Positions 1 to 32,008 of a DNA stretch of 32,008 nt are shown here, one piece after another. Origin of the DNA: a virus; the IMG/VR virus record IMGVR_UViG_3300029787_000170, positions 2,449-34,456 of that record; one strand, written 5' to 3'. The notes beneath the pieces were generated by a model. That model ran no database searches. It was not told where the DNA came from and saw only the letters and a program-made list of their open reading frames with translations. The number at the start of each line of letters is the position of its first letter. The first letter of the stretch is position 1. Both the position numbers and the translations under genes were made by a program.

Positions 1-158
1 GTTTGACCTGGAATAACTTTTGTTGCATCTGTTCTCACTCTATAATCTGGAACATTTATTCCGCCTCCACTAGCTCTTCTCATAAGCTCTGGACCACTAG
101 CCATAATACCAGCAGCTCCACCTTTTTTACGAAACATTTTTCTATTGTATACGGTCAT
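1..158 (-). CDS. Truncated virion-associated hypothetical protein (3' end off the window)
   Basis: Only the first 52 codons are present; the gene runs off the left edge. The start is the ATG at 158, whose A is shared with the TAA stop of the preceding gene (TAATG), the junction used throughout this operon. A second in-frame ATG lies at 137. The visible protein starts with a basic stretch (MTVYNRKMFRKKGGAAG) and continues with a GIMASGPELMRR segment and a glycine-rich turn. It follows two internal-virion-like genes, so a virion or ejection-related role is a guess from position. No domain can be assigned from this fragment. Confidence 0.65.
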   Translation of the reverse strand, partial: MTVYNRKMFRKKGGAAGIMASGPELMRRASGGGINVPDYRVRTDATKVIPGQ

Positions 159-1069
159 TATGTAGCTCTTGGTTGAAAATTAAATAAGTTTCCTATGCCT
201 CCAGCGGCACCTGCAGCACCTATACCAGCAGTAACTAGTCCTAATCCTCTTGATAAATTACTTGGATCAGGGGTAGTGGTCGTTGAATAAGTTTGATTTA
301 ACGCTGGGACACCTCTAAAGATATCAGACAAAAATCCAATCTGTTGATAAGGCAATGCTTGTTGTGCAAGTTGATCTGCTCTTTCAACATCTCTTTCTCT
401 TTGTCCTTGCTGTTGTTGCAGACCACCAATCCCTAACAATGTATTAATATCTTGTACACCCATTTGTTGACCAAGTTGACCTAATCCAGCTTGAGAAACA
501 CCCAACTGTCCTGCTAACTGTGCTTGTCTTAATTGTTGATTTGCCGCTTGTTGTGCCGCTGATTGTGCTTGTGCAAAACCTTGTGATCTTAACTGTGCAC
601 CCGTTCTTGCTTGTTGATCCATTACACCTCTGGCAATTTCTCCTTGCATAATAGCTTGTCTTGAGCCACCAAATGCACCTGCTCCAGCTGCACTTGCTTG
701 AGCTTGGTTTTGCTGTTGTTGTCCTTGTCTCGCTATATCAGCTTGTGTTGCTGCAATAACATCTTCTGTATAAGGATCCATAAATTGCTTGTAAGAGTCT
801 GGAGAATATTGTGCTCCTTGAGCACCCATAATACCTTGTTGAACGGCTTGACTACCTTGATCTAAATAAGGTTGAAACGCGCCAACACCACCTAAGGCAT
901 TTGCTATGGCTTGTTGTTGTCCTTGTGACAAACCTTCTACAGTTTGTTTAAAGTAAGGCATTTGTGAGCCTTCACCTGTTAAGCCTTGAGCACTTGCAAA
1001 TATATCGGCTAACATCTCTTCTTGAAATGGAGCCAATCTTACGGTTTGTTCTACACTTTGTTGAGCCAT
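158..1069 (-). CDS. Gln/Ala-rich putative internal virion (ejection) protein
   Basis: The 303-residue protein is very rich in Gln and Ala and largely predicted helical. A PYTEDVIAATQADI segment (about residues 99-112) is followed by GAFGGSRQAI (131-140), a pattern I recognise from hypothetical virion-associated proteins of marine phages. The C-terminus (about 275-297) is a Gly/Ala-rich hydrophobic stretch that could associate with a membrane. It lies at the distal end of the tail genes and overlaps its upstream neighbour by one base. Podoviruses often place ejected internal proteins here, so an ejection role is inferred. No enzymatic motif is visible. A structural accessory protein of the tail is the alternative. 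Confidence 0.75.
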   Translation of the reverse strand: MAQQSVEQTVRLAPFQEEMLADIFASAQGLTGEGSQMPYFKQTVEGLSQGQQQAIANALGGVGAFQPYLDQGSQAVQQGIMGAQGAQYSPDSYKQFMDPYTEDVIAATQADIARQGQQQQNQAQASAAGAGAFGGSRQAIMQGEIARGVMDQQARTGAQLRSQGFAQAQSAAQQAANQQLRQAQLAGQLGVSQAGLGQLGQQMGVQDINTLLGIGGLQQQQGQRERDVERADQLAQQALPYQQIGFLSDIFRGVPALNQTYSTTTTPDPSNLSRGLGLVTAGIGAAGAAGGIGNLFNFQPRAT

Positions 1070-2415
1070 TATGCTACCCTCTCTAACTCTGACATCATAT
1101 CATACATTCTTGCTGCACCCAAGTCCCTATCTCCACCACCAGCACCTCTTACAGCTTGAGCGGTTAATACGAACTCACCATCGGATAATCTTGCTGGAAC
1201 AGAATCACTTGTACCTGTCCCTGGTCCATTGACCTCTCCACCTTCATTCATGTAATTTGCTATCGAACCAAGACCTGTTAAAGCCGAACCAAGACCCTCT
1301 TTTCTTGCTTGACCACTTCCAAACGGTGATACTCCAGCACCTGAAACACCTCTTGAAAAATCTTGTCCAAATAAATTAGAAATGTAATCTGTTCTTTCGT
1401 TTTGAGACATGCCTTCCATTGGATTTGGACCTGCTTTTTCCATTGGTTTTCCAAATGAATCTAGTCCATCTCCGTCTTCGTCAATTTGCACATATTGAAG
1501 TTGTGCATCTGATCTTGAGTTATCAATTGTTGCGTAAGCGTTACTCCCCATTTTATTTTTAGCTGCGTCAAATAAATTATTTTTCATTTGATCTGTAAGA
1601 GCAGGCAGATTCCCACCTAATTGATTTGCATTAGGCATACCTAGTCCACCAACTACTCCAAATTGGTTAATACCTTGCATACCACCTAAACCAGAACCTG
1701 CTGTTATATCAACACCAAACTTATCTTGAGCCATGTCGCCAACTTGATCTAAGAAAGGTTGTATCTGATCTGCTCTACCTTTAATTTCATTATGAAGACC
1801 TCTATTAATTGTCTCTCCTAACATGTGAAGACCTCCAGAAGACATAGTAACAACTTCTTCATCTTTATCATCTTTACGTCTATTTTTTAAATCTTCAAAA
1901 TATTGTTTTTTTTCTTCTTCATTATCTAAATTATAAAACTTGTCATCTATTCTGCCATAACCCAATCTTGATTTACCTTCTGGATAAGGTCGCATAGTAG
2001 TTTCAATTTTTTTCTCTTCTTCACCTAAACCTCCAAGAGCCGCTGCACCAAGTCCAAGAGCCGCTATGCCAGTTGGAGAGGTAAAGAAACTACTTGAAGC
2101 CATTGGTGTTGAAGCTATTTTTGAAAAATTAGCTGCTTGATCAAATCCATATGACTGACCAACTGGAATTCTTGATGCACTAGTTGCAAATGATGCATTT
2201 GATGGACCCATAAACTTCGATCCTGCATATCCAGCAAGTCCACCTAAAGCTGCAGCAGTTAAAGCATCCTCTGTGTCTCCTCCTCCAATAAGACTTCCAA
2301 TACCTGAACCAAGAGCCGCTCCAAAGGCTCCTCCACCCATTCCAAAGCCTATCGCACCTCCAATAATTGGTGCCGCTTGTTTTAGTGTTTTTGTGATGTT
2401 TTTAAATATTGCCAT
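1069..2415 (-). CDS. Glycine-zipper putative internal virion protein
   Basis: The 448-residue protein starts with a hydrophobic glycine-rich segment (about residues 15-46, dense GxxxG spacing) followed by another Ala/Gly stretch near 50-62, both resembling membrane-inserting glycine zippers. The middle is charged and low-complexity. The C-terminus (397-448) carries GTSDSVPARLSDGEFVLTA followed by VRGAGGGDRDLGAARMYDMM, a conserved ending that I recognise from marine phage virion-associated proteins of unknown function. It sits between the tail gene block and the Gln-rich protein, with TAATG coupling downstream. A role in forming or lining an ejection channel is inferred from composition and position; no homolog search was possible. 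Confidence 0.75.
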   Translation of the reverse strand: MAIFKNITKTLKQAAPIIGGAIGFGMGGGAFGAALGSGIGSLIGGGDTEDALTAAALGGLAGYAGSKFMGPSNASFATSASRIPVGQSYGFDQAANFSKIASTPMASSSFFTSPTGIAALGLGAAALGGLGEEEKKIETTMRPYPEGKSRLGYGRIDDKFYNLDNEEEKKQYFEDLKNRRKDDKDEEVVTMSSGGLHMLGETINRGLHNEIKGRADQIQPFLDQVGDMAQDKFGVDITAGSGLGGMQGINQFGVVGGLGMPNANQLGGNLPALTDQMKNNLFDAAKNKMGSNAYATIDNSRSDAQLQYVQIDEDGDGLDSFGKPMEKAGPNPMEGMSQNERTDYISNLFGQDFSRGVSGAGVSPFGSGQARKEGLGSALTGLGSIANYMNEGGEVNGPGTGTSDSVPARLSDGEFVLTAQAVRGAGGGDRDLGAARMYDMMSELERVA

Positions 2416-2454
2416 GATTTACCATTCTACCAATTATTTATCATTTATTCAATG

Positions 2455-2847
2455 CTAGATACCACTAATAGCACTTGTTGTTATTCTTGTCTTCGCAAAT
2501 TCTTGTATACTTGCAACAACATGAAGTCTATCTGCCGTTGCTGCTTGTACTTTTAATATTTCACCCTCATTCAATATGAGATCTTTTGTTAGTAATTCTA
2601 CTGTTGTGTTAGCTGCTACAGCAGTAACCTTAAATAAACTAAAGATTGTACCTGCTCCCGTTACTAAAGTTACTGTAATAGTGTCTGCACTACCCGAATC
2701 GTTAGAAACAAGTAAAGAGCTTACAACAGAAGCATTAAAATCGGCATCTGTTGGGACTGTATACAAAGTTGTAACGCTAGTACCATCTAAATCAACTTTT
2801 TCGTTTCTTAAGTTCTGTAAATATTGTGGTATACCACTAACTAACAT
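2455..2847 (-). CDS. Small beta-rich virion protein of unknown function
   Basis: This 130-residue protein alternates short Val/Thr/Leu strands with Ser/Asp/Gly turns, the pattern of a compact beta-sandwich. It has no Cys, no signal peptide and no membrane segment. Its ATG at 2847 shares one base with the TAA of the 781-residue tail gene, so the two are probably translated together. The position directly after the large tail protein suggests a tail accessory or decoration role, but I recognise no specific family. Confidence 0.7.
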   Translation of the reverse strand: MLVSGIPQYLQNLRNEKVDLDGTSVTTLYTVPTDADFNASVVSSLLVSNDSGSADTITVTLVTGAGTIFSLFKVTAVAANTTVELLTKDLILNEGEILKVQAATADRLHVVASIQEFAKTRITTSAISGI

Positions 2848-5192
2848 TACCTTCTCCCATCTGGTCGCATATCAACACGAGGTGTGCCTAATTTATATTT
2901 AACGCCCGTACCCGTTGATTCTACTTTTATGGCAAAAGAACGTCCCCGTACACGATAATCTATTTTATCTGTAAATTGTTCTATCGGAGTTGTCGTGCTT
3001 CGTGTTGCATTGCTTGACTCTGTTTGTAGAAAATTACCTCCAGCCGAGTTTTTTGCTTTCAGTGTAAAAGATACACTTGGCGTTGGATTACTGGAGCCAT
3101 TAAATGTAACATCGGGTAACATTTGTTTTATAGATACAAACTTATCACCATCTCCCATATCCATAGGTGCTGATTCAATGAACGAGGTCATAGCCGACCC
3201 ATCATCATCATTTGTTAACTCGTGATTATATAAATAAGAAGAACCTGTAGCCATTGGATAAGTTCTTATACCACGATCCATCCAAGCGTCTCTAACCAAT
3301 GTTCCATAATACCAAACTTTTTCGGCATAGTTATAAACAACATAAGCGTTAACAGAAGAACTGTCTGCTTTTGGATAGAACCAAATAACTTCACTAAATT
3401 CTGAATTTACGCCAACATGAACTTTGTCTCTTTCATCAAAATTAAAATCTAAAAATACTTTGTCTTTTACAGTACACGGCAGTTGTTGTGTGCCTCCACC
3501 ATAAAGATAAAAGGTATCAACGCCCATCCAGAACACAACGTCTTCAACGGCTACAGCAGAAGCTGGACTCATAATTGTGATGTTTTTTGACAATTCTTGC
3601 AGACCAAAAGTAAATGGTGGTCCGATGAATTTCATTGAGTGTAGTGTTTTGTTTGTAAATATAAGTATTTGTTGTTTTGTTTCTACGGCTTGAACAAAAG
3701 TAGAGCCTCCCCCTAATCTTAAATCTCCAGCTGTATTTGTTGCCGTTGGAAACCAATCAATAGGATTTTCTTGTGAGCTAAAACGGACAAGTAAGGGGTC
3801 TTGTATTCCGTTTCCTTGTGTTGTTGTAGATGTCGCACCAAATCCATCGCACCCAAAAGCAATAACATGGCGATCTTGATCAGATACAAGAACTTGTTTT
3901 GCTATAGTAGGAATACTTGTTTGATTAGAATAAAGAGGAGAGGTACTTAATTCTTTTGCACGAATACTAAATCCAGTTGATTTGTCCCAATAAAAAATAC
4001 CACCGTCTCTTGGATTTAAAAGTAAGTCTTCTCCAAAGTTGTCGTGTGACCATGTTCTTATCTCTGCTCCAGGAGCCGTGATTGACGCTGCTTGACCCCA
4101 TGCTACAAAGTCATTTGCAGAATCTGTATTACCCGTTGCTAATCTCACAAGCGTATCGTCTGCGTGTGTGGCTGCCGTTGTGCCACTTGCACCTCTAGTT
4201 GACGGACCTCCCCCCGTGCCTAAAGTATTAGAACTTATCGTTCCAACTGTAATCAATTCCTGTTCAATCAATATTAAATCACCCGCCGTGATGTTTGTCG
4301 AACTATCTACATCTATAGCCGTTTCACTTGCATCTAAGGCTTCATTAAGTTGAGTGGCTAACGCTCCGTCAGTCGTGCCGCTCCATTGACCCGCACCCCA
4401 ACCCGTACCGCCAACCGTGGCATCCGTACCTGTGTTTATTTGATAAACTGCTTTAGAATTATTAAATGTTAATGTTCCATTGGTTACCGAACCACCAGTA
4501 GTAGATGCACTTAATTCAAAATTTGTAGAATCTGTTATAGAACTAACAGTAGCACCCGCTGGTATTCCAGTACCACTTACTGTAGTACCTTCAATAAGAG
4601 AAGCAGTAGAATCCATTGTTATGGTTGGATCATTATTATAATCACAAGTCGCATCTGTAAAGGTACCGTTCCCAGTGTCAGAACTATTCGCTGCAACACT
4701 AGACGTAACCGTGTAGGTGTTTGAACTTATGATAGATGTAATTTGATATTCTATATTTAAAACAGTAGCTGTTATTAAACCGCCTAAACTGACTGCTCCA
4801 GAAAAAGTAACAAAGTCGTTGACATTTGCTCCATGTGCCGTGTCTGTAACAGTAAGAGTTGTTGAACCATTTGTTGCGGCAAAAGTTACATCTCCAACAC
4901 TTGTTGTAACTCTGTCTGGAGTGATGTCATTAAATTGTCCGCCTTCTTCAATATAATATTTAAGATGAGTTCCTATACCTAACAAATCAGAACTATCTAA
5001 GGCAACCCAGTTGTGTAGTCTTCTAGCAGAGCCAAGATAAGTATTATTGTTATGTTTTACCCAACCCCCAAACTTTTCTGGGAAACCATTACGAAATCTT
5101 ATTTTATCACCGTCAATGTAACCACCTTCACTGCTATACGAGGTGATATCTGATATAATCCCTGGTCTAAATTTTAAACTTGTGTATGCCAT
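2847..5192 (-). CDS. Large tail/stabilisation protein (P22 gp10- or T7 gp12-like role)
   Basis: The 781-residue protein starts with FRPGIISDITSYSSEGGYID and DKIRFRNGFPEKFGGW, a signature I recognise from the large tail-tube/stabilisation proteins of marine podoviruses. A Thr/Ser-rich insert fills about residues 100-350. The second half has propeller-like beta strands with repeated aromatic and Gly pairs (VVFWMGVDTFYLYGGG, EVIWFYPKADSS). It ends with YRVRGRSFAIKVES and RVDMRPDGRR, also typical of that family. It probably closes the tail after the adaptors. The functional label is by resemblance and gene order rather than a confirmed match. The gene starts and ends in TAATG overlaps. Confidence 0.8.
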   Translation of the reverse strand: MAYTSLKFRPGIISDITSYSSEGGYIDGDKIRFRNGFPEKFGGWVKHNNNTYLGSARRLHNWVALDSSDLLGIGTHLKYYIEEGGQFNDITPDRVTTSVGDVTFAATNGSTTLTVTDTAHGANVNDFVTFSGAVSLGGLITATVLNIEYQITSIISSNTYTVTSSVAANSSDTGNGTFTDATCDYNNDPTITMDSTASLIEGTTVSGTGIPAGATVSSITDSTNFELSASTTGGSVTNGTLTFNNSKAVYQINTGTDATVGGTGWGAGQWSGTTDGALATQLNEALDASETAIDVDSSTNITAGDLILIEQELITVGTISSNTLGTGGGPSTRGASGTTAATHADDTLVRLATGNTDSANDFVAWGQAASITAPGAEIRTWSHDNFGEDLLLNPRDGGIFYWDKSTGFSIRAKELSTSPLYSNQTSIPTIAKQVLVSDQDRHVIAFGCDGFGATSTTTQGNGIQDPLLVRFSSQENPIDWFPTATNTAGDLRLGGGSTFVQAVETKQQILIFTNKTLHSMKFIGPPFTFGLQELSKNITIMSPASAVAVEDVVFWMGVDTFYLYGGGTQQLPCTVKDKVFLDFNFDERDKVHVGVNSEFSEVIWFYPKADSSSVNAYVVYNYAEKVWYYGTLVRDAWMDRGIRTYPMATGSSYLYNHELTNDDDGSAMTSFIESAPMDMGDGDKFVSIKQMLPDVTFNGSSNPTPSVSFTLKAKNSAGGNFLQTESSNATRSTTTPIEQFTDKIDYRVRGRSFAIKVESTGTGVKYKLGTPRVDMRPDGRR

Positions 5193-6418
5193 TAAAATGC
5201 CTTTGTTGAAAGAGTTCCACTATAACTTTGTGTCGAGGTATCTATACTGCCTGTTCCACTATTTAGATCGGCTAACACATAAGGTTTACTATTAGCGTCT
5301 GTTCCTGATACGGTTAATGTTATACTAAAAGAACCATCTGTAGAGTTTCGATTTGAAACGGACGTATTACTTCCACCACCCGAATGACCCACAGTTGTAC
5401 CATCAAAAGGATCAGCACCACTTAAAGTATAAGTTGCTGCATTATCACCTGTACTTGCTTGTGTCATAAGATTAGTAAAAGTAAATTTTCTTCCCGTACC
5501 TCGTACTGTTAATCCGCCTGCACTTCCTGCTGCAATAGTCCATGTTCTGTTACCCCCTACAGCACCTCCCCCTGGAGAAGTGTCTGTAAATCCAACCAAA
5601 CCACCTTTAGTGCTCCAAGACAATCTTTCTTTGTTACCAGCAGAACTTCCTGGAATCACACTATCATAAATTGTACCACCTGACCAACTACCTGTAGTTG
5701 AACTACCTATTACAATGTTACCCCCAGCCGTAACACTGTAAGTGGTTGAAATACTACTTGTTGTATTACCATTAGCCGTTAAATCTTGTCCATTATTACC
5801 AAATATTTCATCAACATGAGTTTGTGATATTCCATTACCACTTCCTAACCAAGTATCAATAGCTAAACCCGTTCCAGCTGTTAACAATGTTCCATCATCC
5901 ATCACTAAAGTAGTTTCACTTGGAACCTGTGCATATCGACCTCCGTTTCTAGCATCACTGTCACCTGTGCTAGATGGGACGTTTACCCAAGTAAAACTGA
6001 CTGTTTGACTACTTGTATCAAAAGTATGATCTGTACTTACCACTAAACTTGAACTGTTTGTATTATCAAAAACAGCTGTACCTGTGTTATCTGTACCAGC
6101 TATAGCTTTAGTTGATGTTTTTAAAGTAGACTGAACATTACCAGAACCTTTTAATTCCAAAGCAGTGCTTGAGTTATTTGTTAACGGTGACCCAGCAGAG
6201 TTGAGTAAAGTTTTAGCGTTTGTATCTAATATAATTTTTTTATTGTTAGCAACATTATTTAAAGTTAAATTACCACTTATATTTTCACTCAATTTAAAAT
6301 ACTGTATAGGAAGGTTAATTTTACTTCCTGCTATATCATTTAAAACACCAGAGTTACTATCAACTAAAGATTGAGTTACTTCTGTGAAACCGACATTTGA
6401 TACCAAAGGTATAGACAT
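5192..6418 (-). CDS. Putative tail adhesin / receptor-binding-type protein
   Basis: The 408-residue protein is dominated by Thr, Ser, Gly and Asn in short repeating beta strands, with clustered NTSS/SGGGSNTSVSN stretches, as in phage tip or fibre proteins. A central segment contains TWVNVPSSTGDSDARNGGRY. Near residues 190-230 the sequence is more globular (WLGSGNGISQTHVDEIFG), perhaps a folded binding domain. No catalytic or trimerisation motif can be named. A strong AGGTGAT ribosome site overlaps the TAG of the upstream gene and fixes the start at 6418. It lies among fibre genes, so host attachment is the likely role. Confidence 0.7.
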   Translation of the reverse strand: MSIPLVSNVGFTEVTQSLVDSNSGVLNDIAGSKINLPIQYFKLSENISGNLTLNNVANNKKIILDTNAKTLLNSAGSPLTNNSSTALELKGSGNVQSTLKTSTKAIAGTDNTGTAVFDNTNSSSLVVSTDHTFDTSSQTVSFTWVNVPSSTGDSDARNGGRYAQVPSETTLVMDDGTLLTAGTGLAIDTWLGSGNGISQTHVDEIFGNNGQDLTANGNTTSSISTTYSVTAGGNIVIGSSTTGSWSGGTIYDSVIPGSSAGNKERLSWSTKGGLVGFTDTSPGGGAVGGNRTWTIAAGSAGGLTVRGTGRKFTFTNLMTQASTGDNAATYTLSGADPFDGTTVGHSGGGSNTSVSNRNSTDGSFSITLTVSGTDANSKPYVLADLNSGTGSIDTSTQSYSGTLSTKAF

Positions 6419-6425
6419 TTATCAC

Positions 6426-7304
6426 CTAAAATTTTACTGTTTCCGTAAATGAAAAAGCAGATCCATTAAATACACCTATTGCAAATTCAACACTCGCTCC
6501 TAATGTAAGTCCTTCGGAGGACACTGCACTATTATTATCCCAATCTAATGTTAAACTGTTTGCACTTGTTGTTTTATCTATAATTACATATTGTCCTGCG
6601 AGTAAATTTGTCACAGCAACTCTTAGTGTTTGTGAGCCACTTGCAACTGTTACCCTTTGATAAACAGACTGAGCACCACTTGGAGTAAGTGTTGTTGTAC
6701 CCGATATATTTAATGCAGTAGGAACTTCAACTAAATTAGCATTTACATAAGTTTTTATATCAGTAACGGCTGCTTGAACCATGGTTCCATTATCATTTAC
6801 AATAAGTCTGTCTGCGTCTGCTATTGTTGTTGCTGTAGCCGAAGTCGTACCCGCTAACATATCCAAGTTACCTGCTGCTCCGTCTAGTAAATCAATTACA
6901 TTCGCAGCACCTGAACCTTTGCCGTCTGCATAAATAAATCCTTTTGCGTTGTTTGCAATCGTCACCTCTCCACCGCTACTTGCTCTTTGTTTAAAAGTTA
7001 AAGCACCGCCCGATGTGTTATGAACGATATAAAAAGCTTCTCTTGTGTCGGGTGCAATCGTTAGAGCTGCGGCAGAACCTCCTAAACTACCCGTTAACTT
7101 CAAAACTCTAGTGTGTCCGTTTGACGTTTTATCACCGTCCGTCACAGTAATGTTCATATCACCTGATACGGCTACATCGGTTACACCATTTAAAGCTTTA
7201 TCTATAGTTTCTAAATTATTATTGGTTGTTGTACCCCAGGTTCCTGACTGTTCGCCAACCCCTATGAGTTCTATTCCACTATTGTCTGTATATGAACTTG
7301 CCAT
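6426..7304 (-). CDS. Tail fibre-like structural protein
   Basis: The 292-residue protein opens with NSGIELIGVGEQSGTWGTTT and NNLETIDKALNG, an N-terminal segment that I recognise from many marine phage fibre proteins. The body is a Thr/Ala/Gly-rich beta-repeat region. The last 80 residues (VYQRVTVASGSQTLRVAVTN, then a hydrophobic/Asp alternation) look like a compact beta domain. A GAGG ribosome site with an A-rich spacer precedes the ATG at 7304. It sits directly after the solenoid-repeat protein and before the adhesin-like gene, consistent with a multi-part fibre apparatus. Confidence 0.75.
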   Translation of the reverse strand: MASSYTDNSGIELIGVGEQSGTWGTTTNNNLETIDKALNGVTDVAVSGDMNITVTDGDKTSNGHTRVLKLTGSLGGSAAALTIAPDTREAFYIVHNTSGGALTFKQRASSGGEVTIANNAKGFIYADGKGSGAANVIDLLDGAAGNLDMLAGTTSATATTIADADRLIVNDNGTMVQAAVTDIKTYVNANLVEVPTALNISGTTTLTPSGAQSVYQRVTVASGSQTLRVAVTNLLAGQYVIIDKTTSANSLTLDWDNNSAVSSEGLTLGASVEFAIGVFNGSAFSFTETVKF

Positions 7305-7312
7305 TTTTTACC

Positions 7313-8437
7313 TCATGCGTCTATTTCTTCATATGTTTCTGTTGTTGTTGATTCTGGTGTAACCTCTGAATAACTTTCAGAACCACTCGGTGATATCTCA
7401 CTAAAACTTTCAGCACTATCTGGAGTAATTGTACTGTAACTTTCGTTTGCACTTGGTGACACCTCTGAATAAGTTGCAACATTTAAATTTAAAGATCTCC
7501 TTCTACTAACAACAGTATCATCTTTATCAATAACATCTTCGTATAATAACTCACCTAAAGTTGTTTTAAGAAAACTAACCTCTTGGCTCGATATACCCAC
7601 CCCTATCTTAATACTATTTGATGTCTGTGTAAACTCTCCACTTTGATCACTTACACCTAATCTTATTCTTTGTGCGGCAGATGTTTCTGTAAAATTACCT
7701 GATACTTCAGCAGAGGTTGTCGCTATTCTTGTTCCAATGCTTGTTTTTGTAAATTCTGCACTTTGTTCACTTGTGCCTACCGCTATCTTTATAGCATCCG
7801 TAGTCTTTGTAAAATCGCTACTTAAACTACTTACTCCCGCTAGTATTCCAACACCTACAGCAGTTTTAGATGAAATACCACTCATTTCAGCTGAACTCAC
7901 CCCTATCTTAATACCGTCCGTGGTTTTCGTAAAATCAGCACTAATATCAGAAGAAGTAACGGCTATTTTTATACCGTCCGTGGTTTGAGTATTCGTAAAA
8001 CTAATATCAGCATCACCCGTAAAGGTTGCGTTACCCGTGCTTGTTTGAGTATTCGTAAAACTAATATCTGATTCACCCGAAGCTATTTTTATAGCATCCG
8101 TAGTTTTTGTAAAGATTGCACTTTGATCAGATGAACTTAATCTAATTCTTTCTGCTACAGAAGTTTGAGTATTAATAGAACTCATTTCAGCCGAACTTAC
8201 ACCTATTTTTATAGCATCCGTAGTTTTTGTAAAGTTGCCACTTATTTCTGAAATACCGACTAGTATGCCAACTCCAACAGATTGTTTAGAAGCAATACCC
8301 GACATTTCAGCAACGCCAGAGGCTAACTTAATAGCGTCTGAAGTCTCGGTAAAATTAAAACTTTGAGTTGTAGTACCAAATAATACAGAGCTAACAGCTG
8401 AAAAAGGCTGTGCTGCAAATGCGTTAAAGCCTAACAT
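7313..8437 (-). CDS. Solenoid-repeat tail fibre protein
   Basis: The 374-residue protein has three parts. The N-terminus MLGFNAFAAQPFSAV is a short hydrophobic cap like those of marine fibre proteins. From about residue 27 to 300 there are 13 or 14 tandem units of about 20 residues with the pattern FTKTTDAIKI-x(4)-SxEMSG, most likely a beta-solenoid rod. After a spacer (YEDVIDKDDTVVSRRR) four shorter units of about 11 residues follow (SPSANESYSTIT, PDSAESFSEIS and similar), each ending in an aromatic/acidic pair. The repeats are also visible in the DNA, where near-identical blocks recur. It starts by a TAATG overlap with the chaperone gene, which supports a fibre role. Confidence 0.8.
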   Translation of the reverse strand: MLGFNAFAAQPFSAVSSVLFGTTTQSFNFTETSDAIKLASGVAEMSGIASKQSVGVGILVGISEISGNFTKTTDAIKIGVSSAEMSSINTQTSVAERIRLSSSDQSAIFTKTTDAIKIASGESDISFTNTQTSTGNATFTGDADISFTNTQTTDGIKIAVTSSDISADFTKTTDGIKIGVSSAEMSGISSKTAVGVGILAGVSSLSSDFTKTTDAIKIAVGTSEQSAEFTKTSIGTRIATTSAEVSGNFTETSAAQRIRLGVSDQSGEFTQTSNSIKIGVGISSQEVSFLKTTLGELLYEDVIDKDDTVVSRRRSLNLNVATYSEVSPSANESYSTITPDSAESFSEISPSGSESYSEVTPESTTTETYEEIDA

Positions 8438-8766
8438 TACTCAGTATTTGTCGGTTTTGTTGGAAAATTTATGTACTTTTCGTTTTCATCTTTTTTCATC
8501 TTTTCTTGCACCTTATCTACAGTATCTAAATCTTTTGTTATATCTCTTAACGATTGTCTATAAGTTTTAAAAGAAGAACTCATAGTTAAATCAGATAATC
8601 CAAGATAATCAGTTTCTTTTAATAAAACATCTCTTATATCTCTTAATTGACTTAAATTACGATCTAACTCTCCATCTGCCCAAGCCTTTTCTTCAGCATC
8701 TCTTAATGTCTCTTCTTCTGCTGTAAACTGAATTTTTTCACCATTTACTATTCTATATCTAGGCAT
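8437..8766 (-). CDS. Tail fibre assembly chaperone (Phage_tail_APC-like)
   Basis: The 109-residue charged protein contains RDIRDVLLKETDYLGLSD followed by FKTYRQSLRDI. This matches the known pattern of the phage tail assembly chaperone family (PF16778: R-x-LL-x-ETD...YRQ-x-LRDI). Such proteins assist fibre folding or attachment and are usually encoded next to the fibre gene. Here the gene lies between the 1244-residue fibre gene, which ends two bases upstream, and the solenoid-repeat protein, with which it overlaps by one base. The C-terminal tail (about 88-109) is Lys/Glu/Asn-rich and probably disordered. Confidence 0.78.
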   Translation of the reverse strand: MPRYRIVNGEKIQFTAEEETLRDAEEKAWADGELDRNLSQLRDIRDVLLKETDYLGLSDLTMSSSFKTYRQSLRDITKDLDTVDKVQEKMKKDENEKYINFPTKPTNTE

Positions 8767-8768
8767 AA

Positions 8769-11700
8769 CTATGCTTTCTTAAATCCATATAAAGTATATT
8801 CATCATACACTAAATTACCACTTGACATAAACAATTTAAATCTATCATTAACATCGGCATAACCACTTTTTCCTGCCATCTGTTCTTTTATAACGCCACT
8901 TGAGTTTTGCCCAAATCTATCTGCTCCTACTACAGCCTTTTTGTCAGTAGCCGTATTAAAAAAATATATTTTCATATCATTAAGTTGATGAGCTCCATCC
9001 GTGGTTACACTATTATTTACCATTAAAAAATGAGAACCATTCCACAATCCACTTTGACCAGAAGAAGTACTACTGCTTGTCTGAAGATGACTTCCAATAA
9101 CACTTAAATAACTATCTGTAATGTAAGAATCGTCACTATCTTTTCTTAATTGCATCTGCAAATTTGCAGATGTAGAACTATCAAAACCTCTCAAAACTAA
9201 CATTTGATAAGCATAATCTGTGCTAGTTGACAAATCTATTTCTAAAGCAGAAGTAGTTGCACCTGAAGTGTCATTTGCTAAAGACACTAATAGACCTCCA
9301 CCAACACCTAAATTAGCAGGGGTAATCTTTTTCATTGTGCCACCATCATCTACTAAAATAAAGTCTGCATCACTACTTGATGTTGTGGTTGTTGGTGTAG
9401 CTGAGTTACCTGTTGTTAATACTGTTCCAGTTGCATCAGGTAGTGTGATTGTTCTATCTGCTGTTGGGTCTGTCACTGTAACTGTTGTTTCATTGCCGTT
9501 TGAATTAGTTCCTTCAAACATTAAATCAATTCCAGCAGTTAGGTATACTACTCCACCACCTTGATGAGCATCAAGCATCAGCATTTCTTTATGAGCACCA
9601 TCATTAAAAACACTAAAAGTCATTCTTGATTCTTCAGAGCCATCAGTAACAGTACTAGCTTGAACTTGTATTTGACCATATCCTATTTCTTCACTAGCAC
9701 TATTTTCACCAAGAAATTTAATAGTTCCTTGATTATCAAAGGCTGCGGGACTTGAGCTATCTCTTTTTAAAGTTAATGTGGGGTTATCACCTGAACCTGC
9801 ATCTGTAGATGAAAGTGTTAAATCACCAGTAACATCTACACCACCACTTGTGGTTTCTAGCTTTATAGAATTAGCATGATATAAAGCAGCATGACCATCA
9901 TCACCACCAAATTCTGCTATAATATGATCATTGTGTCTTCTTTCTATTCTTAAATCATGTGGAGTAGTTCTATAAGCAATTTGAACACCGTCTGCTGTAC
10001 CTGTACCATCTAAAAATTCAATAAAATTTGGGCCATTACCCCTAACACTCATAACTGCGTTACTACCATCAGAAGTTGTAAATATTTGAGAACCACTTGG
10101 AAAAGTTACATCTGCACCTGAATCTGCTGTTACTGCTTTACTTGCTTCTACTGTTCCTAGTGTTGTTACATCAACATAGTTAAGTTCTGTAGTTGTTGCA
10201 GTTACACCATCTAGTTTGTTTATTTCTGTTGCAGTAGATGTTACAGCAACATCTTCGTTTATCTTTGGAGATGTTAAAGTTTTATTTGTAAATGTTGTAG
10301 TTGAACTTGCAGTAACAGTGATATCACTTGTAAGAGCTACTGTACCTGTTGCATCTGGCAATGTAACTGTTCTAGCAGCAGAAGGTGTTGGGCAAGCCAG
10401 TGTTATATCGTGACTTGTGCTATTATTAGGTCTTAAGAATTTTATATCACCTTGTCCAGTAATAGACAGTATTGCCGAACCACTTGCAGCTAAACCTAAT
10501 AAATCAGCATCATTTCCAACACTCGTATCAAACACAAATAATTGTTGATTAACGCCACCTTGCTCATTGTCTAAAGCAACTGCATTACTAAATTGTGATG
10601 TAAACCCAGTAGGATCACTTGAAAGATATTCTACCTTACCCCAATTATCACCACTTTCATCTCCAAATCCAATAAATCCATCTTCTGATATTATTTGACC
10701 ACCATTAACAGTAAGATTGCCAGTTAAACTTAAATTACCTTCATGTGTTAATCTCATTTTTTCTGTTGCAGCTTCAGAACTACCTAGTTTAAAAACCATG
10801 TCTGTTTGATTATTATCTGCGGCAAAAGTTGCATCTGCTTCAGCAACAATAGCTGCGGCAGTTGTTATCGCATCTGTTCCACCTGCTTCACTAGGTGCAG
10901 AAAACTCTATAGCACCAACAACATCTCCGTCAGCTACTGTGGTATCACTAGTTTGTAACTTTAAGATAGCTCCATCCGAAGATGTTGCTGTTAAGTCACC
11001 AGTAACTGTTGCACCATCAGATGTTGCTTCTATTTTTGTAGTATTGGAATTTTGTAATCCGTAGCTACCACCATTGACAACATATGTTCTTGTAAAGGCT
11101 CGTTCCGTAAAACCTGTAGGTGTTCCTGTAAACTCACTAGCTTCAGTGGTATTAACTGTAATATTTCCAAGGTCATTACTGTTTCTAGCAATAATAACTA
11201 AGTTTGCTGTTAATCTTCCATAAATTGTTTGTGATACCTTCACGCATACTTTCATTGAAGCAGTAGAAGTTTCTTTTGTAAATAATATTGGTGTAAGATA
11301 ACTAGAATCTGCAACAGATAACTCTTCGTTATATGTTGCAGTAAAATCTAAATCTGGAAGAGTATTACTTCTCAGATTAGCATTAATATTTAATGTATGA
11401 ACATTTGCACCAGAGGCAGAAACAATAGTGCCAAAGATTGAATAGTTCTCAGAATTACCATCGGGTGTAATTGAAACAATTTCTTGAATTTCGTTAGCTG
11501 AAAGGTAACTACCAGAAGCTGATCCATCATAATCAGCCGAAACTAATTTTACATTGCTATCTGCATATTTAAACTCATTAGAAGTTAAAGTTCCAGTAAC
11601 TGTTGCACCATCAGATGTGGTTTCAAACTTTTTACTGTTGTCGTGGTAAAGGTCTACTGAGCCATTTTGAACAAAATCTGCTATAGTTTCACCATTAACA

Positions 11701-12503
11701 TTCATGATTTGAGTTCTTCCAGTAATCTGTATATTACCAGTTCCATTATCTTTAATTATAGAATTACTTCCATCATGATAAATTTCTAAATCACCACCAG
11801 TACCAAAAACTGCCTTGACATCATCTGCAAACTCAAGAGCATCATCTGATTTGTCAAATACAATATTGCCATTAGCACCAGTAAACGTTACGTCACCATC
11901 ATGTGTTGCACCATCATCTGTTACAGTGCCAGTTACTTCTATGCCACCACTTGTGGTTTCAAATTTTTTACTGTTATCATGATAAAGGTCTACTGAGCCA
12001 TTTTGAGTAGCTACAAGCTGGTCTTCACTTCTTCCTGCATTTCTAATTTTTACAGCACTTCCAGCTAATTCTAAATCTCCAGTTCCACCGTCTTTAATAA
12101 CACTATGTGACCCGTTGTGAAATATTCTAAGGTCCCCATCGGCTCCTAATTTTATTTCTTCATCATCAACGAGAATAATATCTCCATCGCCATTTTTAGC
12201 TATTGCTTTAGATCCAGGTAACGTACAAAATATCTCTCTTGAACCAGAACTCCAACTTACAGCATTATTAGAGTTTGAGCTTGATATAATAGTTGTACGA
12301 GCAAGGGTAGTGCCCGAAGAAGCAAAAGTACCTAACCCTACCTCAAAATCAGATCCATCCGTACAGCAATAATAGGTTGTGTCACTGTTGCTTAAATTAG
12401 CCGTAAAAGTCTCAAAACCAGATACTGCACCGCCTAAAGTATATGTTCCAGTGCCAGTAGTAGTTGTTGTCTCTTTTATTCTATCTGATAGAACAAAAGC
12501 CAT
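8769..12503 (-). CDS. Long tail fibre protein with internal repeats
   Basis: At 1244 residues this is the largest protein in the window. The N-terminal 100 residues (RIKETTTTTGTGTYTLGGAV and a Cys pair in TYYCC) look like a phage attachment domain. Several copies follow of a block with NGSVDLYHDNSKKFETTS, with looser versions such as GGDLEIYHDGSNSIIKD, up to about residue 310 and again near 890. A central section carries FTNKTLTSPKIN and NKLDGVTATTTELNYVD, a shaft motif seen in many phage fibres. The last 150 residues are globular and probably form the tip (about 1100-1244, ending EYTLYGFKKA). The following small gene encodes a fibre chaperone. It begins by a TAATG overlap. Confidence 0.88.
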   Translation of the reverse strand: MAFVLSDRIKETTTTTGTGTYTLGGAVSGFETFTANLSNSDTTYYCCTDGSDFEVGLGTFASSGTTLARTTIISSSNSNNAVSWSSGSREIFCTLPGSKAIAKNGDGDIILVDDEEIKLGADGDLRIFHNGSHSVIKDGGTGDLELAGSAVKIRNAGRSEDQLVATQNGSVDLYHDNSKKFETTSGGIEVTGTVTDDGATHDGDVTFTGANGNIVFDKSDDALEFADDVKAVFGTGGDLEIYHDGSNSIIKDNGTGNIQITGRTQIMNVNGETIADFVQNGSVDLYHDNSKKFETTSDGATVTGTLTSNEFKYADSNVKLVSADYDGSASGSYLSANEIQEIVSITPDGNSENYSIFGTIVSASGANVHTLNINANLRSNTLPDLDFTATYNEELSVADSSYLTPILFTKETSTASMKVCVKVSQTIYGRLTANLVIIARNSNDLGNITVNTTEASEFTGTPTGFTERAFTRTYVVNGGSYGLQNSNTTKIEATSDGATVTGDLTATSSDGAILKLQTSDTTVADGDVVGAIEFSAPSEAGGTDAITTAAAIVAEADATFAADNNQTDMVFKLGSSEAATEKMRLTHEGNLSLTGNLTVNGGQIISEDGFIGFGDESGDNWGKVEYLSSDPTGFTSQFSNAVALDNEQGGVNQQLFVFDTSVGNDADLLGLAASGSAILSITGQGDIKFLRPNNSTSHDITLACPTPSAARTVTLPDATGTVALTSDITVTASSTTTFTNKTLTSPKINEDVAVTSTATEINKLDGVTATTTELNYVDVTTLGTVEASKAVTADSGADVTFPSGSQIFTTSDGSNAVMSVRGNGPNFIEFLDGTGTADGVQIAYRTTPHDLRIERRHNDHIIAEFGGDDGHAALYHANSIKLETTSGGVDVTGDLTLSSTDAGSGDNPTLTLKRDSSSPAAFDNQGTIKFLGENSASEEIGYGQIQVQASTVTDGSEESRMTFSVFNDGAHKEMLMLDAHQGGGVVYLTAGIDLMFEGTNSNGNETTVTVTDPTADRTITLPDATGTVLTTGNSATPTTTTSSSDADFILVDDGGTMKKITPANLGVGGGLLVSLANDTSGATTSALEIDLSTSTDYAYQMLVLRGFDSSTSANLQMQLRKDSDDSYITDSYLSVIGSHLQTSSSTSSGQSGLWNGSHFLMVNNSVTTDGAHQLNDMKIYFFNTATDKKAVVGADRFGQNSSGVIKEQMAGKSGYADVNDRFKLFMSSGNLVYDEYTLYGFKKA

Positions 12504-12934
12504 TACTTAAGCTCAATAGTTAAGTTCGTAGCATTAATTCTAAATATATCTCCAGACTCGATTGTCTTCGATGCGTCTAAAGCACCTACAAACAATATGT
12601 TACCACTACTCGCTGCGTCTGCGATAAACACATGAGTAATCGTATTGTTTGTACCACCTGATGCTGGAAAACTTATAGCATTTGTATTTTTAGCTGTTTG
12701 AGTATCTGTTGAGTCTGCACCTATTGTTGTCCAATCACCCGACTCAACTTGCTGTCTAGCATAGTTTGTAAACGTTGCTTCTGTAAGTGATCCAGTTTCT
12801 GCTGCGGATACGGCAGTTGCTAATCCTACATAAATACTGTTATTAGGGGTGGCAAAACTAAGAGAGTTATTTTTAAATATAAAATGTAATAATCTTCTCT
12901 CAAGATAATTGGTTGCTGCATTTGCTGTCGCCAT
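12503..12934 (-). CDS. Small tail fibre/tail protein (Gp80-like)
   Basis: The 143-residue protein starts with NYLERRLLHFIF and then NNSIYVGLAT, YARQQVESGDW, SFPASGGTNNTITHVFIADA and ILFVGALDASKTIESGD. This order of motifs is that of a small phage tail protein family often annotated as Gp80 or 'tail fiber protein', which I recognise from siphophages and marine phages. It is compact and beta-rich with no membrane segment. An AGGAG ribosome site precedes the ATG at 12934. It lies between an adaptor gene and the long fibre gene, and probably contributes to the fibre base or tail tip. Confidence 0.75.
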   Translation of the reverse strand: MATANAATNYLERRLLHFIFKNNSLSFATPNNSIYVGLATAVSAAETGSLTEATFTNYARQQVESGDWTTIGADSTDTQTAKNTNAISFPASGGTNNTITHVFIADAASSGNILFVGALDASKTIESGDIFRINATNLTIELK

Positions 12935-12949
12935 TTTTTTACTCCTTCT

Positions 12950-13597
12950 TTAAGTTCGTGGTCTTGACGGAAGACCCGTTTTAAAAGCATCTGTATTTTC
13001 TCTAGCTTCTCCTAGATCTTTTAGACGCTCTAAATATTGCATATATAAACCATTGTAATTTTGAATAACATCTGGTTCACCTTTCATGTAATTATAGGCT
13101 TCTACAAGCGATCCGTAAAGCAAGGCATACGGAGCATTTGTACTTAACCAAGTTGTACCACTATCGGCTCCTGCGGTCAAACTTGTAGGTCTATAATAAT
13201 AATGAAGCTCAATCGTATAATTACTATTTGGTGTAGGTGCGACAATAAAGTTGTCAACATCAAATCGTGCATAGTATTTTGGTAGACCAGTTGTGGAAGC
13301 AGCTGGTGTGTACTCTCTAATAAAGCTTACATCTTTTTTCAACAAGTATCCTTCTGATCCAGCCGTTGTTATCTGTAAAGAAAAAGAGGCTAAATAATCA
13401 TTTGGTATTGTTAAATACTGATCGGAAGAAGTTAAAGCACTTGTTACGTTTTTTCTAAAATAATCAAGATCAACGGATTTAAATATCTTTTCTTCAGATG
13501 CTTTTATAAAATCATCTAAATGAGTTACAAAAGTTGTTTCACTGTTATCCGTGTAATCTTGTATTGCTGTTTTTAAGGTTGCGTATGTAAAACTCAT
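12950..13597 (-). CDS. Head-tail adaptor / tail tube-type protein A
   Basis: The 215-residue protein begins with a helical half (TLKTAIQDYTDNSETTFVTH, DDFIKASEEKIFKSVDLDYF) and has a beta-rich middle (LTIPNDYLASFSLQI, LPKYYARFDVDNFIVAPTP). It returns to helices near LYGSLVEAYNYMKGEPD and MQYLERLKDLGE. This matches the layout of gp4/gp11-type connector proteins of podoviruses, as does the known IPNDYL region. Its partner at 14104-14769 has the same order of elements. It most likely joins the portal ring to the tail. The stop of the upstream gene abuts the ATG (TAAATG), with GGAG upstream. Confidence 0.8.
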   Translation of the reverse strand: MSFTYATLKTAIQDYTDNSETTFVTHLDDFIKASEEKIFKSVDLDYFRKNVTSALTSSDQYLTIPNDYLASFSLQITTAGSEGYLLKKDVSFIREYTPAASTTGLPKYYARFDVDNFIVAPTPNSNYTIELHYYYRPTSLTAGADSGTTWLSTNAPYALLYGSLVEAYNYMKGEPDVIQNYNGLYMQYLERLKDLGEARENTDAFKTGLPSRPRT

Positions 13598-14104
13598 TTA
13601 TTTCTCCAATGTCACTGGTCCAGATGTAGCTTTGTTCCCACCACCTCTAAGATTTCCTGTTGTAGCAGTTCCACTACTCGCAGTAAATGTATATGTATCA
13701 TCACTAACTTTTGTAATAGAATAACCAGAAGCATTATTTAACACTGCTGAAGTAAAACCATCAAATCCTACTGTATCTCTAAAACGAACTGTATCACTTG
13801 TTGATCTTCCATGACTTTTCTCAATAACAGTGATGACTGCACTTCCAGAAGAACCAGACAAAAAGGGGTTTAATCCTAATAAATTTTCTACACTAACTTC
13901 TGTTCTTGAATCTGGTCTTGGTTCATATAAAGCTGTTGGATCTGGACCAGGATAATTAGGCTCCAACTGTGGGTGTTTAGCCTCATATTCATCTCTACCT
14001 ACCTTTAGACCATTCCATTCTTTTATCATATCACGAAGACGATAACGAAAACCAGATCGGTCTGAATAACCCCATGCTTTTTTGCCACTTGCGTACCTAG
14101 CCAT
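13598..14104 (-). CDS. Conserved phage structural protein (ARYASGKKAWGYSDRSGF-type)
   Basis: The 168-residue protein starts with ARYASGKKAWGYSDRSGFRY followed by LRDMIKEWNGLKVGRDEYEAKHP. I recognise this N-terminus from many podo- and siphophage genomes, where it sits between connector genes and has no assigned activity. The second half (about 78-160) is a Ser/Thr/Gly beta domain resembling small virion decoration modules (VRFRDTVGFDGFTSAV). The two parts may represent an anchor plus an exposed domain. It is flanked by two adaptor genes and coupled to the upstream one by TAATG, so it is probably a connector accessory. Confidence 0.75.
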   Translation of the reverse strand: MARYASGKKAWGYSDRSGFRYRLRDMIKEWNGLKVGRDEYEAKHPQLEPNYPGPDPTALYEPRPDSRTEVSVENLLGLNPFLSGSSGSAVITVIEKSHGRSTSDTVRFRDTVGFDGFTSAVLNNASGYSITKVSDDTYTFTASSGTATTGNLRGGGNKATSGPVTLEK

Positions 14105-14769
14105 TAGTAACTCAAGTACGAAATATTTGGTGTTAGTTTAAGTGGTGTGCTATTTGCATCCTCTGACATGGCTCTTTGAAACTCTTCTTCATAAATACTT
14201 TTTAATATTTGTATTCTGTCTGGTGCTCTTTTGATTGATATATAATAAGCAAGACCAGCTGCCATGCACGGTAAAAATCTAAAAGGTGCGTCTGTTGTAT
14301 TAACCAAAGCATCGGCATCTTGTATTCGTCTTACATAATAGTAAACAAGCGTGTAAGAAGCATCTGGTGTAGACCAAAGAGTTATTGTAGGAGTTGTCTG
14401 TCTATCAAAAAAATACTGGCTCGGTTGACCCGTGTTTGTTTTATTAGGTATTCTTAAATACTCACCACGACTCATTTGTGTAAGTGTAAAGTCTGTACCA
14501 GAACTGTTTCGTAACACAACTTCTAATAAATCGACAAACTCACTTGATAATGTATAGGTAGCAGTACCAGAGGAGACGGCTTTTGTTTCTTGTGTTACCG
14601 TCCATAAATTAAGTCCTCTGTTTGCCCAGTCAGCAAACATAAGATTTAAAGAACGTCTCGCTGTCTTAGCATCATAACCACTTCTCATCTCTAAGCCACA
14701 TCTCTCGTAAGCTTCTTCGATAAGTTCTCCTACATCTAAATCAAAATCTCTTGAACTTGAAGTTGCCAT
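14104..14769 (-). CDS. Head-tail adaptor (P22 gp4-like / DUF6682-like)
   Basis: The 221-residue protein has an N-terminal helical region (VGELIEEAYERCGLEMRSGYD, then RRSLNLMFADWANRGLNLW) that is highly characteristic of connector proteins in marine and P22-like phages. A beta part (TATYTLSSEFVDLLEVVLR, QYFFDRQTTPTITLW) follows. The C-terminal helices begin near PFRFLPCMAAGLAYYISIK and include KSIYEEEFQRAMSED. Such proteins bind the portal and seal DNA in the head. It is encoded upstream of the second adaptor-type gene and begins and ends with TAATG overlaps. The family number is from memory. Confidence 0.82.
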   Translation of the reverse strand: MATSSSRDFDLDVGELIEEAYERCGLEMRSGYDAKTARRSLNLMFADWANRGLNLWTVTQETKAVSSGTATYTLSSEFVDLLEVVLRNSSGTDFTLTQMSRGEYLRIPNKTNTGQPSQYFFDRQTTPTITLWSTPDASYTLVYYYVRRIQDADALVNTTDAPFRFLPCMAAGLAYYISIKRAPDRIQILKSIYEEEFQRAMSEDANSTPLKLTPNISYLSY

Positions 14770-15047
14770 TACTTGTTCTTTCTTCTTAACGCTTTAACTC
14801 TTCTAGGCTTACCTGCTGGTTGACCTAATTTATTCTTCTGCCTTATTCTACTACGCTTTTCAGTAGAAGTCATCTCCTTAGTAGTCTTCGGAGTTTTTGA
14901 ACTAATTCTTTTACTCGGTCTACAGTAAGGCGTACCACGCTTTTCACCTTTTTGACGACCACACGGTTTACCTGTTTTAACATCTTTCCATCCTTCCTTG
15001 AACCATCGCTTTAAAGCTAGTCCCTTTTTTGTTTTTCTTACAGCCAT
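14769..15047 (-). CDS. Small basic phage protein with KTGKPCGR motif
   Basis: The 92-residue protein is extremely basic (Lys/Arg in roughly a third of positions). It contains RWFKEGWKDVKTGKPCGR, EKRGTPYCRPSKR and SSKTPKT. I recognise this pattern from a widespread domain of unknown function in marine phages and some larger viruses (I believe DUF5872, not verified). The two cysteines, CGR and YCRPS, could bind a metal with the neighbouring basic residues. The charge suggests binding of nucleic acid or packaging with DNA. It is TAATG-coupled on both sides to another basic protein and to an adaptor. Confidence 0.78.
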   Translation of the reverse strand: MAVRKTKKGLALKRWFKEGWKDVKTGKPCGRQKGEKRGTPYCRPSKRISSKTPKTTKEMTSTEKRSRIRQKNKLGQPAGKPRRVKALRRKNK

Positions 15048-15310
15048 TAGGAATACTTTGTGACTTTACGTTTTTTTGACATAACTTTACCACAACCTCT
15101 AGCTATATTTGAATTGTTTGATTTTCTTTTAGTCATTTTAATGACTTTACCTTCTTTAGCAGCTAAAATCCCACCCTTTGCTTTCTTTGATTTATTCCCC
15201 CAATTGGAGGCTCCTACTTTTCTGCATTTTGCAATGGCTCCTGAAGCATATGCTGATGGAAATACCTTATATCTTGCTTTTACTTTATTATAACATGCGT
15301 CTTTAGCCAT
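15047..15310 (-). CDS. Small basic phage protein with RGCGKVM tail
   Basis: The 87-residue protein starts with AKDACYNKVKARYKVFPSAY and then SGAIAKCRKVGASNWGNKS, a conserved marine phage pattern of unknown function that includes two conserved Cys. The C-terminus is Lys/Asn-rich and ends in NIARGCGKVMSKKRK. The RGCG element is shared with the ending of the 164-residue protein at 22174. A GGAAG ribosome site precedes the ATG at 15310, eight bases inside the upstream gene. A virion-internal, DNA-binding role is inferred only from charge and neighbours. Confidence 0.75.
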   Translation of the reverse strand: MAKDACYNKVKARYKVFPSAYASGAIAKCRKVGASNWGNKSKKAKGGILAAKEGKVIKMTKRKSNNSNIARGCGKVMSKKRKVTKYS

Positions 15311-15485
15311 AATATCTTCCTTTCATTATCTTCCAACAAGTGCACATCCATTGTCTTTTTTTACATTTTAAACAAACTTTTTGAGGTTCACCTTTTATTA
15401 CTTCGCCTTTTTTTAGAGGCACAATATGCTTTTTCAGAAAATCCACGAGTTCGGGAACAATTGATTTTTCGTTTCCTCTTGGCAC
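15303..15485 (-). CDS. Small Cys-cluster protein (possible zinc binding)
   Basis: The 60-residue protein probably starts at a GTG (15485) with an AAGGA ribosome site upstream. Four cysteines are spaced CX2CX6CXC (residues 38, 41, 48 and 50), a layout that could hold one zinc ion. The N-terminal half is helical and amphipathic (PELVDFLKKHIVPL). I do not recognise the family. It overlaps the next gene by eight bases and follows a one-TM protein. A zinc-knuckle role in virion assembly is conceivable, but the cysteines are the only hard evidence. Confidence 0.62.
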   Translation of the reverse strand: MPRGNEKSIVPELVDFLKKHIVPLKKGEVIKGEPQKVCLKCKKRQWMCTCWKIMKGRYYG

Positions 15486-15496
15486 TCCACTTCCTT

Positions 15497-15739
15497 TTAC
15501 CTGGTGGTTTTGTTATTTGTTGAGGTATTGAACCCCGCGAGATTGCCATCGATTGTCTTCCTATTAATAAAATCTATCCATAAAGTATGAAGCATTTTAT
15601 GGTTTTCTTCAACCTTTACCATTGTCACAGCAGTTTTTTTATCTACCTCAATCAGAGTAGTAACAATCCATGCAATAGACCCAGCAACAAGAACAACAGA
15701 AACTCCGTTCATAATGTCTTTAGGTTTTAACATTTCCAT
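15497..15739 (-). CDS. Single-TM small membrane protein
   Basis: The protein has one predicted membrane helix near its N-terminus (about residues 13-29, GVSVVLVAGSIAWIVTTLI), followed by a charged helical stretch (DKKTAVTMVKVEENHKMLH). This layout is like small lysis or spanin-type membrane proteins, but there is no signal peptidase site or lipobox. The start is ambiguous: ATG at 15739 lies only three bases after the AAGGAG site, while the in-frame ATG at 15733 (MLKPKD...) has a better nine-base spacing. It overlaps the upstream DNA-binding-type gene slightly. Holin-associated function is one possibility. Confidence 0.65.
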   Translation of the reverse strand: MEMLKPKDIMNGVSVVLVAGSIAWIVTTLIEVDKKTAVTMVKVEENHKMLHTLWIDFINRKTIDGNLAGFNTSTNNKTTR

Positions 15740-16011
15740 CTTCTCCTTGCTTGTCTTAAACGACTGTTAGGATTTTTAGCTGCTTTTGGAAATTTTTTCA
15801 TTTGACCTGCACTTCTAGCACAATATGATTTTCTTCTGTTTGCAGCCTTACTACCTTTTTTAACTTTACCAGTAACAGCAGTTTTTAATTTACTGCCTGG
15901 ATTTTCCCTCCGATAACGAGCAACCCCAGCCTTAGTCATTCCCGCTCCACTTTTGGTAGAGCGGAAATATTTTTTAGTTTTTGGTGGCTGTTTATCTGGT
16001 TTTCTAGCCAT
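15727..16011 (-). CDS. Small basic phage protein (AGMTKAGVARYRREN-type)
   Basis: The 94-residue protein is strongly basic. It contains KYFRSTKSGAGMTKAGVARY, RRENPGSKLKTAVTGKVKKG and RRKSYCARSAGQMKKFPKAA, and ends in RLRQARRRWKC. I recognise the same series of motifs from many uncultured marine phages, annotated as a domain of unknown function (I recall DUF6321, unverified). Two Cys and many Arg/Lys suggest binding to DNA or RNA. An AGGAT ribosome site precedes the ATG. It lies between a virion gene and the membrane protein, and it is the first of a run of small basic genes. Confidence 0.78.
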   Translation of the reverse strand: MARKPDKQPPKTKKYFRSTKSGAGMTKAGVARYRRENPGSKLKTAVTGKVKKGSKAANRRKSYCARSAGQMKKFPKAAKNPNSRLRQARRRWKC

Positions 16012-16019
16012 CTAGTATC

Positions 16020-16625
16020 CTATGCGTAAAATACTGTTATATTGTCTGCGACATCCACTGTATATTTAACAGAAGCTCCACTGTTAAATAGAACACCTTG
16101 AGATGGTATTGTTCTATCCACAGTAGTATTTGCAGTTCCTATTGTTCTAGATTTAAACAATGTTGTGCCACTTTCTGAAGTTCCGTTTATAAACTCCACA
16201 TCTCCTGCTGTTCCACCAGATACTACAGACATTCCTTTTAGTCTTACTCGATTAGAACCCTCTACGGCTTGACCGCATATAGACCCAGAACCAACAGATA
16301 CGTTAGCGGCATATTGTGCTGAACAAGTAGCCGAAGCAACTGTTAAAAATAAACTAGCACCTGCTACTGTTTCTGCCGAACCAGTAGAAGTAATAACCTC
16401 TGTTAATGAGTCACCAAAAACATCTGTGCCAACAACTGTTACTGTTTTTGCATTGTCTGAAGTTCCAGAAGTCGTTACTGTAACATTTCTTGCCGCACCA
16501 CTTGCATGTGTAGTGTTAGCTAAAGTAAAAGCAGCAGTCGGTCTAGCAGCTGCAGCTATTCTTGTTGCACTCGCTGCATTTTCATCACTAATCGTTAGTG
16601 CTCGTACATCTGATACACTCGCCAT
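16020..16625 (-). CDS. Putative virion protein, beta-rich
   Basis: The 201-residue protein is low in charged residues and rich in Thr, Ser, Ala and Val. Its alternating strands (VTVTTSGTSDNAKTVTVVGT, TEVITSTGSAETV) are typical of decoration or tail-tube-like beta proteins. Two Cys lie near the middle (SATCSAQY, SICGQAV). The end (VLFNSGASVKYTVDVADNIT) is a regular beta region. No named family is recognised. It is the second gene after the post-capsid promoter and follows another virion protein of similar composition, so a head or tail structural role is likely. Confidence 0.7.
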   Translation of the reverse strand: MASVSDVRALTISDENAASATRIAAAARPTAAFTLANTTHASGAARNVTVTTSGTSDNAKTVTVVGTDVFGDSLTEVITSTGSAETVAGASLFLTVASATCSAQYAANVSVGSGSICGQAVEGSNRVRLKGMSVVSGGTAGDVEFINGTSESGTTLFKSRTIGTANTTVDRTIPSQGVLFNSGASVKYTVDVADNITVFYA

Positions 16626-16637
16626 TTTACTCTCCTA

Positions 16638-17267
16638 TTAATATACTGAATATTCTATTTCAAGAGTACCACGGAAAGCAGTTAAAGCAGCATCACAAGC
16701 AGCACCCGCACCTAAGTAAAGATTTTTACTAGCTATTGGTGCACTAATGTTTGGTTCGAACACATGGAACGTACCAGCAGTAGCATCAAGATCAATATCA
16801 ATCTCTGTTACGCTTAAAGCAGCAGATAAAGTTGGTGAAAAAGCAGCAACACCCGCACCTACAATTTCAGTACCCGATGATATTGCAGTATTAGTTGCAG
16901 TACCAGAAGTCGCACTTAACTGTAAATTTGCTAAAGATTGTGCATCACTAGCAGCAGCAGTTGTTATACCAAGAACTACTTTGTGAATAAAAAACTTACT
17001 AGCAGTTACTAAAGCATCTGGATGATCTGTGTTTAGCTCACCAAGTTCTACAAGAACATCATTATCTCCATACGTCACTGAAGCTGCATTAGTATCAGCT
17101 AAACTTACAGCGAATGTTTGTATCTTTCTTGTACCCATTGAAATAAGTTGTCCAGTTGAATTAACTGAAAACCCAGTTTGTGTGATAGCACCACTTGTGC
17201 CATCTTTATTTATTACGTTAAATCCACCCTCGGAACGGACTGGACCCGAAAAAGTTGTATTAGCCAT
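16638..17267 (-). CDS. Putative virion structural protein, first gene after the capsid terminator
   Basis: The 209-residue protein starts with FSGPVRSEGGFNVINKDGTS, followed by beta-rich Thr/Ser/Ala segments and a conserved-looking HKVVLGITTAAASDAQSLA region. I have seen the FSGPVxSxxGF type of N-terminus in marine phage virion proteins of unknown function. AGGAG lies upstream of its ATG. It is the first gene of a unit that probably starts from the promoter at 17323-17350. A head decoration or major tail-type protein is possible, and the position directly after the major capsid gene supports a structural role. Confidence 0.72.
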   Translation of the reverse strand: MANTTFSGPVRSEGGFNVINKDGTSGAITQTGFSVNSTGQLISMGTRKIQTFAVSLADTNAASVTYGDNDVLVELGELNTDHPDALVTASKFFIHKVVLGITTAAASDAQSLANLQLSATSGTATNTAISSGTEIVGAGVAAFSPTLSAALSVTEIDIDLDATAGTFHVFEPNISAPIASKNLYLGAGAACDAALTAFRGTLEIEYSVY

Positions 17268-17322
17268 GTCAATCTCCTTGTCTTGGCAAATGTCGAAGTT
17301 AATTCTTCGTCAAGGTAGTTTT

Positions 17323-17350
17323 ATTATACATAAAAAAAGGGTGACTGCAA
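17323..17350 (-). promoter_or_regulatory. Putative promoter for the tail gene unit
   Basis: On the minus strand a perfect TATAAT (17323-17328) lies 16 bases after a weak -35-like TTGCAG (17345-17350) that is inside the capsid terminator hairpin. It precedes the 16638-17267 gene. The combination would restart transcription after termination. The -35 match is poor (3 of 6), so this rests mainly on the -10 box and location. Confidence 0.45.
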
Positions 17351-17360
17351 AGAGTCACCC
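17332..17360 (-). terminator. Rho-independent terminator after the major capsid gene
   Basis: GGGTGACT (8 bp) pairs with AGTCACCC around a six-base loop (17339-17360). On the minus strand it is followed by seven T residues (17338-17332). It lies 21 bases downstream of the major capsid stop codon, a common place for a phage terminator that limits read-through after the most-expressed gene. Confidence 0.85.
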
Positions 17361-17381
17361 CAAAAATAAATATATTTTTTG

Positions 17382-18293
17382 TTAAGCTCCAGGTGAACCA
17401 AATACGGCACGAGGATCTGAGAAGCCGAAAGAGTATCTCTCTCTTGCTTTATATCTCATGTTACCTGTGTCGAAATCTGGATCCATAGCTGTTGCCATTG
17501 CCATTCTTTCGAAATGCTTAAGACCATTTGGTGCATCTGTCTTAATGAAAAATGCATCTGTGTCAGTTAGATAATCGTTGATGACATAGCCATTAGGTAA
17601 CATTCCCATGTTCCTCATTGCATTAGCATCATTATCTGCTGTTCCAGGTCTTAAGTTAGAGTTTAATAATCTCTCTGCGACAAACTGTAGCTGTCTTGGA
17701 ATAATTAGTTTCATTCCTCTTAGAGCGATAATTAATCCTCTTTCATCCACAAAACCTGCAATCTTAATTAAAGCATCTTCTAAAGATGTTTCGTTAAGAT
17801 CGGCTGCGACACTTGGCTCGTTAGCAAAAGTTCCACCATTTGTTAATGGGTGATCTGTTGCTAGTAATGCTTTACCATCACCACCAGCAGTTGCTCCAGC
17901 AGTAAACGCATTATTTAATACGTTTGCAGCTTTTACTTGCTTTGTGTGTGCCATTGATCTAGCAAGTGCTCTTGTATAACGAGCAGAAAGCTTGTCGTAA
18001 AGGTTATCCTCTACAGCTTCTTCTGTTATTGAGAAAGCCATTGCTACAGTTTCATGGTTATATCTTGAAGTGTAGGCTTCGTTTGCATCATCAAATGTAA
18101 CTGCGTTACCTTCTGACTTAGTTGGTGCAGCTCCGAAACCACTCAACATGACTTCTTCTTCAAAGGCTCTGTCTGAAGCCTCTGTGTCAAAGATTTCTGC
18201 ATGTTGACCTTCATACCTATTATACTCCATACCAAAGAGGGCGTTTAAACCAGGCTCTAATTCTTTGGCGAGTTGTGCTCTTGAAATTGCCAT
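17382..18293 (-). CDS. Major capsid protein (Mu gpT-like, HK97 fold)
   Basis: The 303-residue protein begins MAISRAQLAKELEPGLNALFG and contains EVMLSGFGAAPTKSEGNAV, ALARSMAHTKQVKAANVLNN, TAGGDGKALLATDHPL and GMKLIIPRQLQFVAERLLN. It ends near YSFGFSDPRAVFGSPGA. These are features of the Mu-like major head subunit family (PF10124), which has the HK97 fold. It assembles the capsid shell, with help from the scaffold upstream. A strong AAGGAG site precedes the ATG at 18293, and a terminator follows the gene, both consistent with high expression. No cleaved delta domain is evident, so the separate scaffold is probably used. Confidence 0.9.
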   Translation of the reverse strand: MAISRAQLAKELEPGLNALFGMEYNRYEGQHAEIFDTEASDRAFEEEVMLSGFGAAPTKSEGNAVTFDDANEAYTSRYNHETVAMAFSITEEAVEDNLYDKLSARYTRALARSMAHTKQVKAANVLNNAFTAGATAGGDGKALLATDHPLTNGGTFANEPSVAADLNETSLEDALIKIAGFVDERGLIIALRGMKLIIPRQLQFVAERLLNSNLRPGTADNDANAMRNMGMLPNGYVINDYLTDTDAFFIKTDAPNGLKHFERMAMATAMDPDFDTGNMRYKARERYSFGFSDPRAVFGSPGA

Positions 18294-18305
18294 AATTAAA
18301 ACTCC

Positions 18306-18929
18306 TTATGATATAGCAGCATCTGCGTCACCACTAGAAGAGGCGTACACATGATTGTTAATTTTAACGATATAAGAAACACCTGCGGCAGAGTGGTCAT
18401 CATTTGTCACATCCTCATGAATACCCACTATCATTAGAGGGTTTGAAGGATCTGAGTTTTCTGCTGTATCCATATCTATCATAGCACTTGAAAGACCAGT
18501 TGTGGTATTTCCAGCAGTAGCAGTTGCTAATTGTGCTGTTTTAAATATATCTGCTTTTGCAGTTGCTCTATCAGTGTTTGTAGCGTCTGACGCAACGATG
18601 AATTTCTGCATCGGATTGTCATAAACGAAACACTTTATATCGTGGTTAGTATCAGCGGTGCCTGAACCACCCCACTGATTACTAAAAGTTAATTTACCTG
18701 TCGTTGCATCAACGTATTCACAACCAGCAAAAACACCGAGGAGTTGTTTACCATCTCCATCAGCACTTGTGATGATCGCCGCAGTTCCGCCTGTTAGTTC
18801 GACTTCAACTGGAGAACCTTGGAAAATCGCTGAAGCATCGCTCTTGATAAAATATTGACTAGTAGTATTGGATCCACCTCCAATAACACTAATCGGCTTT
18901 AGTCCAAACTTTACGTTTACATTAGCCAT
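18306..18929 (-). CDS. Putative capsid decoration or head accessory protein
   Basis: The 207-residue protein has an N-terminus VNVKFGLKPISVIGGGSN and then beta-rich segments (QYFIKSDASAIFQGSPVEVE, LLGVFAGCEYVDATTGKLTF, DNPMQKFIVASDA). The series resembles head-associated proteins that I know from pelagiphages and other marine phages next to the capsid gene. It precedes the major capsid gene with a 12-base gap and has its own AGGAG site. A decoration or capsid-stabilising role is inferred from location; no activity motif is seen. Confidence 0.72.
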   Translation of the reverse strand: MANVNVKFGLKPISVIGGGSNTTSQYFIKSDASAIFQGSPVEVELTGGTAAIITSADGDGKQLLGVFAGCEYVDATTGKLTFSNQWGGSGTADTNHDIKCFVYDNPMQKFIVASDATNTDRATAKADIFKTAQLATATAGNTTTGLSSAMIDMDTAENSDPSNPLMIVGIHEDVTNDDHSAAGVSYIVKINNHVYASSSGDADAAIS

Positions 18930-18956
18930 TTTAAGCTCCTTATTGCTTCATTATAG

Positions 18957-19439
18957 TTAATCGGTATTAGAAGCTTTCATTGGACTTCCTTTACCGAAGG
19001 TTACACGACTTTGCCTATCGGGTTTATGGATAGGCATCGAGGGGTGTTGCTCCCTCATCAAGTTTTCATCCACGGCTTTCATTTGGTTGCGGGTCTGATC
19101 CCGAAAATATTCAGTTCTCTCTTGTACCGTTTCTGTGGGTATTCGTGCCAACATTAAACCACCGACACCAATAATTCCTTTGTTTTTACCTTCCTCTATA
19201 ACTGGATACTTATCAGCTACTGAGCCATATTCTTCTGCTCTAACTGGTTCCCATCCTTCTCTCATTCTGGAAAAAACATTTGATTTATCATCTTCACCAC
19301 GAATGGCTGTTCTGATCCATCTATGCTCATATCCATCTGGAGCTGGAGGTGCATCCAACTTAGCTGGAGGTTGCCAAGGTTGTCTCCTTGTAGTATTTGC
19401 ACGACTTTTACTTTCTCGTGTTGTTTTATCTATAGCCAT
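18957..19439 (-). CDS. Conserved hypothetical head-region protein (GYEHRWIR-type)
   Basis: The 160-residue protein is charged and probably partly disordered. It has RQPWQPPAKLDAPPAPDGYE followed by HRWIRTAIRGEDDKSNVFSR, a conserved signature in marine phages. A segment GVGGLMLARIPTETVQERTE follows, and the end (RVTFGKGSPMKAS) is basic. It lies between the scaffold-like and decoration-like genes. A role in capsid assembly is likely from its position, but the family has no known function that I can name. Confidence 0.72.
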   Translation of the reverse strand: MAIDKTTRESKSRANTTRRQPWQPPAKLDAPPAPDGYEHRWIRTAIRGEDDKSNVFSRMREGWEPVRAEEYGSVADKYPVIEEGKNKGIIGVGGLMLARIPTETVQERTEYFRDQTRNQMKAVDENLMREQHPSMPIHKPDRQSRVTFGKGSPMKASNTD

Positions 19440-19442
19440 ATT

Positions 19443-20363
19443 TTACTCCTTTACATACTTAGCGTATTCTTCTAGCGGAACATTTAACCTTTTCGCAATT
19501 GCTATTTGCGAAGGAGTTAATTTGACTGTTCTGCGTCCCTTTTGCGATGCCGTCTTAGAGGCGGTGGCTCCAGCAGAGGCGACTCTGGGGCCAGAGGATT
19601 TTTTGACTTCTCCAAACTTATGGGGAAATTCCGATTTAATCCTATCATCTAATACAGTATAATACTCTTCTGTGTTAGGATCAATACCCTCTTCTTCAAT
19701 TAATGTCTTATGGATACCAAAAGCAGCATAAGTCATCGTTTGATCTTGTCCAAACCAATCATTTTTACTCGCCCATTCCTCTGCTCTAGGGTCTGGTTTT
19801 GGAGGAGGAGCTGTTGGAGCAGGTTGTGCAGGTGCAGCTCCATTTACTTCTGCTTTTTTAGCTTCTTCTTCTCTTTGTTGTTTGATGTGGTTTAATCTTG
19901 CTTCTTCTAACGCAATCTTAGATATTGTTTGTTGAGCTTCATACATTGCATCTGCATCCCCCGCTTCGTAAGCTTTTCTATAAGCTTCTTTAGCAGCAGC
20001 AGCTTGAGACTGTACTCTCGTATCAAACTCACCAACATAAGTTGTATCTAACTTTGCTATTTGTTCTTTTAATTCTTCATTTTGTTTTTTAACAGATTCA
20101 GCAAACTGAACGGCGGCTTGTCGTTCTCTTTCTTCTTCTCGATACTTTTTAGTGAGCTTCGTGATTCGTTTCTTAACAGACTCCGAATACTGAGACAAGT
20201 CATCAGCATCTGAAGCCTCTTGCTTCTTCTCTTCGGCTGCAACTTCGGTATCTGTGCTAACTTCTGGTTTATCTTCTTGTTGTTCATTTTGTTCTTCCTC
20301 AATTTCAACAACTTGACCCTCCTCCTCTGGAAGAGTTTCCTTCTTCTCGATGTTTTCTGGCAT
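19443..20363 (-). CDS. Capsid scaffold/assembly protein (coiled-coil, acidic)
   Basis: The 306-residue protein has a strongly acidic Glu-rich N-terminus (about 1-55) and a long helical coiled coil (about 60-175, with KKYREEERERQAAVQFAESV and a DADAMYEAQQ stretch). A Pro/Ala linker follows (about 182-195). The C-terminal part (about 200-306) carries WFGQDQTMTYAAFGIHKTL and the basic tail region VKLTPSQIAIAKRL. This composition and its place directly upstream of head genes are typical of phage scaffolding proteins that guide capsid assembly and leave the head. A basic, capsid-binding C-terminus is also typical of them. Confidence 0.8.
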   Translation of the reverse strand: MPENIEKKETLPEEEGQVVEIEEEQNEQQEDKPEVSTDTEVAAEEKKQEASDADDLSQYSESVKKRITKLTKKYREEERERQAAVQFAESVKKQNEELKEQIAKLDTTYVGEFDTRVQSQAAAAKEAYRKAYEAGDADAMYEAQQTISKIALEEARLNHIKQQREEEAKKAEVNGAAPAQPAPTAPPPKPDPRAEEWASKNDWFGQDQTMTYAAFGIHKTLIEEEGIDPNTEEYYTVLDDRIKSEFPHKFGEVKKSSGPRVASAGATASKTASQKGRRTVKLTPSQIAIAKRLNVPLEEYAKYVKE

Positions 20364-20365
20364 AC

Positions 20366-20791
20366 TTAAGCTCCGTATGTTTTGATGTCATCGGGATTAA
20401 CAATGGTTGCAATGACTTCATCGTCATTGATTATCCTAACTTCTCCTCCTTCTATGTTAAATCGTGACCCAGCGTAACGACCAATACAAACCCAGTCGCC
20501 TTCCTTACACCATGGTCCCTCTTCTCCAAACTTATCAAAATCTTTGTATGCAAGTGATCCTACTTTAATCACATAGGCAACGACTGTTGCTCTTGCCTCT
20601 TTTTCTCTAACAGAATCTGGAACATGTATACCACCCTCAGTTGTTTCCTTTCCCATATAAGGCATGACTAGGATTCGCCATCCAGTGGGTTGAGGGATTC
20701 TTTCTGTTAAGGATTTTTCTTTAGCTTCTTTATCAGCTTTTTCTTTTGCTTGTCGTTGCTTTAATACATAATCAGGTACTATTAAAGTCAT
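20366..20791 (-). CDS. GroES-like co-chaperonin
   Basis: Residues 32-131 follow the Cpn10 pattern: PTGWRILVMPYMG, the mobile-loop motif GGIHVPD (53-59), EARATVVAYVIKVG, CKEGDWVCIGRYAG and INDDEVIATI. GroES-type proteins form a heptameric lid on the GroEL ring. The first 31 residues are an extra charged Lys/Glu/Ala segment not found in ordinary GroES of about 97 residues. The gene lies upstream of the scaffold and capsid genes. As with T4 gp31, it may help the host chaperonin fold the capsid protein, though that is inferred. GGAGA precedes the ATG, and the gene overlaps its upstream neighbour by 20 bases. Confidence 0.85.
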   Translation of the reverse strand: MTLIVPDYVLKQRQAKEKADKEAKEKSLTERIPQPTGWRILVMPYMGKETTEGGIHVPDSVREKEARATVVAYVIKVGSLAYKDFDKFGEEGPWCKEGDWVCIGRYAGSRFNIEGGEVRIINDDEVIATIVNPDDIKTYGA

Positions 20792-20975
20792 CGTCTGTTT
20801 TCTCCAGCAGGGTTCTTAATTGTTCTAATGCGTAGGTTAGACCCTGGATTTCACCTACCATTGCTTTATATGCTTCCATATCAGAAGCATTTCCACTCGT
20901 CAAGGATATACTAATATCTTCTATTCGAGTATTCAAGGCTTTTTTATATTTATGTAAAAAATCTGTTACTTGCAC
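20772..20975 (-). CDS. Small helical protein of unknown function
   Basis: The 67-residue protein probably starts at a GTG (20975) that shares a base with the TAG of the 398-residue gene upstream. It is highly helical (HKYKKALNTRIEDISISL, then MVGEIQGLTYALEQLRTLLE), with a heptad-like spacing that could form a coiled coil. It ends acidic (KTDDDFNST). The position before the co-chaperonin and the 20-base overlap indicate co-translation. I recognise no family. Confidence 0.68.
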   Translation of the reverse strand: MQVTDFLHKYKKALNTRIEDISISLTSGNASDMEAYKAMVGEIQGLTYALEQLRTLLEKTDDDFNST

Positions 20976-22171
20976 TATTTAATACCAAACTTTTTTCTCT
21001 TCGCCATTTCCATTTGTGCTCTTAAATAGGCTTGACTAAAATCTACGCCTGGCTCTTTATTCATAATCCCAATTGCAAGTGCTATATTTGGGTTTGTAAT
21101 GTTTCGATCTCCCTCTTTGATAGTGGTTGGCAGATCACCATAACGAGTTCTTGAAGTATTAAAAGATGAGGCTAAATTTGCACCAGGTTCCATAAGTGAC
21201 ACAGAAGAATCTTGTAGTACATTTTTACCAGTTTGATCCTCTGTATTTTTCATCTCTTCTTGTGCCTTTTGACCTTGATTGGAACTAAAAATACCAGAGA
21301 CAAGATCTTTTAAATTAAAACCACCCTCAGAACTTTTTAAAAAATCTGATCCTTGTTTTAAAGCAGATGTTCCTGCACCACCAGTAATTGTATCTAAAAA
21401 GGTTCCTAGTATTCCGCCCTTTGGACCTTCATACAACTCACTATTAGGGTCTAATCTTGGATCATATGTCATACTTCTTTCTGTTGTGAATTCTTTTTGT
21501 CCTCCCAAGGAAGTAAAAAGACCAACTGGGGTTGCTGCCGCCCCGATTCTTGCAGCCATTTCACCTGGACTCATTGGAGGAACTTGTGCCTTTACGTCTC
21601 CAAAAACAGTAGGAGTTCCAACTGGACTTCCAAATAAAGTGCCATACTCTGTTTGAAGACCCGCCCTTAGTTTTCCTTCAGATCCATCTCCTTGATCAGA
21701 GGGTCTTTCTAGTAGTCTTTTTTGATCTTTCAGTAAAGCTGTTGTTGAAGCATTGTCTAACTTTAAAGAGTTTATAGTAGGCACATCAATTATTTGTCCA
21801 GTTGGATTTACAAACATAGCGTATTGTCTTTGTAAATCATCTAATGTGTCTCTTTGACCTCTATAATCTAATTTTCTAGCTAAAAAAGAGGCTATGCCTC
21901 CTCGTGATGGATCTGTTCTAAAAGGATTTGCTAAAGTAGTTCCTTTTAGTGCGTTAAATTGATCAAAAGTTAAAACTGGAGAAAAACCTTCTCCTCTACT
22001 ATAAGCATTCTTAACAGCGTTTTGTAATTGATTTATTGTTTCATTAGAAGCTACACCTAAATATGGATTAGATACATCTGAGCCATCTCCTCCATAATCA
22101 TAACTATCTCCAGCAGCAAGTTCTGCAGCAGTTTGTACTTGAGCTTCTTCTTGTCCTGGTGGAGCGTACAC
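20975..22171 (-). CDS. Hypothetical phage protein with Pro/Gly-rich regions
   Basis: The 398-residue protein probably starts at a GTG (22171). AAGGA is upstream but spaced rather far away. It begins YAPPGQEEAQVQTAAELAAG and has NPFRTDPSRGGIASFLARKL, GLFTSLGGQKEF and a Gly/Phe stretch near GGILGTFLDTITGGAGTSAL. It ends in FSQAYLRAQMEMAKRKKFGIK. Composition is similar to the two internal-virion-like genes at the left end, with long disordered segments. It lies in the head region, so an internal virion role is possible. No catalytic motif is visible. Confidence 0.7.
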   Translation of the reverse strand: MYAPPGQEEAQVQTAAELAAGDSYDYGGDGSDVSNPYLGVASNETINQLQNAVKNAYSRGEGFSPVLTFDQFNALKGTTLANPFRTDPSRGGIASFLARKLDYRGQRDTLDDLQRQYAMFVNPTGQIIDVPTINSLKLDNASTTALLKDQKRLLERPSDQGDGSEGKLRAGLQTEYGTLFGSPVGTPTVFGDVKAQVPPMSPGEMAARIGAAATPVGLFTSLGGQKEFTTERSMTYDPRLDPNSELYEGPKGGILGTFLDTITGGAGTSALKQGSDFLKSSEGGFNLKDLVSGIFSSNQGQKAQEEMKNTEDQTGKNVLQDSSVSLMEPGANLASSFNTSRTRYGDLPTTIKEGDRNITNPNIALAIGIMNKEPGVDFSQAYLRAQMEMAKRKKFGIK

Positions 22172-22173
22172 TA

Positions 22174-22668
22174 TTAAAATATTCCTTTAAACTTCTTGCC
22201 TTTTACTTGAGCACCACAACCTCTAGACTCACTACCTTGAGATTGATATCTGCCTTTACTGGCTTTTACTGGTTTATTTTTCATTGTCGCTCCAGCAATT
22301 TTATCTGCTTGAGTTGCGTTTGGATTTTTATCAATACCAGCTTTAACACTTAACATTCCAAAAGCACCACCATCTCTTTTTGTGACTATTTTTCTTATTA
22401 CTTTCGCGGCTTCATCTGGAGTGATTTTACCTGATAAAGATTTTTCAACAGTGTTTTTAAATTCTTCGTTTTGCTTTTGCATCTTAGTTTCTTCTCGAGT
22501 AAGTTTTCCATACTTTCCGTTAGATGCCATAACTGGTTTTGCTTTGTTCATTGTATTCTCCAATATAGAAGACCCTCCATCTTTGAGTTTTCTTCCTTTG
22601 TTAACTAAATTCTTAGCTTGATTATAAGACATTCCCATGTCATTTGCAAACTGTCTAACTCTTGCCAT
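22174..22668 (-). CDS. Basic virion-associated protein with RGCGAQVKG tail
   Basis: The 164-residue protein is rich in Lys and Gly. It has ANDMGMSYNQAKNLVNKGRK, a middle helix (SLSGKITPDEAAKVIRKIV), GMLSVKAGIDKNPNATQADK and a conserved-looking C-terminus SRGCGAQVKGKKFKGIF. The C-terminal tag resembles those on other small proteins here (15047-15310 and 26426-26749). Such basic small proteins are common in marine phage head modules. AGGAG precedes its ATG, inside the coding end of the 46-residue gene upstream. DNA binding is suggested only by charge. Confidence 0.75.
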   Translation of the reverse strand: MARVRQFANDMGMSYNQAKNLVNKGRKLKDGGSSILENTMNKAKPVMASNGKYGKLTREETKMQKQNEEFKNTVEKSLSGKITPDEAAKVIRKIVTKRDGGAFGMLSVKAGIDKNPNATQADKIAGATMKNKPVKASKGRYQSQGSESRGCGAQVKGKKFKGIF

Positions 22669-22795
22669 GTGCTCTCCTTATTGATTCTTTGCCATTATTT
22701 AATATACCTTTTAGAACTTTAGCTTGTTTTGCATGTGTCTTAGATGCTTTATTTAATCCCTTAATTACTTTTTTTAATTTATTCTTTTTAGTCAT
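22655..22795 (-). CDS. Small basic 46-residue protein
   Basis: This short frame runs from ATG 22795 to TAG 22655 and is preceded by GAGG at a proper distance. The product is Lys-rich and helical (LKKVIKGLNKASKTHAKQAK), a pattern I have seen in small marine phage proteins next to such basic genes. It overlaps the start of the 164-residue gene by 14 bases. Translation signals and charge pattern make it convincing, but no function can be given. Confidence 0.7.
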   Translation of the reverse strand: MTKKNKLKKVIKGLNKASKTHAKQAKVLKGILNNGKESIRRAHGKS

Positions 22796-22830
22796 AGTGT
22801 GTATCCTCAAATGTCTAAATAAATCTTGTG

Positions 22831-23220
22831 TCACTTCTTTCTTAACATTTTAGCTGCTTGACCAACACCCTTTATTCCAAACGATGCTGATATCGCAATA
22901 AATAATAAATACTGATACCAATCGGGTAAAGTTGACAATACTGCAAAACCCTCATTAACATGGTTTCTCATGCCAGGCACGAAAACGAGTATTGCAGGAG
23001 CAAGAAGCACAACCAGAGCAAATTCATCTTTCCAGCTGTTATCACTAGCTTCTGCCATCTTGCCTTCCCATTCAACTTCACCTGTTGCTACTTTTTCTGC
23101 AACTGTTGCACGAGCTTTGGCTTCAGCAACTTTGGCTTGACCATCTGCTTTTGTTTTTTCTACTTTGTTTTGTAACCATGTGCCAGCTAAGTTAGCTATA
23201 GGTCCTAAAAATTGTAACAT
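22831..23220 (-). CDS. Holin (GTA_holin_3TM-like)
   Basis: The 129-residue protein has an N-terminal amphipathic/hydrophobic helix (LQFLGPIANLAGTWLQ) and a charged Ala/Lys coiled segment (about 18-60). Two strong membrane helices follow: FALVVLLAPAILVFVPG (about 67-83) and YLLFIAISASFGIKGVG (about 104-120). The tail is basic. This layout and the WKDEFALVVLL and LPDWYQYLLFIAI motifs match the GTA_holin_3TM family (PF11351), known from alphaproteobacterial gene transfer agents and phages. It makes holes in the inner membrane for lysis. An AGGGTGAT ribosome site overlaps the stop of the micro-ORF upstream. Confidence 0.82.
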   Translation of the reverse strand: MLQFLGPIANLAGTWLQNKVEKTKADGQAKVAEAKARATVAEKVATGEVEWEGKMAEASDNSWKDEFALVVLLAPAILVFVPGMRNHVNEGFAVLSTLPDWYQYLLFIAISASFGIKGVGQAAKMLRKK

Positions 23221-23226
23221 ATCACC

Positions 23227-23322
23227 CTACATACATAAATCTTCGTACTTAGTCGTGTGAACTCTGTGCTTTGACATGTCCCCGTGATTTCTTCTAAGTA
23301 CATTTAACAACCATTTTATCAT
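23227..23322 (-). CDS. 31-residue micro-ORF between TM peptide and holin
   Basis: The frame starts at an ATG overlapping the TGA of the 41-residue ORF (ATGA, positions 23319-23322) and ends at TAG 23227, seven bases before the holin start. The product begins MIKWLLNVLRRN and is basic in its second half, like a short membrane-anchored or amphipathic peptide. Its only support is the tight overlap with both neighbours; there is no separate ribosome site. It could be a translational coupling leader for the holin. Confidence 0.45.
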   Translation of the reverse strand: MIKWLLNVLRRNHGDMSKHRVHTTKYEDLCM

Positions 23323-23444
23323 TTTTTAAACCTTTCATCTATCCAACATTTACCATAATATAAGATAAATAACCAAAAAGTAAATAAAATACCATCTATC
23401 CAGCCTAAATTATTCCAAGCATCAAGTATCATTCCACCATCCAT
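23319..23444 (-). CDS. 41-residue single-TM peptide
   Basis: The frame runs from ATG 23444 to TGA 23319 and has a strong GAGAGG ribosome site five bases upstream, within the end of the preceding gene. The product has an acidic/Trp-containing N-terminus (LDAWNNLGWIDG), one membrane segment (ILFTFWLFILYYGKCW) and a charged end (IDERFKK). It sits just upstream of the holin and downstream of another membrane protein, so a role in lysis timing or as an antiholin-like partner is possible. No family is recognised. Confidence 0.65.
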   Translation of the reverse strand: MDGGMILDAWNNLGWIDGILFTFWLFILYYGKCWIDERFKK

Positions 23445-23445
23445 A

Positions 23446-23931
23446 TTAACCTCTCTTTTCTTTCCAAAGCCATGCAAGAAAAAATACAAACCCTACAATT
23501 GTGCAGAATAAAACAAACCACCCAATATATTCCCATATTTTTCTTACAAGCTCCTGTTTGGCATAAACCTCTTCTTTTCGTTTTTTCCTAATCTCAGCTT
23601 CCATAGACAAAATCTCATTCCATGATTGAGGGCCGTAGTGAAAATTTAAAAATGATTTAAGTTCTTGTCGTTGTGCTTGAAACTTTTTTTTAGCAGTAAA
23701 GGCTTCTATAGCAGATGCCTCTATTTCTTTGCCTTTAAATAATTTTCTAAGTGGTGAAGCATCCTTCGCAGACTTCTCAGTGTTTTCCACATCTGAAACC
23801 GCTCCCATCCATCTGGACAAGTCTTTTCCCATAGACTCAATTTCACGGCCTGCTGCAAATCCGCGTTTAATTGCGTTGAATGCCGTATTAGCAGCTGTGA
23901 TTGCTATGCCAATTGAAGCAGGATCGAGCAT
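23446..23931 (-). CDS. Membrane-anchored phage protein with C-terminal TM
   Basis: The 161-residue protein starts with LDPASIGIAITAANTAFNAIKRGF, a hydrophobic helical segment. A charged helical body follows (about 30-130, with QELKSFLNFHYGPQSWNEIL and EAEIRKKRKEEVYAKQELV). One membrane helix lies near the end (WEYIGWFVLFCTIVGFVFF, about 133-151) before a short basic tail. AGGAAG precedes the ATG. I recognise the N-terminus from marine phage hypothetical proteins near the portal, without a function. Lysis, DNA injection or membrane attachment are all possible. Confidence 0.75.
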   Translation of the reverse strand: MLDPASIGIAITAANTAFNAIKRGFAAGREIESMGKDLSRWMGAVSDVENTEKSAKDASPLRKLFKGKEIEASAIEAFTAKKKFQAQRQELKSFLNFHYGPQSWNEILSMEAEIRKKRKEEVYAKQELVRKIWEYIGWFVLFCTIVGFVFFLAWLWKEKRG

Positions 23932-23934
23932 TTT

Positions 23935-26301
23935 TTACTTCCTTAATGACGCTTGTGTGTTAATACGGTAAATATTAACATCATTACGATCTTCTGCTAT
24001 TTTTTCTTGTAGTCCAGACCTTTGTTGAGCTAAATCGAATGCTTGTTGTAGTTTTGCTTGATTAAATTGGAAGCTCATCTGATCATTAGCTGTTTTTCGT
24101 TGTATTTCAGTTGTATCGTTCTCTAATTCCTTTTGTCTAATTGCTACAAGTGGGTCAACTTGTTGTTGAGGTTGTAATGACGGCATAACTTCAGTCAATA
24201 TTTCACCAATTTGTTGTGCAATCGCTGCTTCTACCGCAGCAGGGTCAATTTGAGGAACCATTTCACCCCTTGCTTGAGCTTCTTGCATTGAAACTTGAAA
24301 AAATTTATTCACTTGATCTCTTGCCATCAGTCCAACATGCTCTTGAACATGTGCTTGAAGCAATGCAAACCCTTGTGGATTAACTTGTGACGCTGGTGTA
24401 GCCAAAAATGTCACATGAGCACGGACATGTGCCTCATGATCTTGATCTGGAAACACTTGAAGAGGTGCGGCTTTAATAGAATTAGCGTTTTCTGTCGCTG
24501 GATCCATAGGTGCAGGTGGTTGAGGAGGAGGTAAAATACTATCAATGTTCTTAATATCGAGTGCATCGTACATTCTTCTAAAAGCTTCGTACTGATTATG
24601 TATCTGTGGAGCTTGTTGTGCCATTTGTAATTGTGTTTGAGCCAATGACAAACGTTGTGCCATAGAAAATATGCTCGGATCACTCACTGGAAGGATATCA
24701 ATACGTCCATCAAAGTCTTGTTGCATAACCTCTGGTGGCACATTACCCACAAAATAAGGATAGGGAACTGGATTTTCTGCAAAAATTTCCCCTAACATTC
24801 TAAATTCTTGTTTTTGTCCGTAATGTAAACGCTTATGTATGCTCGAAATAATCTTTGAGCCTTGTTCAATCAACGCAACTGTTGTACCAACGGGTGCTTG
24901 TGAGTTAACATCGGATATTTTTGCGTCTGCAACTTGAGCAAAACGCCTTCCCGAATCTACAACGACCCCTAACAATTGTGCTAATGTGCCAGATGGTTCC
25001 TTGTATGGCAATGGTATGATTGAATTTTTGAGATCCCCGCCTGGGACATCGATATCTCTGAACTCACCAGGATTAAGAGGCTCGTCATCATTACGAATAC
25101 GAACACCCCTCGCTTTGAAACCTGCTGGAAGATTTGATAAAGTACCTGCATCGATTAACTGCCTTAATATTGATGTGGCTGCACGAGATAAACCACCGAT
25201 TGTGTGTAATAACCCGAATCCATAAAAGCCAAAACCTGGTAAAAATTTAAAATGTACGAAGTATTGTCTCTTACGTCTTAACGGATCTTGTTCCCTAAAG
25301 TTCCTAACCACCGACAAAACTTGGTTCGAATTTTGATCGATCGTGACAATGTACGGCAACATAATGCCATTCTGATCCTCAAAACCCTCCAAGTCGAGGT
25401 CAATATGGACTTCCAATAAAGTATACACATCATCAGAATAGTTTGGGTGTAATCCTTGCAACTCATTAGAAGTTTCTTGGATACTGCCTTCATCCTCTCC
25501 AGAATCTGTAGTAGATAATTCCACATCTTTATACACTCCTGCTACTTGTAGTTTACGAATATCATTATAGGACATTTTAACGACATGCGTAACCCTCTCA
25601 GCCGTCATTAAATCTGACGCAGAGTATGGAACAACTAAATCTTCTGCTGGAACAAACTTAGAAACTGCCCTTTGCTTGGTTGGGTCAAAGTATACTTTTT
25701 TAAACGTAGAACCAGTTAAGGGCAGATAAAATAACATCTGATCTGTGTCTGGGTCATATTCTTCCATGATTTCCGTAATCTGAAAATTCATGAAATCTTT
25801 TACCCTTTGAGCTTGATCTTCTGTTTGTTTTGTTGGTACACCAAGTATTTGAGTCTTTACTGGACCACCAGCGGGTAACATCTCTTTATAAGCCTGGGAC
25901 TGAAATTGTGTTGTCGCCTCTGACAAAAGTGGATGAGTTACCCCACTTGCACCAAGAAAAGGATCACTTCTATCTTCATAATTAATCCCGAGTAGATTAA
26001 GTCCCTTGGCAATGGCTTCTTCCCAATCCGATCTTGACTCCATGTCCTCTCTAACTTTTGATTGCAGTTCTGAAGACAACGAGCCTAAAACAGAGTCATC
26101 TAAAACTTCAGCTAAGTTAGCATCATGATTATAAGGCTCTGCTACAACTTCTACAGTCTCTTCTGAAATAAGCTCAACGCCTTCGGGTAGTTCTTCCATG
26201 GTCGATGGTAATTCGATACTTAAACTATCTTCCTCTGGCATAACATCTCCACCAGCGCCCATTGCCTTTTCGACCATTCCTGCTATTTCTCGTTCTGCCA
26301 T
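23935..26301 (-). CDS. Portal protein (P22 gp1-like)
   Basis: The 788-residue protein carries the main portal features: an N-terminal helical region (LSSELQSKVREDMESRSDWE), RSDPFLGASGVTHPLLSEA, FYLPLTGSTFKKVYFDPTK, SKFVPAEDLVVPYSASDL and MSYNDIRKLQ. A Gly-rich segment FLPGFGFYGFGLLHTIGGL precedes the ring helices (SRAATSILRQLIDAGTLSN). The C-terminal quarter is Gln-rich. It forms the dodecameric ring through which DNA enters and leaves the head. The length and motifs fit the P22/podovirus-type portal family. Its ATG shares a base with the TAA of the basic peptide upstream (TAATG), with GAGG inside that frame. Confidence 0.88.
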   Translation of the reverse strand: MAEREIAGMVEKAMGAGGDVMPEEDSLSIELPSTMEELPEGVELISEETVEVVAEPYNHDANLAEVLDDSVLGSLSSELQSKVREDMESRSDWEEAIAKGLNLLGINYEDRSDPFLGASGVTHPLLSEATTQFQSQAYKEMLPAGGPVKTQILGVPTKQTEDQAQRVKDFMNFQITEIMEEYDPDTDQMLFYLPLTGSTFKKVYFDPTKQRAVSKFVPAEDLVVPYSASDLMTAERVTHVVKMSYNDIRKLQVAGVYKDVELSTTDSGEDEGSIQETSNELQGLHPNYSDDVYTLLEVHIDLDLEGFEDQNGIMLPYIVTIDQNSNQVLSVVRNFREQDPLRRKRQYFVHFKFLPGFGFYGFGLLHTIGGLSRAATSILRQLIDAGTLSNLPAGFKARGVRIRNDDEPLNPGEFRDIDVPGGDLKNSIIPLPYKEPSGTLAQLLGVVVDSGRRFAQVADAKISDVNSQAPVGTTVALIEQGSKIISSIHKRLHYGQKQEFRMLGEIFAENPVPYPYFVGNVPPEVMQQDFDGRIDILPVSDPSIFSMAQRLSLAQTQLQMAQQAPQIHNQYEAFRRMYDALDIKNIDSILPPPQPPAPMDPATENANSIKAAPLQVFPDQDHEAHVRAHVTFLATPASQVNPQGFALLQAHVQEHVGLMARDQVNKFFQVSMQEAQARGEMVPQIDPAAVEAAIAQQIGEILTEVMPSLQPQQQVDPLVAIRQKELENDTTEIQRKTANDQMSFQFNQAKLQQAFDLAQQRSGLQEKIAEDRNDVNIYRINTQASLRK

Positions 26302-26426
26302 TATGTAATCCTCGTAGTTCTTTTTTTGCCTGGAGCCAGTATATCAGAAAATCTGTTCTTGACTATTCTTACTTTTCTGGTCGGCTTCTTGTTTAGTTTT
26401 CTTCTGATTTTAAAAAGTCTATTCAT
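26301..26426 (-). CDS. 41-residue very basic peptide between two coupled genes
   Basis: The frame is bounded by TAATG overlaps at both ends: its ATG (26426) shares a base with the stop of the 107-residue gene, and its stop (26301) shares a base with the portal start. The product has 18 Lys/Arg out of 41 residues and only one acidic residue (FKIRRKLNKKPTRKVRIVK). The perfect junctions make a real coding sequence likely despite its size. It could bind DNA or RNA, or be only a coupling peptide for the portal. No family is recognised. Confidence 0.68.
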   Translation of the reverse strand: MNRLFKIRRKLNKKPTRKVRIVKNRFSDILAPGKKRTTRIT

Positions 26427-26749
26427 TAGAAAGTGCCTTTGAAAGCTCCCCCACGGTTCTTCATCACTCCACCCATGTTCATTTTTTTAGTGATGTCTCC
26501 TCTAACATTTCTTTTGCCTCTTCTACCAGTTAACACACCTAATGCACCTTTTGATGTTTTACCAACAGGCAGTCCTGTTTTTATAGATGGGTTTTTACCT
26601 GATAAAAATTTTTCTATTTTAGCACTGTCTGACGAAGTAAAAAAATGTTTACCTTTTGAATCTACACCAGTGCTTTTAAAAGTTTTAGATTCACCAGTTT
26701 CTTTGTTTGTGATAGTGCGGGTTTGTTGTTCTTTTGTGTAAACACTCAT
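26426..26749 (-). CDS. Small basic protein with GGxFKGTF tail
   Basis: The 107-residue Lys/Thr/Ser-rich protein has a conserved-looking middle (STGVDSKGKHFFTSSDSAKI) and ends in MNMGGVMKNRGGAFKGTF. Its C-terminal pattern resembles the tag on the 164-residue protein at 22174. AGGAG overlaps the TAG of the large terminase gene and sets the ATG at 26749. It lies between terminase and portal, a common site for small packaging accessory proteins in marine phages, but I recognise no function. Confidence 0.72.
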   Translation of the reverse strand: MSVYTKEQQTRTITNKETGESKTFKSTGVDSKGKHFFTSSDSAKIEKFLSGKNPSIKTGLPVGKTSKGALGVLTGRRGKRNVRGDITKKMNMGGVMKNRGGAFKGTF

Positions 26750-26759
26750 TTATAAACTC

Positions 26760-28235
26760 CTAATAATATTCTTTCGCTCTTCGAGGAAACCAATCTTCTG
26801 GCTCATCCTCACCTTTTAGTGATATAAAACCACCTTGTCTGAATCTCATAATAGCCATCGTCATACTATCACAATAGTCATCATGATCTCCATTTGGAAA
26901 CGAAGCCACTTCTTCAATAACTTCGTCTGCAAACGTTGAATTAGGATACCACACTTTTCCAGATTCGAAAATAGGAGATACCATATGCATCCTCGTAACC
27001 TTATCCAAGTTACCCCCTTTACGTCTGCCAGGACTAAACGTAACCACGGGTAAATTAATTAATCTCATCTCATCCGCTAAAGGTTGACCCGATCCCTTCG
27101 CCTCAATGAGCATCATGTCGGGTTCCCAATATTCGTTTTGCTCTATCGCTATCTCTTTTAATTCTGGAAAGTTCCATCTCCCCTTTGTCGCATCTAATAA
27201 AATAATATGTTGTTCGCCATCTTCCTTTGGCTCAAAAATACCCCATGTGGTTATAGCACTATAGTCGGCTGTTTCTTTTTTACTGTAAGCCGTATCGTAA
27301 CTTTGAATTATATAATCAAGTCTTGGTGTGTCCTCTCGTTCCCATAACTGCCACCAATCACGCTTGACCATGGCAACTTCTTCACTGGTTGGATTCTGCT
27401 GCCATTGTGCATTCCACTTGCCAATGGACAGTGCAGCCTTGACCTTTAACAATTCATCAACATTCCAAAACTCGGGCCATAAAGGTTTATCATTAGGAAG
27501 TATCGCTGGAAACTCAACCACTTCCCATTGATCTGCCATAGAATCTTTTGCTTGATCTGTAATTAATCGTCCCGTGAGGTCTTTCTTTGACCATCTTGTT
27601 TGCACAATAATGATGGTTCCCCCAGGTTGTAATCTTTGTCGTGGTCCAGAAGTGTACCACTCGTATGTATTGTCATACGCTGATGAAGACATAGCGTCTT
27701 GCTCAGAATGTGGATCATCAATGATTAACAAATCTGCACCACGACCTGTCATTGCTGCTCCCACCCCTGCTGCAAAGTATTCCCCGCCACGGCTCGTTTC
27801 CCATCTTCCAGCCGCCTGGCTGTCCTGTTTCAAGTCCGTGTCTGGAAATACATCGCTATAGATAGGATCAGCAATGAGATCACGAACCTTTCTACCAAAT
27901 CTTACCGCAAGTTCCGTGTTCATGGTAGCTTGTATAATTTTTAATTTAGGGTTTCTTCCTAAAAACCACGATGGCATGAGGTACGATGCAAGTTCTGACT
28001 TCGAATGTCTGGGTGGCATATTGATAATTAATCTTTTCAATTGTCCATTGGCAATGGCTTCGAGCTTCTCAGAAATTATTCTGTGATGCCGTCCTTCAAT
28101 AAAACCCTCATAGACATGTTTAGCATAAGCCATAAACTTATCCCTCGCTAATTCACGAGTTGCAAGTTTCTTCTTTTGCTCCTCAAGTCCGAGAAGTTCT
28201 TGTAACACCTCTTTGGGCAGTGCGTCTAAATTCAT
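26760..28235 (-). CDS. terL: Terminase large subunit
   Basis: The 491-residue protein has both enzymatic parts of a DNA-packaging motor. The ATPase has a variant Walker A (MPPRHSKSE, about 73-81) and Walker B (LLIIDDP, about 169-175). The RNase H-like nuclease carries acidic residues in SYDTAYSKKETADYSA (Asp314), LIEAKGSG (Glu378) and DHDDYCDSM (Asp450-456). It cuts concatemeric DNA and drives it through the portal. It starts at ATG 28235 immediately after the stop of a small leader frame, with a weak GGA site. It is separated from the small subunit gene by the plus-strand cassette, which is unusual. Confidence 0.93.
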   Translation of the reverse strand: MNLDALPKEVLQELLGLEEQKKKLATRELARDKFMAYAKHVYEGFIEGRHHRIISEKLEAIANGQLKRLIINMPPRHSKSELASYLMPSWFLGRNPKLKIIQATMNTELAVRFGRKVRDLIADPIYSDVFPDTDLKQDSQAAGRWETSRGGEYFAAGVGAAMTGRGADLLIIDDPHSEQDAMSSSAYDNTYEWYTSGPRQRLQPGGTIIIVQTRWSKKDLTGRLITDQAKDSMADQWEVVEFPAILPNDKPLWPEFWNVDELLKVKAALSIGKWNAQWQQNPTSEEVAMVKRDWWQLWEREDTPRLDYIIQSYDTAYSKKETADYSAITTWGIFEPKEDGEQHIILLDATKGRWNFPELKEIAIEQNEYWEPDMMLIEAKGSGQPLADEMRLINLPVVTFSPGRRKGGNLDKVTRMHMVSPIFESGKVWYPNSTFADEVIEEVASFPNGDHDDYCDSMTMAIMRFRQGGFISLKGEDEPEDWFPRRAKEYY

Positions 28236-28313
28236 TTATCCAAAAAAATAACCACATAAGAATGCGTAACCCCACACTCCTAAAATGATATGTGTCCATT
28301 GTTCATTGTACAT
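28236..28313 (-). CDS. 25-residue hydrophobic leader peptide upstream of terL
   Basis: The frame runs from ATG 28313 to TAA 28236, directly abutting the large terminase ATG (TAAATG). The peptide is polar for seven residues and then hydrophobic (IILGVWGYAFLCGYFFG), like a short membrane peptide. No clear ribosome site is seen before it. It could be a translated coupling leader for terL or a chance frame in the intergenic region. Confidence 0.35.
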   Translation of the reverse strand: MYNEQWTHIILGVWGYAFLCGYFFG

Positions 28314-28377
28314 TTTCAAACGATAATATATTTCAATGAATTTATCAAGCTAACATGACATGACATGGGTACATACG

Positions 28378-28410
28378 ACTATCCCCGTTATATGGGGGGA
28401 GGGGGATAGT
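28378..28410. repeat. 9-bp inverted repeat enclosing a G-rich run
   Basis: ACTATCCCC (28378-28386) is the exact inverse of GGGGATAGT (28402-28410). The 15-base interval contains a run of six G, and a second G run of five enters the right arm. The right arm overlaps the first GTTAACATGTTAAG copy by two bases. As DNA it is a dyad in the divergent region between terL and the plus-strand genes, and as RNA it could form a hairpin. It lacks a clean T tract. The neighbourhood (28314-28626) is otherwise non-coding and also has three tandem ACATG words at 28353-28367. Confidence 0.6.
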
Positions 28411-28490
28411 TAACATGTTAAGTAAATATAGAAATAGAATAAGTTACCCGATAGTTAACATGTTAAGTAATAAATAGTTAACATATTAAG
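28409..28490. promoter_or_regulatory. Three palindromic GTTAACATGTTAAG operator-like sites
   Basis: GTTAACATGTTAAG occurs at 28409-28422 and 28454-28467, and a variant with ATATT at 28477-28490. The ideal GTTAACATGTTAAC is a perfect 14-bp palindrome. The first two share about 20 bp in total including flanks (ATAGTTAAC...AAGTAA). The copies lie upstream of the first plus-strand gene and are 45 and 23 bases apart. Repeated palindromes of this kind usually bind a dimeric regulator, and none is encoded in the window. Confidence 0.75.
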
Positions 28491-28501
28491 TAATAATAAA
28501 G

Positions 28502-28519
28502 TGTTGCAAAAATGTCACA
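28502..28519. promoter_or_regulatory. Degenerate TGTTGCA/TGCAACA dyad
   Basis: TGTTGCAA-AA-ATGTCACA is an imperfect copy of the perfect dyad at 29397-29414, with one mismatch in the left and two in the right arm relative to it. It lies between the palindrome cluster and the first plus-strand gene, the same relative order as upstream of the third gene. Confidence 0.4.
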
Positions 28520-28565
28520 CAATAAAGAAATATATAAAAAAATGCATTTAGTTGTAAAAAAATGC

Positions 28566-28593
28566 TTGTTTTAATTTTCAGATGTGCTACAAA
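28566..28593 (+). promoter_or_regulatory. Possible promoter for the first plus-strand genes
   Basis: TTGTTT (28566-28571) and TACAAA (28588-28593) are separated by 16 bases, each matching four of six consensus positions. They lie 34 bases upstream of the ATG of the 93-residue gene. This is a weak match in AT-rich DNA and should be treated as tentative. Confidence 0.35.
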
Positions 28594-28626
28594 ATAATTA
28601 ACAGAAACAAACAGCGAGGTTAAAAA

Positions 28627-28908
28627 ATGAAACAATTTTTAGAAAATTTTTTTAAGATTAAAAACTTTTCCAAACATGGAGAAAGTGTGGTTGCATGGGC
28701 AGTGTTTCCGTCCACATGGTCGGATGATAGAATTTTTAAGTTTATTGACTGGGTTGACTATCGGTATGATGTTCCAGGTGGTTTTAGAACTGGTATTTAT
28801 AACCATAGTTATTACGGAGGGGTAGGTCGTGAATTTTTTGAAACACCTTTTATTCAAAAATCAACTACCCGTAAATTAGTCAAACAATACCATGGATTGG
28901 ATGTATAA
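28627..28908 (+). CDS. 93-residue cassette protein of unknown function
   Basis: The start is fixed by GAGG seven bases upstream of ATG. The product is rich in aromatic residues (FFKIKNFSKHGESVVAWAVF, DDRIFKFIDWVDYRYDVPGG, NHSYYGGVGREFFETPF) and has no Cys, signal peptide or membrane segment. It looks like a compact globular protein. I do not recognise a family. It is the first gene of the plus-strand cassette and lies after three palindromes and a possible promoter. Two hairpins follow. Its location and AT-rich coding suggest an accessory, possibly early, role. Confidence 0.75.
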   Translation: MKQFLENFFKIKNFSKHGESVVAWAVFPSTWSDDRIFKFIDWVDYRYDVPGGFRTGIYNHSYYGGVGREFFETPFIQKSTTRKLVKQYHGLDV

Positions 28909-28910
28909 AA

Positions 28911-28956
28911 AGTTAGGGAGCTTCGGCTCCCAACTGTCAAGGGATGTGCGTCCCTT
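28911..28956 (+). other. Two tandem hairpins without a T tract between cassette genes 1 and 2
   Basis: GGGAGC-TTCG-GCTCCC (28916-28931) extends by four flanking pairs across a bulged A. It is followed by AAGGGA-TGTGCG-TCCCTT (28939-28956). Neither has a T run, so they are not standard terminators. They may stabilise the mRNA, mark a processing site or act as a weak attenuator between the 93- and 68-residue genes. Confidence 0.7.
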
Positions 28957-29007
28957 CTGATGAGATCAAAAGATCGAAACAGTTAACTTAAAAACGAGGT
29001 ATAAAAA

Positions 29008-29214
29008 ATGAAAATGACAGAAAAAAATAAAAAGACATTACTTGAAGCTCAAGACAAGTTAAATCAAGCACGACAGTTATTTGAGGATTTCAAGTTTGAA
29101 CATTGCGACAGACTTAACCATTATCAAGATTTAGATTTAGATGATGTAATCTATGAACTTGAAATACTCGAAAATAAAATCGATGATCGATTTGAATTAT
29201 TGGAGGATGCGTAA
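29008..29214 (+). CDS. 68-residue acidic helical cassette protein
   Basis: GAGG lies eight bases upstream of the ATG at 29008. The product is almost entirely charged helix (KKTLLEAQDKLNQARQLF, then DVIYELEILENKIDDRFELL) and is likely a coiled coil or a small helical bundle. The acidic end contrasts with the basic virion proteins of the late operon. A half-site GTTAAC of the palindrome lies just upstream at 28982-28987. A strong terminator follows 26 bases after the stop. Acidic, small helical phage proteins can inhibit or mimic nucleic-acid-binding partners, but there is no direct evidence here. Confidence 0.75.
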   Translation: MKMTEKNKKTLLEAQDKLNQARQLFEDFKFEHCDRLNHYQDLDLDDVIYELEILENKIDDRFELLEDA

Positions 29215-29240
29215 TAATAAAAAGAGTTTAACCTCGGAAG

Positions 29241-29267
29241 ATGGGAGCTTCGGCTCCCATTTTTTTT
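29241..29267 (+). terminator. Rho-independent terminator with UUCG loop
   Basis: ATGGGAGC-TTCG-GCTCCCAT forms an 8-bp stem with a stable UUCG loop, followed by a T run through 29267. It closes the first cassette unit. Its GGGAGC-TTCG-GCTCCC core is identical to the first hairpin at 28916-28931. Confidence 0.92.
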
Positions 29268-29270
29268 GAC

Positions 29271-29365
29271 CTACGGTCGCTCCCTACGGTCGCTATAAAC
29301 GGTCATGACCTTCGGTCATGGTTATTGTACGGTCACTATAAGACAAGACGCAAGACGCAAGCAAT
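29271..29365. repeat. ACGGTC iteron-like block with CAAGACG repeats (left copy)
   Basis: CGGTC begins at 29274, 29287, 29300, 29313 and 29330, so the first four are exactly 13 bases apart. Most copies are preceded by A and followed by G or A. A perfect 10-bp palindrome GGTCATGACC overlaps the third, and CATGACC-TTC-GGTCATG forms a small hairpin. Two exact 7-bp tandem copies of CAAGACG and a partial third follow at 29344-29361. The first 23 bases recur exactly at 30901-30923. No gene is visible here. Confidence 0.85.
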
Positions 29366-29366
29366 C

Positions 29367-29438
29367 GTTAACATGTTAAGTTTATTTTTCTTGACTTGTT
29401 GCATAAATGCAACACTTAGCAATCGTTAACATGTTAAG
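29367..29438. promoter_or_regulatory. Two GTTAACATGTTAAG palindromes
   Basis: Exact copies at 29367-29380 and 29425-29438, each preceded by AATC, flank a perfect TGTTGCAT-AA-ATGCAACA dyad at 29397-29414. This intergenic stretch lies between the repeat block and the promoter of the third cassette gene, so they may be operators. Confidence 0.8.
29397..29414. promoter_or_regulatory. Perfect 8-bp dyad TGTTGCAT-AA-ATGCAACA
   Basis: The arms are perfect inverted copies around AA. TTGACT (29391-29396), a -35-like word, lies immediately upstream. Similar TTGCA/TGCAA arms recur at 28502-28519 (imperfect) and 29866-29895. The spacing favours recognition of DNA by a dimeric protein over an RNA hairpin. 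Confidence 0.65.
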
Positions 29439-29457
29439 TTAATAATTTAAAAAAATG

Positions 29458-29500
29458 TTTACTTGCAATTAATTGCGTGATATTGTTATTTATAACAATA
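29458..29500 (+). promoter_or_regulatory. Promoter with overlapping dyads for cassette genes 3-4
   Basis: TTTACT (29458-29463) and TATTGT (29481-29486) are separated by 17 bases, each with four of six consensus matches. A perfect palindrome GCAATTAATTGC (29465-29476) fills the spacer. A second dyad TATTGTTAT-TT-ATAACAATA (29481-29500) covers the -10 and likely start. The placement is that of operators blocking polymerase. Confidence 0.6.
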
Positions 29501-29521
29501 ACAAAAATGAGGATTAAAAAA

Positions 29522-29857
29522 ATGAGTTATAAAAAAATAAATATAGATCAAGAAATAATTAAGGATGGTTTTAATTGCTATTCAATAGAAGATAGGCAAA
29601 AAGCAATTATTGCAATTCTTAAACTTTTTAAAACTTCTAATAATAAAAAAAAGGTTTTAACTGGATTAGAAGAATTTAATAGTTTTATCAATAAAGAAAT
29701 TAAAGCTTTAAAAGATAAAGCAATTAAAAATGATAAAGCTTATTATGAATTTGGAAAAGAATTTTTTGATTATAAAATTGGTATTAAAGAAACTATTCTA
29801 AAAAAACATCCCAAGTATTTTAGAAAAAATAAAAGAAAATATTTTACTTGGAAATAA
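29522..29857 (+). CDS. 111-residue Lys-rich cassette protein of unknown function
   Basis: The preferred start is ATG 29522, nine bases after GAGG. An in-frame ATG at 29507 would place the ribosome site inside its own first codons. The product is rich in Lys, Ile, Asn and Phe (KKINIDQEIIKDGFNCYSIE, RQKAIIAILKLFKTSNNKKK) and is mostly helical, with a basic aromatic end (HPKYFRKNKRKYFTWK). The coding DNA is strikingly AT-rich; the 60 bases at 29521-29580 hold only 11 G/C. I recognise no family. It is likely co-transcribed with the GP88-like gene. Confidence 0.75.
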   Translation: MSYKKINIDQEIIKDGFNCYSIEDRQKAIIAILKLFKTSNNKKKVLTGLEEFNSFINKEIKALKDKAIKNDKAYYEFGKEFFDYKIGIKETILKKHPKYFRKNKRKYFTWK

Positions 29858-29865
29858 TAAATAAA

Positions 29866-29895
29866 ATACTAGTTGCAATAAAATGCAACTAGTAT
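29866..29895. repeat. 12-bp perfect inverted repeat between cassette genes 3 and 4
   Basis: ATACTAGTTGCA (29866-29877) and TGCAACTAGTAT (29884-29895) are exact inverse copies around a six-base loop. There is no T tract, so it is not a standard terminator. It shares the TTGCA/TGCAA arm with the dyad at 29397 and could be an operator for an internal promoter or a regulatory hairpin upstream of the GP88-like gene. Confidence 0.75.
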
Positions 29896-29925
29896 AAACT
29901 TAAATTAAAAATGAGGAATAAAAAA

Positions 29926-30696
29926 ATGAAATTATTATCAATAACACAATCAAATACCAAAGTTAAAAAGTCCATGAAATATTTTGAAGAATATAAATGG
30001 AATGCAATAAAAAATGCCAATGTTAAAAACCCAGATTATGCAAGTCTGTCATTAATGCCAGATTATAAAATTTGTGGTGGGGCAAAATCTGGGGGGTGCA
30101 TGGATTTATGCTTAAAGTCATCTGGTTTTGCCAAGGTTTTTAAATCTGTAAATATTGCTAGACAAAAAAAGACAGAGTTTTTATTAAATGATAAAATTGG
30201 ATTTATAAACCAATTAGATAAAGAGCTATTTAATTTTAATAAAAAATGCATTGCCAATAATAAAACTGGATTTGTAAGATTAAATACTATTAGTGATTAT
30301 CCATTTTATAAAACTGGTTTAATGCAAAGATATCCAAATTTAATTTTTGTTGATTATACAAAAATAGCAAAAAGGTTATTTGAGCAACTACCAGAAAATT
30401 ATTTTTTAATCTTTTCATTTTCTGGACGTTTACAATATTCTAATCAAGTTAAACTAGCATTAAAAACAGACTTTCCTATATCTGTCGTTTTTAAATGTGA
30501 CTTTCCAGAAACATTTTTAGGACGTGAAGTAATTGATGGTGACAAGTCAGACTTAAATAATGTTTTACAATACAATAAAATTATTGGTTTAAAGTTTAAA
30601 GAGATCAACAAAGAAGATTATGAACTATATAAAAATAATGGTTTTATAGTTCATGAAGATCAAATTGAATTTTACAATAATAAATTCATGAATTGA
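29926..30696 (+). CDS. GP88-like protein with Cys cluster
   Basis: ATG 29926 follows GAGG by nine bases. An upstream in-frame ATG at 29911 contains the ribosome site and is less likely. The 256-residue protein has a cysteine cluster (Cys50, Cys58, Cys62: CX7CX3C), then FVRLNTISDYPFY (about 116-128), PNLIFVDYTKIAKRL, YFLIFSFSGRLQYS and VIDGDKSDLNNVL followed by IIGLKFK. This order is what I know from the phage GP88 family (PF17338), whose activity is unknown and which looks like a strand-helix barrel with metal-binding cysteines. A radical-SAM-like or nucleotide-modifying function is speculation. It is AT-rich and ends the cassette. Confidence 0.72.
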   Translation: MKLLSITQSNTKVKKSMKYFEEYKWNAIKNANVKNPDYASLSLMPDYKICGGAKSGGCMDLCLKSSGFAKVFKSVNIARQKKTEFLLNDKIGFINQLDKELFNFNKKCIANNKTGFVRLNTISDYPFYKTGLMQRYPNLIFVDYTKIAKRLFEQLPENYFLIFSFSGRLQYSNQVKLALKTDFPISVVFKCDFPETFLGREVIDGDKSDLNNVLQYNKIIGLKFKEINKEDYELYKNNGFIVHEDQIEFYNNKFMN

Positions 30697-30707
30697 CAAA
30701 GATCAAT

Positions 30708-30719
30708 TTAACATGTTAA
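30708..30719. promoter_or_regulatory. TTAACATGTTAA palindrome downstream of the GP88-like gene
   Basis: The 12-bp core of the cassette palindrome is present, with T rather than G just outside it on the left and T on the right. It lies 11 bases past the stop and just before the terminator hairpins. Confidence 0.6.
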
Positions 30720-30725
30720 TTAATG

Positions 30726-30750
30726 AGTGAGCTAATCGGGATAGCTCACT
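30726..30750 (+). other. Perfect 9-bp hairpin after the GP88-like gene
   Basis: AGTGAGCTA-ATCGGGA-TAGCTCACT lies directly before the terminator hairpin. It has no T tract of its own. It mirrors the two-hairpin layout after the first cassette gene. Confidence 0.75.
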
Positions 30751-30762
30751 TATCAAAATCTG

Positions 30763-30797
30763 AGAGCCTAGAAATCCTCCCTCTAGGCTCTTTTTTT
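30763..30797 (+). terminator. Rho-independent terminator after the GP88-like gene
   Basis: AGAGCCTAG (30763-30771) pairs with CTAGGCTCT (30783-30791) around an 11-base loop and is followed by T residues through 30797. It closes the second plus-strand unit. Confidence 0.9.
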
Positions 30798-30808
30798 ATT
30801 TACAATAT

Positions 30809-30933
30809 AAACGGTCACAAATCGCAAGACGCAAGACAATGGATCATGGGCAAAACACAAACGGTCATAAAACGCAAGACGCAAGATCATGGTTGCCGAT
30901 CTACGGTCGCTCCCTACGGTCGCCAAACGGTCA
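30809..30933. repeat. ACGGTC / CAAGACG repeat block (right copy)
   Basis: CGGTC begins at 30812, 30862, 30904, 30917 and 30928. Two units of about 28 bases, starting AAACGGTCA and ending in CGCAAGACGCAAGA, lie 50 bases apart (30809 and 30859). The 23-bp string at 30901-30923 is identical to 29271-29293. No gene is supported here. The block lies between the terminator and the converging nuclease gene. Confidence 0.85.
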
Positions 30934-30964
30934 CGATCAAAAATTTATTGTCAAGATTTTTTTA

Positions 30965-30978
30965 GTTAACATGTTAAC
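30965..30978. promoter_or_regulatory. Perfect GTTAACATGTTAAC palindrome over the nuclease stop codon
   Basis: This is the only fully symmetric 14-bp copy of the cassette palindrome. Its TTA at 30974-30976 is the stop codon of the minus-strand nuclease gene. It bounds the cassette on its right side. Confidence 0.75.
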
Positions 30979-31351
30979 TGCTGCCGAGAACATTTTCCAA
31001 GATTTTTTTAATATCTTTCGTCTTCAATTGACACTTGGCAAGTAAGCCTTTTTCAGATAATTCAATGGCTTGACCACCTCCAAATAAAAATAGGTCAGAG
31101 GTCAAGAGGTGCTTGACCAAGAAAAAAGACAACCCTTTTGAATGAAATAGTGACATATTCCAAGCAATCTGCGACTTTTGGAGTAGGACACTGTTGTTTT
31201 TTGTTGTTTTTAATTCAATAAAGACAGATCTACCATTATGACACAAAAATGTATCACACATTCCATTTGAAACTCTATTTTCAATTCTTTGATAATGTGT
31301 TTTTGGAGGTAGATTTTTCTTCAATAGCAACCAAAGGTTCTTCTCTGACAT
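30974..31351 (-). CDS. PD-(D/E)XK nuclease (VRR-NUC-like)
   Basis: The 125-residue protein has the core of a small restriction-like nuclease: RIENRVSNGMCDTF (Glu24, Asp33), VFIELKTTK (Glu46, Lys48) and Gln61 in QKSQIAW. These match the GxPD, ExK and Q positions of VRR-NUC domains, with GMCD in place of GVPD. Such proteins can resolve branched DNA or nick it, which fits a position next to the terminase, where concatemers must be trimmed. The start overlaps the small terminase gene by 71 bases. The DNA-junction role is inferred from family and neighbours. Confidence 0.82.
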   Translation of the reverse strand: MSEKNLWLLLKKNLPPKTHYQRIENRVSNGMCDTFLCHNGRSVFIELKTTKNNSVLLQKSQIAWNMSLFHSKGLSFFLVKHLLTSDLFLFGGGQAIELSEKGLLAKCQLKTKDIKKILENVLGSS

Positions 31352-31817
31352 CTTCTACTTTCTTAAAATTACCATCAATAAATGCATGAGGATATTCTGA
31401 CCTAATTTGATTTAATCTTGAAACTATTTCTTCTCGACTAAGTTTATCTAATTGATGGATGTGATTTTGTTCTCTTCTATCAACTGTTAAACCACCTAAT
31501 GCAGATCTTGTTTTCTCTGCATTTATTGATGCAGAAAATTGTCCCTCTTCTTCTGCTTTGTGTGATAGCTCAGATAATCTTTTCAATTGACCAAGTAAAG
31601 TTACTCCATATCTTCTTTCTCTTTCATCTCGAAGTTCTGTTATATATTCAGTAACTAATGGAAAGTCTTTCCCATTTAATAATTTAGATGCATGATGTCT
31701 TGCACTGTCTTCAGTATATCCACTTTTAATTGCACATTGTCGAGCAGAATAAATACCCTCGACATAATGTTTAGCGAATTCTATTTGTCTTGCAGTAAGT
31801 TTTGATTTATTTCCCAT
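31281..31817 (-). CDS. terS: Terminase small subunit
   Basis: The 178-residue protein has an N-terminal helix-turn-helix-type region (LTARQIEFAKHYVEGIYSAR, then QCAIKSGYTEDSARHHASKL, about 7-46) typical of terminase small subunits (PF03592). An oligomerisation helix follows (SINAEKTRSALGGLTVDRRE region). The charged C-terminus overlaps the nuclease gene. It recognises phage DNA and starts packaging with the large subunit. ATG 31817 is preferred to an upstream TTG at 31847, although neither has a strong ribosome site. The repeat array at 31899-31981, just upstream, is a plausible recognition site. Confidence 0.8.
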   Translation of the reverse strand: MGNKSKLTARQIEFAKHYVEGIYSARQCAIKSGYTEDSARHHASKLLNGKDFPLVTEYITELRDERERRYGVTLLGQLKRLSELSHKAEEEGQFSASINAEKTRSALGGLTVDRREQNHIHQLDKLSREEIVSRLNQIRSEYPHAFIDGNFKKVEDVREEPLVAIEEKSTSKNTLSKN

Positions 31818-31898
31818 AAAGCTAATATAAGGGATTTTCACAACCAAATCAAATTGGAAAAATAAAAGTCTTATGTGCGTTTTTGTGTTATTTGAAGT

Positions 31899-31981
31899 GT
31901 GGTAAACGTGGTAAAGTGTGGTAAAAATATTCTAAAAAATCCTTTAAAAACAACAGTTACCACAGTTACCACAGTTACCAC
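31899..31981. repeat. Inverted array of GTGGTAA/TTACCAC repeats upstream of terS
   Basis: GTGGTAA occurs at 31899-31905, 31908-31914 and 31918-31924. TTACCAC occurs at 31957-31963, 31966-31972 and 31975-31981, spaced exactly nine bases with ACAGTTACC units. The two sets face each other across 32 AT-rich bases. No gene is visible from 31818 to 32008. The array may be a terminase recognition (cos/pac) site, a replication origin or a cluster of operators. Confidence 0.85.
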
Positions 31982-32008
31982 ACCTTTTTCAAAAATATTT
32001 TTAAATTT

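Follow-up and report, generated by a model that had tools for sequence, protein, structure and literature searches.

A hairpin–hammerhead ribozyme element in a variable gene slot beside a phage large terminase gene

Introduction

What are four genes on the opposite strand doing between the small and the large terminase genes of a phage, and how did they come to be there? Morons and accessory slots of tailed phages are dispensable, variable genes that run opposite to the late genes and have terminators of their own. The locus considered here lies in a stretch of 32,008 nucleotides (the window), which covers the greater part of a virus record of 34,456 bases (IMGVR_UViG_3300029787_000170). The original prediction described an opposite-strand four-gene cassette splitting the terminase genes, and took it for an accessory module that was acquired separately from the late operon and whose function was unknown.

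Results

The open reading frame map and the profile matches bear out the arrangement. The left border is terL, the gene of the large terminase subunit (26760–28235, minus strand; PF17289; phrog_38, E 2e-106), and the right border is a small nuclease gene (30974–31351, minus strand; phrog_2165, weakly Holliday-junction-resolvase-like), beside which lies terS for the small subunit (31281–31814, minus strand; PF03592, phrog_51). The slot between the borders, 28236–30973, holds four plus-strand open reading frames that separate the nuclease gene and terS from terL: A93 (28627–28908, 93 aa), for which no relative was found in the loci examined or by BLAST in phage records; B68 (29008–29214, 68 aa), with relatives in L014, L028 and L058; C111 (29522–29857, 111 aa), whose family is restricted to slots of this kind in the relatives; and a gene of the GP88 family (29926–30696, 256 aa; PF17338, phrog_1617), the persistent resident. 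A tRNA search of the window found none.

Two intrinsic terminators, both on the plus strand and both followed by a U run, would end an A93-B68 transcript (29237–29268, –18.3 kcal/mol) and a C111-GP88 transcript (30762–30798, –16.6 kcal/mol). The intergenic region from which terL and the module diverge, 28236–28626, would have to hold the promoters of terL and of the first module transcript; promoter-like matches in the window did not rise above chance, so that we only infer promoters belonging to the module itself. Three palindromes lie inside this region. The palindrome TTAACATGTTAA occurs as six exact copies and one with a single mismatch, all within 28410–30977, at 28410–28421, 28455–28466, 28478–28489 (the copy with the mismatch), 29368–29379, 29426–29437, 30708–30719 and 30966–30977, the last overlapping the stop codon of the nuclease gene. 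It is absent from the rest of the 34.5-kb record, and shuffled sequences average 0.49 copies with a maximum of 2. The sequence GTTAACATGTTAAC is a candidate operator for protein binding. Among the relatives, only one sub-clade has the palindrome, with 4–10 copies per complete slot and 0–2 outside it (contigs of 21–28 kb), and in L111 and L112 it also stands directly ahead of the first early genes. It is a putative operator. A search for its regulator found none; an XRE-like regulator of L113 was considered as the binder and dropped, being present in L113 only. A screen of other clades for lineage-specific palindromes found none recurring three or more times. The operators, hairpins and terminators ascribed to the cassette by the original prediction thus have counterparts in the seven-copy palindrome, with a putative operator role, the two terminators and a hairpin abutting the ribozyme described below.

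The slot is AT-rich, with a GC content of 0.289 against 0.382 for positions 1–28235 and 0.421 for terL, the extreme within it being C111 (GC 0.188, GC3 0.08), and the hand counts of G+C per 60 bases on which the original prediction drew (11 and 10 in the cassette, 25 in terL) are exact on recount. Such a composition, together with the opposite strand, the terminators and a first gene without relatives, favours a classic moron, that is, a self-contained AT-rich block recently inserted, once, from another genome between adjacent late genes. We consider this origin unlikely. In the palindrome-bearing clade every complete slot is equally low in GC, at 0.28–0.31, beside terL genes of 0.40–0.43, and the early region past terS is similar, at 0.27–0.44 per kb, mostly 0.30–0.37, in three relatives; GC-rich relatives have no drop of GC at the slot. 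Low GC is therefore a trait of the slot, close to the early-region value, and we rejected it as a sign of foreign origin since all close relatives have it. The composition is not foreign to the lineage, and the separate acquisition that had been judged from it loses this footing.

Comparison with 80 terL relatives and 19 GP88 relatives also speaks against a recent foreign cassette. Nearly all relatives examined have genes in the interval between terS or the nuclease gene and terL, and 50 of the 58 complete intervals, with a median length of 2.4 kb, code mainly opposite to terL, which argues for an old site with turnover and not for a lone insertion. Within it, most genes are replaced in relatives whose terL is 95–98% identical, in agreement with the predicted accessory character of a module replaced in some relatives. 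The turnover proceeds gene by gene while GP88 and intergenic blocks are kept; B68 and C111 recur in scattered fashion, and in place of the first slot genes other phages have an L5-gp82 homologue, an ArdC antirestriction protein (PF08401 and PF18818, phrog_7245, in neighbouring slots) or still other genes. In L022–L024 the GP88 cassette sits between terS and the nuclease gene instead. The slot genes run with the region past terS, which in relatives holds replication-like genes, and from this shared direction we infer early expression. The function, unknown in the original prediction, can be narrowed by way of the ArdC and L5-gp82 homologues, the slot genes being probably early genes, or genes for takeover and counter-defence. 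The phages that carry the slot are uncultured marine ones, relatives of the phages of the ocean bacterium SAR11.

GP88 is the only persistent member, found in the slot or near terL even where terL is 52–60% identical, a further point against a recent insertion. Its profile match (PF17338, 84.6 bits, cut-off 24.4) is above the curated threshold, and in L062 it is replaced in place by a 43%-identical homologue. The invariant cysteines C50, C58 and C62 have the spacing CX7CX3C in the window protein, which differs from the CX3CX2C motif of radical SAM enzymes. An AlphaFold2 model reached a pLDDT of 84 with 24 diverse sequences (44, and unusable, with 10 close sequences); the best 14 rows of a structural comparison (VIA) were all radical SAM enzymes at Z scores of only 4.7–5.8. 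Foldseek against the PDB gave no match under E 0.001 for the model, and a PDB sequence search with GP88 gave nothing. We regard GP88 as no more than a possible radical-SAM-like protein.

Between A93 and B68, a permissive Rfam scan found a full-length match to RF00008, a type III hammerhead ribozyme (28931–28985, plus strand; E 7.8e-8). The match scores 45.0 bits over the full model against a gathering score of 48.5, which is a curation cut-off and not a structural feature. With Rfam's filters, a joint scan of ten close loci listed no copy even though three of these contain the element, a loss that we ascribe to the filters. The core has the CUGANGA element as CUGAUGA (28957–28963), GAAA (28976–28979), the U16.1-A15.1 pair and, as the H of position 17, C28938, so that cleavage is predicted between C28938 and A28939; three helices surround the core and stem III is open. 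A GC-rich hairpin, GGGAGC-UUCG-GCUCCC (28916–28931, plus strand, by folding), abuts the ribozyme and would close the A93 mRNA at its 3' end. The first reading of the sequence overlooked the ribozyme, and one "hairpin" noted there is half of a composite hairpin–hammerhead element. Across the copies listed, the core is kept apart from single variants (CUGAAGA or CUGAAGC, and GUA) in a few; 97% of helix cells are paired, doubly changed cells number 36 in 8 sequences and 45 in 16, and none of 500 shuffles matched the covariation signal. This covariation supports the ribozyme structure, and self-cleavage would be expected in the cell. BLAST of the window element against phage records returned 120 records, none with a placement covering most of the element (listed rows at E 0.3–3).

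The same block stands amid other genes in L013, L014 and L029, the last with compensatory changes in stem I and without the usual 10.1-11.1 pair, and GC-rich relatives also carry a hammerhead. A search model of our own, built from eight copies, gave 11 strong matches in 1.01 Mb, among them L094, L105 and L106, which were absent from the training set. Ten of these lie within terL slots, which make up 17.6% of the sequence searched; the eleventh, in L013, is on a contig without terL, yet in the gene order of the slot. Fresh terL relatives and other loci (0.77 Mb) yielded nine further matches, all in slots, and a scan for the core pattern added L139 and L185, for 22 copies in total, the placeable ones all 0.5–1.2 kb from terL and on the opposite strand. 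The ribozyme is present in 18 of the 109 distinct slots that offer 1.3 kb or more upstream of terL (15 of the 58 GC-richer and 3 of the 51 AT-rich), and since most close relatives do without it, it is dispensable. A hammerhead search around terL or GP88 in the partial records of HTVC023P, HTVC027P, 023Pt_psg01, DSL-LC04, CRP-235, HTVC115P and HMO-2011 found none, and a GC-rich slot element had no BLAST match in phage records.

The element has a fixed anatomy. In all 22 copies a stop codon lies 17–31 nt before the 59-nt ribozyme unit, a hairpin ends 2–3 nt into it and an ATG follows 19–23 nt after it (21 nt for B68); the frame that starts with the ATG at +23 of L139 has two codons only, the next candidate start being 28 nt after the unit. 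The abutting hairpin is GC-rich, and its loop is often UUCG or GAAA. Over 37 hammerheads, many of them from unrelated viral contigs, 30-nt folds average –11.6 kcal/mol where the stretch abuts the ribozyme, against –0.8 to –3.5 kcal/mol at other offsets; a few individual copies, GC-rich or lacking the hairpin, fail to beat their own shuffles.

Let us consider, then, whether the ribozyme might be a sensor of conditions, in which extension of the hairpin competes with stem III and cleavage, set by salt, temperature or host state, switches the downstream gene. The whole window element indeed has native and alternative folds of equal energy (–27.1 kcal/mol), the alternative pairing a GUU of the upstream strand with the AAC of stem III and breaking that stem, and for a hammerhead of a halovirus a role that depends on salt is discussed by Perreault et al., 2011 (PMC3088659). 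The alternative pairing, however, amounts to three pairs, in the window copy; the element has no ligand domain, and the start codon keeps its distance in nearly all copies whichever gene follows, and we find a sensor rather improbable.

Where do the genes change? Identity among the window, L013 and L014 is ~97–100% from –20 to +60/+80 of the ribozyme start (~100 bp) and 5–65% outside, identity in the pairs L098/L303 and L097/L301 also breaks at the element, and the genes flanking the ribozyme joint differ between relatives. A small insert between genes, mobile or selfish and with a ribozyme serving its own spread and not phage mRNA processing, would also leave a sharp island of identity between unrelated genes, and hairpin–hammerhead pairs do occur in many unrelated viral contigs, in several copies in some. 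We doubt this explanation strongly, because the element has neither repeats nor genes of its own, its spacing to stop and start codons is fixed and within the lineage it is restricted to one syntenic place. The best reading of the identity breaks, to our mind, is that the hairpin–ribozyme joint is the place where slot genes are exchanged.

Discussion

We consider it probable that this locus is an accessory slot, that its polycistronic mRNA is cut at the hairpin–ribozyme joint and that the joint is also where genes are exchanged. In such a scenario, early-strand genes occupy a standing slot lodged against the direction of the late operon, and are read as two transcripts, A93-B68 and C111-GP88, each ending at its own terminator and each with copies of the same palindromic operator on its flanks. 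The A93-B68 transcript would cut itself at 28938/28939 by the intercistronic hammerhead. The A93 mRNA would then keep the GC-rich hairpin near a 2',3'-cyclic-phosphate 3' end, and the B68 mRNA would receive a 69-nt leader with a 5'-hydroxyl, beginning with the stem I hairpin. Both 5'-hydroxyl and 3'-hairpin ends influence mRNA stability, and A93 and B68, despite a shared promoter, could differ in stability and dose. After cleavage, the GUU-AAC pairing would perhaps lengthen the hairpin and make the reaction irreversible. Because a block of ~100 bp comprising hairpin, ribozyme and ribosome site would work between any two genes, slot genes could be exchanged there.

Hammerheads in phages are known. 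Perreault et al., 2011 (PMC3088659) describe them as intergenic in phages and prophages, with the antirestriction gene ardA beside some and one in a halovirus that precedes a start codon by 13 nt, and propose transcript processing. The element described here shares with those (PMC3088659, RF00008) the type III fold and core, the intergenic position and the flanking of single genes or short blocks. What sets it apart from those is that hairpin, ribozyme and ribosome site form one fixed composite, which occupies a single syntenic position next to terL and coincides with boundaries of gene exchange; the main text of PMC3088659, as searched, makes no mention of an abutting hairpin. A review (PMC6155905) regards the role of prokaryotic hammerheads as an open question and points to their persistent link with bacteriophage genomes. 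A limited literature search found no report of a terL-slot location or of the composite element, and the fixed element, its place and the exchange boundary appear to be new.

The slot resembles morons and accessory slots in its dispensable, variable, opposite-strand genes with their own terminators, replaced among relatives as in such cassettes. Unlike morons, it is permanently occupied, multi-gene and lineage-wide, of a composition normal for its clade, and has a ribozyme joint and one resident gene, GP88. Among HTVC023P-type pelagiphages, the isolates HTVC023P and HTVC027P have terL 52–59% identical to that of the window and also carry genes between terS and terL, with GP88 inside the HTVC023P interval; the interval genes of HTVC023P, GP88 included, run on the terL strand, unlike those of the window.

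One genomic place, many copies, differing neighbours and a near-invariant spacing turn the open role of phage hammerheads into a definite, testable proposal, namely, processing between cistrons by which both new mRNA ends are fixed. In uncultured marine phages, the slot also offers a map coordinate at which new takeover and counter-defence genes can be sought, next to terL on the opposite strand. More tentatively, and with somewhat less than even confidence, we suggest that the composite block might be a universal joint, which makes neighbouring genes independent at the mRNA level and lets accessory, perhaps anti-defence, genes be swapped without rebuilding promoters or terminators. If this is true, the hairpin–hammerhead fusion seen in many other viral contigs may be a general, overlooked design.

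Results

The arrangement around nuclease, terS and terL differs in some of the fetched viral loci. Two of them (L061 and L062) have terS downstream of the portal gene rather than upstream of the nuclease gene, and L062 retains the palindromes and a divergent GP88 despite the moved terS. In L022, L023 and L024, the GP88 cassette is located between terS and the nuclease gene, with 203 bases separating the latter from terL. In the window, the nuclease gene shares ~70 bases with terS, each gene using its own frame (31281-31351), and many relatives retain this overlap.

Within the window, two GC-richer intergenic blocks (29268-29306, 29343-29361 and 30804-30936) contain repeats of the words CTACGGTCGCTCCCTACGGTCGC, ACGGTCA and AAGACGCAAGACGCAAG, and the first block is kept among relatives despite different adjacent genes.

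The first gene in the slot of another relative, L029, encodes an ArdC antirestriction protein (ArdcN plus MPTase-PolyVal; 2414-3316), and the hammerhead of this locus lies directly downstream of it. In the early regions of the relatives L110 (5016-6125), L111 (3425-4588) and L112 (3160-4323), one gene in each resembles, as judged by eye, those for C5-cytosine DNA methyltransferases. The early region of L113 holds an XRE-like helix-turn-helix gene (476-889) close to a palindrome, with no counterpart among the other loci examined.

Viral contigs other than the window, namely L154, L181, L182 and L168, have at least three consecutive hammerheads each; the abutting hairpin is present at most of those in L154, L181 and L182, and GTGGTGTCTTCAAAGACACCAT-type hairpins are found repeatedly across different contigs. 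The serial arrangement in these four contigs looks as though every gene were released by cutting.
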